Origin: Fructobacillus sp. EFB-N1
GTDB taxonomy: Bacteria; Bacillota; Bacilli; Lactobacillales; Lactobacillaceae
Direction: 5' to 3'
Length of the DNA: 64,000 bases
Assembly: GCF_001038455.1 (NCBI RefSeq)
Contig: NZ_LDUY01000005.1
Location: 1-64,000, forward strand
Below the pieces are notes generated by a model that searched no databases, had not been told where the DNA came from, and was given only the letters and a program-made list of their open reading frames with translations. The translations under genes were made by a program, and so were the position numbers. Position 1 is the first letter of the stretch. Every line of letters starts with the position of its first letter. This document shows positions 1 to 64,000 of this stretch, piece after piece.

Positions 1-70
1 CAACAATCGACCCATGAAGTTACATAACTACCAGACGCCACTAGAAGTTTTTCGGGGTTGTTCGAATTAA
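1..70 (+). mobile_element. 3' end of an IS30-family transposase (partial)
   Basis: An open frame enters from the left edge (first full codon at 2) and stops at TAA 68-70. Its last 22 residues contain NNRP and NYQTPLEVF. This matches the C-terminal end of IS30-family DDE transposases, which typically finish with an NNRPRK..NY.TPxEVF block. The catalytic domain lies outside the window, so intactness cannot be judged. The AT-rich stretch after the stop (71-178) probably holds the right inverted repeat, but its partner is not visible. The family call rests on a short tail. Confidence 0.6.
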
Positions 71-177
71 ACTTGTAATCTGCCAAATATTAAAAATAAA
101 CAGGTATCTGGGCCTTTTTTTTACGAATATCTCGCTTATTTTCGCATCTCAATTCTAAAGAAAAATTATAATTTAGT

Positions 178-213
178 ATAAAAGCCCCAACGCAAGCTGC
201 GCTGGGGCTGATT
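178..213 (-). terminator. Rho-independent terminator of the lepA-like gene
   Basis: GC-rich dyad AGCCCCAACGC / GCGCTGGGGCT (183-209) with a short loop. Read on the minus strand it is followed by TTTTAT. A T-run on the other side suggests it may also work for plus-strand transcription leaving the IS. Confidence 0.75.
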
Positions 214-218
214 TTTAA

Positions 219-2018
219 TTATTTTAGTGAAAGTAAGGCATTAAAAACGGCTTGCGGTAATTCAATATCAGACTGAGCCGCCTGACGCTTGTTCGCACTT
301 TGACGGCGGAGCAGCGCCTGCTTCTTGGAGATACTTTTAGCCTGACCATTGACCGCAGCATTTTTACGCAGAGGTGGCACATCAACCCGGGCAACTACCC
401 GCCCCTCCACCAACGCCTGAACCGGCATCGGATAAAGGCGCCTTGGAATCGTCATTTTCAATTCGTGGACCAATTGTTGCGTTTGTTCGGCCACCCGTGA
501 GCGATGGGTCACAAAAGCCAATGCATCGACCTGGACATAGTTAACCTGCAAGTCGACCTTGACCAAATCAGCTTCCTGATAACCAATGGCTTCCGTACTA
601 AACGAAGCGTAGCCGTGCGACAATGATTTTAATTGGTTAAAGAAATCGTAGGCAATTTCGGATAAAGGCATTTGATAGACCAAGCGGACATAATCACCCT
701 GGTTGCCCATATCCATAAACACACCACGATAATCATCCGCTAATTTCATTAACTGGTTAACCGAATCACTTGGCGTCATGATGGTCGCCTTGACCACCAG
801 CTCCTCGACCGCTAAAATTTGATCAAAATCAGGAAACTTGGTTGGATTGGTCACTGTCACCGTCTGAATGTCCTGGCCCTTTTGTGCCACCTGTACCCGG
901 TAAGAAACGTTTGGGGCTGTCACCACAACCTGGATTCCAAACTCGGTTTCAAGGCGTTCTTTAATGATTTGCAGGTGAAAAATCCCCAAGAAACCTGCTC
1001 GAAAGCCTGGTCCCATCGCTTCGGATTGCTCATTCGTTAATACAAGGGAGGTATCATTCAAAGCTAATTTTTGCAATGCTTCCTGCAAAACATTGTAGTC
1101 GTCGACTGGGTAAATGCCGGCATAAACAACCGGCTGACTCTGCTGGTAACCAGGCAAAGCCGTTTCAGTTGGCTGGCTTTGGCTCGTCAACGTATCCCCA
1201 ACTGTTACCTGCTTGGGATTTTTAATCCCGGTCACGACATAGCCGACTTCACCAACGGTCAATTCGTTGACAGGCACTCGGTTTGGTTGGTAAATACCAA
1301 CTTCTTTGGTTAGCAGTTTTTGCCCATTAGCCATTAATTGAAGTGCGGTGCCCTTTTTTAGGGTGCCATCGATTACCCGAATTTGGGCAATCACCCCTTG
1401 AAAGGCATCATATTCAGAATCAAAGACGAGGGCCTTGAGAGGACTGCTTTCATCACCGACCGGGGCCGGCAATTCATGAACAATCGCCTCCAAAAGGTCC
1501 GCTATTCCCAAGCCAGTCTTGGCTGAAATGTGATAAATCTGACGATTAGCCAAGGTCGGGTCCAGTTGTCTAATTTGTTCTTCTCTCTCGTCAATCTGAG
1601 CACTCGCGGCATCAATTTTATTTAAAACCGGTAAAATCGGCAGCCCCAATTCATGGGCTAACCGCCAATTCGCAACCGTTTGTGCTTGCACACCCTGGGT
1701 CGCATCAACCAAAAGGATGACGCCATCGGTTGCTGAAAGGCTTTTCGTAACTTCATAGTTAAAGTCAACGTGACCCGGTGTATCAATCAGATTTAACTGA
1801 TAGTCTTGGCCGTCATTTGCCCGATAAGTATTTTGCACCGTCCGTGACTTGACTGTCACGCCGTGTGCTTGCTCCACCCCCATGCTGTCTAACAACTGGG
1901 GTGTCATTTCCCGGTCAGAAACCGTCTTGGTTTCCTCCATGAGTCGGTCTGATAGTGTTGACTTACCATGATCAATGTGGGAAATAATTGCAAAATTACG
2001 AATTGATTTAAGGTTCAT
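219..2018 (-). CDS. LepA/EF4-like translational GTPase, divergent paralogue
   Basis: 599 residues, the normal length for elongation factor 4 (LepA), a ribosome-bound GTPase that can back-translocate. The G domain is complete: G1 HIDHGKST near residue 14, G3 DTPGHVD, G4 NKID near 133, then SAK. The EF-G-like domains III-V follow, with GFRAGFLGIFHLQIIKERLE. It departs from canonical LepA in two conserved places. The switch region reads GVEQAHGVTVK instead of the usual LERERGITIK. The C-terminal tRNA-contacting domain lacks the usual KCYGGDI..K block and has NGQAKSISKKQALL instead. I infer a second, specialised LepA copy, with the housekeeping gene elsewhere. The ATG at 2018 lacks a strong Shine-Dalgarno but aligns with the family start (MNLKSIRNFAIISHIDHGK). 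Confidence 0.85.
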   Translation of the reverse strand: MNLKSIRNFAIISHIDHGKSTLSDRLMEETKTVSDREMTPQLLDSMGVEQAHGVTVKSRTVQNTYRANDGQDYQLNLIDTPGHVDFNYEVTKSLSATDGVILLVDATQGVQAQTVANWRLAHELGLPILPVLNKIDAASAQIDEREEQIRQLDPTLANRQIYHISAKTGLGIADLLEAIVHELPAPVGDESSPLKALVFDSEYDAFQGVIAQIRVIDGTLKKGTALQLMANGQKLLTKEVGIYQPNRVPVNELTVGEVGYVVTGIKNPKQVTVGDTLTSQSQPTETALPGYQQSQPVVYAGIYPVDDYNVLQEALQKLALNDTSLVLTNEQSEAMGPGFRAGFLGIFHLQIIKERLETEFGIQVVVTAPNVSYRVQVAQKGQDIQTVTVTNPTKFPDFDQILAVEELVVKATIMTPSDSVNQLMKLADDYRGVFMDMGNQGDYVRLVYQMPLSEIAYDFFNQLKSLSHGYASFSTEAIGYQEADLVKVDLQVNYVQVDALAFVTHRSRVAEQTQQLVHELKMTIPRRLYPMPVQALVEGRVVARVDVPPLRKNAAVNGQAKSISKKQALLRRQSANKRQAAQSDIELPQAVFNALLSLK

Positions 2019-2079
2019 TGTTCAGTTTCTCCATTCGAATGCAGTGCGCGTTGAATGGGGCTGAAAAAGACTTCAATCC

Positions 2080-2097
2080 CATTCTGTTATCAGAATG
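2080..2097 (-). terminator. Weak hairpin after the GNAT gene
   Basis: CATTCTG-TTAT-CAGAATG, a perfect 7-bp stem. On the minus strand it lies between the acetyltransferase stop and lepA, and a T-run follows about 10 nt later. A terminator or attenuator is possible; support is weak. Confidence 0.35.
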
Positions 2098-2153
2098 AGA
2101 AGCCAACAAGTTGAATTGTCATAGTGCTTTTCTCCTTTTACTTTGATTAATAG

Positions 2154-2693
2154 CTATTCATTAGCCAAACGGTAATAAACATTCATATCGTGATATGTGC
2201 CCGCCCGATATGAGTAATCCGGATGAGATATCAGATAAGTAAAGCCAGCAGCACGAATCACACCGTTTGATCCAGGATTCTCAACGTCGGCCAAAACAAT
2301 AATTTGGTGCAGACCCGCCACCCGAAAAGCATAGTCGCAAAGCGCTTTAGCTGCCGCCGTCATAATTCCCTGCTTTGTATAAGCCTTGGTCAGCCAATAG
2401 CCCATCTCAGCCCGCCGGTCCATTGCTGAATAGTGATGCAACTCAATCATTCCAATGATTTTACCATCTTTTTGAATAGTAAAAATCAGCTCCTTACCCG
2501 GTTCGCTGATTTTTAATTGTGACTCAAGATAGGTCAGCGTATCTTGGACAGCCTCCGTTTGATCAACAAAAGGTAAAAACTGGCCAATATGCTCGCGGTC
2601 TTGGTCCACAACCGTATAAATTTCTTCCGCCATCTCAACTCGAGCGGAAACCAATGTCACCCCAGGGTGTTTTTGCAGCTGAATCTCTGTCAT
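2154..2693 (-). CDS. GNAT acetyltransferase, RimJ/RimL type
   Basis: 179 residues with the GNAT fold of ribosomal-protein N-acetyltransferases (RimL/YdaF-like). These transfer acetyl from acetyl-CoA to an N-terminal or small-molecule amine. Visible features are the beta4 segment GKIIGMIELHHYS, the motif A region AEMGYWLTKAYTKQGIMTAA (the acetyl-CoA pyrophosphate loop is the degenerate TKQGIM) and the late NPGSNGVIRAAGFTYL block typical of RimL. A purine-rich GGGGGG lies 4-9 nt before the ATG. It sits downstream of the EamA exporter in the same direction with about 60 nt between, so co-transcription is possible. The substrate cannot be told from sequence. Confidence 0.8.
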   Translation of the reverse strand: MTEIQLQKHPGVTLVSARVEMAEEIYTVVDQDREHIGQFLPFVDQTEAVQDTLTYLESQLKISEPGKELIFTIQKDGKIIGMIELHHYSAMDRRAEMGYWLTKAYTKQGIMTAAAKALCDYAFRVAGLHQIIVLADVENPGSNGVIRAAGFTYLISHPDYSYRAGTYHDMNVYYRLANE

Positions 2694-2756
2694 GGTGCCC
2701 CCCCTTTCAGTTAAGTTAAGATAGAAGGCATTTTTCTTATTGGTATTTTAACACAG

Positions 2757-3653
2757 TCACGCTGCCTTTGTCGGGATTGACTGGAGGAAAATCGTTGAAA
2801 GAACAAACAGGCCGCCAAGAACTTGAATAGCCGTCAAGCTCGTCCCCAAGAAAGCAACTGCTAAGAACGTCGCTGTCAGGGGCTCAAAGGAACTTAACAT
2901 CCCGGTTGTGGCTGGCTGAAGGTCCTGAAGGCTATTAATATAGAACAAATAAGCCAACATAGTTCCAAAAATAACGATAAAAGTAATCTGCCCACCACCG
3001 ACTAGCGAAATTGACTTCAACGAATGGCTGAACAAAATTGGAAAAAATGGAATCGAGCCGAGCGTCATCGCCCAGCCAACGACCAGACGACCATCAAAGT
3101 TTACTAAGAGTTCTTTGGGCAACAGTGTGTAAGAAGCCTGACTCAAGCCAGCTGCCAAACCCCAAAATAGGGCTAGCGGTGCCAGTGAAAGTTTAATCAG
3201 GTTACCACTCGTTACTAGTAAGAAGGTTCCAACCAAGGCAACGATGACCGAAATCAAATCCAACCGCCGTGGCAAGGCATGGCTACAAACCGTGAGATAC
3301 AAAATAATAAAAATTGGCCCCAAAAATTGTAAGACTGTCGCCGTTGGTGCATTGCCATAATGAATAGCCATAAAATAAGACAATTGCGATGGCAACATTC
3401 CTAAGAAGGCAAAGAGCAAAAGAAAGGTCGCTGATCGCTGATTTTTCCAAATGGAAAACAAAGATTGCTTACTTGCCAAGCCATACCACGCTAGCAATAA
3501 AAGGCCAGCCAACAACAAACGAACACCTACTAACCATAATGGCGAAATTTGGCTGTTAGCAAAGAGGGCTTGTGCCGCCGTGCCGGACGCTCCCCAGAAA
3601 ACACTACCGGTAACCGCATACAAAATTCCCCGTCCTGCTTTCTTCTCCGCCAT
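2757..3653 (-). CDS. EamA/DMT-family transporter
   Basis: 298 residues with about ten hydrophobic segments arranged as two EamA repeats, typical of drug/metabolite transporter exporters of amino acids or nucleosides. An early GSVFWGASGTAAQAL block matches the first EamA helix, and MLSSFEPLTATFLAVAFLG matches the closing helices of the second repeat. I start at ATG 3653 (MAEKKAGRG) because GAAGGG lies just upstream. The longer reading from 3701 has no ribosome site and would begin inside the terminator of the protease gene. The substrate is unknown. Confidence 0.85.
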   Translation of the reverse strand: MAEKKAGRGILYAVTGSVFWGASGTAAQALFANSQISPLWLVGVRLLLAGLLLLAWYGLASKQSLFSIWKNQRSATFLLLFAFLGMLPSQLSYFMAIHYGNAPTATVLQFLGPIFIILYLTVCSHALPRRLDLISVIVALVGTFLLVTSGNLIKLSLAPLALFWGLAAGLSQASYTLLPKELLVNFDGRLVVGWAMTLGSIPFFPILFSHSLKSISLVGGGQITFIVIFGTMLAYLFYINSLQDLQPATTGMLSSFEPLTATFLAVAFLGTSLTAIQVLGGLFVLSTIFLQSIPTKAA

Positions 3654-3702
3654 GGCAAACCCTTCTCTTTCTAAATTAGTAAAATTAGTTTGATTATACA
3701 TG

Positions 3703-3731
3703 AAAAAAGGTAAATCAAACAGATTTACCTT
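3703..3731 (-). terminator. Terminator of the S8 protease gene
   Basis: AAGGTAAATC / GATTTACCTT stem with a 5-nt loop. On the minus strand it is followed by TTTTTTC. It separates the protease from the EamA gene. Confidence 0.8.
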
Positions 3732-3840
3732 CTACCAAGATTAATTAAGCGTTTTTGTTAAGTGCACTTATAAGTGAACATTATTTGTAATTAATTGATA
3801 AAAATACTTTTATCTATCACCTTCTTTCTGATGACCAGCA

Positions 3841-6800
3841 TCAATACTCACTCATCCAGGCACGGCCACCCCAGTTAAATTGATGAAAATTTTGGTGCCA
3901 AGCATGGATTGATTGCGAAAATAGATACTTTTTCCAGTTTTTCCAACCTCTGTTTTGGTTAAAATTACCCCAGCCCATCTTTGGTCCAAAGCCATCCCAA
4001 CAATGGTGGCTCATACCACCAGAAGAAAAATAAGGTGAATGGTGGCTCCGATAATGATTTCGTTGGTCTTGGAACCTGTGGCGGATAGAGGCCGGCCACG
4101 AAACTTTATTAATTAGCCTTGACGGTTGATGACTGGCAACCGCTATTTGTTCCTTTTGAGCTGGTGAAAACTCATGCACAGCCACTGTCACCACCTGCGA
4201 CTGATTCCCATACGCATCGACCGTTTTGAACTGAACCGTTTTATTTTCTCGAATTGACAGATCACCCTGATATTTTTGCCATTGCTGACCTTGATTCAAA
4301 GAATACATAACCGTCAATTCGTTATCGCTCGGGTTGTCCGCCGGCAGATTCGCTTTTGCTGTTAGTAACAGTGGAAAGCGCTGAATAACGCCGCTACCAT
4401 CTTTTGTAACGGTTAGTGCTGGCAAATTTGTTTGATAATAGCGGACATTTAATTTCTTTTTAGTCTGATTACCAACAGCATCACGAATAACTAAAATCGA
4501 CCGATTATCCCCTTTAGTTAGGTAAAGAGGCACCGAAAACTTCGTCAACCCACCCGTAGTTTTTTGGTTAAAAATCAGACTAAACGGCTTAGTGGCAACC
4601 ATATCGCCATTAATCGTTAGTTGATAACCATCATAGTTATCGCCTGCTTGCCCGCTAAGTTGGTAGGTCTCCTGATTGGTTTTAACCTGGTAAGTCCCAT
4701 CATCTAGTCGCGCCAGCGTGCTTTCGTTAAAAAGATTTAACTCCGGTAAACTGGTATCAACGTAGAATTTCAAGCCACCATCAACTAAGGTCCGCCCACC
4801 AGCATTAATTTGAATTGGAACTGCCGTCTTCGCATTGGCTTTGGCCTCGACAACAGTTGAAAAAGCCAACGTCTTTGGATTGACCTTCACCGCTAGGCGC
4901 TTTCCCTGCTTTTCACCAATCAAAAGCTGGTCAACCGGTTTTCGCAAGTGCCCGCTAATCGTGAGCTTTTGTGCCTGCTGGTCATAATACCGTGTTTGCG
5001 CCGTCACCATATTGAACTCAAAATTTACGTCATGATCGAAAGTGATGATTGGCTTCTTAACGCCATCCAGTAATCCTTCTGCGGCAGATTCCTTTTTACC
5101 TGTCCCAGTCAGCGCTTGACCAACTGGACTAAGACCAACCTCGCCCACTTCCGGCTGACCCGCTGTTGTTCCCTTTGCTTGATAATTCAATTGAGACGAA
5201 GATTTGTTTGTTGTAGCAGCCGCATCCAAACCAGCCAACGTAAAGGATTGACTCGTCAGGTTTCCAGCATTATCATCCGCATGGAACGCCTGGATTTGGT
5301 CAGATCTTAATGGCAGTGATAGGCGTTGATAAACTTGGTGATTTTCTTGCAATGGCTGATTAACAATCGTCAACATACCATTAATAACGAGGCCAACACG
5401 GCCGAAAGTGTCAATCCCGCTTAATTCATCCGTCAAATCAGCTGCCAAAACCATTCCTTTTTCTGCTTTCGCTGACTGATTTTTTATTTGGAAATGGGGA
5501 TTGGCAACCAGCGGGCCATGGCCATCGACTTTAAGCGGCAAGACTAAGCGTTGGCGAACAACTTGACCATCAATTCCATCATTCAGTCGACCACTAGCCG
5601 CCTCTGCTGATAGCTGGTAATAATATTGACCATCCAAAACCGCCTCGTTGCGCCCCATTTTGGTATTCCAAATATCACCACGCCAGCCTTGCCCACCGGC
5701 GTCATAGGACGTAAATTGGTCCTTGCCCCGTTGATAATAGGACTTCAATATGTCTTTATCAATGCTAACCGTTCGTAGTGGCTGTTGATTTGCCCACCGA
5801 GAATCAGTCGGATTGTGCTGATAAATTTCACCGACAACGTGATGGGCATTGCGCCAAAGGTTAACCAATGGCTGCGCTTGCTTATTAATAGCATCCTGAC
5901 TCGATGAAATGGCAATATTTTCTGGAATAATCGTCCCTGCTTTGTTCAGGCCCAACGGCACTTTGCTGGGGTCTACAAGGGTCGATTGGCCAAAGTAAGA
6001 ATCGGGATTCCAGGCTGGCCGGTCAAAAATTTTCTGATTTTGCCAATCACCATAGTAGCCAAGGTATGGCATGACTAACTGCTGACCACCCTTTTTCAGT
6101 AAGTGGCCAGCAGAATCGACCGCCTTAAATTGCAAATAGCCTTCAACAAAGCCATTCTTAGCCCGGTCGGGTAAGGTCAAGCCAAAGCGCACGGCCACCC
6201 GCTGATGAGCTGGCACCTTAACCACCGTCTTTTCACCATTTGGCGCTTGATCTACTGTATCTGACCCCAATATTGACAAATCAGCGCCTAAAATCCGCTT
6301 ATCCGCCGCTGGCTTTCCCGGTACCGAACCATCCGTCCAGACTCGGTGGTCAGCCTGGTAACGAAAAGTCTGCTCTTGGTCAGTCTGATTTTCTAAGAAA
6401 ACCTGCAAGGATTGTTTTGATTCGCCAAAGGAACCTAGCGACAAAGATGCAACGCCTCGAGAAGTCGTTAGAGACGTCCGGCTGTTAATCGCATCTTCAA
6501 CCTGTGCCAACCCCGCTCCCTGAACACGGGGCGAAACAATCGCTAATGTCTTTTCATCCACTAACGGCCGAGCGGTATTCATTAAAGCCGTCTTCATGTG
6601 TTGACTGATTTTTTCAGCCGGTACCCGGCCACCCAATGACTGGGCAAACAGAGCAGCAGAACCAGCCATCACGGGCGTCGCCATCGAAGTGCCCGACTTA
6701 TAGTCGTACCGGTTACCGTTCAAGCTTGATAATAATCGACCACCAGGAGCTGTGATATCAGGCTTTAGCTGCAAATCGGACGTTGGACCATAGGATGAAA

Positions 6801-8241
6801 AAGAAGACAGATGACTCAATTTCGCCGGACCGTCGGCTGGAATATCATAGGCCAAGTTGTCTGATGAAGCGACGGTCAACACAGAAGGCGATACACCGGG
6901 TGAGTCAATCGTTCCGGTATCGTTTGTTTTGCGTGTATTGATAACGTTGAGACCGGTATTGGAGGTGGACAGACCGGAGTTTCCCGCTGCAACGACCGGG
7001 ATAGTCCCCTTCTGCGCCGCCAAATTCACGGCCCGCTGTTCCGGACTATCTGGGTCAACGTCCCCACTGATAGAACCCAGAGAAAGGTTAATTACATCGG
7101 CCTTGAGCAAAACGGCATCCTCAATTGCTGCAATAATATCATCACTGCTGGCACCGCCACCATTATTCGAAAAAACCTTCATATTTAGCAGCTGCGCATT
7201 GGGTGCCGTTCCGATGGCATAAGCCTTTTGATTAAAGCCAGCAAAATTTGGTAAAGACGAATAGCCAGCAGCTAACCCGGCAACATGCATGCCATGCATC
7301 GAATTTTTATTTAAATCAAAAACCGTATTGGCCGTCCCATCGGCATAATTATAAGAATATGGAATCTTAGCCGATGAGTAACGGCCATGACCAAGGTGGC
7401 TGATAGCTTCTTTTGCCTCTTTTTGGCTAATTTTCTTCTTGGCATTTTTGCCTAGCCGCATAATTTCATGATTAGTATCAATACCGGTATCAACAATCGC
7501 GATAACCGTTTTATCTCCCTTCAGACGATGCTGACGCCATACAGTTAAAGCCTGCACAATTTGATCAGCAGCCAAATCTTGGGGTTGATAAATATTGGCG
7601 GCCGTCACGCGTTTCACTCCGGCAACGGCCTGAACAGCCTTCAAATCCTTGACCTTCGTCACAATCGACATCGTATTCGTTAGGTAACCAAATTCGTGTT
7701 GGGCCTTTTTCTTAGCAATTTTTTCAACCGCTTGCCGGGCAGGACGCTGTTCAGCGAGTACCTGTCGGCTGGCAGCCCGCACTTCCTCGACTTTATTCTC
7801 TCCCGCTGCTCGTCGAGAGCGTGAGTGTTGGCTAACTGTCGAACCCGTGGCAATGTTGGCGGCTTGCTCAGCTGCGCCCTCCACCCTCAAGGCTGCTGGT
7901 GGTTGATCGAACTCAACCATCAAAGTTACCGGACTTTCGGCCAATGCTTTTTCTGATTTAGGCACTGGTAAACCCTTGGCTTTAAGCTGTTCCTTCACTC
8001 GTTTCTTAAAATTCTGGTCAGCTTGCTGACGAATCCGCTCATGGTCCGCTTTCATTTGTTCCTCAGGACTTTTGGTGTCCAAGGAAGTCGCCCGCACAAT
8101 AGCCGGATCCTTGTTCGCTTTTTTCACGGCTTGCTTTGCGGGCTGGTTTTCTGCTGCCACGGCAGGAAGACCACTTTCAAGTACAGTAGGTGCTAACAAG
8201 AATGCCAGCAATACCAAACCCAACCGTTTCTGATGATACAT
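3841..8241 (-). CDS. Secreted subtilisin-like (S8) cell-envelope protease, lactocepin-related
   Basis: 1466 residues from ATG 8241, chosen because AGAGGAAGG lies 7 nt upstream and a signal peptide follows (MYHQKRLGLVLLAFLLAP, cleavage likely near AVAA-EN). Next comes a propeptide, then a complete catalytic triad: Asp251 in IAIVDTGID, His316 in MHGMHVAG, Ser519 in GTSMATPVMAG, with oxyanion Asn421 in VAAGNSG. Only about 200 residues separate His and Ser, so the protease-associated (PA) insert of classic PrtP enzymes appears absent. An Fn3-like A domain and several beta-rich repeats follow. The tail has no LPxTG, no membrane helix and no S-layer domain. It ends in about 100 residues rich in Trp, His, Asn and Gly (for example MGWGNFNQNRGWKNWKK). 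It probably degrades proteins or peptides at the cell surface. How it is retained is unclear. Confidence 0.88.
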   Translation of the reverse strand: MYHQKRLGLVLLAFLLAPTVLESGLPAVAAENQPAKQAVKKANKDPAIVRATSLDTKSPEEQMKADHERIRQQADQNFKKRVKEQLKAKGLPVPKSEKALAESPVTLMVEFDQPPAALRVEGAAEQAANIATGSTVSQHSRSRRAAGENKVEEVRAASRQVLAEQRPARQAVEKIAKKKAQHEFGYLTNTMSIVTKVKDLKAVQAVAGVKRVTAANIYQPQDLAADQIVQALTVWRQHRLKGDKTVIAIVDTGIDTNHEIMRLGKNAKKKISQKEAKEAISHLGHGRYSSAKIPYSYNYADGTANTVFDLNKNSMHGMHVAGLAAGYSSLPNFAGFNQKAYAIGTAPNAQLLNMKVFSNNGGGASSDDIIAAIEDAVLLKADVINLSLGSISGDVDPDSPEQRAVNLAAQKGTIPVVAAGNSGLSTSNTGLNVINTRKTNDTGTIDSPGVSPSVLTVASSDNLAYDIPADGPAKLSHLSSFSSYGPTSDLQLKPDITAPGGRLLSSLNGNRYDYKSGTSMATPVMAGSAALFAQSLGGRVPAEKISQHMKTALMNTARPLVDEKTLAIVSPRVQGAGLAQVEDAINSRTSLTTSRGVASLSLGSFGESKQSLQVFLENQTDQEQTFRYQADHRVWTDGSVPGKPAADKRILGADLSILGSDTVDQAPNGEKTVVKVPAHQRVAVRFGLTLPDRAKNGFVEGYLQFKAVDSAGHLLKKGGQQLVMPYLGYYGDWQNQKIFDRPAWNPDSYFGQSTLVDPSKVPLGLNKAGTIIPENIAISSSQDAINKQAQPLVNLWRNAHHVVGEIYQHNPTDSRWANQQPLRTVSIDKDILKSYYQRGKDQFTSYDAGGQGWRGDIWNTKMGRNEAVLDGQYYYQLSAEAASGRLNDGIDGQVVRQRLVLPLKVDGHGPLVANPHFQIKNQSAKAEKGMVLAADLTDELSGIDTFGRVGLVINGMLTIVNQPLQENHQVYQRLSLPLRSDQIQAFHADDNAGNLTSQSFTLAGLDAAATTNKSSSQLNYQAKGTTAGQPEVGEVGLSPVGQALTGTGKKESAAEGLLDGVKKPIITFDHDVNFEFNMVTAQTRYYDQQAQKLTISGHLRKPVDQLLIGEKQGKRLAVKVNPKTLAFSTVVEAKANAKTAVPIQINAGGRTLVDGGLKFYVDTSLPELNLFNESTLARLDDGTYQVKTNQETYQLSGQAGDNYDGYQLTINGDMVATKPFSLIFNQKTTGGLTKFSVPLYLTKGDNRSILVIRDAVGNQTKKKLNVRYYQTNLPALTVTKDGSGVIQRFPLLLTAKANLPADNPSDNELTVMYSLNQGQQWQKYQGDLSIRENKTVQFKTVDAYGNQSQVVTVAVHEFSPAQKEQIAVASHQPSRLINKVSWPASIRHRFQDQRNHYRSHHSPYFSSGGMSHHCWDGFGPKMGWGNFNQNRGWKNWKKYLFSQSIHAWHQNFHQFNWGGRAWMSEY

Positions 8242-8310
8242 AAGACAACCTTCCTCTCTACCTCTGATGGAGGTGTTGATTTCACTTGTCTTTTTCCTAT
8301 TTCTGCCGTC

Positions 8311-8339
8311 ATTATAAAAAGAATCAATTTTTGGCACAA
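8311..8339 (-). promoter_or_regulatory. Promoter of the S8 protease gene
   Basis: Minus strand: -35 TTGTGC (8339-8334), 17-bp spacer, consensus -10 TATAAT (8316-8311), about 65 nt before the GTTGTCTT-ATG start region. Confidence 0.6.
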
Positions 8340-8448
8340 ATTTTTTGGTTAACGAGGACAAAATCAGGCCGATTATGCCAAATCGCCATCTTGAGTATTC
8401 AAGAGACTGTCCAATAGCCAAAAGAATCGCGACGACCCTTGCGCAAAT

Positions 8449-8493
8449 CAAAAAAAAAAGAGTAATGAACTACCCTCAATAGCTCGTTACTCT
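8449..8493 (-). terminator. Second terminator after the giant repeat gene
   Basis: AGAGTAA (8459-8465) pairs with TTACTCT (8487-8493). On the minus strand nine T residues follow. It insulates the protease promoter from the upstream giant gene. Confidence 0.8.
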
Positions 8494-8499
8494 TAGGAC

Positions 8500-8552
8500 A
8501 AAAAGAAATTATAGATGGCCATCCCCGAATGCTACGAGAATGGCCGTCTATA
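8500..8552 (-). terminator. First terminator after the giant repeat gene
   Basis: 13-bp stem TATAGATGGCCAT / ATGGCCGTCTATA (8510-8522 with 8540-8552, one G-U). On the minus strand it is followed by ATTTCTTTTT, about 30 nt after the stop codon. Two terminators in a row after this gene suggest it was once strongly transcribed. Confidence 0.75.
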
Positions 8553-8583
8553 TCAGCAATCACGATTGCATATGATTACTGAA

Positions 8584-11312
8584 CTAATGATTATCCGTTT
8601 TATTTTTACCTCCACTTACCTTTAGTTGACCAAATTTTAATCCAACTCCAGTCAAACCAATCGAGAGGCTAGCCATCGTTACAGCCAAAAATGTTAACGG
8701 CTGGTCTAAGTGTTCGACTTCCCAAGTATCGGGTAGAGCAATTTTTGCAGGGAACAAATTATCCATTAATGTTGCTGGGTTTGTAGTATTCTCAACAGGA
8801 TTACTCTGTGTCTCCCTTGGTTGAGCGCTCTCTTGTTGGATTTGCTGGTTAATTTGCTTGAGAGAATCCAAGAACTGCTGATAGGCGGTCTGAACATCCC
8901 CCACCGTCCGTGCTTGTTGCAAGGCAGCTATGAACTGTCGCTCGGCTGGTTGAATTTTGTTAATCAATTGAGGCTGTTCATCTGCTGGCAATTGCTTTTT
9001 TGCATCGTTGATTGCCTGATCTGCCTCTTTCTTAGCTTGCTGTTCGACCTGGTCTTGGGCCTTTGCCTGTTGCTGAACGTTTGTCAATTTCTTATTGAAA
9101 TCAGTTACGGCAACATCAACGGCCTTTTGGTCATTTGCTTGTTCAACTTCATCCATTGCCTTTTTCTTGGCTTGGTCAATAGCTGGTTCAAATTGTGGGC
9201 CCTGACCCTCTGGCAACGCCTGCTGAGCACTATCAGCAGCATGTTCGATTTGCGCTACCGCTTGGTTTTTGGTTGCTGCCAATTCAGCCGCAGCATGGGC
9301 CTTCCCCACCGCCTGTTCCTGAAGACTAGCAACTGTCTGCTTAAACTTCTCTAGGGCTTGCTGAATCTCATCTGCATTCTGGGCCCGATCAAGGTCCTTT
9401 TCAGCCGTCTGGCGTGCAGCATCAATAGCCGCCGAAGCAAAGCTGGCTTGCTTACCGGCCGGCAACTTTTGTTTGGCAGCTGTCGTGTTATCATCCACTG
9501 TTTGCAGGGTCACTTGTTCTTGGTCTTTCAATGCTTGACCCGGTTGGTGAACATCGTTAATTCCTGGCAAACCATTCTGAAGCGCTTGCTCAGCTGTCCT
9601 TGGATCGGCTGCTTTCTCAATAATCGCCTTCAAAGCGTCTGCCTTTTGATTGGCAGTAGCAATTTGCTGTTGCTTATCTTGAGTCGAAAGGGTTGGATCC
9701 TGGTTGATTGCCTCAACAACCTGTTTTTTAGCAGCATCAATTTGCTGGTTAAGCGCAGGTAGCTGTCCATTTAAATCAGGCTTTGCCTGATGGGTATCCT
9801 GAATCTTTGCCTGACCAGTTGCCAAAGCATCAGCTACTACTGCCTCAGTCTGAGCCGCGGCAATCGCAGCCAGCGCCTGATTGTGCACAGCCTGTGCAGT
9901 CTCTATCTGATTTTGCACATCCAAGTCTGATAAAGTACGGTCAGACTGAATTGATGCTAACGTTGCATTCAATAATTGTTGCAATTGCTGGCGAGCATCC
10001 GCTTGACTTGCTTGAAGAGCAATTGTTGGTAAGGTAGCCACAAACTGCTGCAAGCTAGTCACAACCTGATTTCCATCAGTAGCCGAAGCAACATCGGCAT
10101 TGGTCTGTTGTGTCAATTGACTCAACTGCGTCATCAAGCCTGCTTTCTCGTCATCAGTTAAATGCTGATAACCGTCAACGGCCTGAACAGCCGATTGCAA
10201 AGTTTGATACAACTTTTTGACCCAATCGGCCTTCATTTGTGCAATTGACGTCTGCTTTGCTTGACCAAAGGTCAAAGCCGTCACATCGTCTTGAACCATC
10301 GTTTCGGCCGCTACAACTGTTTGAGCAGACTTCAGTTCATTGACAAACCAGTCTTGCATGCCATCAATTACTCGGACAATAATCTGTTGACCAGCAACCG
10401 AAAGGTTTGCCTGCTGCTTTGTTTTAGCAGCCAAAGCCGTTGCAACGGCAACAATCTGCTGGTTAAAGTCAGATAATCGGTCAGCCACGGATTGACCACC
10501 ATGATAAACGCCATTAATAATTTGCACAGCCGTTTCACTAGTACCAGTCACCTGGGCAGCATTTTGGCTGTCATTGATTGACTTAGTCCAGGTATCCACG
10601 ACTTCTCGCAAACTCGTTTGTTCGGCAGTCTTCTCTTGCTGACTCAAAGTGCCATCAGCAGTGATAGCCGCATCATCTTGAGACTGTGCAACTCCCAATT
10701 GGTGGAAGGCAATGTCCTTAGCCAAAGCTGTTTGACTTTGAGCCAAGGTAGCTTGCCAAGCCGCACTTGCCGTCTGAATTTGATCAGCATTCTCAGCCTG
10801 GTTGGCTGCAGACTGTGCCTGAATGTTGGCTGCCTGAAGAGCAGCTGTCAGGGCATCTTTTTGCTCGGTTGTGATCAGACCATTTGTCGTCGCCTGATCA
10901 ATTTGATCTTGTTCTTGCTGACTGGCAGTCGAAACCTGATTCTTCAACTGGGCTGCTTGTCCTGTTGCACCACTCATGGCCAAACCAGGTTGGTGAACCC
11001 CATTTAGGCTGACCAGACCTTGTTGCAGGTCTTCAACATCTTCGCGCAAATCAGCTGCATTGGCCATTGTCTTTTTCAGATCTGACGCCTTCTGGTTAAG
11101 CGCCTCAATCTGCTGTTGCTTTTCAGTGGCAGTCAACGTTTGATCTTGATTAATCGTAGTCGTTGCTGTCTTGACGGTATCATCAACCTGCTGGTTCAGC
11201 TTTGGTAATTGTTCAATCAAAACAGCTTGTTCTTGATAACTAGCTTCAACGGCTTCCTGGCCCGCCGTTAAGGCACTCGCTACTGCCTGCAAATCACCTG
11301 CTTGTTGCACTT
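8584..11312 (-). CDS. Giant repeat protein, fragment 4 (C-terminal, with wall-anchor region)
   Basis: The reading frame is open from about 11436, but homologous protein starts only at the frameshift near 11312 (DQ-VQQAGDLQAVASALTAG); residues before that are out-of-frame noise. It carries the last repeats, which become shorter and more Lys/Gln-rich towards the end (QQALPEGQGPQFEPAIDQAK, KQLPADEQPQLINKIQPAE), probably forming helical coiled-coil stalks. The end has LPDTWEVEH, then the hydrophobic LTFLAVTMASLSIGLTGVGL and a KVSGGKNKTDNH tail. This is the layout of a sortase-anchored protein, except that Gly of LPxTG is Trp (codon TGG). Alone it has no signal peptide and no ribosome site. Confidence 0.7.
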
Positions 11313-13483
11313 GCTTGGTCATAAGCGGCTTGAGCCGTCCGAATCTGATCTTGCACCTCTTGATGAGATAATGATCGGTCAGCCGTAATATCCACCTTGG
11401 TTGTTTCGAAGACCGATTGCAACCGATTAACAGCATTCGTTTTGCTTGCGTGCAAGTTCAACTTAGTCAAATCCAGCATCAAATCTTGCAACGATTGCTC
11501 CGTTTGATCCAGCGTCTGGCCTTGGCTAATTTGACTGTTGGTTGTTGTCACCAGTGACTGCATTGTTTGCAGTAAGGCTGATTTTTCATCAGCGGACAAA
11601 GCTAAATAGCCATTAATCGACTGGTCCGTTGCCTTCAACTCGTTATAAATACGAGCAAACCATTCGCCCTTCCCTTGACCAACTAGACTAGTAGCATTCT
11701 GGCCAAAGGCCATCGCATTCAAATCGTCTTGGACCATTGTTTCGGCCTCAACGACGCTTTTAGCGCCCTGCAATTCATGCAAGTACCAGTCCCGATTATT
11801 TTGAACCGCTTCCACAATCACTGCCTGACCGGTTGGAGAAAGACTTTTATCCTGGTTGATTTGGGCAACAGCTTGAGATGCGGATGCCTGAATTTTAGCA
11901 GTGTAACTCTGCATTCGTTCATCAACCGGCTGACCGCCATGGTGGACCTGGTTGATTGCTGCTACTGTGTCGCTGGTAAATTGGTCCACTTCGTCAACTG
12001 TTTTTGCAGCTACCAAACTTTGCTGACCAGTATTCCAACGAACATTAACGATTTCTGCCTGCTCGGCTTTTTCTTGATTACTTAACGTTGGGTCATCATT
12101 AATTGCTTGATCAGCACCGTTATAAGCAACTAATAGTTGATAGCTAGCGATATTAATTGCCAAGTTGTATTGGACACTGGTCAAATCATTCGTCAACTTT
12201 TGATTAGCTGTCAAAAGTTGATCAGCCGTCGTTAAGGTGTTGTCGGCATCAATACGTGACTGAACCTTTTTCTTTTCAACCGTTAACCGGTCAATATAGT
12301 TGCCAACTCGCTGTTGCACCGTTGCACCATCTTGTGGAACCCCAGCAACTGCTTTTATACCATTGTTGACAGCACTAGCTAAACTAGCTAGATTTTGAGC
12401 TACCAGTAAGGCCTGTTGGTACTGAGTGAAGAGCAGCATGACTTGAATATTTTGGTTCGCCTTCTCAACATCCGACAAGGTTTGATTATTGGCGATGACC
12501 TGGTTAGCATCCAACTGCGCCTGATTCAAGGCATGCAGATTGACATCCTGTTGTGTCATAAACTTGACTTGATCAAGGCCATCCTGAAGCGCCTGCTGGC
12601 CAGCCTGCAAATCATCTGCATTCTGAGACTCGTTAGCACTTTGAACGGCTGCATTTTGCAAGGCCGTCACTTGTCCCTTCAAACTTGCTGTTTCGCTGTT
12701 AGTTAACGACTTTTCTTGGTCAATCTTGGCTGCTGCCTGGTTAGCTAGCTGTGTAATCAAGTCCAAGAGGTCCTGATGCTGTTGGCTCAGTGTCTTTTCA
12801 GCTGGTTGGTGAATAGCAGCGATAATTGTCAAACTTTGGTTCACGAAATTGACACCATCGGCTGCGGTTGTCGCCTTGGCTAATTGTGCTAAAGCCGCAT
12901 CCTTAGCCTGGGACAACTGGTTCAACTGATCTGCCTTAGCAGCTGTTGTCAATGAAGGATCACCATTAATAGCCATCGTTGCCTGGTTAGTGGCAGTTGT
13001 GATTGCTTCGATCAATTGTGAGCGCCGGTCATCGATGCTTTGCCCCTGCACATGGTTTGTAGCAACCGTCTGGTCAAAAGTTGTTTCAGCCGATTGAGCA
13101 TCCGTTACCGTGGTTGCGGAGGTAATCTGTTGCAGTGCGGCTTGTTGCTGAGCACTAACATTGGCCTGTTGGACCTGCTTTTCATTGTCAGCAAGAGTTG
13201 CGTCTTGACTAATAGCCGCCACCACCTGTTGAGCACTTTGGTTGACCGCGTTAGCTGATACGTCCTGTTGCAAGCTCAATTGCACACCGGCCACGTCCTG
13301 GTTGAGTTGGTCAATGATGGCATTAATCTGGTCAGCCGTCGTAGCACTAGTCAATGACTGACTTGCCTTTTCTTGAGCCTTGGCCAAGGCTACCGTGAGG
13401 GCTGACGCCTGGTCGGCTGTCACCTGTCCTTTATCCTTGGCCGTCGCAATGGCATTCATAACAGCCTTCACCGCATTTTGAGC
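11294..13483 (-). CDS. Giant repeat protein, fragment 3
   Basis: In the same frame as fragment 2, separated from it only by the TAG at 13486-13484; reading resumes AQNAVKAVMNAIATAKDKG. A GTG at 13471 could be used, but no convincing ribosome site precedes it. About eight repeats are visible by their D.(T/S)L cores (QDATLADNEK, GDPSLTTAAK, DADNTLTTADQ, NDDPTLSNQEK, NQDKSLSPTGQ, TADRSLSHQEV). The frame ends at 11294 through a +1 shift: removing one T at 11311-11312 gives AAYDQAVQQAGDLQ and joins it to fragment 4. No signal or anchor is present, so it would be non-functional alone. Confidence 0.7.
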   Translation of the reverse strand, partial: AQNAVKAVMNAIATAKDKGQVTADQASALTVALAKAQEKASQSLTSATTADQINAIIDQLNQDVAGVQLSLQQDVSANAVNQSAQQVVAAISQDATLADNEKQVQQANVSAQQQAALQQITSATTVTDAQSAETTFDQTVATNHVQGQSIDDRRSQLIEAITTATNQATMAINGDPSLTTAAKADQLNQLSQAKDAALAQLAKATTAADGVNFVNQSLTIIAAIHQPAEKTLSQQHQDLLDLITQLANQAAAKIDQEKSLTNSETASLKGQVTALQNAAVQSANESQNADDLQAGQQALQDGLDQVKFMTQQDVNLHALNQAQLDANQVIANNQTLSDVEKANQNIQVMLLFTQYQQALLVAQNLASLASAVNNGIKAVAGVPQDGATVQQRVGNYIDRLTVEKKKVQSRIDADNTLTTADQLLTANQKLTNDLTSVQYNLAINIASYQLLVAYNGADQAINDDPTLSNQEKAEQAEIVNVRWNTGQQSLVAAKTVDEVDQFTSDTVAAINQVHHGGQPVDERMQSYTAKIQASASQAVAQINQDKSLSPTGQAVIVEAVQNNRDWYLHELQGAKSVVEAETMVQDDLNAMAFGQNATSLVGQGKGEWFARIYNELKATDQSINGYLALSADEKSALLQTMQSLVTTTNSQISQGQTLDQTEQSLQDLMLDLTKLNLHASKTNAVNRLQSVFETTKVDITADRSLSHQEVQDQIRTAQAAYDQASATSR

Positions 13484-16400
13484 CTAATCGGCTGCTCCTT
13501 GGCGCTGCTGGTCAACTGATTTTGCAGCCTGTTGATGAATCAGCGTGAGGGTTGTCAGTCCAGTATTTTGCAAGGCAGTCAACTGGTTAGCCGCTGTCGC
13601 TACATCAATCTGGGCTAAAATACTTGCCCGAGCATCGTTGACCTGCTGGACCTGGCCGTCTTGACCACCTTGCCCAGCCTTTGTCAAGGAAGCATCCTGA
13701 TTGATGGCTACTACTTGTTGGTCAGCCGTTTGATTAATAGCAAAGCGGACCTGTGCTTGCTGAATCTGCAAGGCCACGCCGGCCAGGATTGAAAGACCAT
13801 TTGTTTGCACGGATTGTAGGTCATCTGCATTAGCAGCCTGTTCAATTTGACCTTGCAAGCTATCCTTTGTCTGGCGAATTGTTTCCTGCAGAGTCGTTGC
13901 GTCGGCTGACGAAACGGCTTGTGCTGCTAGTCGGTCCGTTAAGGCCTGAATTTGGTTAGCCAACCAGGTTTCTTGACTCTGGCGCTGACTATCAACTGCC
14001 GTTCCCACCACGTGGGTTGCACTAAGCACCTGGTTAATTGGTTCAATCTGCTGATTCAACTCAGTTGCCCGGGTGCTTTGTTTCAACTTATCGTCGCCTT
14101 GCGCCTTAGCATGGTCCAAATCAGCAATTTGCTGGTCCTTTTGGCTACTGGTTAAGGTATTATCTGCGGTAATGGCATCTTTAATTTGACCATACAGCTT
14201 ATCTAAGTTAGCCACTGCCGTACTTTTCTGGTCTACCAGTGAAACTGAATTTGGTACGTGGATTTGATTCAAATCGCTCAAAGCGGCTTGTAGGTGGTCG
14301 GCCAATGCTTGTGCATTCGTTTTGCCGTTCAAATCAGTCTGTGCCTGTTGCAATAATTGCTGGTTAGCGGCCGTTTGCTGGTCAATCTGTGCCTGACTCA
14401 ATGAATCATCTTGATTAATATTGTTTTGAACGTTCTGTGACTTTTGGTTAACTTGTTGCAAAGCCGCTGTAATCTGTGTTGCCAATGGCTGATCAGTGCT
14501 GGCGCCCTGGCCGTCATCCGATTGACGGTCCTTTTGCAATTCTTGCTGGCCAGCCGTCAGCAAGTCTAAAATTGTTTGTCCGGTGGTTTTTGAATCCGCC
14601 AGAGCATCGTTCAGTTTATCAGTGCACTTAGATAATGATGATGATAAGAGCAACTCTCGAGCTGATTTACTACGATCAAGGAGGTTTGAATCGTTCATCA
14701 CTGCTGCCGTCAAGGAATCCTGTAAATCAGTTAGAGTCTTTACAGCATTTTGGACCTGGGCATCCAAAGAAAGGCCAGGAACGTGGCTAGCGTCAATGCC
14801 CTTGAGACCTTGCGTCTGAGAGTCCAAGACATCTTGCGCATTGACAGTATTCGTTAACAAGTTATTGGCAGTCGTCAAAGCCTGATCGACAGCTGCTAAC
14901 TGACTATTGCGGTCTGCGGTAGTCAAAGTCTGATCATCAACAATTTCTTGACGAATTTGGTCATGCTCATCCTGGAAGTTTTGTCGCACTGTTGCCTGCT
15001 GAGCCTGCACGCTTGGTTGTAAGACGTGTTGATCTTGAATAGTCATGGTCTGCTGGACCTGAGCATCCAAGATGGACTGGGCATCGGACAAAGCATTAAT
15101 GGCTGCCTGGGCGCTCGACAAAGCAGTCGTGACAGCTTGTTGCTGGCTCACCCGCTGGGCATTCGTCAAATTGGGATCGTTGGAGATAGCTTGAAGCACC
15201 TGATTGGCCGTAATAGCCAAGCTATTATTGGCTTTTTGTTGCTGAGCGCTGATGGCTGCCCCTGCTTGATAAACGTCGTTGACCGCTGCAATGGTCTTAT
15301 TCTTCAAGTCCAGGATAGCTTGGGCGTTCGAAGCCTTGGCAAGGTCATCGTCAACACCCGTCAAGGTAGCATCAACTGCCTGGTCCTGCTTGGCTTTATC
15401 GACTGTATTTAATGTCTTGTCAATATCAATCGCTACCTTAGTGACAACAACCGCATCCTGAATGGCTTCCCTTGCATCATTAATTTGGCCTGAAAGCGCT
15501 TGGCCTGGCTGGAATTGTTGACTAATACTTTGCAAACCAGCCGTTGTCACATCCAAAATAGCTTGTGCATCGGTTGCATTGGCCAAATTCGTTTGAACTG
15601 TGGCCAAAGTCGCAACAGCGGCCTTCGTCTGCTCAGCTGCTTGTTCCGTTGTCAAAGTGACTTCGGCAGCAATTTGGCCCTTGGTTTGAGCAAGCTGAAC
15701 AGCCAACTGTTTGTTGGCAGTAACCCGCTGGTCAGCTAGTGTACTCATTACGATATGGGTGACGTCTAGAGCATTGTGGGCTTTTGCAACCAAGTCAGCC
15801 AGTGACTGGGTATCCGGCGTCACAATGGCCTTGTCCTGATAGCTAACCAAAGTTGTTGCTAAATCAGCCTTTTGATTGGCTTTTTGAGCATTCGTTAGGG
15901 TCTGATCACGGTCAATGGCCAACCAAACACCGGTTTGATTACTATCAGAACCGGCATATTGACCTAAGTCGTTTTTAGCACTCGTTTGCTGGTCGGCCAG
16001 TGGCGTTCCAATCTGATGATCTGCAGCAATCTGTGGATCATACTGGTTCTGCAAGCTCTGAATGCTGTCAGCATTCTTGACGGCTTGCAAAGCATTCGCC
16101 GCATCCACCAAGCTCTGATCAATCAAGCCACGTTGGCGGGTTCGTTCTACTTCGAGCAAGGTATTATCACTCGTAATATCTTGCTTCGTGTTTTTAGCTG
16201 TTTGAGTCAGTTCATCAATGGCCCGCTTTTGTTGTGTGGCCAAGTCAGTCCCACTGGTATGGGCTGCATCAACCGCCTTCAGACCAACATTTAGTCGATC
16301 TTGGACCGTTTGCGCATCCATTAAGAAGGACGACACAAAACTAGCCACTGCGCTTTCATGAGCATCCTGCGCAGCTGATTTTTGCGCGGCTTTTTCTGTC

Positions 16401-19308
16401 GTTAAGAGGGTGGCATCTCCCTCAATCACGCCATTAATCGTTTGAAGCTCCTGATCCAATTGTGACTTAGCGTCGGTAATCCGGTCGGAGATGGATGTCG
16501 AACTCTTGTGGGTCACAGCCAAATTCTGGTTGGCCTGTGATAAGGCATCCGCAATGGACTGGGCATCCGGTGTATTTTGAGTAGACAAGGATGTCTGCGC
16601 TACCGTAACAGCCTGCGCTAAGTCCTGGGCCTGACTTTGCTTATCGGCATTCGTCAACGTTGGATCGATATTGATCAAGGCCTTAAAGCCTTGTGCTAAG
16701 TTTTGCAACTTGTTTAAGGCATTGGCCCGCTGGTTATCAACCGAATTTCCTTCAACGTAAGTTTGATCCATTGCGGACAGGGCATTGGTGACCGCATCTT
16801 CAATTTGCTGGGCATTCACGGCCTTCTTCACATTTGTCTGGCCATCTTGGTAAGCAGTTGCCAGGTTCTGCTTTTGCGTCTGCTTCGTGACATTCGTCAG
16901 CGTTTTATCGGTATTAATCGCGTAAGTAACGGCCGCATTCGATGCCTGCAGTTGATTCAAGCCATTTTGTACCTGGGTTAGCAAATCAGTCCCAACCACG
17001 TGGCTATTGTCAATGGCTGTTACACCATCATTTTTGGCTGTATCGATTTGATCGGCCATTTGCGTATCACTAGCATTGATCTTGGTGATTGCAGCATCTC
17101 GAGCAGCCTGTAAAGCAGTAATTTGGTTGTTAATCGTTGCCGTATCCAAAGTTGGATCACTTTGGACAGCCGCTTGAACCTTCTGTGCCTCATCACGCAG
17201 GCTCTCAACCGCCGCCTGCTTCTGTAAGGCAATATCATCCCCCGCCTTGTAATCAGCATCAATACTGTTAATACCGTTCACTTGGGCCGTGTTGATATCA
17301 TCGGCTGTCTGAGCCTTATTAACGGCTGCTTCAGCTAAGTTATAATCATCATCAACCGCTGCCTTTTGCGACGTCCGTTCCGCCTCAGGCAAAGTGCCAT
17401 CATTCTCAATCAAACCCTTGACCTTCATCACTTCAGCCTGCAAAACAGTAATAGCCGCTGCTTGTTGGTTACTGATTGCCTGACCACGCTGGTGAGCAGC
17501 AGTGATGTCTTGAATAGCCTGGTTTTTATCAGCCTCGATTTGAGCTGCTTTGGTACCAACGTTAATTTTACTAATAGCTGCCTGAATAATTTGAGCCACG
17601 GCAGCCTTCTGAGCCGCCTTTTCAGCCTCACTCAGCGTTGCATCGCCGTTGATGGCCTGGTTAGTACTATCACCGGCTCCGTTCACAGCAGCATTGGCTG
17701 CTTTTTGCTGGCTATTAACCGGCTGACCAGCGGTATGCAAGGCGGACAAAACGCTTTGCACATTCGTAATCGTATTGGCAATCGTTTGGGCATCCGTTGT
17801 CGTTGTAATCTTTTTGAGTAACACATTAGCAGCATCAGTCACGGCTCGACTCTGTGTTGCGACTGCTGAAACAGTCAGCGTTTCGTCGTCACTGATTTCA
17901 ATAATAACGGCTTCGGCAGCTTGATTAACAACACCCGTTGCACCCTTTTGCTGGTCAGCCAGTGACGTTCCCGGCATATAAGCCGCCTGGATGGCTGCTT
18001 TACCGGCAGCCACAGCATCTTGAATACTCTGCGCATCAACTGTTTGGTTGACTGCCAAAGAAGCAACCGCCTGGTCATAGGCATTGTTAACATTGGTCGT
18101 CTGAGTCTGATTATCAGCCGTCAATAATGTCTTATCGTTGGATAAGGCAGTCAAAGTGGTCGTATACTGCGTCTTAATGGCCGTCTTGGCATCGTCACGT
18201 TGGCTATCCAGGTCCTTGCCGACAACGTGCGAGTTATTCAGCTTTTGTGACCACGAGAATTGCATATCCGAAACTAATTGAGCAGAAGTGGCGTTGTTAA
18301 TCTCCGTCTGACCCAAGCTGTAATTCGAGTCTAAAGTTGTCAATTGGCTAGCCTTAACAGTGTTCGTCAACATAACGTCGCTGTTAATGGCCTTTTGGGT
18401 TTCCTGATAAGTTGACTGCAACTGTCCCAAAGCCGTCTTCTTTTGGTCCGGCAGTGGTTGGGCAGCCTGATGAGCATTCGCCACGTCGTTGTTGACCTGT
18501 GCTAAGCGGTCGGCCAGTTGTTGAGCCGTTGTTTCGTTATTAAAATCAGTCTGAGCCAAAGCCACCAACTGTGTCACCGCATCTCGCTGCGTCTGGCGAG
18601 CGGATTCGGTCAAGGTCACATCGTTGGTAATGGCTTGGTTAATTGACTTGACCACCCCAGTCAAAGTTTGACTGGCATTGGCGATTTGCGTTGGTAAATC
18701 GAGACCTGGCTGGTGCAGACGGTCAAGATTCTTTTCTGCCTGAGCTAACGCATCTTGAAGAGCTTGGGCCGAAGTTGACGCAGTAGCTAAATCAATTTTC
18801 TTTTGTGCAAGAGCAGCAGTAACCGCTTCAGTCTGTGTGGTTTGTTCAGATGCCAACAGTGTTGGGTCACTTGAAATTTCCCCCTGAAGACCGCTAGCAT
18901 AGTCACTCAACGCAGTCTGAGCTTGTAGCAACTGCTCAGAGAGACTACTGGCGCTTTGATGGTCAGCATTTAGCTGCTCTTGGTACTGGTTTTGCAAATC
19001 AGCAACCGCCTGAGCTGTCTGCGCACCCTGCAGCTTTCCTTGTGCTTCTTGCAGGTCAGTTTGCACCAGGGCGCGCTGACTAGCCTCCTGGCTATCTGTC
19101 AATGTCGCATCGAGACTAATAGCAGTGACAATTTGACTGGCCAACTTTGTCAGGGCAGCTATGGCAGCCTGGGCCTGTGTCGAAACAGCCTCACCTACTT
19201 GGTGATCCGCTTTAATAGCCGCTAAACCGGTAGCCTTTTGATCTGCCACGGCCTGAGCTGCCGTCGCCTGGTCAATCAGTGTGGCGTAGGTATCGTTTGA
19301 CTGGTCAA
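13484..19308 (-). CDS. Giant repeat protein, fragment 2 (central repeat array)
   Basis: The longest piece, more than 1,920 residues, with some 22 repeats of about 78 residues. A typical unit holds a helix ending in AI..D.TLT...K..Q, a second helix with A....A.....A.DAQ.I.D, and a short H..G turn. The copies are diverged in protein and more so in DNA, so this is old tandem duplication, not recent slippage. Cys is essentially absent and Gln, Ala, Asp and Thr dominate, as in secreted stalk proteins. The first downstream start codon in this frame lies at 19249, but homology runs up to the lesion at 19307-19309 (restored reading: DQSNDTYATLIDQATAAQAVADQ). Confidence 0.75.
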
Positions 19309-21950
19309 AGCAGCTACGTCATTGCTTTGTTGCTGGTCAAGCGCCACACCGGCCACATGGTCGGACTTTAATTGATCTTTCGCCTGGTTGAACTGGTCTA
19401 AAATGGCCTGAGCAGTCGTCAACTTGGCCAAAGAAGCCTGGTCCTTCTTGTAATCACTTTGGACCTGAGCCCACTGACTGGCTTTTTCAACATCCAACAA
19501 CGTCACGTCGCCTTGAATGTCACTTTCCAAGCCGTCCTGAACGGCCTTCAAATTACTTTGTGCAGTGGCAATTTGGTTGGCAATTATGTCACTGGCTTGG
19601 TGGCTGGCTGGCAAATTAGTTGTCTGCTGAGCCAACTGATCAGCGACTGCTTGCGCATTCGTTGCTTGGCGAATCTGGTCTTGGGCGCTTGTATAGGCAG
19701 TTGCCAAGGCTGATTTTTGCTGAGTCGAAACTGTATCAGTCAGCGTGACATCCCCTGTAATTGCCGCCAAAACTTGATTATTGGTTTTTTCCAACTGAGC
19801 TAAAGCACTGGCTTGCTGCTGGTCGAGCGTTTGACCAGAGGTATGGACAGCATTGATTTGACTGGCAGCCATTACCTGATCGTTTTGAATGACCTGAGCG
19901 TTATCGTCGGCCTGAATCGTTGCCTCAGCATTTGCCAGGACTTGGTTGACCTGGCTAACCTGGCTTTGCTGCTGACTAGTCAACAGAGTCGCATCCGTAT
20001 TAATTGCCGTCACTGCCTGCTTGGCGAAACTTTGCAGAACACTCATCGCGGCCTGTTGTTGGTTTGCCACTGCCTGGCCAACCTGGTGAGTGGCTGCAAT
20101 ATTAGTCAAACCGGTCGCCAAATCATCGGCTAATATTTGGGCATTTGCATCAGCATTAACCGCACTTTGAGCAGTCTGAAAAGCAGTATCGGCGTTGTCA
20201 ACCTGCAGGGTCTGATCAGCCGTTGTTAAAGTCTTGTCGGCACGAATTGCCTGAATGGTATAAGTATGCTTATCTTGTAAGCTTGAAATGGCCGCCTGTA
20301 ATTGGCTAGACAAATCAGTTCCCGGAACATGGCTGCCATCAATCTTCTCAATGGCCGCATTCCGTGCATCCAAAATACTTTGTGCGTCTGGGGCTTGATT
20401 AGCAGCCAGCGCAACCTGGCCGGCCTGATAAGCTTTGGCCAGATTGCCCTCTTGGTCCTGCTTCTCACTATCCAAAAGCGTAACATCTCTTTGAATGTCA
20501 CTGAAAACTTGACCATTCTTCGCTTGCAAAGCATCCAAGACGCTTTGGCGCTGGCTAGTAATGTCAGTCTGTGGCTGGTGGGCCTGACTGATGAGCACAA
20601 GCGCATTGGCCTTGGCATCCGCAATCCCCTGCGCATCCGTTGCTTGGCTAATTGCGGTTTGTCCATTTTCTTGGGCCATTAAAGCGGCTTGCTGTTGGTC
20701 TGATTTTTGGGTATTCAAAAGAGTACCATCATTGCTGATGGCATTCGTCACAGTCTTTTGAGCAGTTGTCAACACATCGCTCGCTTCCCGTTGCTGGTCA
20801 GCCAGAGACTGACCGGTCGTATAGTTTGGTGCCAATGAGTTAATGCCAGTTGTCTTGACGTCCAGAATCCCCTGCGCATCCTGGGCCTGGTCCAGGCCGG
20901 TTTGTGCCTGGAGATAGGCAGCCTGCAACTGGGCCAATTCGGCTTGTTTTTCACTGTTGAGCAGGGTTTTATCATTGTTAATCAAGCCCTGGACCCGAGT
21001 ATTTTCCAAATCAAGGGCGGATTGGGCTGTTTTTCTCTGCTGGTCAACACCAACACCAGCCGCGTGAGTACGATCAATGTTCGCTAAGCCAGTCGTCTTC
21101 GCATCAAGGATTGCCTGACCATCCTGGGCAGCAGACAGCGCTTGACTGGCTTGCTGATAAGCAGCTGCCAAGTTGTTAGCCTGTGCTGATTTGTCAGCAG
21201 TAGTTAAAGAGCCATCCACATTAATCGCCCCGGCTACTTGGTTATTTTCGCCATCAAGCAAAGCCTGAACCGCCTGACGTTGGCTGGTCAAGCTTGAACC
21301 ACTAACGTGAGCACCAGCAATATTGCTATTCCCTGTGGCTGTTTGGTCAAGGATATCCTGGGCAGCTTTCGCAGCCGCCAAGGCAATCAATGCCTGGTTA
21401 TAAGCGTCCTGGGCAGTCTTTTGTTGCTGTTGCTTAGTAGCATTCGTCAGGGTCACATCCTGACGAATGGCCGTATTCGTATCAGACAAGTTTTGGTTCA
21501 ACGTACCAGGGTTTCCGTTAGCGGCGGTCAATTGTGGTATACCCGTCGTCTTGGCAGCCAATGAATCTGACAAACCCAAATCAAGATATGACCTACGGCC
21601 AGAACCACTAGTAGTCAAAACTGGCACGTTCAACTTAACCGACAACGTATACAAGCCCGTTGACTTATCATAGGTCAAACTATCGAACTTAAAAGTTGTT
21701 CCTGTTGCTGGGTTTTGCAAAGTCTTAATTTCAGAACTTGCGTAACCCCACTTTTGCTGTAATGACAGTGGTACAGTTGAAGCATCCGGTGTATCTGCAT
21801 AACGCTTATAGTACTCTTGATTTTGACCCATCCAATAGGTTGTGGTTGAGTCCGCCGCATGAGCCGTGATGTTTTGTCCGAAATCAATTGGCGCATGGCC
21901 AGTAATGACCTGGGTCGCACCAACCAAAGCAAAAGTCGCCATTCCGGCGA
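19276..21950 (-). CDS. Giant repeat protein, fragment 1 (N-terminal domain and first repeats)
   Basis: Frame open from the signal-peptide lesion: VAGMATFALVGATQVITG continues the hydrophobic core of the KxYKxGKxW signal, and cleavage is likely near ITAHA-ADS. A unique domain of about 100 residues follows (YWMGQNQEYYKRYADTPDA, FKFDSLTYDKSTGLYTLSV), which looks beta-rich and may be the binding head. Then come nine repeats. The ORF runs out at 19276 after the missing base at 19307-19309. With the upstream frameshift it has no complete signal peptide, so as written the protein would not be exported. Confidence 0.75.
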
Positions 21951-21959
21951 CTTTTGCTT
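21927..21959. repeat. Perfect 14-bp hairpin inside the signal-peptide coding region
   Basis: AAGCAAAAGTCGCC (21927-21940), loop ATTCC, GGCGACTTTTGCTT (21946-21959). The first frameshift of the giant gene falls in the T4 run of the right arm. In mRNA the stem would lie about 60-90 nt after the start codon. Confidence 0.85.
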
Positions 21960-22016
21960 GCCAGACTTGTACATCTTGAAATGCGTTCTTTCTTGAAATT
22001 TATTTACTCTAATTTC

Positions 22017-22032
22017 CACGTTTGACACCTCC
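22017..22032 (-). promoter_or_regulatory. Ribosome binding site and GTG start of the giant gene
   Basis: GGAGGT (22032-22027), 7-nt spacer, GTG (22019-22017). This decides the start, because the frame extending further upstream to 22142 has no ribosome site and encodes an unrelated hydrophobic stretch. Confidence 0.75.
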
Positions 22033-22062
22033 GGGAAATGTTTGATATTATTTGCAAACATT

Positions 22063-22091
22063 ATTATAATAAAAAATACAAAACATCGCAA
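22063..22091 (-). promoter_or_regulatory. Promoter of the giant repeat gene
   Basis: Minus strand: -35 TTGCGA (22091-22086), 17-bp spacer, -10 TATAAT (22068-22063), about 45 nt before the GTG. Confidence 0.65.
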
Positions 22092-22414
22092 TAGTATTAC
22101 ACTGTTTTTTAGAATAGATTTTATTAATTTTCTAATTCTCATTATATGTTTATAACTTAGAAGATAATCGGATAATCCCCTTTAAATAGGCATCTTATAC
22201 CAAAAATTTTCTAATTGCAGAACGTAAAGTATTCGTTATTCTAGACACCTCACAATGATATATCTAATATTTTTCTCAAACTATTCTAAAAAACAGCTCG
22301 TTCTGTAATATTAAGGTCACACTTATTTTCGTAACAATGTAATACTTTTTAGAATAAATAATCACGTAACATTTCATTTTTAAAACTGATTTTGCACTGG
22401 GGTCCATTGATCGA
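22092..22414. other. AT-rich intergenic region with inverted and related repeats, no gene
   Basis: No convincing coding frame. A 16-bp perfect inverted pair, CTGTTTTTTAGAATAG (22102-22117) and CTATTCTAAAAAACAG (22281-22296), lies immediately upstream of the giant-gene promoter. A related TACTTTTTAGAATA occurs at 22343-22356. These could be regulator sites or bend DNA. Confidence 0.6.
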
Positions 22415-22467
22415 CAAAAAAAGGAAGTAAAACTCGCAGCTAAGAATCCTGCGAAATTTTACTTCCT
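22415..22467 (-). terminator. Terminator of purB
   Basis: AAGGAAGTAAAA (22421-22432) pairs with TTTTACTTCCT (22457-22467), with an inner CGCAG/CTGCG. On the minus strand a T-run follows. Confidence 0.85.
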
Positions 22468-22489
22468 ATATACGGTTAAGATTAATTTT

Positions 22490-23788
22490 TTAGTCAGTCA
22501 AACCAAGGCGCTTGAAGATCGTATCAACTTGGCTCAAGTGATAGTGATAATCGAAGGCGTCGTCGATTTCTGCCTGTGATAAGTGGGCAGTAATCGTCTT
22601 GTCCCCTTCAACCAAGTCCTTGAATGAACGACCTTCATCCCATGACTTGGCTGTCAAAGGTTGAACCAAGTCATAGGCCGTTTCACGAGCCATTCCCGTT
22701 TCAATCAACTTCAACAACACACGCTGGCTGTAAATCAGACCGTGCGTCAAGTTCATGTTTGACTTCATGCGTTCAGGGAAGACCGTCAGCGTGTCGATGA
22801 TCTTCATGAAACGGTTTAACATGTAGTCCAACAATGACGTACTGTCTGGCAAAATCATCCGTTCGGCTGATGAATGTGAAATATCACGTTCGTGCCACAA
22901 AGGAATGTTTTCGTAAGCAGTCACCATTTGGCCACGAACCACGCGAGCCAAGCCACAGATGTTTTCTGAACCGATTGGGTTACGCTTGTGCGGCATTGCG
23001 GAAGAACCCTTTTGGCCCTTAGCAAACTTTTCTTCGACTTCGTGGATTTCAGAACGTTGCAATGAACGAATTTCCACAGCGAAACCTTCCATGCTTGAAG
23101 CAATCAAGGCCAAAGTAGCCATATAGTCGGCATGCAAGTCACGTGGCAAAACTTGTGATGAAATTTCCTGAGCGTGCAAACCTAAGCGTTCACAAACATA
23201 CTGTTCAATTTCAGGTGGAATGTTGGCAAACGTACCCACGGCACCAGAAATCTTACCAGCTTCAACACCACGGGCGGCCTTCTTAAAGCGTTCCAAGTTG
23301 CGTTCCATTTCAGAATAGAAACGAGCAATCTTCAAACCAAAGGTCGTTGGTTCGGCTTGAACACCGTGTGTCCGGCCAATCATGACCGTATCCTTATACT
23401 CGATTGCCTTCTTCTTCAAAACGGCAATAAAGTTTTCCAAGTCTTCTTCCAAGATGGCGTTAGCTTGCTTCAAACGAACACCATATGAAGTATCGACAAC
23501 ATCTGTACTCGTGATTCCGAAGTGAACCCACTTCTTTTCTTCACCCAATGATTCTGAAACTGTCCGGGTAAAAGCAACAATATCATGGTGTGTGACCGCT
23601 TCAATTTCTTCGATGCGCGCAACATCAAAGGTGGCATTCTGACGAATCTTTTCAACATCCTCAGCTGGGATTTCGCCCAACTTTGACCAAGCTTCATCAA
23701 TGGCAATTTCAACATCCAACCAAGTTTGGTACTGGTTTTGCAGTGACCAAATATCACGCATGGCTGGTCGACTATAACGGTCTAACAT
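22490..23788 (-). CDS. purB: Adenylosuccinate lyase
   Basis: 432 residues of the fumarase/aspartase superfamily. It cleaves SAICAR in purine synthesis and adenylosuccinate to AMP plus fumarate. The family signature loop [10 protein letters not shown] with flanking GSENICGL is intact, and the catalytic-site segments [11 protein letters not shown] and [13 protein letters not shown] are visible. GGAGAG precedes the ATG. It is divergent from purA, the enzyme making its AMP-branch substrate. A consensus TATAAT without a good -35 and a PurBox-like site upstream suggest control by a PurR-type activator. Confidence 0.97.
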
Positions 23789-23822
23789 TATGACTCTCCT
23801 TTTTTATCAAACGTGCAAGAGT

Positions 23823-23857
23823 ATTATAGCAAGAATTTGGGTATAAATACGAACTAT
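23823..23857 (-). promoter_or_regulatory. purB promoter with PurBox-like site
   Basis: -10 TATAAT on the minus strand (23828-23823). No good -35 is seen; instead a PurBox-like AATACGAACTATT (plus-strand orientation, about 23845-23857) lies where an activator would sit. The PurBox consensus in lactic cocci is AWWWCCGAACWWT. Confidence 0.45.
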
Positions 23858-23881
23858 TTATTAAATAAATCAGTTTTATGC

Positions 23882-23951
23882 AGAATCCGAACATTAAAAC
23901 CGAATCAATCCCTGATTTTCCCTTGATTTTCTGAACGTTTCCCCGTATACT
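23882..23951 (+). promoter_or_regulatory. purA promoter and upstream PurBox-like repeats
   Basis: -35 TTGATT (23923-23928), 17-bp spacer, -10 TATACT (23946-23951). Upstream, AATCCGAACATT (about 23883-23894) matches the PurBox consensus almost fully, and ACCGAATCAAT follows 6 nt later as a weaker copy. Control by PurR is inferred. Confidence 0.55.
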
Positions 23952-23996
23952 AACCTTTGGTCAAAAATGGCCAATAAATGATAAAAGAGGTAAACC

Positions 23997-25286
23997 ATGT
24001 CTTCAATCGTGATTGCCGGCGCCCAATGGGGTGACGAAGGAAAAGGTAAAATTACAGACTTTCTGAGTCAGAAGGCCGACTTCGTTGTCCGCTATGCGGG
24101 GGGCGACAACGCTGGCCATACATTGGTCATCGATGGTAAGAAACTCCACGTGCAGTTGATTCCTTCTGGAATCTTCCTGCCACAGGTTACCAACGTGATT
24201 GGTACCGGTGTTGTGGTCAACCCAGAAACACTATTTAATGAAATTAACTATTTAAAGGAAAACGGTGTCACCGTTCATAACTTAAAGGTCTCTTCAAGAG
24301 CCCAAGTCATTATGCCTTATCATCCCCTTTTTGATGCCTTGCAAGAAGGTTTAAAGAAAGAAAAGATTGGAACGACCCACAAAGGAATTGGACCTGCCTA
24401 CCAGGACAAGTTGGATCGAATTGGGATTCGCATTGCTGATTTGCTTGAACCAAAGGTTTTGGAAAAGCGTTTAAAGCAGGCCTTGAAAGTGAAGAACCTG
24501 TTCTTGACCAAGGTTTTTGACCGCGAACCCCTTGATTTTGATGAAATCTTCAACCAATACAAGGAATATGGCGAAAAGTTGCGTCCCTTTGTGGCCGACA
24601 CTTCCTATTTAATTAACGAAGCTTTAGACAATGACAAGCGCGTTTTGTTCGAAGGTGCCCAGGGAATCATGTTGGACATCGACCATGGAACTTATCCATT
24701 CGTCACATCGTCTAACCCAATTGCCGGTGGCGCTGCCGTCGGTGCTGGAATCGGTCCAAATCGCATTGACCAAGTTGTCGGTGTGGCCAAGGTCTATTGC
24801 TCCCGTGTCGGTGAAGGTCCTTTCCCAACCGAATTGTTCGATGAAGTTGGCAATACTATTCGCGACGTCGCCCACGAATACGGCGTTGTCACAGGTCGTC
24901 CCCGCCGAATCGGCTGGTTGGACACTGTCGCTTTGCGTCATGCCAAGCGCGTTTCCGGCTTAACACAGCTTTCCTTGAACTGCTTGGATGTCTTGTCTGG
25001 CTTTGAAACCGTTAAGGTTGCCACACACTACAAGTTGGATGGCCAGGTCATTGACCACTACCCTGCTTCCGAAGCTGATTTGGAACGCTGCGAACCAGTT
25101 TATGAGGAATTACCTGGTTGGTCAGAAGACATCACCAAGGCCAAGTCACTTGAGGCCTTGCCCGAAAACGCCCGCAACTACTTGAAGCGCGTGTGCGAAA
25201 TCGTTGATTTGCCTTTGGCAACCTTTGCCGTTGGCCCTGACCGCGATGCCACAAACGTCTTAACTGATTTGTGGGAAAACAACTAA
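23997..25286 (+). CDS. purA: Adenylosuccinate synthase
   Basis: 429 residues. It catalyses the GTP-dependent condensation of IMP with aspartate, the first committed step to AMP. The N-terminal P-loop-like WGDEGKGK is intact, as are [32 protein letters not shown], the IMP-binding [14 protein letters not shown] and the C-terminal GPDRDAT. AGAGG lies 6 nt before the ATG. Divergently transcribed from purB. Confidence 0.97.
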
Positions 25287-25287
25287 A

Positions 25288-25357
25288 GAACTACTCGGCG
25301 ACAGTGTCCTGCCGGCCTGACCGGTATGGTCGGACTGCAAGCTCTGTCGCTCTTTTC
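25288..25357 (+). terminator. Structured purA-guaC interval, probable terminator
   Basis: An outer stem GCGACAG / CTGTCGC encloses an inner GTCC..GGAC stem with a CCGG/CCGG hairpin. It is followed by TCTTTTC. The T-run is poor, so partial readthrough into guaC is likely. Confidence 0.5.
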
Positions 25358-25378
25358 TTTGCTGATATTGCTTTAATC

Positions 25379-25394
25379 TAGTCTTGCTAGACTA
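25379..25394. promoter_or_regulatory. Dyad in the guaC leader
   Basis: TAGTCT-TGCT-AGACTA, a perfect 6-bp dyad 29 nt before the guaC ATG. It could be an operator or a small leader hairpin; no partner copy was seen. Confidence 0.3.
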
Positions 25395-25422
25395 AAGTAC
25401 CAGCAGAAACGGAGATTATGTT

Positions 25423-26379
25423 ATGAAAACCTTTGATTACGATGCTATTCGCCTTTTACCTAAAAAATCAGTCTTGAAGTCTCGCCGCGAAGCCGACACT
25501 TCTGTGACTTTAGGAAAGCACACTTTCAAGTTGCCTGTTATGCCAGCCAACATGGCCACGGTTATCGATGAAAACTTGGCCGAATGGTTAGCTTCCAATG
25601 GCTACTTCTACGTGATGCACCGCTTCCAACCCGAAACACGCTTTGACTTCGTTCAAAACATCCAATCTAAGGGCTTGATTGCTTCCATTAGTCTTGGGAT
25701 TACGGATGGCGAATACGCCTTGATTGATCAGTTCAAGGAAGCACAACTCACACCAGACTACATCACAATTGATGTTGCCCACGGTCATTCCGACTATGTC
25801 ATCAAGATGGTGACTTATATTAAGGAAAACTTGCCAGACACCTTCTTGATTGTCGGTAACTTGGGAACACCAGAAGCCATCGTTGAAATCGAGGCTGCTG
25901 GTGCCGATGCAACCAAGGTTGGAATCGGACCTGGTAAGGCCTGCATCACCAAGGACAAGACTGGCTTTGGAACTAATGGTTGGCAATTAGCCGCCATCGC
26001 CCAATGCGCCCAGGTAGCCACTAAGCCAATCATCGCCGATGGTGGTATTCGCCACAACGGCGACATCGCCAAGTCAATTCGCTTTGGCGCAACAATGGTC
26101 ATGGTCGGTTCGATGTTTGCCGGTCACAACGAAACGCCTGGTGACTTGATTGAACAGGATGGCAAGACTTACAAGGCCTACTTTGGCTCTGCTTCAGCTT
26201 ACCAAAAGGGTCACTCTCATAACGTGGAAGGTCGCAAGTTGTTGGTTCCTTACAAGGGTCCTATCCAAAACACTTTGACCGAAATGGAAGAAGACATCCA
26301 GTCAGCCATTTCTTATGCCGGTGGTCGGGACTTGAGCAGCCTTAAGACGGTCGACTACGTTGTCTTAACTGACTATTAA
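25423..26379 (+). CDS. guaC: GMP reductase
   Basis: 318 residues of the short IMPDH/GMPR family without CBS domains. It reduces GMP to IMP with NADPH, returning guanine nucleotides to the IMP pool used by PurA. The catalytic-Cys loop is GPGKACITK, preceded by NLGTPEAI and followed by [22 protein letters not shown] and MVGSMFAG. The length and the KGHSHNVEG loop favour GMP reductase over IMP dehydrogenase. GGAG precedes the ATG. The context after purA supports a purine-interconversion role. Confidence 0.93.
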
Positions 26380-26448
26380 TCTTTATTTTCCTCGCTCTCT
26401 CCCTCGCCTCGCTGGCGCTGAATGTGCCGGCGACCAAGCGACGACATC

Positions 26449-26487
26449 AAAAAAATGATTGCAGCCTTTATGGCTACAATCATTTTT
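26449..26487. terminator. Bidirectional terminator between guaC and the DUF915 gene
   Basis: AAAAATGATTGCAGCC / GGCTACAATCATTTTT, with A-run and T-run on either side, serving both convergent genes. Confidence 0.85.
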
Positions 26488-26499
26488 ATTTTGTCTGTT

Positions 26500-27348
26500 T
26501 TAATTTTGCAAGAACTTTAGGATATCTTGATCAACAGTCTGATTTTCATGAAGCTTCGAGTGTTGACCATCCGCCCCTTCAATCAGCGTTTCCTGATAAG
26601 TACTTGGCTGACGCACGAAGTACTTCAGGGCCTTGGACGAATTATTATAAACGGTCGTATCGGAAGCGGAACCACCGGTCGAATTACCGTAGATATTCAA
26701 GACCTGCGTCGAGTGGTTTTGATAGTAAGCCGTCAGACCCGCTAAGCGGTCAAAGATTTCAGTCTTCGTTTGCGGCTCACCATCAGCACTTAACGGTGAA
26801 TTTGACTGCGGGTTAGCTAAAATCAGCCCGTTGTATGTCCCTGCAATTGAAATCTGGCGGCCGACCTTCGGTAAGTCGTGGCCATTATCGGCTGCATTCA
26901 TCAGGTAAAAAGCAATCGCCATATTGCCCATCGAATGACCAATCAGATTAACCGACCGAATTCCCTGCTGACTCAACTTAGTCATGATGGTCGTAACCCA
27001 CTTAGCAGTCTGGTTAAAGTCTTGGCTTTTATTATCATCAAACTGGACCAAGATAATCGGATTTTTGTCACCAGGGGCAATCGTCTTATCCATGGTGACC
27101 GTACCGTCTTTTTCAACTGTCACGTTAATCCGTCGATTGGAATAATCATGATCCACCAAATACTGACTCATTGACTTTTCGGCATTACGGCTGGAGCCGT
27201 AGCCGTGGAAGAAGACCGTGGCCTCCTTTGGACGCTGGCCATTTTGCTCGGACAAGGTTGGACTCATTTTTGACCCCACCAGATAAAAGACAATCCCAAT
27301 CGCCATTAGCGCAACCAGAATCCCCCAAAACAACTTCTTTTTAAACAC
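26500..27348 (-). CDS. DUF915 alpha/beta hydrolase, membrane-anchored (copy 1)
   Basis: 282 residues from GTG 27348, chosen because AAGGAG lies 5 nt upstream. An N-terminal membrane segment (LFWGILVALMAIGIVFYLVG) with positive residues before it predicts a lipid-anchored or signal-anchored outward-facing enzyme. The hydrolase core has FFHGYGSSRNAE (oxyanion region), nucleophile elbow GHSMGN and a late His in QHSKLHEN. The family is known as cell-surface hydrolases of lactic acid bacteria, probably esterases; the substrate is unknown. A second copy lies at 47001-47855. Confidence 0.85.
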   Translation of the reverse strand: MFKKKLFWGILVALMAIGIVFYLVGSKMSPTLSEQNGQRPKEATVFFHGYGSSRNAEKSMSQYLVDHDYSNRRINVTVEKDGTVTMDKTIAPGDKNPIILVQFDDNKSQDFNQTAKWVTTIMTKLSQQGIRSVNLIGHSMGNMAIAFYLMNAADNGHDLPKVGRQISIAGTYNGLILANPQSNSPLSADGEPQTKTEIFDRLAGLTAYYQNHSTQVLNIYGNSTGGSASDTTVYNNSSKALKYFVRQPSTYQETLIEGADGQHSKLHENQTVDQDILKFLQN

Positions 27349-27458
27349 AGAAACTCCTTCCAAGATTCCTCATTTGATGTCTAAAATTATACCGCTATTA
27401 TTACCGGAAAGTAAGCCTTTTAAATTAGAACCCCCTTTATTTCACAGCTGATTTTCTT

Positions 27459-27464
27459 TATAAT
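27459..27464 (+). promoter_or_regulatory. -10 element of the glucosidase gene
   Basis: TATAAT 50 nt before the ATG. No clear -35 is seen (TTTATT at 27436-27441 with a 17-bp spacer), which may indicate dependence on an activator. Confidence 0.45.
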
Positions 27465-27513
27465 GATGGGGTAGATTCAATTTTCAACCGAAAAACAAAT
27501 TGGAGGTTTTTAA

Positions 27514-29199
27514 ATGACAACAAGCGCGATCAAATGGTGGCAAAAGGCCGTCGTTTATCAAATTTACCCTCGTTCCTTTCAGGATTCGAATGGCGATGGG
27601 ATTGGTGATTTGAAGGGTATTCAGGAACGTCTGAGTTACGTTTCCAAATTAGGAGCGGACGTGATTTGGCTCAACCCCATCTACCAATCACCCAACAAGG
27701 ATAACGGCTACGATATTTCGGATTATCAAGCCATCAACCCAGAATTTGGGACGATGCAGGACTTCGATGATTTATTGGCTGCTGCACACGCCCGCGATAT
27801 CAAAATCGTGATGGACTTGGTGGTCAACCATTCATCCGACCAGCACAAATGGTTTATCGAAAGTCGGTCTAACAAGGATAATGACAAGCGCGACTTTTAC
27901 ATTTGGCGCGACCCCGTTGATGGTCATGAACCAAACAACTGGTCCTCTTTCTTCTCGGGTTCAGCCTGGAAGTTTGACGAGAAAAGTGGTCAATACTACC
28001 TCCACCTCTTTGCTGAGGGCCAACCTGATTTAAACTGGAAAAATGATGAACTCCGCGACCAAGTTTATCAAATGATGAACTGGTGGATCGACAAGGGAAT
28101 CGATGGCTTCCGGATGGACGTGATTTCGATGATTTCAAAGCCAGATGGATTGCCGGATGCACCATTGCCCGCCGGTAATACCTATGCTAATCCGGTTTCA
28201 TTGACCACCAACGGTCCTCACGTGCACGAATACTTGCGGGAAATGCGACAAAAGGTGTTGAACAATGCTGATTTGATGACCGTTGGTGAAACTTCTGGCG
28301 TCGATATTGAGCATGCCCAAAAGTATGCTGGCATCGACGGCAGCGAGCTGAACATGGTCTTCCAGTTTGAACACATGGGTCTGGACGACAACCCCAACCC
28401 AGCACTTGGTAAATGGGATAACCAACCAGTTTCATTGCTCAAGCTCAAGGACAACTTGAGCAAGTGGCAAACGGAACTTGAGGGCAATAGCTGGAATTCC
28501 CTTTACTGGGATAATCACGACCAACCTCGTATCGTTAGCCGCTTTGGAAACGATTCTGCCGAATACCGGGAGGTTTCAGCCAAGATGCTCGCCACCCTCT
28601 TGCACTTTATGCAGGGAACACCTTACATCTACCAGGGCGAGGAGTTGGGGATGACTAATGCCTACAACCTGGGTTGGGATGATTTCGATGATATCGAAAT
28701 CATCAACGGTCGGAAGTTCATTGTCGACAAGGAAAAATTAGTGGACAACGACACCATGCTCGATTACGTTCACTATAAGGGGCGTGATAACGCCCGGACA
28801 CCAATGCAGTGGACAGCTGGAAAAAACGCCGGCTTCACCGACGGTACTCCTTGGCTGAAGTTGAATGACAACTTCGAGACCATCAATGCGACCGCCGCTT
28901 TGGCCGACGATAATTCCGTCTTTTACCACTATCAAAAGTTGATTAAGCTCCGCCATGACCTTGACCTAATTACCACTGGTCACTACGAATTGATTGACCC
29001 GGCCGATGACCATGTTTATACGTACAAGCGAATTGGGGATGACCAAGAACTCTTGATTATTAACAACTTCACTGACCAAAATCTGGAACGTGACTACCCC
29101 GTTCCCGCCGATGCCCAGTTGCTCATCAGCAATTACCAAGATGATTTGGGTCTAAAATTGCGACCATACGAAGCTAAGGCCTACTTGTATAACCGCTAA
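27514..29199 (+). CDS. Oligo-1,6-glucosidase / dextran glucosidase (GH13_31)
   Basis: 561 residues, the usual length of the MalL/DexB group. It hydrolyses terminal alpha-1,6 bonds in isomaltose, panose and isomaltooligosaccharides in the cytoplasm. The (beta/alpha)8 barrel starts WWQKAVVYQIYPRSF. Catalytic residues are Asp in GFRMDVISMI, Glu in VGETSG and Asp in WDNHDQPR. The residue after the nucleophile is Val, as in alpha-1,6-specific members, where alpha-1,4 enzymes usually carry Ala or Thr. No signal peptide. TTGGAGG lies 8 nt upstream. It stands alone with no sugar transporter beside it. Confidence 0.9.
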   Translation: MTTSAIKWWQKAVVYQIYPRSFQDSNGDGIGDLKGIQERLSYVSKLGADVIWLNPIYQSPNKDNGYDISDYQAINPEFGTMQDFDDLLAAAHARDIKIVMDLVVNHSSDQHKWFIESRSNKDNDKRDFYIWRDPVDGHEPNNWSSFFSGSAWKFDEKSGQYYLHLFAEGQPDLNWKNDELRDQVYQMMNWWIDKGIDGFRMDVISMISKPDGLPDAPLPAGNTYANPVSLTTNGPHVHEYLREMRQKVLNNADLMTVGETSGVDIEHAQKYAGIDGSELNMVFQFEHMGLDDNPNPALGKWDNQPVSLLKLKDNLSKWQTELEGNSWNSLYWDNHDQPRIVSRFGNDSAEYREVSAKMLATLLHFMQGTPYIYQGEELGMTNAYNLGWDDFDDIEIINGRKFIVDKEKLVDNDTMLDYVHYKGRDNARTPMQWTAGKNAGFTDGTPWLKLNDNFETINATAALADDNSVFYHYQKLIKLRHDLDLITTGHYELIDPADDHVYTYKRIGDDQELLIINNFTDQNLERDYPVPADAQLLISNYQDDLGLKLRPYEAKAYLYNR

Positions 29200-29247
29200 G
29201 GACTGATTTGTTTTAAATCAAAGAGCCCCCGCCTACATGAAACAAAC

Positions 29248-29292
29248 AAAAAGAACCAAAGATACGACAAATTGTCGATCTTTGGTTCTTTT
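29248..29292. terminator. Strong bidirectional terminator
   Basis: AAAAGAACCAAAGAT pairs with ATCTTTGGTTCTTTT around CGACAAATTGTCG. It serves both the glucosidase and the convergent alcohol dehydrogenase. Confidence 0.9.
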
Positions 29293-29352
29293 GCTGTAGT
29301 AATGATTTGCTAGTCAGTCGAGGAAAGCTCACCCCCTAGCAAATCAGTTTCC

Positions 29353-30525
29353 TTATTTCATTGAGACTTCCAAGAGGTTGCGAACGTCTGCCACAGTCAT
29401 TTTCACAAAGGCATTGTGGTCCAAATGGTTAACTTGAACCGCGCTCTTGGCCATGGCCTCAAAATCCTGGTCCGTTTCAATGCCAACACCAGGCAATGTG
29501 GTTGGCACTTCAAGACTTGCCAACCATTCCCGGGTCTTGGCGATTGTCTGGGTGGCAACGGCATCGTCATCCCCCGCCAAATCCCAAACATTCCGTCCCA
29601 AGGAAACGAAATAAGGCTTGGTGTCTGCTGAATAGATAAAGTCCAGCCAGTGTGGCGTCAAAATACCAAGGCCAACACCGTGAGTAATATCATAATAGGC
29701 TGATAATTCGTGTTCGATTGGGTGCACCGACCATGAATTGACATTCCCTGTCCGTGGCAAGCCATTCAAGGCCATCGTTGACGCCCACATCAAATTAGCT
29801 CGGGCATCGTAGTTATCGGGTTCACGCAAGGCAACCGGCGCCCACTTAATCACGGTCCGCATAATCCCTTCAATCAAGCCATTGCGAACATCGTTTTCAT
29901 AACCCTTTTTGTCAAAGTATTGTTCTGTCAAGTGACTAAAGATATCAATTGATCCAGCTGCCGTTTGCCACTTTGAAACCGAGAAGGTCAAGCTTGGGTC
30001 AAGGAAGGAAACGGATGGTGTATTCGGGCCACCGGTTCCCAACTTTTGTTTCGTCTCCGGATTAGAAATCACGGAACCGGTGTTCATCTCAGTTCCAGTA
30101 GCCGCTAACGTTAAAATGTCAACAACGGGCAACTGGTCAATGGCAAAGCGCTTCTTGGAATCCAAAACCAAGTCCCAAGGGTCGCCGTCATAGAACTTAG
30201 CAGAAGCAATCACCTTTGAAGCATCGATAACAGATCCACCACCAACGGCTAAAATGACATCGATGTCGTTGTCTTTCACTAATTTTTGCCCCGCTCGTAC
30301 TGAGGCAATCTTTGGATTGGGCTCTATCCCAAACAATTCTGTCACATCCAAACCCGCCAACGCCTGAATCACACGCTCGTACAGACCTGATTTTTTAATT
30401 GAACCACCACCGTAGGTTACGAGCACCTTTGGACCAAATTGAGCAATCGCAGCCTGCAATTCGGTCTCCAAGCGATCTTTCCCGAAACGAATATCGGTTG
30501 TGTTCTTAAATGTAAAATTTTCCAT
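29353..30525 (-). CDS. Iron-containing alcohol dehydrogenase (YqhD/BdhA type)
   Basis: 390 residues of the group III metal-dependent dehydrogenases that reduce aldehydes with NAD(P)H. The Rossmann domain has GGGSVIDASKVIA and a TGTEMNTGSVISNPET block. The metal site lies in HPIEHELSAYYDITHGVGLG. Its resemblance to butanol/lactaldehyde dehydrogenases suggests a role in aldehyde detoxification or redox balance. AAGGAG lies 11 nt before the ATG, a long spacing. It is monocistronic, with its own terminator. Confidence 0.9.
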   Translation of the reverse strand: MENFTFKNTTDIRFGKDRLETELQAAIAQFGPKVLVTYGGGSIKKSGLYERVIQALAGLDVTELFGIEPNPKIASVRAGQKLVKDNDIDVILAVGGGSVIDASKVIASAKFYDGDPWDLVLDSKKRFAIDQLPVVDILTLAATGTEMNTGSVISNPETKQKLGTGGPNTPSVSFLDPSLTFSVSKWQTAAGSIDIFSHLTEQYFDKKGYENDVRNGLIEGIMRTVIKWAPVALREPDNYDARANLMWASTMALNGLPRTGNVNSWSVHPIEHELSAYYDITHGVGLGILTPHWLDFIYSADTKPYFVSLGRNVWDLAGDDDAVATQTIAKTREWLASLEVPTTLPGVGIETDQDFEAMAKSAVQVNHLDHNAFVKMTVADVRNLLEVSMK

Positions 30526-30724
30526 TTTTGACAGAACTCCTTTTTAAACATACAAGCAGACCATTTGTGATTTAAATGGCCTATTCGCTCGACTTAAACC
30601 CTCTGAAGGGTTTGTGCATCCATTTTAGAGGAACAAAACCCATCTGTCAATTTTCCATAGACCACTTTTGATCATCACGGCAGCGACGGGCAATTGATCA
30701 GTCGCTAACAATAGCTGATTGTAA

Positions 30725-30760
30725 CAAAAAGGCCCGCTAACACTTAGTGCTAGCGAGCTA
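30725..30760 (-). terminator. Terminator of the tautomerase gene
   Basis: GCTCGCTAGCACT / AGTGTTAGCGGGC stem on the minus strand, followed by CTTTTTGTT. Confidence 0.8.
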
Positions 30761-30766
30761 ATTTTA

Positions 30767-31159
30767 TTAAAGGTCACCGTTTAAGAAATGATTCTTTCCC
30801 TCACCAAATGACCAGTCTTCAGCATGGTTGCTGATAAAGGAGATAATGACATCTTCCTGACGAACGCCGGCCTTGTCAGCCAAGGCCGCCACCAATGACT
30901 GCGTGAATTCCTTCTTGGCCTTCACTGGACGTGGCGTTGACAATACCGTAAAGAACAAAACCTTGTCTGAACGGTCATAGCCAAGACCAACATCTTGAAA
31001 ATTAATTTCATAGTCTTCATGTTGCGTCACGATTTGGAAACGGTCACGGTCTGGTAGTGACAACGTTTCCTTGGCAACGTCAAAAGACAGTTGCATGATA
31101 TTCTTAATTTCTGCGGGTTCGTACTGACCCTTAATCAAGTCAATTTTCATTAATGGCAT
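30767..31159 (-). CDS. Tautomerase-family protein (YusQ-like)
   Basis: 130 residues. I start at ATG 31159 (MPLMKIDLIKGQ) instead of 31165 because GAGGAG lies 8 nt before it and because it leaves Pro1 after Met removal, the catalytic base of the tautomerase (4-oxalocrotonate tautomerase/MIF) superfamily. The double-length form fits the Tautomerase_2 group. Later blocks TVLSTPRPVKAKKEFTQ and FISNHAEDWSFGEG match that group. The natural substrate is unknown. It lies between an alcohol dehydrogenase and the thiamine operon, unrelated to either as far as can be seen. Confidence 0.8.
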   Translation of the reverse strand: MPLMKIDLIKGQYEPAEIKNIMQLSFDVAKETLSLPDRDRFQIVTQHEDYEINFQDVGLGYDRSDKVLFFTVLSTPRPVKAKKEFTQSLVAALADKAGVRQEDVIISFISNHAEDWSFGEGKNHFLNGDL

Positions 31160-31301
31160 GCGCATTTCTCCTCATGTAGCTTTGCTAATAGAGTAATCCT
31201 AGCATAAAAACCTGATAGGCACAATCACGAGTGTTATGAACACTGACAAAGCGCGCTGGGCACCCACAAGCAATTTCGAGTGAGCTATTGGCCCGGCGAT
31301 A

Positions 31302-32093
31302 TCACTTAACCTGGTGCAGATGGATTTGCCCTTGAAGCTTTGCATCCGTCAAGTTGCCCAACTGGTCGAGCATCTTGTTCAAGAAATCAGCAGGACCGGC
31401 AACACCTTCAGCCACCGCCAATTCGCCAGCAACTGGTAGAGCAGCGGTCGCATAGGCTAAATCAGCCAAATCCATACTTTGACTTGCAAAGGCGCCCAAC
31501 AAACCATCCAGGGCGTCACCCATCCCAACATTGGTTGCCAATTGGCTAGCCGAGTTAGCAATCTGGTAGACCGTCTGGCCGTCTGAAACCAAGTCCTGAA
31601 CACCAGTTGCGACCACAATGGCACCAAGCTTTTGAGCCGCCTTCTGGGCAATTTCAACTGGGTCAGCGGTGCCACTACCAGCATCGATTCCGTGGCTTTC
31701 CCATTCCACTTCAGCCAAAGTCGCTACCTCACCGAGGTTACCGCGGACGATGCTCACCTTGACTGATTTCAAGAGTTCCTTGGCCCGCTTTGACCGCAGT
31801 GGCGTTGCACCAACGGCAACGGGATCAAAGATAACAGGAAGGCCCAATTCGTTGGCCGTCTTCCCACTATTAATCATCACCTTTTGTGAATTTTCAGAAG
31901 TTGAACCCAAATTCAAGGTCACGGCATTGGCAATTTTCGTCAAATCAGCAGCATCTAGCGGATCTTCGAGCATAATTGGAGAAGCGCCGATATAGGCAAT
32001 CGCATTTGCTACCAATTGGGGGGTAACGCTATTGGCCACGTTCAAGACGATGGGCTGGTTCTGGCGAACGGCAGTTAAGATTGTTTGACTCAT
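31302..32093 (-). CDS. thiM: Hydroxyethylthiazole kinase
   Basis: 263 residues of the ribokinase-like ThiM family. It phosphorylates 4-methyl-5-(2-hydroxyethyl)thiazole to the form used by ThiE. Visible are NSVTPQLVANAIAYIGASPIM at the start (substrate site, with the M after it), DPVAVGAT, RGNLGEVATLA and the GMGDALDGLLGAF anion hole/catalytic Asp region. That last motif usually reads GTGCxLxA..GA. The start overlaps the thiE stop (ATGA), so the two are translationally coupled. Last gene of the riboswitch-controlled operon. Confidence 0.95.
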   Translation of the reverse strand: MSQTILTAVRQNQPIVLNVANSVTPQLVANAIAYIGASPIMLEDPLDAADLTKIANAVTLNLGSTSENSQKVMINSGKTANELGLPVIFDPVAVGATPLRSKRAKELLKSVKVSIVRGNLGEVATLAEVEWESHGIDAGSGTADPVEIAQKAAQKLGAIVVATGVQDLVSDGQTVYQIANSASQLATNVGMGDALDGLLGAFASQSMDLADLAYATAALPVAGELAVAEGVAGPADFLNKMLDQLGNLTDAKLQGQIHLHQVK

Positions 32094-32737
32094 TTTGTCA
32101 CTCCTCGTAATTTCTGAACACTTCGTTGAATATCATCGCTGGCGGTAATGGCCGAAATCACGGCAACACCCTCAATCGGCAACTCTACCAATTCCTGGCA
32201 GTTTTCTTCATGGATGCCACCAATGGCCACAACCGGTAGTGAGCTCTTTGACGCAACCGCCAAGACGCCTTCCGTCCCAATAGCCTCCTTGACCTTTTCC
32301 TTACTGGTCGTTGCAAAGGCCGGACCAACGCCCAAGTAATCGACGACTGCCAAATCAGCTTCACTGGCAGCTAACTCTTTTAAATCATGGACGGATAAAC
32401 CAAGTAACAAATCAGGGGCGACCTCATGAATTGCTCGCACCGGCGTATCGCCCTGGCCAACATGCAGACCATCCGCTTGAATGGCCAGTGCCAAAGGCAG
32501 GTCGTCATCGACATACAAAGGCACATTAACCGCTTTCGTAATGCTCCTGATTTTTTGGCCCAATTCCACCTTTTCCGCTTGGTTCAACTTCGAGTGGTCC
32601 TTTTCACGGTACTGTACAGCCGTTACGCCGGCGTCACAGGCCTCTTGAACCACGCGAATCACTTCGTTTGGGTCGTCATTGACGTTTTGGCTCCCCACAA
32701 CGAGATAAACCGTTAATGATGCAGGATCAAAATTCAT
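32090..32737 (-). CDS. thiE: Thiamine-phosphate synthase
   Basis: 215 residues from ATG 32737, preceded by AGAGGG; the longer reading would begin inside thiD. It joins HMP-pyrophosphate and thiazole phosphate to thiamine phosphate. The TIM-barrel motifs are intact: VQYREKDHSK, LYVDDDLPLALAIQADGLHVGQGD, VDYLGVGPAFATTSKE and VVAIGGI. It lies between thiD (13-nt gap) and thiM (ATGA overlap). Confidence 0.96.
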   Translation of the reverse strand: MNFDPASLTVYLVVGSQNVNDDPNEVIRVVQEACDAGVTAVQYREKDHSKLNQAEKVELGQKIRSITKAVNVPLYVDDDLPLALAIQADGLHVGQGDTPVRAIHEVAPDLLLGLSVHDLKELAASEADLAVVDYLGVGPAFATTSKEKVKEAIGTEGVLAVASKSSLPVVAIGGIHEENCQELVELPIEGVAVISAITASDDIQRSVQKLRGVTK

Positions 32738-32750
32738 TATCTTTTCCCTC

Positions 32751-33566
32751 TTAATCTTCTGGATTCGACCATTGACCATGATTCAAAGGACCGTGACCAT
32801 GACCGATAACTAGCGGATGCCCGATAATGGCATTCATATAGCGATGGCCCTTTTCGATTGCTTCTCGCAGAGAATCACCTTGGGCCAAAAAGGACGTAAT
32901 CGCAGCCGAGAGGGTGTCCCCCGTCCCGTGCTTGCTTGACGTTTCAACCTTTTGTCCTTCAAGCCAGAATCCTTCTTCGTTCTCCAGCAAAACATAATCA
33001 TAAATGATTGGGCCTTCACCATGGCCACCCTTGACGATAACGTTTGGAACCCCTAGGGCCTGAATTTTTTGACCGGCGGTAACCATGCCGTCACGGTTAC
33101 TAATTTTCATATCGGCTAAGAGTTCGGCTTCGGGAAGGTTTGGTGTTACCAGCGTAGCAAGTGGCAGCAAATGGTTCTTCAAGGCCGCAATGCCAGCTTG
33201 GTCAAGCAAGGCCGCTCCGCCCTTGGCAACCATCACGGGATCGACCACGAAGTTCTTTTGTCGGTAGTGACGAATGTTTTTCGCCACCTGAAGAACACGG
33301 GCTTCATCGAAGAGTGCCCCTGTTTTTGCTGCACGAACATCAAAGTCAGCCATCACCGAGGCAAATTGTTGGTCAATCACGGCCAAATCAGTTGGATAAG
33401 CACCCTGCACACCCAGTGTGTTTTGTGCGGTTAACCCGGCCACTATGACCGTTGAGTAGGCCTTGCAGGCCTGCATGGTCTTGATATCGGCCTGCATACC
33501 GGCACCACCACCGGAATCAGAACCAGCAATGGTCAATGCTGTCGGATATTGGTTGGGATCAATCAT
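32751..33566 (-). CDS. thiD: Hydroxymethylpyrimidine/phosphomethylpyrimidine kinase
   Basis: 271 residues of the ribokinase-like PfkB fold. It phosphorylates HMP and HMP-P to HMP-PP for ThiE. N-terminal TIAGSDSGGGAGMQADIKTM is the family hallmark, and VTPNLPEAELL and the catalytic GTGDTLSAAITSFLA are visible. GGAGG precedes the ATG, which overlaps the tenA stop by 4 nt. With tenA it forms the HMP-salvage half of the operon. Confidence 0.96.
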   Translation of the reverse strand: MIDPNQYPTALTIAGSDSGGGAGMQADIKTMQACKAYSTVIVAGLTAQNTLGVQGAYPTDLAVIDQQFASVMADFDVRAAKTGALFDEARVLQVAKNIRHYRQKNFVVDPVMVAKGGAALLDQAGIAALKNHLLPLATLVTPNLPEAELLADMKISNRDGMVTAGQKIQALGVPNVIVKGGHGEGPIIYDYVLLENEEGFWLEGQKVETSSKHGTGDTLSAAITSFLAQGDSLREAIEKGHRYMNAIIGHPLVIGHGHGPLNHGQWSNPED

Positions 33567-34219
33567 TTTGTTGCCTCCATTCCCTGCAGGAAGAATTGAT
33601 TTTCATACTTTGTTGATTGGATAAAAGCAGCTAAGGCTTCCTCTTGCACTTCAGGACTCACTTGTTCGGCCGTCTGATTGACTAGAGCCAACATTGGTCG
33701 CGTCAAACCCTTATCAATCCCCCGGTAGTACCCCACCCATGGCATAAATGGGTTGTCTGGCTTAATGAGACCATCCCGAATCAACAAATCAGCTAAGTAG
33801 GCATAGTCGTAAGGGCAGGCAGCCAAGGCAACCAAGCCGATAAACGAATCCTTTTGAACTGATTTAGCCATGTGGTTAACGTACTGGTCCGTAACCGTTG
33901 CATTTGGATACTTGCCTTCCTGGATGCTCTTATCATCGGTTTGAGCCAAATCCAGTAATATCTTGTGCGCGGCGTATTCCCGGTCATCATCGGCCACTTC
34001 GGCATCAATTGTTTGTCCGGTTAATGTCTGGCAAACCTGTTCATACAGTGGCAAATAGTGACCCAGGTAACGGTAATCTTGTTGTACGTAGTAGAGCAGC
34101 GCCTCAGGATTAACTTCCCCAGCAATCATTACTTGGATAAAGGGATTGGCATAAAAATCAGCCTTGTGTTCCTCCATCACTTGCATAAAGCGGTCGGAAA
34201 ACGGCAGCATCTTCGTCAT
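33563..34219 (-). CDS. tenA: Thiaminase II / aminopyrimidine aminohydrolase TenA
   Basis: 218 residues, all-helical TenA fold. It hydrolyses aminomethyl-HMP (a thiamine breakdown product) to HMP and can also cleave thiamine. PFIQVMIAGEVNPEALLYYVQQDYRYL holds the YxxQD..Y active-site region, and the segment with CPYDYAYLAD carries the usual Cys nucleophile position. GAGGAG precedes the ATG. First gene after the TPP riboswitch, so the operon starts with salvage of damaged thiamine. Confidence 0.94.
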   Translation of the reverse strand: MTKMLPFSDRFMQVMEEHKADFYANPFIQVMIAGEVNPEALLYYVQQDYRYLGHYLPLYEQVCQTLTGQTIDAEVADDDREYAAHKILLDLAQTDDKSIQEGKYPNATVTDQYVNHMAKSVQKDSFIGLVALAACPYDYAYLADLLIRDGLIKPDNPFMPWVGYYRGIDKGLTRPMLALVNQTAEQVSPEVQEEALAAFIQSTKYENQFFLQGMEATK

Positions 34220-34280
34220 TTTTTCTCCTCAATCATCAACTTTATTTTGGCAGACTATGGGGTTAGTCGCCATTTAGACA

Positions 34281-34313
34281 AAATAAAAAGCCCTCAGCCT
34301 GAGCTGAGGACTT
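34281..34313 (-). terminator. Terminator between TPP riboswitch and tenA (expression platform)
   Basis: GTCCTCAG / CTGAGGGC stem followed by TTTTTATTTT on the minus strand, downstream of the aptamer and before the tenA ribosome site. TPP binding probably favours this hairpin. Confidence 0.8.
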
Positions 34314-34372
34314 ATGGCCTACTGACGATTACCGAACATGGACAATGTCTTTAGGATTTAAATCCGCTTTTC

Positions 34373-34445
34373 GAAGTTTCCTGCGACCGTGCTAGCGGCA
34401 TCAGGTTCAATGGGTATATTCTCAGCTCAGGGCACCCCAACTTTA
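34373..34445 (-). promoter_or_regulatory. TPP riboswitch upstream of tenA-thiD-thiE-thiM
   Basis: On the minus strand the Thi-box core is plain: GGGGTGCCC, GCTGAGAATATACCC, then TTGAACCTGATGC and the closing GCAGGAAACTT strand pairing with AAGTT at the 5' end. It controls thiamine salvage in response to thiamine pyrophosphate. Confidence 0.93.
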
Positions 34446-34459
34446 TTTATCACACAAGC

Positions 34460-34465
34460 AGTATA
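34460..34465 (-). promoter_or_regulatory. -10 of the thiamine salvage operon
   Basis: TATACT on the minus strand, just upstream of the riboswitch; no strong -35 was found. Confidence 0.45.
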
Positions 34466-34509
34466 GCACGGAAATTAGAACCCGTGTGAAAAAACTTCTC
34501 AGTGAGCGC

Positions 34510-34551
34510 TTGCCACACACTGTGAAATCAGTTATATTATAAGTATACTTA
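34510..34551 (+). promoter_or_regulatory. Promoter and palindromic operator of the MarR gene
   Basis: -35 TTGCCA (34510-34515), 17-bp spacer, -10 TATATT (34533-34538). A perfect 12-bp palindrome TAAGTATACTTA (34540-34551) overlaps the expected transcription start, suggesting autorepression. Confidence 0.55.
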
Positions 34552-34581
34552 CAGATTAATTCTAACACTATGGAGGTTCCC

Positions 34582-35040
34582 ATGAGCCCTGTCAAAACCG
34601 CTTCCCTTTCTCGCTACATGGATTCGACCAATCAGAAATTTTTCAACTTGTATACTGACTGGTTCCGCCAAATGAAATACCGTCTCCGCGAGCTTGACTT
34701 AACCCACCCCCAATTCCAAATTTTGGCCACTGTTCATGGCCTGAGTTTACAAAATACCGAGATTACTCAAATTATGGTGGCTAAGGCAGCGGATGTCGAT
34801 GCCATGACGGCTTCGGCCATTATCACCAAACTGAGCCGTGAAGATCTTTTGGACCGCTATCCTGGCAAGAAGAATCCGCGCTCAAAAGCTCTCTCATTAA
34901 CCCAAGCTGGTGAGGAAAAATTACAACAGGCCTTAGACATCGTCAATCAATTTGACCAAGACCTCTGGAGCCAATTTGATGCCTCCTTGCCAGAAAGTAT
35001 TGACCAGGCTCAAGCAGTCGTCAAAACCCACCACTTCTAA
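34582..35040 (+). CDS. MarR-family transcriptional regulator
   Basis: 152 residues from ATG 34582, 5 nt after GGAGG; the in-frame ATG at 34570 overlaps the ribosome site. The winged helix-turn-helix shows TEITQIMVAKAADVDAMTASA (recognition helix), followed by a wing with DLLDRYPGKKNPRSKALSLTQAG, where RS plus K replace the usual DxR core. The ligand is unknown. It is monocistronic with its own terminator, so it may control distant genes. Confidence 0.85.
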   Translation: MSPVKTASLSRYMDSTNQKFFNLYTDWFRQMKYRLRELDLTHPQFQILATVHGLSLQNTEITQIMVAKAADVDAMTASAIITKLSREDLLDRYPGKKNPRSKALSLTQAGEEKLQQALDIVNQFDQDLWSQFDASLPESIDQAQAVVKTHHF

Positions 35041-35068
35041 GATTGCCGAAGCATCACATCACAAATTG

Positions 35069-35110
35069 AAAAGAGCCGAGCATACATAATTGTATCCTCG
35101 ACTCTTTTTT
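35069..35110 (+). terminator. Terminator of the MarR gene
   Basis: AAGAGCCGAG / CTCGACTCTT stem followed by a T-run. Confidence 0.75.
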
Positions 35111-35238
35111 CTTTGGCCCAAAAATCAGCGCTGCGTTTTCTTTTCACACAAGTAAATACCCGTAGCTCAGCCGCTTGCAAGCAAGTATGATGTTTCAAAG
35201 CACTTTTTATACACTGATTTCAGCAACGAATGTGCTTG

Positions 35239-36819
35239 TTAGCCAAGTAATTGGTACCAATCAAAGATGGCTTTGACCTCCTCCATTGGCAAGTAACGAG
35301 CAGTCAAAACCTTCGTACTGGCATCAGTTCGGACCACCACGGCAAGGTGGGCTCGCTGATTACGACGAGCTAGCCACCAACTCTGCTTAATGGACAACGA
35401 TTGAATCTTATCCCAGGCAATATAGGTGGTGATGGTTTCGTAGTTCTTCGCCGTTTTTAAAACAAGAACCTGGCCGTTAACCACTTGGGCGGTTGTCGCC
35501 TTCCCTTTATACCAGCCAGCACCGACAACGAAGGACAACACAAGCAAAACCAGTAAAACAACGAGCGGCAACCGTTGGAAAACATAAATCAGGACGGCGG
35601 CGAGGGGTAAGGTCCAAAAAAGGCCGTTACGGATCATTGTCAAAATCTGGTAGGTTGAGCTACTGGTCTTTTTGATTGGCTTGCTTGGAAAATTAAGCAA
35701 CCACTGTGACAAGTAGTGGTCAACAGCTCCTGATTTTACCATTGGAATCAAGGTCGGTACGTTTTTAGAAACCTTGTCTTCGCCATTTTCGTCGGTAATT
35801 AACCGCGTCTTGACGGTCGCCAAGCCCAGTGCCTGCCGAAAAATATTTTGGCGGACCTCAACCGTTTGCATCCGGTTAATCGACAGATGCATCGTTTGTC
35901 GTTTGAAAAGTCCCCGAGCAATCGTTAAATGACCGGCATCATGGTGAACTTCAAAGCCAAAATACAAGATCACCGTTCGCAAAACGTTAAAAGCAATCAC
36001 GATTAAGACAAACAGAACCACCAGCAAGACAATCACCAGTGTGCCCAATCCCAGAACATGATTGGTAAATTCCTGCTCAAGCCAACGACTGACTACCTTT
36101 TGCTGGTCTAAGTGAACGAACCAACCCAAAAATATAAAAAATTGAAAGATGACTTCCGGCGTCGTCACGGCGTAGATAATCAAAGACAGAGCAGAAGCCC
36201 GATAGGAATCAGCAGAAAGTCTGCTAGGACCATTGGACCGCAACGAGCTTGTTCGAGTGGCGGTTTTCGGGTCACTCTCAACATCAAACGGCTGCCCCTG
36301 CGGGTCTTTCTTGTCCACTAACTCATCTTGTTCCTGTGTCGCTGGTCCTTCATTTTGCGCCTGAACTTTTGCGCGTTCAATCAAGGTAACCAGACTAGTC
36401 GTTTCATCCTGTCGCTTTTGCTCAAGAACAAGCGCCACCCAAGTTGGTACAACGGAGAGGGAAATCTGATTTTGCTTGGCTCCCTTCCCCCCAGAATCAA
36501 CGGCGATCTCCTCCAAATGAAATGGTTGTAGGAAAAACCATTGCTTCCGGTGGGTATTTTGAATTTTGTGGTAAGGCAAGTGGCGAACTTGTCGTTCCAA
36601 CACGCCTGACCGATAAATCAGTTCGCTCTCCGTGATTTCATAGGTCTTCATCCAGAAGCTTAAAATGGACCAGATCAACAGTGCTAGGAAAAGCAAGACC
36701 CATTCCCACCAAGTAAAATGGAAAAAGAACAATATGGCCAAGCCTAAAGCCACCATATTTTTTAATTGTTCGTAAAAATTCAAAATAAAAGCAAGGGGAT
36801 GTAAGTGCTTAGCCTTCAT
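35239..36819 (-). CDS. Bacterial PH-domain membrane protein (YdbT-like)
   Basis: 526 residues. Three PH-like (bPH2, YdbS/YdbT) domains are separated by paired membrane segments: MVALGLAILFFFHFTWWEW near the start, ALSLIIYAVTTPEVIFQFFIF and VIVLLVVLFVLIVIAFNVL in the middle, LPLVVLLVLLVLSFVVGAG near residue 420. Each PH block has a WDKIQ/INRMQTVEV/YHKIQN-type strand. In Bacillus, YdbT partners YdbS and is linked to resistance against certain bacteriocins; the mechanism is not established. The ATG overlaps the upstream ydbS-like stop by about 10 nt, so they form an operon. Confidence 0.85.
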   Translation of the reverse strand: MKAKHLHPLAFILNFYEQLKNMVALGLAILFFFHFTWWEWVLLFLALLIWSILSFWMKTYEITESELIYRSGVLERQVRHLPYHKIQNTHRKQWFFLQPFHLEEIAVDSGGKGAKQNQISLSVVPTWVALVLEQKRQDETTSLVTLIERAKVQAQNEGPATQEQDELVDKKDPQGQPFDVESDPKTATRTSSLRSNGPSRLSADSYRASALSLIIYAVTTPEVIFQFFIFLGWFVHLDQQKVVSRWLEQEFTNHVLGLGTLVIVLLVVLFVLIVIAFNVLRTVILYFGFEVHHDAGHLTIARGLFKRQTMHLSINRMQTVEVRQNIFRQALGLATVKTRLITDENGEDKVSKNVPTLIPMVKSGAVDHYLSQWLLNFPSKPIKKTSSSTYQILTMIRNGLFWTLPLAAVLIYVFQRLPLVVLLVLLVLSFVVGAGWYKGKATTAQVVNGQVLVLKTAKNYETITTYIAWDKIQSLSIKQSWWLARRNQRAHLAVVVRTDASTKVLTARYLPMEEVKAIFDWYQLLG

Positions 36820-37280
36820 GGCGAGCCTCCCTAGCCAACGTCACGACCCTGTCCTTAAATTGTTCAGCTTCGACCTCCGTTAAGGCTTCAATTTCATGAC
36901 CAGATCCACCCGTCAAAATATGCACCTGTTGTAATTTAAACAACCGTAGAATCGGTCCCTGGTCCAAATCGACGTTCTGCACCCGGGCAATTGGAATCGC
37001 AGTATGAGTCCGGAAAAAGAACCCCTTTTTGATTTCAACATCCGTTTCATTCACCATAAAGTGGTAAAAAGCATAACGGTAACGGACCAATAAAATTCCA
37101 ACGACAAACCAGAGCACAATGGCCAAAAAGAGCCCCCCAGATTGCCCAAATGGGTAGATAAAACTTCAAAAAATGTTGTAGTGCCCAATTCCCCGCGAAG
37201 TAAATGGCTAAAATCACAATGGCGCCAATGACTTCCATGATGTACCAGACCTTTTTAATCGTTGCTGGTAATGCTTGCAT
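36809..37280 (-). pseudogene. PH-domain membrane protein (YdbS-like), single-base frameshift
   Basis: Two ORFs form one gene. The N-terminal frame from ATG 37280 (MQALPATIKKVWYIMEV, AGGGAG upstream) gives two membrane helices up to IWAIWGALF. The frame then changes at the A5 run 37125-37129 (one A too many) and continues AIVLWFVVGILLVRYRYAFYH into the PH domain (GFFFRTHTAIPIARVQNVDL) and ends at 36809. Removing one A gives ALLAIVLWF and a normal protein of about 155 residues. A sequencing error is as likely as a real lesion, because ydbT downstream is intact and coupled to it. Confidence 0.8.
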
Positions 37281-37298
37281 CGTTCTCTCCCTCTCTCA

Positions 37299-37340
37299 TA
37301 AAAAAAATGGGGCTAAGAAGTAGTTTTGCTTCTTGGTCCC
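37299..37340 (-). terminator. Terminator of proC
   Basis: GGGACCAAGAAG / CTTCTTAGCCCC stem followed by eight T on the minus strand. Confidence 0.8.
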
Positions 37341-37381
37341 AAGTTATCGTTCACTCATTGAAAACGTCTGAGCTTTTAATC

Positions 37382-38143
37382 TTAATCGCCGGCTGCTGCT
37401 AAGATAGCGGCGTGCACTGCTCCACGGAAACCGTGCTGGTCCAAGGCTAAGACGCCCTTGATCGTTGTGCCCCCAGGTGATGTAATCTGGCCCTTCAAGT
37501 CCCCAGCGGACAAGTCAGACTGTTGCGCCAATTGCGCCGTCCCAGCGACCACTGAAGCGATCATCTGGCCCGCTTGCTTTCGGTCCATGCCCTTGGCAAT
37601 AGCCGCATCTTCCATGGCGTCCATCAAAACATCGATAAAAGCTGGTGAACAACCGCCAATGGTCCCGGCGATGGCTAATTGGTCTTCCTTCACAACCAAG
37701 ACATCCCCCAATGATTCCAAGACATCATGGACCACCTGATCGTTTTGGCCAGTCACGGATTCATCGGCTGCCAAAGCAATCGTCCCGGCCTGAACCGCAA
37801 CCGGAATATTTGGAATAAAGGTTGTGACCGGGTTCTTTGGGGCTGCCGCCCGTAAATCAGCGTTTTGCACGCTGGCAGCTGCAGAAAGAACAATGACCTT
37901 TTCAGAAAGACCAGCGGCGACGATTTTTGCCAAAACTGCCGTCACCAGCTTAGCTGGCACCGTCAACATCATCACATCAAAGTCTGCCTTCACCAGGTCC
38001 TCATATGTGCTCACCGCTGAGATCTGCAAAACTTCCGCCTTTTTGGCATTTGATGAATACCCCAAGACTGTGTGTCCACCTAATTTTAGTCCTTGAACAA
38101 GGGCTGTTCCCATGTGTCCAAGACCGACAACTGCAATTTTCAT
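37382..38143 (-). CDS. proC: Pyrroline-5-carboxylate reductase
   Basis: 253 residues from ATG 38143, with AAGGAG upstream. It reduces pyrroline-5-carboxylate to proline with NAD(P)H. The Rossmann start is MKIAVVGLGHMGTALV, the middle is VLSAAASVQN...VTTFIPNIPVAV (normally R.MPN.P), and the C-terminal signature region is LKGQITSPGGTTIKGVLALD. Slightly shorter than the usual 260-280 residues. No other proline gene is next to it. Confidence 0.93.
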   Translation of the reverse strand: MKIAVVGLGHMGTALVQGLKLGGHTVLGYSSNAKKAEVLQISAVSTYEDLVKADFDVMMLTVPAKLVTAVLAKIVAAGLSEKVIVLSAAASVQNADLRAAAPKNPVTTFIPNIPVAVQAGTIALAADESVTGQNDQVVHDVLESLGDVLVVKEDQLAIAGTIGGCSPAFIDVLMDAMEDAAIAKGMDRKQAGQMIASVVAGTAQLAQQSDLSAGDLKGQITSPGGTTIKGVLALDQHGFRGAVHAAILAAAGD

Positions 38144-38230
38144 AAATCCTACTCCTTTAATCACGCTTGCCCCCATTTTATCACAGTTCTAACCCCGCCT
38201 CCTGACAAATCAATTGGCCCCTAGCCAATC

Positions 38231-38268
38231 AAAAAATGCCCCGTCCCTGTTGACACAAGGACGAGGCA
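38231..38268 (-). terminator. Terminator of the amino acid permease gene
   Basis: TGCCTCGTCC / GGGACGGGGCA stem followed by six T on the minus strand. Confidence 0.85.
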
Positions 38269-38291
38269 CAAACTGATTTTGATAGTTTAGC

Positions 38292-39629
38292 TTAATTTTT
38301 CTTAAACTTGAAAAAAGCGATAACGGTCAAGAGCACCATCCACAGGGCGGCTAACAAAGTTGTTACCGTCGTGGCCGGTGCGACCAACAGGATGACGAAG
38401 ATTAGAGCCAGGAAGGCAATCGTCAAGTAGTTACTAAAGGGTGCCAGTGGTAATTGGAAGCCATGGCTCTTCTGCCCCTTCGTTGCCTTGCGGAATCGCA
38501 AGTGCGTCACCATCAAGGCCATGTAGATCAGCAAGAATGCGGCTGAAGCCATTGATGAAATCAAAGTAAAGGCATCCGTTGGGAACAAGTAGTTAACCAC
38601 TACGGCCAGGCCGACAATCAACGTTGATAGGTTGATAGCGGATTTGGGGATGGCATTCTTGTTTAACTTCTTAAAGCGTGACTTTTCGCCAACCAATGAA
38701 TACAACATTCGGCCCGTTGTAAAGAAGGCGGAGTTAATGGCGGAAGCCGCTGCCGTCAAAACAACGAAGTTAATCACGGCCGCTGCCGATTGAACCCCGA
38801 TACCAGAGAACACCTGGACGAATGGTGATTCACCAGCCCGGTAGTTGGTCCATGGTTGAATAATCATAATCGCCGACAAGGCACCGATATAAAAAATCAG
38901 AATTCGAATCACAATCGAATTAACGGCCCGCGGAATCGTTTCCAATGGATCCTTCGTTTCGGCTGCGGTAATGCCGACGAATTCAACACCCAAAAAGGCG
39001 AAGAAGGCCATCTGGAAGGTCGACAACAAGCCCTTACCGTGATTAGCCACTAAGCCATGCGACCATAGCGTTGAAAACTGGGTAACACCCATTGAGGTCT
39101 TTACGTGTCCCAAAGCCAAAATCAGGCCGGTAATAATCATCGCCACAATGGCGACAATCTTAATCATGGCAAACCAGAATTCGGTTTCCCCAAAAATCTT
39201 AACCGCAATCGTATTAACAAAGTACAACACGATGAGAAAGGCTAATTCCCATGGCCATACCGGCCAATCAGGGAACCAATAGTGCATGTATGTTCCAATC
39301 GCCGTGAGCTCGGTCATGGCAATCACGACCCAACCAATCCAGTAGGTCCAGCCTAGCACGAAGCCGGCTCGTTCACCCAAGTACTGAGTCATAAAATCGA
39401 TAAACACTGATTTTGAATCATCTGATACTAACAATTCACCTAGGGCGCGCATCATCGCGAAGACAAACAACCCCGTGATAATATAAACCAGCAAAATGGC
39501 TGGCCCGGCCTTATGAATCGAAGAACCGGCTCCCAAGAAAAGCCCGGTTCCAATCGTCCCACCCAGGGCAATCATGGCCACGTGGCGGTGAGACAGGGTG
39601 CGGGCGAAGCCCGTTTGGTCATTATTCAT
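38292..39629 (-). CDS. Amino acid permease (APC superfamily, AAT family)
   Basis: 445 residues, about 12 membrane segments. The first helix has the family motif ALGGTIGTGLFLGAGSSI, followed by GPAILLVYIITG and RALGEL. The helix-6 region FFAFLGVEFVGITAAETKDP is well preserved. It imports amino acids with protons; specificity cannot be fixed. It lies divergent from a LysR regulator, which probably controls it. Confidence 0.92.
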   Translation of the reverse strand: MNNDQTGFARTLSHRHVAMIALGGTIGTGLFLGAGSSIHKAGPAILLVYIITGLFVFAMMRALGELLVSDDSKSVFIDFMTQYLGERAGFVLGWTYWIGWVVIAMTELTAIGTYMHYWFPDWPVWPWELAFLIVLYFVNTIAVKIFGETEFWFAMIKIVAIVAMIITGLILALGHVKTSMGVTQFSTLWSHGLVANHGKGLLSTFQMAFFAFLGVEFVGITAAETKDPLETIPRAVNSIVIRILIFYIGALSAIMIIQPWTNYRAGESPFVQVFSGIGVQSAAAVINFVVLTAAASAINSAFFTTGRMLYSLVGEKSRFKKLNKNAIPKSAINLSTLIVGLAVVVNYLFPTDAFTLISSMASAAFLLIYMALMVTHLRFRKATKGQKSHGFQLPLAPFSNYLTIAFLALIFVILLVAPATTVTTLLAALWMVLLTVIAFFKFKKN

Positions 39630-39738
39630 GAATAATACTCCTTTGCAATCTTACCCTAATAGTCTATACTTGGTGCTATAACAAGTAAAACTAAACTTTT
39701 TCAATTTAGAGTTAAAAACATTCATCAAGGAAATCATC
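39630..39738. promoter_or_regulatory. Divergent permease/LysR control region
   Basis: A CTAAA-N9-TTTAG imperfect dyad at 39691-39709 is a candidate LysR site. On the minus strand TTGTTA-N17-TATTAG (about 39684-39656) could serve the permease. Confidence 0.35.
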
Positions 39739-40611
39739 ATGAAAACTTTTACTTACCAGATTTTTGCTACAGTTGCCGACCGCGGTTCCTTTCGCAAGGC
39801 TGCCGATGACTTAAACATCACCCCTTCGGCTGTCTCCCATTCCATTTCGCACCTCGAAGCACAGTTGGGCATCCCCCTTTTAATTCGCAACCGGTCTGAG
39901 ATGCAGGTAACCCGTAATGGCCAAATCCTTTTACCAATGGTGGAACGTCTACTCAACGAGGAGCGACAACTGCTTTCAGCCGCTGCGAAAATTCAAGGAT
40001 TGCAAGGCGGGCAAATCAGAATTGGTGCTATTTCATCGGTCTGCATTGCCTGGCTCCCAACCATCATCCGGCGCTTTTCTAAAAAGTACCCCCAGGTTGA
40101 AATCACCTTGATTCAGGGATCCTTCGCCGAAATCGAACAGGCTCTATCATTAGGAAAAATCGATCTTGGCTTCTCGGCCCTGCCAACCATTAGCCGTTTG
40201 GATGCGCTGCCCCTCATCGATGATGAAATCAAGTGCATTACCCCGGCTGATTTCACTCCGAAAAATGGTGTTTCAATTAGCCAAGACGACCTAGAAGACC
40301 GCCACTTTATCTTGCAACGGTCCGATTATGATTCCGATACCAAGGCTGCCCTGGATGAACTTCAAGTTAAGCCCCAGGCCATCAACTATTCGATTGACGA
40401 CCAGTCCATTCTGGCCATGGTCGAGGCCGGCTTAGGCTGGGGCATCCTGCCTGACTTAGCACTCACAAAACTTTCCGGCGAAGTCGAAGCCTATCCCTTC
40501 GAACATCCCTATTACCGCCACCTTGGCCTCGTGATTAACCCCTCCTCGGCTAAGGACCCCTTTGTGAAGGCCATGCAAAAAGAAATCCTCTCTTATTTGA
40601 AAAAAAGTTAG
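39739..40611 (+). CDS. LysR-family transcriptional regulator
   Basis: 290 residues. The N-terminal winged helix-turn-helix reads FATVADRGSFRKAADDLNITPSAVSHSIS, with LEAQLGIPLLIRN after it. The effector domain begins GGQIRIGAISSVCIAWLPTI and contains the usual LGWGILPDLAL near the end. It is divergent from the amino acid permease; control of that gene, perhaps by an amino acid, is inferred from position only. Confidence 0.92.
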   Translation: MKTFTYQIFATVADRGSFRKAADDLNITPSAVSHSISHLEAQLGIPLLIRNRSEMQVTRNGQILLPMVERLLNEERQLLSAAAKIQGLQGGQIRIGAISSVCIAWLPTIIRRFSKKYPQVEITLIQGSFAEIEQALSLGKIDLGFSALPTISRLDALPLIDDEIKCITPADFTPKNGVSISQDDLEDRHFILQRSDYDSDTKAALDELQVKPQAINYSIDDQSILAMVEAGLGWGILPDLALTKLSGEVEAYPFEHPYYRHLGLVINPSSAKDPFVKAMQKEILSYLKKS

Positions 40612-40656
40612 AAAAAACCGGCAAATTCGTCAATAAAACGAATTTGCCGGTTTTTT
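40612..40656. terminator. Strong bidirectional terminator
   Basis: 19-bp perfect stem: AAAAAACCGGCAAATTCGT (40612-40630) with its complement at 40638-40656. It begins right after the LysR stop and also serves convergent ykoC. Confidence 0.95.
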
Positions 40657-40681
40657 AATAATCAGCTTATCACTTTTCTGG

Positions 40682-41350
40682 TTAATAACGAGAAAAGAAC
40701 AAGATTACTTGCAGGGCAATCAAAATCAAAACAATCAATACCCAGCCTGATTTTGCCATTGGATAATCCCGGTAGGCTGAACGTGAGGCCCCTTCCTGAA
40801 AACCGTGTGAAGTCATGGCCATGGCTAGGTTCTTCGACCACTTAATGGCATGGACCAAAGCTTTAAAGTACAGCGTTGGCTGCCACCACCGTAACACTTC
40901 ACCACGCATCATCCCCGCCGCTTGAATCGACGAGAAAGCCTGCTTAAACCGCGGCATAAAGTTTAGTGCGCCCAAAATCCCATAGGTAAAGGTTGCCGAC
41001 ATCTTTAGGTTTTGGCGTAGTGAGGCCAAGAGGACATAAGGTGTCATGCCCATCGTCAGCCAGGCGCCAATAAAGATAAAGACGAGAACTCGACTCCCCA
41101 TCACCAAACCGAAATGCAGGTTTTCTGCCGCTGTTCCCTGACCATACAGGTAAAAGGACCAGAACGAGCCCAAAACCGGAATGATAGCGATGGCCACGTA
41201 AAGGCCAATCTTCTTAAGGGGTTGGCGCCTGATCAGCAATAACAAAAAGGCAACCGAAAAGAGGACAACGTTTAGCGTTACTGATTTGGTCAAGGAAATT
41301 TCCAACGAAATCGCCAAGGCCAAAATCATGCGTTGTGTGGCGTTCATCAT
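40682..41350 (-). CDS. ykoC: ECF transporter transmembrane (T) component, YkoC-like
   Basis: 222 residues, five or so membrane helices, CbiQ/BioN family. It couples the ATPase to the substrate-binding subunit. It shows the coupling-helix region with GILGALNFMPRFKQAFSSIQ and AAGMMRGE (the usual AxxxRG motif), then FKALVHAIKWSKNLAMAMTSHGF (second ARG-like motif). The start overlaps the ykoD stop. Third gene of the riboswitch-controlled ykoE-ykoD-ykoC unit. Confidence 0.88.
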   Translation of the reverse strand: MMNATQRMILALAISLEISLTKSVTLNVVLFSVAFLLLLIRRQPLKKIGLYVAIAIIPVLGSFWSFYLYGQGTAAENLHFGLVMGSRVLVFIFIGAWLTMGMTPYVLLASLRQNLKMSATFTYGILGALNFMPRFKQAFSSIQAAGMMRGEVLRWWQPTLYFKALVHAIKWSKNLAMAMTSHGFQEGASRSAYRDYPMAKSGWVLIVLILIALQVILFFSRY

Positions 41351-42756
41351 ACGAGCACCTCCTCTTGGTAGGCCATCGCCGTTTGTTCATAGCGCAAGTG
41401 ACGGTCAACAATGTTGACCAGGTCCCTTGTTTGGTGGGAAACAACCAAAATGGTCAATCCGAGCGCCTGTTGGCAGGTTTGAATCAGATTCAAAACAACC
41501 GCCACCGACTGTTCATCCAAACCCGCCAGCGGTTCATCTAAGAACAGCACTTGTGGTGCCATAATCAACATCAACAGCAGTTGCAGTTTCTTCTGCTGGC
41601 CACCCGAAAGCGTGTAGACCGACTGGTCACCCAAACCTGTTAGATGCAGGTCGGACAACCACTGGTCCAAGATCTCTTTGGTCCAAAAATCAGCATGGTG
41701 GCTTTTGGCCATCACCTGGTCCAGCTCTTCATCAACTGTGATGTTTAAGAATTGATCGGAGGCTGACTGGAACAACAGACCAACCTGGCCAAAGTAGAGA
41801 CGCGGTTTCCAGGCATGGACTTCTTGCTCCTGGTAGGTCAAAGAACCCTCATAACGATGAAGTCGTGCCAGTGTCTTCAGAACGGAAGACTTGCCGACAC
41901 CATTTGGACCGGTCAGCAAGGTAATCCCCGCAGCAAAAATTTGCAAGATATCCTGGTCTAAGACCAGGCGCTCCCCGTTTTGAATCCGCAGGTTATCAAA
42001 GCGATAGGCAGTATCTTGTGCTTGGTCACTTTCGGCAGCCGGTTTTAACACTACAGTCTGCTTTTGATAGTCATATTGGCTCCAATCATTTTCAGGAACC
42101 AGCACCAAGGCCTTCTCTTTGAGCTGATAAAACTGGCTGATTTTATCGAAGTACCCGGCCGGATCATGGTCGGAAACGAGAATGCCGTAGCCTTCCTGGC
42201 TCAGCTGTTGAAGCAACACCTGGAGATCTTCTCGCGATTGGCTATCGACAGCAGCAAACGGTTCATCAAGCAACAGATAGTCGGCCCCCAGGGCCAACAC
42301 TTCCGCCAAGGCAACCTTTTGCATTTCCCCACCGGATAAGGTGACGAAGGACCGGTCAATAAAATCAGTCAGGCCAACCTTTTCCAATGCCCAGGCAGTC
42401 TTTTGATCAATTTCGTCCTTATCTAATTCGAGATTTTCCAGTGCGAAAATAAATTCTTCTCGCACCGTTGGCATGGCAAACTGATCATCAGGATTTTGAA
42501 AGAGCAAAGCCACTCGCTTAGCCCTTTCATTCGCTTTCAGTGTGGCAATCGCCGTTTGATCAATTTCGATTTTGCCACTGACCTGACCGCCATATTGAGG
42601 ATAAAGACCCGCTAAAGCCTTTAGCAGTGTTGATTTTCCCGATCCGGAAGGCCCCATTAACAGGGTCAGGGTCTTTTTTTCAAGAGTTAAATTTAAATCA
42701 TCAATGATGGCTTGATCACGATAAGCCACCGTGAGGTTTCTGGCAGTTATTGCCAT
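41347..42756 (-). CDS. ykoD: ECF transporter ATP-binding protein with two ABC domains, YkoD-like
   Basis: 469 residues, two fused ATPase cassettes. The first has Walker A GPSGSGKST near residue 35, signature LSGGEMQK and Walker B LLLDEP. The second has Walker A GPNGVGKSS, signature LSGGQQKK and Walker B LFLDEP. The fused layout is the YkoD type, which energises uptake of the thiamine pyrimidine precursor. It has 12 nt to ykoE and a 4-nt overlap with ykoC. Confidence 0.93.
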   Translation of the reverse strand: MAITARNLTVAYRDQAIIDDLNLTLEKKTLTLLMGPSGSGKSTLLKALAGLYPQYGGQVSGKIEIDQTAIATLKANERAKRVALLFQNPDDQFAMPTVREEFIFALENLELDKDEIDQKTAWALEKVGLTDFIDRSFVTLSGGEMQKVALAEVLALGADYLLLDEPFAAVDSQSREDLQVLLQQLSQEGYGILVSDHDPAGYFDKISQFYQLKEKALVLVPENDWSQYDYQKQTVVLKPAAESDQAQDTAYRFDNLRIQNGERLVLDQDILQIFAAGITLLTGPNGVGKSSVLKTLARLHRYEGSLTYQEQEVHAWKPRLYFGQVGLLFQSASDQFLNITVDEELDQVMAKSHHADFWTKEILDQWLSDLHLTGLGDQSVYTLSGGQQKKLQLLLMLIMAPQVLFLDEPLAGLDEQSVAVVLNLIQTCQQALGLTILVVSHQTRDLVNIVDRHLRYEQTAMAYQEEVLV

Positions 42757-42768
42757 TTTTTGTCCTCC

Positions 42769-43326
42769 TTATTCGTGGGACAACAACTTTGATCGATCCA
42801 ACAACTTGGCAATCAAGTGTACCAAGACACCTGAGAAGAAGAAGATTGATAGGTAACGAACTATGAACAAAGCAACTAACAAGCCCAGCTTGTAGTGGAT
42901 GTAACCTGACTTAAAGAGGTCCCAACCAAAGCTAACGACTGTTCCAGTCAAAGTTGACAACCAAAGACCAGCAAACCAGTTCTTATAACCCGTCAAGGCG
43001 AAACCAAGTTCAGAACCGATTCCTTGGATAAAGCCTGACAAGAGCGTTCCAACCCCATAAGAACCACCCAAGAACATTTCACCGGCAGCCCCGAGCATTT
43101 CCCCAATAAAGCCTGCACCGATTTTCTTTAGGATATAAGAAGCCAATGGTCCGGCCATCATCCATACACCAAGCGTGATTTCATTCGTAAAGGCTTGCAA
43201 TCCAATCACGGCCAAGCCACTGTTAACGATTTGGTAGACCGGATCCATGATCCAGTAAATGACCGAGAAGATAACCCCAATCAAAGCCAGCAAAATCACG
43301 TTTTGTAGCGTCCACTTTTGTTTCAT
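42769..43326 (-). CDS. ykoE: ECF transporter substrate-binding (S) component, YkoE-like
   Basis: 185 residues, about six membrane helices. MKQKWTLQNVILLALIGVIF and the YGVGTLLSGFIQGIGSELGF block fit the YkoE family (hydroxymethylpyrimidine/thiamine). The TPP riboswitch just upstream confirms a thiamine-related substrate. HMP is favoured because YkoEDC has been proposed as an HMP carrier and the thi operon nearby consumes HMP. Confidence 0.92.
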   Translation of the reverse strand: MKQKWTLQNVILLALIGVIFSVIYWIMDPVYQIVNSGLAVIGLQAFTNEITLGVWMMAGPLASYILKKIGAGFIGEMLGAAGEMFLGGSYGVGTLLSGFIQGIGSELGFALTGYKNWFAGLWLSTLTGTVVSFGWDLFKSGYIHYKLGLLVALFIVRYLSIFFFSGVLVHLIAKLLDRSKLLSHE

Positions 43327-43363
43327 TATTCTCTCCTTTGCGTCCAGGGGAACAAAAAGGCAT

Positions 43364-43405
43364 TAAAAAACCACTCGCCTGGGCAGAGTCCAACACGGGT
43401 GGTCA
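43364..43405 (-). terminator. Terminator between TPP riboswitch and ykoE (expression platform)
   Basis: ACCACCCG / CGAGTGGT stem followed by six T on the minus strand, between aptamer and ykoE. Confidence 0.7.
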
Positions 43406-43420
43406 TAAAAAAAACTTGTG

Positions 43421-43496
43421 TGGATCTTCCTTCGTCGGTCTTAGCCTAACAGGTTCAATGGGTTTAATTCTCAACCAAAATGGTACCCCAGATCGC
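43421..43496 (-). promoter_or_regulatory. TPP riboswitch upstream of ykoE-ykoD-ykoC
   Basis: Minus-strand Thi-box: GATCTGGGGTACC, GGTTGAGAATTAAACCC, TTGAACCTGTTAGG and GGAAGATC closing P1. Second TPP riboswitch of the window. Confidence 0.92.
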
Positions 43497-43520
43497 TATA
43501 TTCAAATTTACTACTCTACT

Positions 43521-43549
43521 AGCTTACACTGTCTCCAACCTTTATGCAA
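43521..43549 (-). promoter_or_regulatory. Promoter of the ykoE riboswitch transcript
   Basis: Minus strand: -35 TTGCAT (43549-43544), 17-bp spacer, -10 TAAGCT (43526-43521). Confidence 0.55.
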
Positions 43550-43561
43550 GGGCTTTCAAAT

Positions 43562-43594
43562 AAAAAAGTACCCGGACGCTGTGTCCGAGTACTT
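43562..43594 (-). terminator. Terminator of the NADH oxidase gene
   Basis: AAGTACTCGGAC / GTCCGGGTACTT stem followed by TTTTAT on the minus strand. Confidence 0.9.
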
Positions 43595-43610
43595 GAAATG
43601 AAGCTAATTT

Positions 43611-44951
43611 TTACTTGTTTGCCTTGGCAACGGCAGCCATAGCAACTGATGAAACATAGTTGACTGGTTGACCGAAGTTTGGCTGGAAGAAGAAGTCTGT
43701 CATTGACAATTGATCAATTGTCATGCCGTTTTCAATCGCCAATGAAACCACGTTGGCAGCTTGTGAAATGTCATGCTTTGACAAGAAGGCAGCACCAACA
43801 ATGCGGCGAGTACCCTTTTCCCAAGTCAATGAAGCCTTAACAGGCGTGGTTGACAACATGAAATCAGGACGGTAATCTTCTGAAATTGTCACAGAATCTG
43901 CTTCAACACCCTTACGTGCTGCTGATTGAACAGTCAAACCAGTTGCAGCGTAGGCCATTTCGTACAATTCAACGGCTGATGTTGCCTGTGTACCTTGGTA
44001 AGCCATCGTTGGTTCAGCAATGTTCTTACCAACCAAGATTCCTTGACGAACAGCATTGGTTGCCAATGGAATATAGTCATCCTTTTGTGTTGGGTTGTAG
44101 AAGACGGTTGCTGAATCACCGGCAGCAAAGACATCCTTCACAGAAGTTTCCATGAACTTGTTAACCTTGATAGCACCGTTTGGCAACATATCAACTTGGT
44201 CACGGAACAAAGCAGTGTTTGGCAAGAAGCCAATACCCAAGATAGCAATGTCAGCTTCGTAAGTACCCTTATCAGTTGTGACCTTGATACCATCGGTAGT
44301 GTCTTCGAATCCTGATACCATTTGGCCAAGAGCTAATTTAACACCGTGGTCTTCATAGGCCTTTTGGAAAACAGATGAGAATTCAGGCGCTGTGTTGTTG
44401 GCCAACACACGGTCCAAACCATCAATCAAAGTCACTTCCTTATCGTTGACTGACAATTGTTCTGCTAATTCGGCACCGATATAACCAGCACCAATAACAA
44501 TCACGCGCTTAACCTTTTCAGTTACTTCCTTCAAGGCGTTGGCGTTATCCCAAGTCTTTGAATCAAAGACCTTGTCAGAATCGATTCCTGGGATACGAGG
44601 CTTGATAGCGCGTGAACCAGTAGTAATGACAATCTTATCGAAAGCTTCTTCTGACTGGGCACCAGAAACCAAGTCCTTGATGTTCAAAGTCTTTGCTTCC
44701 AAGTCTGCAGCTTCAACAAGCGTTTGCATGTGCATTGAAATGCCCTGCTTAGCCATTGAATCTGGCGTTTCGTAAAACATCTTGTCAGTTGATGAAACAT
44801 TGTCACCAATCCAAAGGGCGATTCCACATGACAAGAAAGAAACTGTTTGATTCTTTTCAAACACGTGTACCTCAGCGTCTGGGTGGTCTGCCTTAATCTG
44901 CTTAGCGGCAAACACGCCGGCGTGCGTTGAACCAATTACTGCAACTTTCAT
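43611..44951 (-). CDS. nox: Water-forming NADH oxidase
   Basis: 446 residues of the FAD-dependent class with a single redox Cys. It reduces O2 to water with NADH and regenerates NAD+. The FAD site starts MKVAVIGSTHAG with His10, and the catalytic Cys42 is in SFLSCGIALW. The NADH site is VIVIGAGYIGAELAEQL, and the second FAD motif is VFAAGDSATV. A C-terminal dimerisation domain is present. Consensus promoter and regular codon choice suggest high expression, fitting use of oxygen as an electron acceptor in heterofermenters. CoA-disulfide reductase is a related alternative. Confidence 0.92.
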   Translation of the reverse strand: MKVAVIGSTHAGVFAAKQIKADHPDAEVHVFEKNQTVSFLSCGIALWIGDNVSSTDKMFYETPDSMAKQGISMHMQTLVEAADLEAKTLNIKDLVSGAQSEEAFDKIVITTGSRAIKPRIPGIDSDKVFDSKTWDNANALKEVTEKVKRVIVIGAGYIGAELAEQLSVNDKEVTLIDGLDRVLANNTAPEFSSVFQKAYEDHGVKLALGQMVSGFEDTTDGIKVTTDKGTYEADIAILGIGFLPNTALFRDQVDMLPNGAIKVNKFMETSVKDVFAAGDSATVFYNPTQKDDYIPLATNAVRQGILVGKNIAEPTMAYQGTQATSAVELYEMAYAATGLTVQSAARKGVEADSVTISEDYRPDFMLSTTPVKASLTWEKGTRRIVGAAFLSKHDISQAANVVSLAIENGMTIDQLSMTDFFFQPNFGQPVNYVSSVAMAAVAKANK

Positions 44952-44995
44952 TAAAAGTGCCTCCTAATATATAGCTATGTGAAAATTGTAATTAA

Positions 44996-45024
44996 ATTTT
45001 ACCAATAAAACAAGGTTCTGTCAA
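44996..45024 (-). promoter_or_regulatory. Strong promoter of nox
   Basis: Minus strand: -35 TTGACA (45024-45019, perfect), 17-bp spacer, -10 TAAAAT (45001-44996). AGGAGG lies before the ATG. Confidence 0.75.
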
Positions 45025-45155
45025 TCATTTATCCAACAGTTTTCAAGAAAGTATCAAATAAAACAGAAAGACAGATAGAGTCGTTCTAAATTGTTGAAAT
45101 TCATCTTTTCGCGCCAAATCAGTCATGCCCAAAGCCATCAGACGAATCAAACGCC

Positions 45156-45533
45156 CTATTCTAAACGATTCTCCGCCTGGCGCATGTGGCTTTCATAATG
45201 GTCAATCTTATACAGCAAATGATCATGAGCAGCCTGCATTTCATTAATTCGTTCCTGCATCTCTTCTGCTTGTTCGAGCAACAGCGCTTTACGCGCGGGA
45301 ATTGTTCGGTCATCATCCTCCAGCACCATGCCAATATATTCACGCAGTCGTTCGATGGAAACACCCGCATGGCGCATTGTTTTGGCAAATTTCAATTGAT
45401 TAATGTTACGCTCGGTGAAATCGCGCAACTGATTTTCCTTGCGGGGCACCGGCATAATTAATCCAATCCGTTCGTAATAGCGAATCGTATCGTTTGTCAA
45501 TCCAGTCGCCTTCGCAGCTTCTTTAATGTTCAT
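45156..45533 (-). CDS. MerR-family regulator (AdhR/NmlR-like)
   Basis: 125 residues. The N-terminal MerR helix-turn-helix reads NIKEAAKATGLTNDTIRYYERIGLI, followed by FTERNINQLKFAKTMRHAGVSIERLREY and a coiled-coil dimerisation helix (EEMQERINEMQAAHDHLLYKID). It has no Cys at all, so metal or thiol sensing as in CueR is unlikely; AdhR-type aldehyde or electrophile sensing would need another residue. ATGA overlap with the MFS gene makes it the second gene of that operon. Two 19-bp-spacer promoters nearby carry matching dyads. Confidence 0.9.
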   Translation of the reverse strand: MNIKEAAKATGLTNDTIRYYERIGLIMPVPRKENQLRDFTERNINQLKFAKTMRHAGVSIERLREYIGMVLEDDDRTIPARKALLLEQAEEMQERINEMQAAHDHLLYKIDHYESHMRQAENRLE

Positions 45534-46858
45534 TTTTGCACCTTTCGTACTACAAAAGCGGCCACAACCACAAAAGCCATTCCCGTAAAGAAAGCCATTG
45601 TTGCTACTTGGCCACGGTAGTTTCCCGCCGTTGCCACAATCAAAGAAAGACCGATTGGGCCACCAATTTGATGGGCCGTATTCGTCAACCCTGAGGCAAT
45701 CCCAGCCAGTTCGTCAGGGGCCTGGTATAAGCCGGCCGACGTGACTGGCGCCAGAACCAAACCTTGCCCAATTCCAATCACCACCATTGGCAAGGCAAAA
45801 GCCAACCAATAACCTGAAGCAACCGCTGACAGAGCCGTCCACAGCAAACCAAGAAACAGCAATCCCTCCCCGACTAGCAGGATTAACTGATTGCCAAAAC
45901 GATTAGTCAACCTTCCTAGGGACAACGATACCACAAACTGAACGAATGTTAAGGGGAGAAAGGCTAAACCAGATTGTAACGCCGTCAAATGGTAACTCGC
46001 CTGCCAGACCTGGGGTAAAAAGAACCAATACGGCAGCATCGCCATCATAAAGAGCATGCGGGCCACGTAGGCACCTGCACGAACTCGATTATGAAACAAA
46101 ATCAAGGGCAACATTGGCTGTTTTTGCCGGCTTTCAAAGACGATAAAGCAGGCTAAAACAATAACGGCCAATAAAATCAGTAGCCACTGGTTACTGGTTA
46201 ACCCATCAATCAAGGCCGCTAATCCGATGACCGACAGAATGGCACCAATACAATCAATTTTTGTCTTTAATCCTGCTTTATTTGGGACAAAGCGAATCGT
46301 CAAACAGAACAGTAATGCCGTCAGCGGCACGTTAATCAAAAAACCGGCTTGCCAAGAAAATAACGTTGTCAGGCCACCACCAATTAATAGTCCCAGGCTA
46401 GCACCAATTAATAGTCCCAGGCTAGCACCAATCCCGGCTGTAACACCATAGTAAGCGATTGCCCGTGCACGCATTTGTCCCTGGTAATTATCCATCATCA
46501 AGGCCAAGGTGGTTGGCGCAATAATTGAAGAACCAAGCCCCTGGATAGCCCTCAGTGCAATCACGAAGGCAGCATTATCCGACAAGCCAATCAGCAATGA
46601 ACTGAGTCCAAAGATTGTGAGCCCGATTAAGAAAATTCGTTTGCGCCCCAGTAAATCCGAGAGCCGGCTCGATAATAGCAAAAAGCCGCCAAAGGTCAAT
46701 GTATAGGCGTTTGAAATCCACGACAAGGTGGAAGAAGAGAGGTCTAGGCTTTGACCAATCTCAGTTGCGCTGGTAAAAATAATGGAATTATCCATCAAAA
46801 TTAAAAAGTAAGCGAGTAAGGTGATCGGCAAGACCATCCCAAATCGTTGTTTTGTCAT
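45530..46858 (-). CDS. MFS drug exporter (DHA2/EmrB-QacA type) with an internal duplication
   Basis: 442 residues, 12 or more membrane helices. The start FGMVLPITLLAYFLILMDNSI has the motif D1-like LMDNSI, followed by motif A in SSRLSDLLGRKRIF. The helix 5 motif C region reads AGIGASLGLLIGASLGLLIGGGL: eight residues, GASLGLLI, occur twice through an exact 24-bp tandem repeat. Homologues normally have one unit, so the helix may be over-long. AAGGAG precedes the ATG. A MerR-type promoter drives it together with the MerR gene. The substrate is probably a toxic organic compound. Confidence 0.88.
   Translation of the reverse strand: MTKQRFGMVLPITLLAYFLILMDNSIIFTSATEIGQSLDLSSSTLSWISNAYTLTFGGFLLLSSRLSDLLGRKRIFLIGLTIFGLSSLLIGLSDNAAFVIALRAIQGLGSSIIAPTTLALMMDNYQGQMRARAIAYYGVTAGIGASLGLLIGASLGLLIGGGLTTLFSWQAGFLINVPLTALLFCLTIRFVPNKAGLKTKIDCIGAILSVIGLAALIDGLTSNQWLLILLAVIVLACFIVFESRQKQPMLPLILFHNRVRAGAYVARMLFMMAMLPYWFFLPQVWQASYHLTALQSGLAFLPLTFVQFVVSLSLGRLTNRFGNQLILLVGEGLLFLGLLWTALSAVASGYWLAFALPMVVIGIGQGLVLAPVTSAGLYQAPDELAGIASGLTNTAHQIGGPIGLSLIVATAGNYRGQVATMAFFTGMAFVVVAAFVVRKVQK
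46381..46428. repeat. 24-bp perfect tandem duplication inside the MFS gene
   Basis: Positions 46381-46404 are repeated exactly at 46405-46428. It is in frame and duplicates eight residues in a membrane helix. Confidence 0.95.
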
Positions 46859-46920
46859 TCTTATCTCCTTTAGCCTGGTTTCTTTTCAAAACCAAGCACT
46901 GTGTTTTCGGGTCAGTGATT

Positions 46921-46951
46921 ATTAAACACCCTGGAGTGAACTTCAAGTCAA
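46921..46951 (-). promoter_or_regulatory. MerR-type promoter and operator of the MFS-merR operon
   Basis: Minus strand: -35 TTGACT (46951-46946), 19-bp spacer, -10 TTTAAT (46926-46921). The spacer holds the dyad CTTGAAGT-TC-ACTCCAGG. Over-long spacers with a central dyad are the hallmark of MerR-activated promoters. Confidence 0.75.
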
Positions 46952-46952
46952 G

Positions 46953-46984
46953 AAAAAAACAGCCTTTTTAAAAGACTGTTTTTT
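46953..46984. terminator. Bidirectional terminator after the second DUF915 gene
   Basis: AAAAAACAG / CTGTTTTTT stem ending just before the DUF915 stop region and directly abutting the MerR-type promoter. Confidence 0.75.
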
Positions 46985-47000
46985 CGCATCAACTGTGCTG

Positions 47001-47855
47001 CTATTCCGTTAAGAACTGCTTGAGGACCTTGTTGACATCCTGATTTTCATGCAGCTTTGAATGTTGCGCATTTTTACCAGTAAATAACTTCTCCTGATAG
47101 GTACTTGGCTTACGGACAAAGTACTTCAGTGACTTCGACGCGTTATTCGTGATGGTCGAGTCTGACTCCTCCTTACCCATGCTATTGCCATAGATATTCA
47201 ACACTTTGGTCTGATTATTCTCGTAATATTGCTCCAAACCAGCTAATGCGACCTTTTTAAAATCAGTTTCAGATTGGCTGGCAGGATCTGCTAAGTTCAA
47301 ATTTGATTTTGGCCTTGGACTATCCTTCAAAAAGTTAAAGGGACCAGCAATCGCAATCTGTCGCTTCACAACTGGCAATTGATCGCTTTGCTGCACATGA
47401 TTTTTCAAGTAAAAAGCGATGGCCAAATTTCCCATTGAATGGCCAATCAGGTTCACAGACTGAATCCCCTGATTATGCAAATCTTCCATAATCTTCGTGA
47501 CCCACTGATTTGTCTTAGTAAAGTTAGTATTTCGATTATCGTTAAATTGCACCAGAATCAGTGGGTTCTGGTCCTCCTTCTTCACGGTACCACTAAAACT
47601 AACCTGGCCGCTTTTGCCAACCGTCGCATTAATTCTGCGGTTTGAATACCCTTGCTGGATTAAATACCGACTCATCGTCTGCTCGGCATTCCGGGAAGAG
47701 CCATAACCATGGAAGAAAACCGTTGCTTCGGTTGGCTTCGTATTGGAAATCGGCTTGGCTGGTTGGGTTAGCCAAACGGTTAGCCCAACTGCTAGTAGCA
47801 CAAGAATGACCGTTGAGGCACCCGCAATCGCTATCATTTTTTTATTCTTTTTCAT
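47001..47855 (-). CDS. DUF915 alpha/beta hydrolase, membrane-anchored (copy 2)
   Basis: 284 residues with the same plan as the copy at 26500-27348: basic start MKKNKK, membrane helix IAIAGASTVILVLLAVGLTV, FFHGYGSSRNAEQTM, nucleophile elbow GHSMGN, and a QHSKLHENQ end. The two proteins share long identical stretches (ATVFFHGYGSSRNAE, SVNLIGHSMGN, ALKYFVR/SLKYFVRKPSTYQE), so they are paralogues within one genome. Probably an outward-facing esterase or lipase of unknown substrate. Confidence 0.85.
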   Translation of the reverse strand: MKKNKKMIAIAGASTVILVLLAVGLTVWLTQPAKPISNTKPTEATVFFHGYGSSRNAEQTMSRYLIQQGYSNRRINATVGKSGQVSFSGTVKKEDQNPLILVQFNDNRNTNFTKTNQWVTKIMEDLHNQGIQSVNLIGHSMGNLAIAFYLKNHVQQSDQLPVVKRQIAIAGPFNFLKDSPRPKSNLNLADPASQSETDFKKVALAGLEQYYENNQTKVLNIYGNSMGKEESDSTITNNASKSLKYFVRKPSTYQEKLFTGKNAQHSKLHENQDVNKVLKQFLTE

Positions 47856-47911
47856 CTTACTCCTTTACGGCTAACCGATTGGCCAGGGGCTTTATGTCGG
47901 CGATTTAAAAT

Positions 47912-48943
47912 CTAAAAAACAATCAGAGACTTAATCGCTTCGCGCTGATCCATGGCTGCATAAGCCTGTTGAATATCTTTCAGCGCAAATTGCTTGGTAA
48001 AAACCTGACCAGGATTGATTTTGCCATCAAGGACCGCCTGCAATAACAATTCACGGTCATAGGTGGTAACCGCGGCAATTCCTCCGCGCAAGCCGATATT
48101 CTTCCAGAATAGGTTATTCGTATTCATCATTGGGTCTTGAGGAATCCCCACACGGCCAACGACGGCACCTGGACGGCCAAGTTGAACCGCAGTTGCCACA
48201 GCCTGCTCTGAGCCAACACATTCAAGAATAGCATCCGCACCGGCACCCGTTAGCGCCATCACCTGGTCAATCCCAGCTTGGTCACGATCGGCCACAATAT
48301 CGGTAGCACCAAACGCCTTACCCAGCTCTTGTCGGTCTTCGTGGCGCGACATCAAAATAATCCGCTTGGCACCACGCAGCTTGGCTGCAATCACCCCTGA
48401 GAGGCCCACAGCGCCATCGCCCATGACAACCGCCGTATCCCCCTCTTTGACTTCAGCAGTAGCCGCAGCGTGGTAACCGGTTGCCATCACATCCGACAAG
48501 GTCATCAAGGATTTCAACTGGTCATCGCTGTAGTTTGCTGGCTGACTTGGAATCTTAACCAGCGCCCAATCGGCATTCTTAAAGCCGATGTATTCCGCCT
48601 GATAACCGGTTGAGCCACCTTTATCAGGATCGAGGCAATCACCATCAAACCCTGCTAAGCAGGCCTGACAGTGACCACAACCATGAGTAAACGGTGCAAT
48701 AACAAAATCACCCGGCTGAACGTTGGAAACTTCACTACCGACCTCTTCAACGATTCCGATGGCTTCATGGCCAACCTGGCTGCCACCATCACGCTTGGAA
48801 ATACCCCGGTAGAACCAAAGGTCAGAACCACAAACTGATGCCCGAACTGTCTTGATGACGGCATCCTTCGGTCCCTGAATTGTTGGCTTATCAACCTCTT
48901 GCATCTCAACTTGCCCTGGTTTTACAAAAATCGCTGCTTTCAT
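47912..48943 (-). CDS. Zinc-dependent alcohol dehydrogenase (MDR family)
   Basis: 343 residues. Catalytic zinc ligands are Cys38 in SVCGSD and the His-Glu pair of GHEAIG. Structural zinc ligands are the four Cys of GCGHCQACLAGFDGDC. The Rossmann segment is AVVMGDGAVGLSGVIAAKL. It is close to the AdhA-type alcohol dehydrogenases that MerR-family AdhR controls in Bacillus, which reduce toxic aldehydes. It has its own MerR-type promoter about 150 nt upstream. Confidence 0.92.
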   Translation of the reverse strand: MKAAIFVKPGQVEMQEVDKPTIQGPKDAVIKTVRASVCGSDLWFYRGISKRDGGSQVGHEAIGIVEEVGSEVSNVQPGDFVIAPFTHGCGHCQACLAGFDGDCLDPDKGGSTGYQAEYIGFKNADWALVKIPSQPANYSDDQLKSLMTLSDVMATGYHAAATAEVKEGDTAVVMGDGAVGLSGVIAAKLRGAKRIILMSRHEDRQELGKAFGATDIVADRDQAGIDQVMALTGAGADAILECVGSEQAVATAVQLGRPGAVVGRVGIPQDPMMNTNNLFWKNIGLRGGIAAVTTYDRELLLQAVLDGKINPGQVFTKQFALKDIQQAYAAMDQREAIKSLIVF

Positions 48944-49250
48944 GTTTTAATACTCCTTTTTGCTGATTATGAACTTGTCTGTTTTAAAAGTAAAATTAGA
49001 CGTAGTATGGATAAATTCATTTTGACAAAACAATGGATGCTGTAATCATTGTTCATCATCCCTTGATGCATTTATCTGTCACTAACAACACTATCTTATG
49101 CCCTGAAGTCGACTCTAAGTCAAGAACGCTTTTCTATTTTATAGCAATAAAAAGTAAAATTGTCTACCCTGCGATGGCAAACGTGTCAAATTTTGATTTT
49201 TTCAACTACCCAGTTCTCATTCCTGCCACAGCCAACCATCAAGCGCAAAC
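48944..49250. other. Intergenic region between zinc ADH and hup, no gene
   Basis: It holds the MerR-type promoter at 49093-49123, a long 5' leader of about 150 nt for the dehydrogenase with no structure I can name, and AT-rich sequence up to the hup terminator. The reading frame 49033-49350 on the plus strand has no ribosome site and runs through the hup terminator. Confidence 0.5.
49093..49123 (-). promoter_or_regulatory. MerR-type promoter and operator of the zinc alcohol dehydrogenase
   Basis: Minus strand: -35 TTGACT (49123-49118), 19-bp spacer, -10 TAAGAT (49098-49093). The spacer dyad is CTTAGAGT-CG-ACTTCAGG, the same design as at 46921-46951. Confidence 0.7.
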
Positions 49251-49278
49251 AAAAAAGCACACTCAGCTGAGTGTGCTT
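49251..49278 (-). terminator. Terminator of hup
   Basis: AAGCACACTCAGCTGAGTGTGCTT perfect dyad (49255-49278) with a T-run on the minus strand. Confidence 0.9.
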
Positions 49279-49296
49279 AAATATGAAAAGGTTCGC

Positions 49297-49572
49297 TTAC
49301 TTAACGGCGTCCTTCAATGCCTTACCAGGCTTGAATGCAGGAACCTTTGATGCAGGAATTTGGATTTCTTCCTTAGTTTGTGGGTTACGACCCTTACGAG
49401 CTGCACGTTCACGAACTTCAAAGTTACCAAAACCAATCAATTGAACCTTTTCGCCCTTCTTCAAAGCGTCTTCAATTGATGACAAGACAGCGGCAACTGC
49501 CTTGTCTGCGTCCTTCTTTGTTAAGCCAGTCTTCATTGCGACTGAATCGATCAATTCTTGCTTGTTTGCCAT
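49297..49572 (-). CDS. hup: DNA-binding protein HU
   Basis: 91 residues, the full HU fold: [23 protein letters not shown] for the dimer helices, then [20 protein letters not shown] and the flexible beta-arm [19 protein letters not shown] with the intercalating Pro. It compacts and bends DNA. GAGGAG precedes the ATG. It lies downstream of der as in many Lactobacillaceae. A GCTAACG / CGTTAGC dyad at 49610-49630 lies in its leader. Confidence 0.97.
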
Positions 49573-49786
49573 TCCTTTTCTCCTCGCTAATAATTAATTT
49601 AGAATATCCGCTAACGTGACAATCGTTAGCAGCTTGGGAACGCTACCGTGGCAACTTCCATAAAGATAGGATAGCACATGTAAATTAAAATGTGTAGGCA
49701 TAAAGCCCAATTTCATGCGGTAATTGCGGTTTTCCGCACATTTGCAAGTGAATCCTCACAGTACTGAAACTTTCAACGATAAAACG

Positions 49787-51097
49787 TTACTTTCGCTGAC
49801 GAATAATCAGCTTGATCGGCGTTCCAGAGAAGTCAAACGCGGCTCGAATTTGGTTCTCTAGGAAACGCTGGTATGAAAAATGCATCAGTTCAACGTCGTT
49901 GACAAAGACAACAATCGTTGGTGGTTCGATTGCCACTTGAGTGGCGTAATAAACACGCAAACGGCGACCGTTATCAGATGGTGCCGGATTAGTAGCCAAA
50001 GCATCCATCAAGACATCATTCAATGTTGATGATGAAACCCGCTTCTGATGGTTGTCATTTACGGCCAAAATTAAATCAGGCAGGCGGTCTAAGCGCTGAC
50101 CAGTCTTCGCTGAAACAAAGACAATTGGTGCATAGTCCAAAAACTTAAATTCGTCGCGAATCAAGTTTTCAAAATCAGTCATGGTATGCGTGTCTTTTTC
50201 GATGGCATCCCACTTATTGATAACAATCACCAAGGCCTTCCCGGCCTCATGCGCATACCCCGCAACGTGCTTATCTTGCTCACGAATACCGGTTTCAGCA
50301 TCCAAGACCATCAAGACCACTTGTGATTCATCAATGGCCTTCATGGCCCGCATGACCGAATAACGTTCCGTATTTTCGTAAACCTTACCACGCTTACGAA
50401 TTCCGGCCGTATCAACCATCACAAATTCATCACCCTCAGAGGTAATAAAACGCGTGTCAATCGCATCACGGGTCGTGCCTTCAATATTTGAGACAATCAT
50501 CCGATCTTCGCCCAGGATGGCGTTAACGATTGATGATTTTCCGACGTTTGGGCGCCCAATAATCGAGAACCGAACGGCGTCATCGTCTTGTTCTGCGGCT
50601 TCATCTGGGAAATGCTTGACGATTTCATCCAAAACATCACCCAAACCAATTCCGTGTAATCCAGATACGGGATAAGGGTCGCCCATTCCTAATGAATAGA
50701 AGTCATAAATATCTGCCCGCATTTCAGGATTATCGACCTTATTGACCGCCAAAACAACTGGCTTATCAGTACCATAAAGCAAATTAGCCACGGCTTGGTC
50801 ATCGGCTGTCAGGCCTTCTCGACCAGAAACAACCATCAAAATGACGTCAGCTTCATCAATGGCTAATTCAACCTGGGCACGAATTTCCGTTAAAAATGGG
50901 GCATTTCCCATTTCCAACCCTCCGGTATCAATCATCCGGAAGTCATAATTTAGCCATTCTGCCCGTGCGTACAAACGGTCACGAGTAACCCCTGGCATAT
51001 CCTCGACAATGGCGATTCGATCGCCAACAATGCGGTTAAATAGCGTGGACTTTCCAACATTTGGACGACCCACTACGGCTACAATCGGTGCTGCCAT
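49787..51097 (-). CDS. der: Ribosome biogenesis GTPase Der (EngA)
   Basis: 436 residues from ATG 51097 (AAGGAG upstream; the reading from 51115 adds six residues without support). Two GTPase domains in tandem: first [19 protein letters not shown]; second [22 protein letters not shown]-terminal KH-like domain follows. It is needed for 50S subunit maturation. Confidence 0.97.
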
Positions 51098-51116
51098 ATT
51101 CCCGCTCCTTTCCAAT

Positions 51117-51141
51117 AAAAAAAGACTGGATAACCAGCCTT
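51117..51141 (-). terminator. Hairpin between rpsA and der
   Basis: AGGCTGG / CCAGTCT stem with a T-run on the minus strand, 15 nt after the rpsA stop. Readthrough to der is likely because no strong der promoter is seen. Confidence 0.7.
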
Positions 51142-51155
51142 TCCATTTTTAAATC

Positions 51156-52346
51156 TTACAACTTGTCGCCGAAGATGTCGCCCAAAGTAGCGGCACCTTC
51201 ATCGTCTTGTTGGAAGGCTGCCATGTCAGCACGTGAAGCGCCACGGTTGTCATCGCGGTCTTCACGTTGGTTGGCTGGCTTTTCTTCCAAAGCCTTCATT
51301 GACAATGAGATACGTTCTTCGGCTGGCTTAACATCCAACACTTGAACCTTTACCTTGTCACCAGACTTCAAAACGTCGGCTGGGTTTTCAACACGCTTGT
51401 GTGAAATTTGTGAAACGTGAACCAATCCTTCAATACCAGGGAAGATTTCAACGAATGCACCAAAGTCCTTTACGCGCTTAACTGTTCCTTCCAGAACAGT
51501 ACCAGCTGGGGCCTTTTCTGCAACTTCATCCCAAGGACCTGGCTGGGTTGCCTTGATTGAAAGTGAGATACGTCCACGATCAGTGTCCAAGGCCAAAATC
51601 TTAACGTTAACCTTTTCACCCTTTGACAAAACATCTGATGGGTTCTTAACACGGTCATGTGAGATTTCAGAAACGTGAACCAATCCGTCCACGCCGCCCA
51701 AGTCAACGAAAGCACCGAAGTCAGTCAAACGAGCAACAGTTCCTTCAACAACTTCGCCAACAGTCAAACGGCTGAATGCTTCAGCCAACTTTTCGGCACG
51801 TTCTTGGGCTGCAACAGCCTTACGTGACAAAATCAAACGGGCCTTGGCTGGGTCGATTTCGATTACTTCTGCCTTGATGTCTTGTCCCTTGAATTGGTTC
51901 AAGTCTGAAACAAAGCGTTCTGCAACCATTGATGCAGGTACGAAACCACGGATACCAGCAACATCAACAATCAAACCACCACGAACAGCGTTGATAACCT
52001 TCGCATCAACAACATCACCTTCGTTAAATGACAATGATTCCCAAGCCTTACGGGCTTCCAATCGCTTCTTTGACAACAAGTAGGCAACGCCTTCCTTGTC
52101 ACTCGTTACGTTCGAAACAACAACAGTTTCGATGGTGTCACCGACCTTCAAATCGTCGGCCAAATTGACGCTACGATCGTCAGAGTACTCACGCGCTGGC
52201 ACAACTCCTTCTTCTCCGGTGTGAAGACCGATAACTGCTTGGTTATCGTTGTCGATTGCTAGCACTTCGCCAGTTACGACGTCCCCTACCTTAATTTGGT
52301 CAGCACTTTCCAGAGCTGCTAATAATTCGCTGTTAGTATCACTCAT
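51156..52346 (-). CDS. rpsA: S1-domain RNA-binding protein (ribosomal protein S1-like, YpfD)
   Basis: 396 residues, four S1 domains starting near residues 18, 105, 190 and 275. The last two show the canonical GTVARLTDFGAFVDLGG...GLVHVSEIS and GTVKRVKDFGAFVEI...GLVHVSQIS. The acidic tail is REDRDDNRGASRADMAAF. Gram-positive S1 homologues are shorter than the six-domain E. coli protein, as here. The order cmk-rpsA-der is conserved in Firmicutes. Confidence 0.93.
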   Translation of the reverse strand: MSDTNSELLAALESADQIKVGDVVTGEVLAIDNDNQAVIGLHTGEEGVVPAREYSDDRSVNLADDLKVGDTIETVVVSNVTSDKEGVAYLLSKKRLEARKAWESLSFNEGDVVDAKVINAVRGGLIVDVAGIRGFVPASMVAERFVSDLNQFKGQDIKAEVIEIDPAKARLILSRKAVAAQERAEKLAEAFSRLTVGEVVEGTVARLTDFGAFVDLGGVDGLVHVSEISHDRVKNPSDVLSKGEKVNVKILALDTDRGRISLSIKATQPGPWDEVAEKAPAGTVLEGTVKRVKDFGAFVEIFPGIEGLVHVSQISHKRVENPADVLKSGDKVKVQVLDVKPAEERISLSMKALEEKPANQREDRDDNRGASRADMAAFQQDDEGAATLGDIFGDKL

Positions 52347-52521
52347 GACGTCAAACGTCCTCCTACAATTTACACTTATAAGGGTATTTTATCAGAGAGT
52401 AGCTGATTTTCCTAGTCTAATTTTAAAAAAATTAGGACTAGACCAACTACTTCGTCTAAATGTTTCGTAAAAACACGAACCGTTTTCCCTATTGCTTTCT
52501 ATTTTAACAGATTTTTCTAAA

Positions 52522-52547
52522 ATAAAAAGACCACCTTACTGGTGATC
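52522..52547 (-). terminator. Terminator overlapping the cmk stop
   Basis: GATCACC / GGTGGTC stem (one G-U) includes the cmk stop codon and is followed by TTTTTATTTT on the minus strand. Confidence 0.7.
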
Positions 52548-53213
52548 TTTGATAATTTGCTTGATTGTGGCCACGACCTGGTCAATACTTTGGCCAGTAG
52601 TGTCGACCGTTAGCGCATCTTCGGCCTTTGTCAGCGGTGAAATGGAACGATGGGAATCCTTATAATCCCGCTCCTCAATTTCCTTTTTCAGGGTTTCAAA
52701 ATCAGGGTTCATCCCTTTGGCCTGATTTTCCTTGAAACGACGCTCAGCGCGTTCATCGACTGAAGCCACCAAGAAAATTTTCACTTGAGCATCTGGCAAA
52801 ACGGTTGTGCCAATATCACGGCCATCCATGATTACTGGTTGCTGATCAGTCAAAGCGCGCTGACGGTCAACTAAATTAGCTCGAACCGCCTGATAGGAAG
52901 AAACCAAAGAAACGTTGTTCGTAATTTCAGTTGAACGAATTTCTTCCGTTACTTCTTGCCCATTCAACAAAACATGTTGCAGTGGTTCGCCCGGTAAAAA
53001 AGCAATTTCAATTTTTGGTAGCAAGGCAACAATCCCCGCCTCATCTTCGTATGCAAGTCCCGCCTGTTTGGCCGCCAAGGTAATGGCGCGATACATCGCA
53101 CCAGTGTCAACGTAAACATACTTTAAATCGGTCGCTAAAATTTTAGCAATCGTTGATTTTCCAGCTGATGCTGGTCCATCAATTGCAACTTGAAAATGAG
53201 CAGGTTGAGTCAT
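52536..53213 (-). CDS. cmk: Cytidylate kinase
   Basis: 225 residues. It phosphorylates CMP and dCMP with ATP. P-loop GPASAGKST near residue 14, then [16 protein letters not shown], the NMP-binding region, [14 protein letters not shown] and [18 protein letters not shown] precedes the ATG with a longish spacer. First of the cmk-rpsA-der-hup cluster, 18 nt after the LysM gene. Confidence 0.96.
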
Positions 53214-53231
53214 AGGGATTAAAATTTCCTC

Positions 53232-53786
53232 TTACTTAATTCTCAAAGCTTGTCCAGCAAACTTTGAATAGTTTTGAGCAGTAACACCAGGATTCAAAGC
53301 ATAAATCTGGTCAGTGGTTGTACCATGAGTTACCGCAAAGTTATAGAGCGTTTGGTTAGCACCCAAGGTCGCTGTATTGGCAGCCGCCGCAGAAGCTGCT
53401 GCTTGGTCATCACTTGACTGGGCTGCCTGGCTTTGACTTGACTGCGCAGCAGACTCCGATTGACTAGCTGATGTAGCTGATTGACTAGTTGAAGACTGAG
53501 CAGCGCTGGTTGCATCAGACGATTGTGAACTAGCAGAAGACGTTGCCGACTGGCTAGTTTTTTTGGAACTATTAGAACTAGATGTTGTCTTCACCATTTT
53601 TGGTGAATTTTTCACCAATCCATAAACAGGCGCCGACGCTAATAAGACTAACGACAGCAAAACCAAAAGCACGACGAGTCCGCCGTGGCTTTTTGGCCGT
53701 GGTTCTTTTTTAGGATGCTCCTGATTTTCATGCTGGCGATCAAAACGTTGCCGGCGCGATAATGTTGGTGCTGTTTGGTCGTTCAT
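53232..53786 (-). CDS. Membrane-anchored LysM-domain protein
   Basis: 184 residues from ATG 53786 (AGGAGG upstream). A basic cytoplasmic start is followed by a single membrane helix (LVVLLVLLSLVLLASAPVYG), a 75-residue low-complexity Ser/Gln/Ala/Thr linker and a C-terminal LysM domain (TLYNFAVTHGTTTDQIYALNPG) that binds peptidoglycan. This is the form often found next to cmk in lactobacilli. It is probably an envelope protein; no catalytic domain is present. Confidence 0.88.
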   Translation of the reverse strand: MNDQTAPTLSRRQRFDRQHENQEHPKKEPRPKSHGGLVVLLVLLSLVLLASAPVYGLVKNSPKMVKTTSSSNSSKKTSQSATSSASSQSSDATSAAQSSTSQSATSASQSESAAQSSQSQAAQSSDDQAAASAAAANTATLGANQTLYNFAVTHGTTTDQIYALNPGVTAQNYSKFAGQALRIK

Positions 53787-53860
53787 TTTCAAGACCTCCT
53801 ATGAGTTCGTTCTTAAGTCAAGTCTAACACGGAAGGTTGCTTAAAAATGATAACCTTTTC

Positions 53861-54442
53861 TTAAGAACGAAAGCTTTTCTTAAAGGGTGCCAAGATTGCA
53901 ACAACCATCACAGAAACGATAAACCAAATCAAACCTTCCAAAAGATTGAATGGGACAACCATCCCCCACAAGTAAACTTTGATGCCAATAAACTTAGCAA
54001 TATCGAAGTTTGCAAAGCGGGCATAGAGTGGAATGGCCCAAACAATGTTGACAAGGTACGCCATCACGGTCATGGCAACAGCGGCAACAATCGCACTAAC
54101 AGACTGCCATAACCACTTTGGCCAGCGAACTTCAACTTTGACCATGACTGCCAAAACCAACAAGAATGTCAAAGCAATCACAAAGTTAACCGGCATTCCA
54201 ATATAGGTATTGGCGCCTTCGTTAAACAAAATCAGTTTCAACAGCGTCCGAATAACTAGCACCCAAACGGCTGAACCTAACCCTAACCAGGAAAAGGCTA
54301 GGAAAGCGGGCACAATTGAAAAATCAATTTTCAAAAATGATGCGCCAGGAATGATCGCAATTTGTGGAAAAATCATCAATGCAAAGGAAATTGCACTGAA
54401 AACGGCGACCAGGGTGAGTTTCTTAGTAGTGTTTCTTGTCAT
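53861..54442 (-). CDS. ribU: Riboflavin ECF transporter S component RibU
   Basis: 193 residues, six membrane helices. LVAVFSAISFALMIFPQ with IIPGASFLKIDFSIVPAFLA is the RibU riboflavin-site signature. It captures riboflavin and works with a shared EcfAA'T module not present in this window. It stands directly behind an FMN riboswitch. AAAGGAG lies 7 nt before the ATG. Confidence 0.95.
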   Translation of the reverse strand: MTRNTTKKLTLVAVFSAISFALMIFPQIAIIPGASFLKIDFSIVPAFLAFSWLGLGSAVWVLVIRTLLKLILFNEGANTYIGMPVNFVIALTFLLVLAVMVKVEVRWPKWLWQSVSAIVAAVAMTVMAYLVNIVWAIPLYARFANFDIAKFIGIKVYLWGMVVPFNLLEGLIWFIVSVMVVAILAPFKKSFRS

Positions 54443-54457
54443 TTTCTACTCCTTTGG

Positions 54458-54474
54458 GCCTAAAAAAGGCCCTA
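54458..54474 (-). promoter_or_regulatory. Hairpin next to the ribU ribosome site
   Basis: GGGCCT-TTTTT-AGGCCC directly before AAAGGAG. An upstream GGCC can compete for the same bases and form a terminator ending in T6, so this is probably the expression platform of the FMN riboswitch. Confidence 0.5.
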
Positions 54475-54531
54475 CTTCACCCGGGGTAAAATAAAGGCCA
54501 GCAAAAAATAGACTGTACTTTAAACTTCTTT

Positions 54532-54655
54532 ATACCCGACTGTACGGTCGGCTCTGGATTAAAACCAGATCAGCTGCCTTTCGACAGGTCGCGGGCTTGT
54601 CAGCTATTGCTGCTTCACCGCCGGTTGGGACTTTCACCCGACCCCGAAGTTTTAT
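54532..54655 (-). promoter_or_regulatory. FMN riboswitch (RFN element) upstream of ribU
   Basis: On the minus strand: CTTCGGGGTCGGGTGAAAG, CCCAACCGGCGGTGA, AAGCCCGCGACC, then GATCTGGTT..AATCCAGAGCCGAC and the ACAGTCGGGTATAAAG closing strand. All conserved RFN blocks are in order. Confidence 0.95.
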
Positions 54656-54674
54656 TTATATTTGAAACAAGAGT

Positions 54675-54703
54675 AGTATAGCACAACGCAGAAAACTTGC
54701 CAA
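54675..54703 (-). promoter_or_regulatory. Promoter of the FMN riboswitch transcript
   Basis: Minus strand: -35 TTGGCA (54703-54698), 17-bp spacer, -10 TATACT (54680-54675). Confidence 0.7.
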
Positions 54704-54726
54704 GAAAAAAAGACATTTTTACCGTC

Positions 54727-54757
54727 ATAAAAAGCCCTTAACATGGGCTAAGGGCTT
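54727..54757 (-). terminator. Terminator of the xerD-rluB operon
   Basis: AAGCCCTTA / TAAGGGCTT stem followed by TTTTTAT on the minus strand, about 100 nt after rluB. Confidence 0.85.
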
Positions 54758-54853
54758 GATATTATCAATACAAATCGGTGTCTGTCGAAAACTTCAAAAA
54801 ACGAATTTTATTTTCAGGGGTTACGCCATAACTAATTTTTCAGCAAATTTTTC

Positions 54854-55603
54854 TTACTTGCGGCGCAAGAACCGGTAATCACCAGCCTTCAAGCGCTTGA
54901 CTTCATCATGTTTTAAGTCACGGAATTCGCCTGGCTGTAAACCAATCAAGTCCAAGAAAGCGTAGCGGTCACGGCGCAACTTTTCAACCGGCAGACCAAC
55001 GGCGGCCAACATATCCTTGACTTGGTGGTTACGACCTTCGTGAATTGTAATCGTGACGAAGGAAACCTTCTTATCCTTATCAGCCTTTTCAATGGCAACC
55101 TTGGCAGGAGCCGTCTTCTTGCCTTTCAGGACAATTCCTCGCTTTAACGGTGCCAATTGTTCCATGGTTGCCAATCCCTTGACCTTGGCCGTGTAGACCT
55201 TATCAACCCGACCCTTAGGATGCATCAACTGGTTGGCCAAATCACCATCATTGGTAAGCAAGAGCGCACCGGTCGTATCGTAATCCAACCGACCAACCGG
55301 ATAAACCCGGGCAGTCACATCATCTAAAATATCTAAGACCGTTTGCCGGCCCTTATCGTCATGGCTAGTAGTCACAACGCCACGGGGCTTATTTAGCAAG
55401 TAATAAACATGCTTCTCCTGTCCATCAATTGGCACACCATCGACCTTCACTTCATCTTGGCGGGTCACTTTCGTACCCAATTGGCTCACGATTTGACCAT
55501 TAACCTCCACTCGGCCTTCTAAAATCATGGTTTCGGCGGCCCGTCGGGAAGCAATTCCCGCCTGAGCAATCACCTTTTGTAGTCGTTGACTTTCTTCAGG
55601 CAT
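54854..55603 (-). CDS. rluB: 23S rRNA pseudouridine synthase RluB
   Basis: 249 residues from ATG 55603, preceded by GGAGGG. It begins with an S4 RNA-binding domain (RLQKVIAQAGIASRRAAETMI), then the RsuA/RluB catalytic domain with GRLDYDTTGALLLTNDGDLA, whose Asp is the nucleophile. It converts U2605 (E. coli numbering) to pseudouridine. The start overlaps the scpB stop by a few bases, as in many Firmicutes. Confidence 0.94.
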   Translation of the reverse strand: MPEESQRLQKVIAQAGIASRRAAETMILEGRVEVNGQIVSQLGTKVTRQDEVKVDGVPIDGQEKHVYYLLNKPRGVVTTSHDDKGRQTVLDILDDVTARVYPVGRLDYDTTGALLLTNDGDLANQLMHPKGRVDKVYTAKVKGLATMEQLAPLKRGIVLKGKKTAPAKVAIEKADKDKKVSFVTITIHEGRNHQVKDMLAAVGLPVEKLRRDRYAFLDLIGLQPGEFRDLKHDEVKRLKAGDYRFLRRK

Positions 55604-56321
55604 TTTCGCCCTCCTTTTTTGCTGCAACCACCTGTTCATCAGTTGGTGTATCCATTGTCGTATCGTGTTCTTCTTGCGTGGCTGTTGTGCCTTCTGCCTT
55701 CAGCGACAATCGGCCCTCATCAGTTGGGCTTTCAAGAATAGTATCCCCCTGATCATCAATTTGGTCAAAGAGCGCCACCTCAGCCTGCCCTTCTTCATCA
55801 AGGGTGACCTCATTAATATCTGGTAATTCCGGCAAATCAGCTAGTGATTCCAAACCGAAGTAGTCCAGAAAATCAGCGGTCGTGCCGTACAAAATCGGCC
55901 GACCAATTTCTTCTTTCCGGCCAACCGATTCGATTAACTGGTGCAACAGCAGCTTTTGAATTGTTCCAGCCGAACGAACACCACGAATCTGATCAATTTC
56001 AACACGGGTAATTGGCTGCTGGTAGGCAACAATCACCAAGGTTTCAAGTTGCGCCTGGGTCAACTTGGTATTAACTGGTAAGTCGAAATAGGCAGAAACT
56101 AATTTACCAAATTCAGGACGAGTAACCATGACATAGCGCCCATCAGAGGTCCGCAGCATCAATGGTGAATCGATTTGGATCAGATGGGTTGCCAGTTCAT
56201 CAAGCAAAGTGGGTAACGCTCCCTTATCAAAGCCTGTTACCTTCGCTAATTCCGGGACTGATAAACCATCCTCACCAGCAACAAACAATAACGCTTCAAT
56301 TTGACTAATTTTCTGATCCAT
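55596..56321 (-). CDS. scpB: Segregation and condensation protein B
   Basis: 241 residues. Two winged-helix domains (KISQIEALLFVAGEDGLSV and TLVIVAYQQPITRVEIDQIRGV) are followed by an acidic tail of about 65 residues, longer than usual. ScpB dimers bind ScpA in the Smc condensin complex. It overlaps the scpA 3' end by 17 nt. Confidence 0.95.
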   Translation of the reverse strand: MDQKISQIEALLFVAGEDGLSVPELAKVTGFDKGALPTLLDELATHLIQIDSPLMLRTSDGRYVMVTRPEFGKLVSAYFDLPVNTKLTQAQLETLVIVAYQQPITRVEIDQIRGVRSAGTIQKLLLHQLIESVGRKEEIGRPILYGTTADFLDYFGLESLADLPELPDINEVTLDEEGQAEVALFDQIDDQGDTILESPTDEGRLSLKAEGTTATQEEHDTTMDTPTDEQVVAAKKEGENA

Positions 56322-57093
56322 GATCCACCGCTTTAATTAAAATTTCATCTGTCAAGGCTGCCTGCCACAGCGTCACTTCGCCAGCCTTAGTGATTTCAAG
56401 TAACCCCAAAAAGGTCATTACTAACCGGTCAGGTGCAAAAACATCATCAAAAAGGGCCGTAAAAGGCAAAGATTTTTCTTTCGGCAGGGCTTGTAATTTC
56501 TGACGAATGGAAACAATGCCATCCCCAATCGTATACGAATCCGATTCAACTTGGCGCACCTTTGGGGCCAAGTCTCGTTGCCGAGCAATCACGCTATCAA
56601 AAGCCAACTGCAAATCAACCATTGTCAGACCGGGCGCAAGTGTTACCGGCTGATCAATTTTTGCCTTTTCATCTTCAATCGCCGGACGAACAAAGGAATG
56701 CATGCCGGCCTCTTGCCGTTCATCAAAGAAGCTGGTTGCCTGTTGAAAACGTTGGTAAACCAACAACCGGGCAATCAGCTCCTCTTTTGGATCAAGTTCT
56801 TCAAAGTTATCTTCAAAATCATCCTCAATCGGTGGTTTGGGTAACAAATCCGTCGATTTGAGATGAATTAACTTGGCAGCCATCACTAAGTACTCCGCCG
56901 CCACGTCCAATTGCATCGCCTGTTGGTCATGAATGAAACTCAAATATTGTTTCGTCACTTCAGCAATCGGCAATTGAAAAATATCCATCTCGTGCTTTCG
57001 AATCAGATGCAAAAGCAAATCGAGCGGGCCCTCGAAGTCAGTAATCTTAATTGTGAGACTTGGGTTTTGAATAATGCTTTCTCCACTTATCAA
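56305..57093 (-). CDS. scpA: Segregation and condensation protein A
   Basis: 262 residues if TTG 57093 is used. The kleisin N-terminal domain is ITDFEGPLDLLLHLIRKHEMDIF with PIAEVTKQYLSFI, and the C-terminal winged helix ends TLWQAALTDEILIKA. It bridges the Smc heads in the condensin ring. The start is uncertain. TTG 57093 has no ribosome site, whereas GGAG lies 5 nt before ATT 57075, which would give MIQNPSLTIKITDFEG. No ATG is available in a sensible place. The gene begins inside ribT, so coupling is likely. Confidence 0.92.
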   Translation of the reverse strand: MISGESIIQNPSLTIKITDFEGPLDLLLHLIRKHEMDIFQLPIAEVTKQYLSFIHDQQAMQLDVAAEYLVMAAKLIHLKSTDLLPKPPIEDDFEDNFEELDPKEELIARLLVYQRFQQATSFFDERQEAGMHSFVRPAIEDEKAKIDQPVTLAPGLTMVDLQLAFDSVIARQRDLAPKVRQVESDSYTIGDGIVSIRQKLQALPKEKSLPFTALFDDVFAPDRLVMTFLGLLEITKAGEVTLWQAALTDEILIKAVDHGSEN

Positions 57094-57424
57094 TATAAGT
57101 TTGGGTGCTTAAGGTGCCCATCACCGTATAATCAGGATTCAGTTCCTGCAAATCCGTCAGCATTTGCGCATGAGTGGCCTTCTTCGGGGCACCCGGTGTC
57201 AAAATCAGGTGACGAACAACTAGGACATTGTCCTTATAACGCTCAAAACCAAGCAAACCGTTGATTGAATCTTGTTGATCGGGTTGCCAAAAGAAGAGTT
57301 CCATCTCGGGTTGCTGGTATAAATTTAAGACCAACTTCATATGGTCTAAGTTCTTATATTCTGGCAAAAGAGAAAAGAGGCCCATGACCGTCTTTTCATC
57401 GTCTGGTCTTGTCGAAATTAACAT
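57047..57424 (-). CDS. ribT: RibT-like acetyltransferase
   Basis: 125 residues from ATG 57424 (AAGGAG 6 nt upstream). It matches the GNAT protein RibT, which in Bacillus lies just before scpA and scpB, as here. HMKLVLNLYQQPEMELFFWQ and GLLGFERYKDNVLVVRHLIL are the visible core. No strong acetyl-CoA loop is seen (APKKATHAQML in its place), so activity is uncertain. No rib biosynthesis genes accompany it. Its 3' end overlaps scpA. Confidence 0.8.
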   Translation of the reverse strand: MLISTRPDDEKTVMGLFSLLPEYKNLDHMKLVLNLYQQPEMELFFWQPDQQDSINGLLGFERYKDNVLVVRHLILTPGAPKKATHAQMLTDLQELNPDYTVMGTLSTQTYIDKWRKHYSKPKSHN

Positions 57425-57446
57425 GGCTGACTCCTTTACAAAATAC

Positions 57447-58334
57447 TCAGGCACGCGGATGAAATTGGTCATATACCTGGCTCAACCGCTTTTTTGAAAT
57501 ATGCGTATAGATTTGCGTGGTTGAAATATCGGCGTGACCCAATAACTCCTGGACAATCCGCAGGTCTGCCCCATTTTCCAGAATGTGGGTGGCAAAAGAG
57601 TGGCGAAGCGTATGCGGCGAGACATCTTTTTTAATGCCAGCCTGAGCCACTAATTTTTTGATCAATTGCCAAACACCTTGTCGGGATAACGACCGGCCGT
57701 GATCATTAACAAAGAGCGTCACTGTCCTCTGCCCTTTCACCAAGGCTGGACGAGCGCTTTGTAAATACCGGTTAATCCAGTCAACCGCCACTTCGCCAAT
57801 CGGCACAATTCGTTCCTTGTCACCTTTTCCCAGGGTTTGAATCAGCCCTAAGTCCAAATGTAGGTCATCAAGCTTGAGATTAATCAATTCCGAAACACGC
57901 AAGCCCGTGGCATACAGCACTTCAAGTAACGCCCGTGTTCTCAGACCCAAAGGGGTAGAGACATCAGGTGTTTCTAACAACAAATCAACCTCTTCCACCG
58001 ACAAAACGGCCGGCAAGTGTTCCGCCTTCTTAGGGGGCTTAATATTCAGCATCGGGTCGTGTTCAATCAAGCCCTCATTTTTCAAGTAAGAAAAGCATTT
58101 GCGCAATGAGGTAACCATTCGTGCCACCGAGGTGTTCGCTCTCTTTTCTAAGCGCAACTGATTTAAAAACGCCAGGACAACTTGGTGATCAACCTGGCGC
58201 CAAGTCGTCTGATTTTTCTTTAAAAAAGCACAGAAGTTGGTTAAATCCTGACGATAAGCGGTAATCGTGTTTTTTGAGAGCCCACGGTCGACCTGAACGT
58301 AATTCAAATAATCTTCCATCACGTCCGGTAACAT
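57447..58334 (-). CDS. xerD: Tyrosine recombinase XerD
   Basis: 295 residues. The SAM-like core-binding domain (DYLNYVQVDRGLSKNTITAYRQDL) precedes the catalytic domain, which has Arg in YATGLRVSELINL, Lys region GKGDKERIVPIG, HTLRHSFATHIL (HxxR), LGHADISTTQIYTHI with His and the Tyr nucleophile. It resolves chromosome dimers at dif. Chromosomal context with ribT-scpAB supports XerD, not a phage integrase. Confidence 0.93.
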   Translation of the reverse strand: MLPDVMEDYLNYVQVDRGLSKNTITAYRQDLTNFCAFLKKNQTTWRQVDHQVVLAFLNQLRLEKRANTSVARMVTSLRKCFSYLKNEGLIEHDPMLNIKPPKKAEHLPAVLSVEEVDLLLETPDVSTPLGLRTRALLEVLYATGLRVSELINLKLDDLHLDLGLIQTLGKGDKERIVPIGEVAVDWINRYLQSARPALVKGQRTVTLFVNDHGRSLSRQGVWQLIKKLVAQAGIKKDVSPHTLRHSFATHILENGADLRIVQELLGHADISTTQIYTHISKKRLSQVYDQFHPRA

Positions 58335-58337
58335 TGA

Positions 58338-59222
58338 CTAATCCTTTTGGCCGGACTCAGTCAACTGAATGCCGCCGTCGACTTGGGTAATCAACCGTTC
58401 CTTGTACAAGCGCCCCAAAGCCCTCTTAAACTGTGATTTTGAAAAGCCGAACTGGGCCTTAATGGCTTCCGGATCGGACTTATCGTTAAATGGTAGGAAG
58501 TGATCGGCCTTACGTTGCAGCTGAATCAACAAGAATGAAGCATCGTCATCCATCAGCTTATAGGCCAGTGGTTTCAGCGATAGGTTGACGATTCCCCGAT
58601 CGTTAACACCCAAGACACGGGCCTTCACCACCTCCCCTAAGCGTGGTTCTTGTTCACGCTGTGAAGGATGAATGAAGCCAAGTTGGTAATCAGCAGTCAA
58701 AACCAGGGTTCCAACCAGCTTATTGCGGTAAACCGTGGCTTCCACCTGGTCACCCTTTTTAATGCCAGCACCCAACTTGGCTTGACGAGAAACCGCTTGA
58801 ATAATGTCCTGTTGAGCTAATTTACCCCACAAACGGCCCTTATTATCTTCCTTGATAGCCAGCAAAAGACGGTCCCCCGTCTTTGGCCAAAGGTCCTTGA
58901 TGGTTGGCAAATCATCTAATGAAACGACCAAATCCTTATTGGGCAAGCCGATGTTCACGAACACCCCTAAATCATGACGGGCATTCACAACCGTGCCCCA
59001 TGCATACTGGTCCTTTTGAACAGTAGGAATTGTCTTAGTAATCTGGAATCGGTGGCCCTCATTTTGATAGGCAAAACCGGTTACAAAACCGCCAACCTTC
59101 AAAGGCTTCTCCAATTCACTCTTATCAATTTCATAGGTCATCCCATCGACTTGAGCAAAAAAGTATTGACTGTTTTCATCGGTCACTGATGCCTTAATGA
59201 CTTGTCCTAGCGTTGTATCCAT
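58338..59222 (-). CDS. cvfB: CvfB-like S1 RNA-binding regulator (YitL)
   Basis: 294 residues. Three S1-like domains (YAWGTVVNARHDLGVFVNIG is the clearest) are followed by a C-terminal winged helix (DPEAIKAQFGFSKSQFKRALGRLYKERLI). CvfB influences virulence and RNA turnover in staphylococci; its role here is unknown. It lies 3 nt upstream of xerD in the same operon. Confidence 0.9.
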   Translation of the reverse strand: MDTTLGQVIKASVTDENSQYFFAQVDGMTYEIDKSELEKPLKVGGFVTGFAYQNEGHRFQITKTIPTVQKDQYAWGTVVNARHDLGVFVNIGLPNKDLVVSLDDLPTIKDLWPKTGDRLLLAIKEDNKGRLWGKLAQQDIIQAVSRQAKLGAGIKKGDQVEATVYRNKLVGTLVLTADYQLGFIHPSQREQEPRLGEVVKARVLGVNDRGIVNLSLKPLAYKLMDDDASFLLIQLQRKADHFLPFNDKSDPEAIKAQFGFSKSQFKRALGRLYKERLITQVDGGIQLTESGQKD

Positions 59223-59360
59223 TCTTTATCCTTTTCATGCAAGTAACCAAACAAATCGGCTACCAGTAGTAAATTTATGTATGCAACCCGCTTGACCATT
59301 AATGATAATCCACGGAGTTGCTTTGCTCTTGGCATTATCGATTGATTACACGAACCAATC

Positions 59361-59807
59361 TTACTCTGCCAAAGCGGCCTTTACCTGGTCAGCGACAAAC
59401 TTGCCGTCTGCACGACCCTTAGTTTGACCTGAAACCATGCCCATGACCTTCCCCATATCGGCTGGTCCTGTTGCACCAGTCTTTTGGATGGCTTTTTGAA
59501 CGATTTGCTTGATTTCATCTTCTGACAATTGCGCTGGCAAATACTTGGCCAAAACATCCAATTCGCCTTGGGTAGCTTCCGCTAAGTCATCACGATTACC
59601 AGCCTGAAATTCAGCAATGGAATCTTTGCGTTGCTTTACTTCGCGGGCCAAGACGGCCAATTCTTCTTCTTGCGTCAAGTCGTGACCCAAGTTAATCTGT
59701 TCGTTCATGACCGCTGACTTGATTTGGCGAACAACGGCAAGGGTTTGCTTGTCCTTGGCCTTCATCGCCTCTTTCATATCCGCTTGAACCTGTTCTAATA
59801 AGCTCAT
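59361..59807 (-). CDS. yqeY: GatB/YqeY family protein
   Basis: 148 residues from ATG 59807 (AAGGAG upstream; the reading from 59840 lacks one). It has the all-helical YqeY fold, MKEAMKAKDKQTLAVVRQIKSAV and LPAQLSEDEIKQIV, with GKVMGMVSGQTKGRADGKFV matching the tail domain of GatB. It may assist tRNA-dependent amidation. It follows rpsU as in most Firmicutes. Confidence 0.94.
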   Translation of the reverse strand: MSLLEQVQADMKEAMKAKDKQTLAVVRQIKSAVMNEQINLGHDLTQEEELAVLAREVKQRKDSIAEFQAGNRDDLAEATQGELDVLAKYLPAQLSEDEIKQIVQKAIQKTGATGPADMGKVMGMVSGQTKGRADGKFVADQVKAALAE

Positions 59808-59865
59808 CAATCTTCTCCTTAGTGTGAGATTACTACTCATCTAATAGTCTACCACGAGACCAAAT

Positions 59866-59893
59866 AAAAAACGCCACCAAAGCGACGTTTTTT
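59866..59893 (-). terminator. Terminator of rpsU
   Basis: CGTCGCTTTGGTGGCG hairpin followed by TTTTTT on the minus strand. Confidence 0.8.
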
Positions 59894-59901
59894 TGGCCGA
59901 A

Positions 59902-60090
59902 TTAACGGTTCTTCTTCTTCTTGTTGCGCTTACGTGCAGCTTCAGACTTCAACTTACGTTCAACTGAAGGCTTAACATAGAATTCGCGCTTGCGGTATTC
60001 TTGGAGAGTACCGTCCTTTGAAACACCACGCTTGAAGCGGCGCAATGCGTCATCCAAAGATTCGTTCTTGCGTACAATAACCTTTGCCAT
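59902..60090 (-). CDS. rpsU: 30S ribosomal protein S21
   Basis: 62 residues from ATG 60090, preceded by GGAGGGG; the longer frame from 60132 is not supported. [20 protein letters not shown] and [20 protein letters not shown] are the S21 hallmarks, with a Lys/Asn-rich tail. It binds 16S rRNA near the anti-Shine-Dalgarno. Confidence 0.97.
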
Positions 60091-60261
60091 GTCGATTCCC
60101 CTCCTTCCTCGCATTTTACTTCGTATTTTCAACGATATGCACTAAAGACCTATATATCATCTCAATTCTAAGCAAGAAAGTCAACAACTTTTTATTAAAA
60201 ATCAGAATTGCCCGCTGTGGCAAAAAGCATACTCTCGGCCACCGCATCGCTTTAGCGCCAC

Positions 60262-61476
60262 TTAGCTGATTTTGCTGACGCCCTTCTTTCGCGACCACCA
60301 CATTAACAGGGCCGTTAAAAGCAGTAAAAGAAGCATCAATTCGCCATAAAGGCGGATACCACTATCTAGAGCTGACTTTGGTCCAAGAACATTCAAAAAG
60401 GCGACAACTGCTGGCGCCAAAGCAGTTCCAGCGTTACAGCCGACCAACAAAATCGAATTCGCCAAACCCGCCATCCTTTGCGGAATCCGGTTGGCAATAG
60501 TATCAAATAAGTAAGTGCCAGCCATGGGATATGATAACCCGACCACAATGACGGACAAAGTCAGCGTCGTTAAACCACGCGCAAAATAGAAGAAGACCGC
60601 ACCCACACCCATGAAGAAAAGACTGAATAAAAAAATATAGCGATGCAAAAAGTGAAAAAAGGTACCGAAAAGAAAACCCATCACCATCGAAGTCAGTGTA
60701 TAAACCGTAATAATCACTGAAGACGTCATGCTCCCACCAAGATGGTGCGCCAAAACCAGATACGGTGTGTAGACATTAACGATTGACATGCCAACCGTTA
60801 ACAAACCGCAATAGACAGCGGAACCAATTATCGGTAATAGGTATTTGGGATGTTCATGCTGGGTGACCCGGTCTGAATCAGCGTGAGCTAATTTTTGCCG
60901 TGGCTGATATTCAGGCACAACTTGAATAAAGCCCCACCAAACAATGAATAGTAAGGCATAAGCTAAGAAGGAAACCTGCCAAGAAACGGCTAACAAAGCA
61001 CCAACGCTCAAGTTGACTAAAGTGAGGCCAATTGGTTCGAAGGCGGACCGGTTACCCAACATCTGAGCCTGATTGTCACCCTCGTAAACGAAATCAATCA
61101 AGGTGATTGCCAATGAATTGACCAAGCCGATACCAACTCCGAAAAGCAGTCGAGTCGCAAAAATCAGCCAAAAGTTTGTCAACACACTTGGCAAAACACC
61201 CGTCACAGCCATTAATAGAATCCCTGTACTGATGACCTTTTTAATACCAAAACGATTGGCTAGCTGACCCGAAAACAACAACACGATTAACGCCGGTATT
61301 TGCGGAATAGTCGTTAATAAATTGATCATCGTTGCCAGGTAATCAGAAAAAGCTTTTTGTAAGGCTGGCAAAGCGGGTGCAATTCCCTTACCAGTCGCAA
61401 TACTTAGTGATACCGCTAAAATCCAAAATCGATGATTCAAAGTTTTTGGATTCCAGCGACTTTGCGTGTTTGGCAT
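60262..61476 (-). CDS. MFS transporter
   Basis: 404 residues, 12 membrane helices. Motif A is FSGQLANRFGIKKV between helices 2 and 3, and motif B-like is TRLLFGVGIGLVNSLA. Similar to YfkL/CynX-like sugar or drug efflux carriers. GGAGG precedes the ATG. It could be co-transcribed with the yczE-like gene upstream, although a weak hairpin lies between. The substrate is unknown. Confidence 0.85.
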   Translation of the reverse strand: MPNTQSRWNPKTLNHRFWILAVSLSIATGKGIAPALPALQKAFSDYLATMINLLTTIPQIPALIVLLFSGQLANRFGIKKVISTGILLMAVTGVLPSVLTNFWLIFATRLLFGVGIGLVNSLAITLIDFVYEGDNQAQMLGNRSAFEPIGLTLVNLSVGALLAVSWQVSFLAYALLFIVWWGFIQVVPEYQPRQKLAHADSDRVTQHEHPKYLLPIIGSAVYCGLLTVGMSIVNVYTPYLVLAHHLGGSMTSSVIITVYTLTSMVMGFLFGTFFHFLHRYIFLFSLFFMGVGAVFFYFARGLTTLTLSVIVVGLSYPMAGTYLFDTIANRIPQRMAGLANSILLVGCNAGTALAPAVVAFLNVLGPKSALDSGIRLYGELMLLLLLLTALLMWWSRKKGVSKIS

Positions 61477-61556
61477 TGGATTTCCTCCTTCTCTTTTATT
61501 TTCTTAATTTCATTGTACCGTCTTTCGTGAAAAGTGGCACAGAGTTCATTAGCGTT

Positions 61557-61579
61557 AAAAAGAAACTGATGTTGTTTCT
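61557..61579 (-). terminator. Weak terminator after the yczE-like gene
   Basis: AGAAAC / GTTTCT stem followed by TTTTTAA on the minus strand. Confidence 0.5.
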
Positions 61580-61595
61580 GATTAGCCTGACTTTT

Positions 61596-62137
61596 TTAAT
61601 ACAAAAACCGTGAGAGTCCTGCTTGTAATGGTGAATTTAACCGCAAAAAAGGAAAGACCCGTTTGTTAAAAAAAGCAATTAGTGGCCCATTGCAGACCAA
61701 GGAAAAGAGTGTTCCGGTCCGGACACCAACAACCATGTGTAAATGAACTGTTGTCGCCGCAATCAAGATCACGGGTGGCACAAAAGCCACCAACTGGGCC
61801 CAGGCAAAATGATTGTTAAAAAAACGACTCGTTAACAGCGTTGTTAATGAATCCGTTGGGTACATCCACAAATTAGCCCGTTGATAAAAGGACGTGCCCA
61901 AGCAAACAATGGTGATGCCGATAATTGCCAAGAAAACCCGCAGCCATAATGCTACTGGTACCGTGAAATTTTTTGATAGTGCTGTAACAAAAAAATGAAT
62001 TAACTGGCTAAAAAGTGAAACAAACAACAATTCACCGCGCCGGCAGTTGAAATAATGGACAACGCATTACCGAAAGCGACCAAAACCAGGCCGAGCAAAA
62101 AGAACAATAGTCGCGTTCGAATATGATTATTTTCCAA
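61596..62137 (-). pseudogene. YczE/YyaS-type membrane protein, single-base frameshift
   Basis: The N terminus from TTG 62137 (AGGAG 6 nt upstream) reads MENNHIRTRLLFFLLGLVLV with a membrane helix, up to STAGAV. The frame changes at C2 62035-62036, where a third C would restore AGELLFVSLF. The rest gives four more helices (VALWLRVFLAIIGITIVCLG, YPTDSLTTLL) and ends at 61596. The whole would be about 181 residues, normal for this family, whose function is unknown. A MarR operator lies just upstream of its ribosome site. Confidence 0.75.
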
Positions 62138-62158
62138 AAGAATCTCCTCTTTTATCCT

Positions 62159-62180
62159 TACAGTTGCATTTGCAACTGTA
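62159..62180. promoter_or_regulatory. MarR operator upstream of the yczE-like gene
   Basis: TACAGTTGCA-TT-TGCAACTGTA, a 10-bp perfect dyad, 21 nt before the TTG start. It shares GTTGCA-NN-TGCAAC with the site at 62639-62652. Confidence 0.75.
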
Positions 62181-62201
62181 TCTGTTAAAATAAAGCACAG
62201 C

Positions 62202-62612
62202 TTAACTGTGCAAAATTTTGTTAAGTATTTTGTTCAAATCTGTTAACTCCGTTGCTGACAAGGTTGCAAGACGTCCTTTAATGTACTGACACTCCAGTCT
62301 CGCCAAGACCTCGTAGCGGTCGCGCGCCTTTTGTGTCGGGTAGAGTTGCTTATAATTTTTATTTTGAGAATCCGTTACCTTATCGATATAGCCTCGGTCA
62401 TCCAATTTTTTTAAGGATCGGCTCAGCGTTGTCTTATCGACTTGGATTAATTCTGCCAAATCAGACTGGGTCAGGCCCTCGTGTTCCACAATCCGAATCA
62501 AATGCAAAAACAGATTATTTTCTAATTGGTACTGACTGGCGGCCTGGTTCATCTCTTTTGTCGCCCGCCGTGAAACCGACCCCATTTGACGAAACACTTC
62601 TAATTCAATCAC
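62202..62612 (-). CDS. MarR-family transcriptional regulator
   Basis: 136 residues from GTG 62612, 7 nt after GGGAG; the longer frames encode an unlikely Phe/Cys-rich stretch. The winged helix-turn-helix reads GLTQSDLAELIQVDKTTLSRSLKKLDDRGYIDK with a DSQNKNYKQLYPT wing. It is flanked by two copies of a GTTGCA dyad, one in its own leader and one before the yczE-like gene, so it probably represses both. Confidence 0.88.
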   Translation of the reverse strand: MIELEVFRQMGSVSRRATKEMNQAASQYQLENNLFLHLIRIVEHEGLTQSDLAELIQVDKTTLSRSLKKLDDRGYIDKVTDSQNKNYKQLYPTQKARDRYEVLARLECQYIKGRLATLSATELTDLNKILNKILHS

Positions 62613-62638
62613 AGACAAGCTCCCTTTTACGTGCAACA

Positions 62639-62652
62639 GTTGCATATGCAAC
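62639..62652. promoter_or_regulatory. MarR operator in its own leader
   Basis: GTTGCATATGCAAC, a perfect 14-bp palindrome, 27 nt upstream of the GTG. It lies between the divergent marR and elaA genes and may affect both. Confidence 0.75.
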
Positions 62653-62688
62653 ATTATTATACAGGAAAAAAGAAAGAAGACGAGAACA

Positions 62689-63128
62689 ATGTGGCAAAAA
62701 AAGACTATGGACAACCTGACTGCCGATGAATTCTACTAAACGCTCAAACTTCGCATCGACACGTTTGTCGTCGAGCAAAATCGCATTTACCATGAACTAG
62801 ACGAAAACGATCCAAAAGCCATCCATGTTTTTTACCAAGAAAGCGAAAAGCATCCCGCTCTCGCCTATGCCCGCGTTTTTGAAAATGGTGACCACATCAC
62901 CTTTGGCCGCGTCGTAACCACTCCAGCGGCCCGTGGTACCGGCCTGGGCAACCAGTTAATGACCCAAATTTTAGCTGTGTGCCAGGAAAATTGGCCCGGT
63001 CAAGCCATCGAAATCAAATCACAAGAACAGGTCGTTGGTTTTTATGAAAATTTGGCTTTACGGCTATCGGCCAACCCTTTATCTTTGAGGGGACGCCCCA
63101 CGTCACCATGCGCCGTGAAGCAAAATAA
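62689..63128 (+). pseudogene. ElaA-type GNAT acetyltransferase, broken by a stop and a frameshift
   Basis: The frame from ATG 62689 reads MWQKKTMDNLTADEFY, then TAA at 62737-62739 (CAA would fit), then TLKLRIDTFVVEQNRIYHEL, DENDPKAIHVFYQ, RVVTTPAARGTGLGNQLM (acetyl-CoA loop) up to GFYEN. At T3 63051-63053 one T is missing; adding it gives FGFTAIGQPFIFEGTPHVTM and a stop at 63126-63128, the normal ElaA end. Two independent lesions argue for real decay, although both could be read errors. Divergent from the MarR gene. Confidence 0.8.
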
Positions 63129-63190
63129 AAAGATTTTCCCTGGCGCTGATTTTTAAGTGACCAAATCCCTTCAACCGTTTCAAAGGCTTA

Positions 63191-63235
63191 AAAAAAGCGT
63201 CCTGATTTTTACCAAATCAAGGCGCTTTTGCTTTA
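63191..63235. terminator. Bidirectional terminator between elaA and the YitT gene
   Basis: AAAAGCG..CTGATTT pairs with AAATCAAGGCGCTTTT; T-runs lie on both sides. It includes one copy of the CTGATTTT octamer. Confidence 0.75.
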
Positions 63236-63245
63236 TTTAAATACT

Positions 63246-64000
63246 TTATGGTTCCGGTTCGTAGAAGCGACCACCCGTATGCTCAACCTTTGACTCAGAG
63301 TAAAAGGCATTTGGATCAACTTCCTTAATGGCGTGCCGCAGTTCCGGCAACTCGTGTTGGGTTACCACTGTTAGCAAGATTGACCGGTCACGACCGGTAT
63401 AACCACCGTGAGCAGAATCGATAATCGTGACACCACGACGCATCTTGTTTTGAATTGTGTCCGTCATTTCTTCCGGCTTATTCGTCACAATCATTTCTTG
63501 AATCTGTTGCTGGTGAGTATAGAACAAGTCGATAAAATGGGCCGAAACAACCACACCGATGATGGAATAGAGGGCGTATTGCCAACCGTAGGTCAAGCCG
63601 GCACCAACCATAATCAAGGCATTAAAGGCCAAGTTGACTGAGCCAACCTTCATTCGGAATTGATGCTTCAATTCCATTCCAATAATATCCAATCCGCCGG
63701 TACCAACACCACAACGCAAGGCGGTTCCAACAGCCATTCCGTTGATGCCACCACCAAAGATAGCGTTAATCAAAGGATCCGGCGTCAAGACAGTTTTAGT
63801 TGCAAACAGCGGCACAAAGGCTGCCGAGAGCAAAACCGCCATGCCCGTGAAGATGGCAAAGCGCTTCGACAGGGTAAACCATGCCAAAAGCAAAAGTGGC
63901 ATATTCACCAAAGCAATCGCCCAAGCAACATTAATCTTTCCACCGGTTAACGTGTCAACCAATTGGGCTAACCCGGTAAAACCAGACGAATAGACATGCC
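63246..64000 (-). CDS. YitT-family membrane protein (partial, 5' end outside the window)
   Basis: The frame is open from 64000 to the stop at 63246; the apparent TTG start at 63962 is internal, because SSGFTGLAQLVDTLTGG runs across it as in YitT proteins (usually GG.TG.AQ). About four membrane helices follow, with INGMAVGTALRCGVGTGGLD, then a cytoplasmic DUF2179 domain (LLTVVTQHELPELRHAI, FYSESKVEHTGGRF). The role of the family is unknown. Confidence 0.9.
   Translation of the reverse strand, partial: HVYSSGFTGLAQLVDTLTGGKINVAWAIALVNMPLLLLAWFTLSKRFAIFTGMAVLLSAAFVPLFATKTVLTPDPLINAIFGGGINGMAVGTALRCGVGTGGLDIIGMELKHQFRMKVGSVNLAFNALIMVGAGLTYGWQYALYSIIGVVVSAHFIDLFYTHQQQIQEMIVTNKPEEMTDTIQNKMRRGVTIIDSAHGGYTGRDRSILLTVVTQHELPELRHAIKEVDPNAFYSESKVEHTGGRFYEPEP

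Follow-up and report, generated by a model that had tools for sequence, protein, structure and literature searches.

Two MerR-type promoters with a shared operator in Fructobacillus sp. EFB-N1 and the probable detoxification regulon that they control

Metal-sensing proteins of the MerR family carry metal-binding Cys residues, and BltR and BmrR are MerR-type proteins that are encoded near a drug pump gene, act at a long-spacer promoter and have a larger effector domain. AdhR (YraB) of Bacillus subtilis, which belongs to the same family, reportedly recognises the consensus CTTAAAG-N4-CTTTAAG, which the operator described here would fit. The available portions of two papers describe MerR regulators as acting on promoters with 19–20-bp spacers, which they untwist (PMC9909328, PMC5045206). 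Within the NmlR/AdhR clade the sensing Cys (Cys52 in AdhR) is given as absolutely conserved, and B. subtilis AdhR as targeting a dehydrogenase and CMD, in extracts of PMC4776306; pneumococcal NmlR is Cys-based in the excerpted part of PMC10151825, and a regulon reconstruction for lactic acid bacteria, as far as its extracts go, includes NmlR among the Streptococcaceae regulons (PMC3616900).

The regulator investigated here is encoded in a 64-kb stretch of DNA (the window), and by sequence NmlR/AdhR is the nearest described group. The two systems have in common the MerR family, an operator between the promoter hexamers and a dehydrogenase target, while CMD targets occur here in relatives only; the NmlR model (NF041849) is also the best NCBIfam match of the regulator, at 133.6 bits and thus under the cut-off of 175. 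The differences are that the regulator has Thr at the position of Cys52 and no Cys anywhere, that the dehydrogenase, although linked to the system through the adh operator, scores 107.8 against the class III dehydrogenase model and so falls far under the cut-off of 543.95, and that an MFS partner shares the operon with the regulator. Because the protein lies under the family cut-off and has no Cys, we do not assign it to NmlR/AdhR; it probably acts as an activator of the MerR type, with a gene set resembling that of AdhR. The closest solved sequence is a Listeria MerR-family protein (PDB 3gp4; match over residues 1–124, E 8.4e-28), which has Gln instead of Cys at position 52 and to our knowledge no known function. 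The system resembles BltR/BmrR in that a MerR-type regulator adjoins a drug pump gene at a long-spacer promoter, but differs from them in having a dehydrogenase as a target and no effector domain.

According to Pfam, the regulator consists of MerR domains alone (PF13411, 62.9 bits against a cut-off of 21.6; PF09278, 38.4 bits against 25.4), and its sequence bears out the original observation that it contains no Cys. The lack of Cys and scores under the cut-offs argue against a metal-sensing MerR protein of the CueR, ZntR or CadR kind, and the lack of a separate effector-binding domain in 125 residues against a BmrR-type multidrug regulator. The genome encodes one further PF13411 protein, which has 112 residues, is GlnR-like and has its gene behind one for a DNA polymerase I-like protein (both named by eye), so that within this assembly, rated 98% complete, no rival classical MerR protein is found for the two sites. 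The closest named regulator, from Fructobacillus tropaeoli F214-1, is 95% identical. A search of a plasmid collection returned 43 records, and among the 15 matches listed all were below 60% identity, so that no close plasmid-borne copy was seen. The regulator of Enterococcus thailandicus (L093:5036-6375) is 72% identical to the one in the window and lies about 1 kb downstream of an operator with a single mismatch, which suggests a transfer between families.

The genes and sites are listed in Table 1. They are all read from the minus strand, in the order adh, DUF915 hydrolase, hairpin, MFS-merR promoter, MFS and merR.

Table 1 Genes, promoters, predicted operators and hairpin of the two transcription units
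Feature	Position	Strand	Product length	Details
adh promoter	49093..49123	−		TTGACT-TAGAGTCGACTTCAGGGCA-TAAGAT, read from 49123 to 49093; −35 TTGACT 49123-49118; 19-bp spacer; −10 TAAGAT 49098-49093
adh operator dyad	49102..49119	−		CTTAGAGT-CG-ACTTCAGG
Zinc-type medium-chain alcohol/aldehyde dehydrogenase (adh)	47912..48943	−	343 aa	Pfam PF08240, PF00107
DUF915 alpha/beta hydrolase	47001..47855	−	284 aa	PF06028, E 1.6e-60
Terminator-like hairpin	46953..46985	−		Between hydrolase gene and MFS −35
MFS-merR promoter	46921..46951	−		TTGACT-TGAAGTTCACTCCAGGGTG-TTTAAT, read from 46951 to 46921; −35 TTGACT 46951-46946; 19-bp spacer; −10 TTTAAT 46926-46921
MFS-merR operator dyad	46930..46947	−		CTTGAAGT-TC-ACTCCAGG
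DHA2-like MFS efflux transporter	45530..46858	−	442 aa	PF07690
MerR-family regulator (merR)	45156..45533	−	125 aa	PF13411 and PF09278; no Cys

Both promoters had been proposed to combine TTGACT, a 19-bp spacer, a −10 hexamer and a matching dyad, and the sequence reads exactly so, with the MFS start codon 62 bp downstream of its promoter and the adh start codon 149 bp from its −10, behind a long leader. The dyad had been placed at the centre of the spacer, but its own centre, by count, lies 7 bp past the end of the −35 in both promoters, and the final two −35 bases fall inside it; in each dyad 6 of the 9 base pairs are symmetric. A dyad within a 19-bp-spacer promoter, centred 7 bp from the −35, corresponds to the geometry of the MerR family, for which a range of 7–8 bp applies (operator geometry taken for comparison from the available part of PMC5045206).

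Within three mismatches, the pattern TTGACTTRRAGTNNACTYYAGG occurs in the window at exactly the two promoter sites, compared to a mean of 0.02 per shuffle over 100 shuffles. The corresponding search of the 1.64-Mb genome with TTGACTTRRAGTNNACTYYARG gave six places, two of them exact and four with 3 mismatches, among which is the adh site on the opposite strand; the reversed control at the same threshold had no match in the genome. Within two mismatches the MFS-merR and adh promoters are the sole matches genome-wide, and the predicted operator is restricted to them. Since the pattern was derived from these two sites and is fitted to them, its rarity is no independent test, which is instead provided by conservation in other species.

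The promoter hexamers and their spacing are much less telling. A genome scan for TTGACT-N19-TANNNT, the search originally proposed, found 23 matches against 17 for its reversed control and failed to pick up the MFS promoter with its TTTAAT as −10 hexamer. On its own the hexamer pattern is uninformative; the information lies in the dyad. The accompanying claim that the other promoters of the window have 17-bp spacers holds for the two other matches scoring at least 11 of 12, but when 34 upstream regions were scanned naively the outcome was mixed, with top candidates scoring at least 9 having spacers of 17 (n = 9), 18 (n = 2) and 19 bp (n = 10, the MFS promoter among them). In that scan the adh operator promoter reached 9 of 12 and came third in its own region, with two candidates above it. 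As a 19-bp spacer is so often found, and the adh operator promoter only in third place, spacing alone constitutes weak evidence, and the case rests on the dyad and its conservation. A scan of positions 42000–54000 for promoters with 16–18-bp spacers found 17, against a mean of 16.7 in shuffles, and thus argues in neither direction.

With regard to the genes themselves, the nearest solved chains of the dehydrogenase are 5yln and 4cpd, followed by NADP-dependent alcohol dehydrogenases, and its coenzyme region has Ser and then Arg at the position of an Asp in 5yln, which suggests NADP(H) as the coenzyme. The DUF915 hydrolase gene follows 56 bp behind adh and is probably on the same transcript. 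A DUF915 relative directly follows a separate operator both in G005 (2 mismatches) and in G010 (1 mismatch), two of the 13 genomes of the genus compared below, which supports the hydrolase as a very likely member of the regulon; the original prediction had left it out. The hairpin behind it has a 15-bp stem, and its 61-nt fold reaches −17.6 kcal/mol, a value attained by 3 of 200 shuffles; it is absent from a terminator scan that requires 3 G-C pairs. As it ends just ahead of the MFS −35, the two units look separate. The second unit encodes the MFS protein, whose best NCBIfam model, TIGR00711, gives 188.8 bits (under the cut-off of 230.2), and the regulator, whose gene has a 4-bp overlap with the MFS gene at the end of the latter. 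That the MFS protein might export the very molecule that the dehydrogenase reduces is a conjecture. The MFS gene contains a perfect 24-bp in-frame tandem duplication (46380-46427), by which the eight residues GASLGLLI occur twice; it is not present in the four relatives read, and may be detrimental to the pump or else stem from an error in the assembly.

Conservation across the genus is clearest in the diverged genomes G003, G006 and G008, where the MFS promoter block retains 28, 27 and 27 of 31 positions against 22, 42 and 39 of 120 in the flanks, and the adh block 24, 22 and 21 of 31 against 25, 38 and 40 of 120. The closer G001 and G002 offer little discrimination, both in the MFS block (30 and 30 of 31; flanks 89 and 110 of 120) and in the adh block (26 and 28 of 31; flanks 89 and 118 of 120). 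Within two mismatches the operator is found in 12 of 13 genomes of the genus, and the control in none of the 13. An adh gene of at least 84% identity is present in 10 genomes, and in 9 of these an operator (at most 3 mismatches) stands ahead of it, directly or at the head of the cluster. No operator precedes the further adh copies of G004 (80%) and G002 (71%), or the sole adh relative of G005, which is 61% identical and split over two ORFs. The MFS-merR pair of G005 is likewise only 41% and 48% identical. These comparisons support the original prediction of a MerR-family regulator with one operator in two MerR-type promoters, one of them before its own operon.

Some of these genes are interrupted. 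In F. tropaeoli F214-1 (G002) the MFS gene is split over two ORFs (L102:3599-4900), as is the adh gene of G001 (L100:6496-7522), which belongs to the 9 of 10 with an operator. Together with the eight-residue duplication described above, this indicates that the pathway may be decaying in the species group, sequencing errors being the alternative for the two-ORF genes. A 15.9-kb contig of G002 (L103:2035-4702) carries a CMD relative (52%) and the 71% adh paralog, with no operator in front.

In a wider comparison, we took 54 regulator loci, that of the window included, and found an operator within 2 mismatches in 35, within 4 in 44 and none in 10; these counts are not independent, because the rows are related. 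For a subset of 30 loci the true pattern occurred within 2 mismatches in 20, and the reversed pattern never with fewer than 5. The aligned regulators have Cys at position 52 in 11 cases and another residue in 43 (the window regulator included), so the lack of Cys52 is the commoner state and not special to our protein. On a tree of the 54 regulators, whose long branches leave the deep order unsure, the 11 Cys52 rows need 4 changes, at least 3 of them forced by well-supported branches, and Cys52 has thus changed more than once. The genes behind operators in relatives include those for CMD, cupin, aldo/keto reductase, NmrA-type, SDR, DUF2255, flavodoxin, FMN reductase and DUF915 proteins, according to a domain scan of 19 proteins that includes one without a match and an acetolactate decarboxylase outside the operons.

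Three groups of MerR proteins adjoin this same operator type. The genome of the window has the first, Cys-free group alone, and no CMD relative of the second-group kind was found in it at E 1e-10. The second group, in G001, G003 and G005, lacks Cys52 and is encoded divergently from a CMD gene that cupin and reductase genes follow (assigned by Pfam for the cupin and full-length reductase of G003 and for a reductase fragment in G005, and by position and size in G001). The third is a different MerR protein, with Cys at position 52 and 27–31% identity to that of the window, which adjoins the adh cluster in G007, G009 and G011. Three groups at one operator type suggest a possible exchange of regulators on a shared operator, and one could speculate, with rather less than even confidence, that the Fructobacillus operator is a shared address for which the regulator is exchangeable, with three MerR groups serving one operator type and the same dehydrogenase being passed between them.

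The genome without the operator, G004, has no relative of the window regulator or of the third group at E 1e-10. Its single PF13411 match covers profile range 3–67, as does the GlnR-like protein present in all 13 genomes, whereas each of the 12 operator-bearing genomes has one to three PF13411 matches beyond the GlnR-like protein. The 400 bp before its adh contain nothing better than 7 mismatches to the operator; there is instead, 46 bp upstream of the start codon, a candidate promoter of the sequence TTGCCA-N17-GATAAT (L105:3755-3895). Loss of the regulator would favour a promoter of this kind, here predicted with a 17-bp spacer; the apparent coupling of the two losses, of regulator and of operator, comes from one genome, rated 91% complete.

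A different view of the locus, which we consider unlikely, sees in the regulator a broad drug sensor with the MFS pump as its main target, and in the dehydrogenase a redox enzyme that the operator has captured. The operator indeed heads the MFS-merR pair in G000-G003, G005, G006 and G008 (in G002 with MFS in two ORFs), the MFS protein resembles DHA2 drug exporters, and adh is not an obligate partner, since the regulator is present in G010 and G012, where no adh relative was found at E 1e-60. The same two genomes, however, have no MFS relative between operator and regulator, and in G010 a flavodoxin-type gene occupies that place, with one for an aldo/keto reductase behind; moreover, the operator precedes adh in 9 of 10 genomes, and the 125-residue protein lacks a separate effector domain.

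Considerably less credible is the idea that the regulator is a genuine ortholog of NmlR/AdhR and detects formaldehyde or methylglyoxal through a Cys thiol. A Cys-based form is contradicted by the sequence, with its Thr at the decisive position, and both the regulator and the dehydrogenase fall under the respective cut-offs, even though NmlR is the best model and the dehydrogenase, with CMD in relatives, recalls the AdhR regulon (extracts of PMC4776306). The many 19-bp candidates of the naive promoter scans and the broken genes of close relatives could also be taken to mean that the dyads are chance matches or relics and the promoters constitutive; given the conservation, the control counts and the rarity in the whole genome, we find this highly improbable.

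We thus consider it likely that the locus is a four-gene, two-transcript MerR-type detoxification regulon. By analogy with the MerR family, the regulator would sit as a dimer on the dyads of both 19-bp-spacer promoters and keep them weak, until a small reactive organic compound binds to it, the spacer is untwisted and both hexamers come within reach of RNA polymerase. Induction would switch on the first unit, with the zinc dehydrogenase, which probably would reduce the compound with NADPH, and the DUF915 hydrolase, and the second unit, with the MFS exporter and the regulator itself; co-expression of the four genes is what the gene order would predict. Some observations weigh against this reading, namely the long adh leader with two candidates outranking the operator promoter, the 10 of 54 loci without an operator, the missing adh of G010 and G012 and the signs of decay in the species group. 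The signal would most likely be a reactive organic molecule, with a carbonyl or quinone as the foremost candidates. The organic or aldehyde signal originally proposed is plausible, and an electrophile would fit the operators of relatives, which head reductases and detoxification-type genes: the CMD, cupin, aldo/keto reductase, SDR, flavodoxin and DUF915 genes behind them point to the detoxification of reactive carbonyls or quinones.

A literature search gave no title or abstract about this Fructobacillus regulon among the matches listed, with subscription papers mostly outside its scope. The system is a real but ordinary MerR mini-regulon of familiar layout, and a new member within the MerR family. 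It offers a compact and testable two-promoter regulon in a fructose-loving genus of lactic acid bacteria, and relatives with and without Cys, all at the same type of operator, provide a natural contrast for studying how MerR proteins sense carbonyl-type compounds in the absence of a thiol. If the shared-operator reading is true, a large set of Cys-free relatives of NmlR/AdhR would recognise this same DNA while sensing carbonyl-type compounds by non-thiol means.
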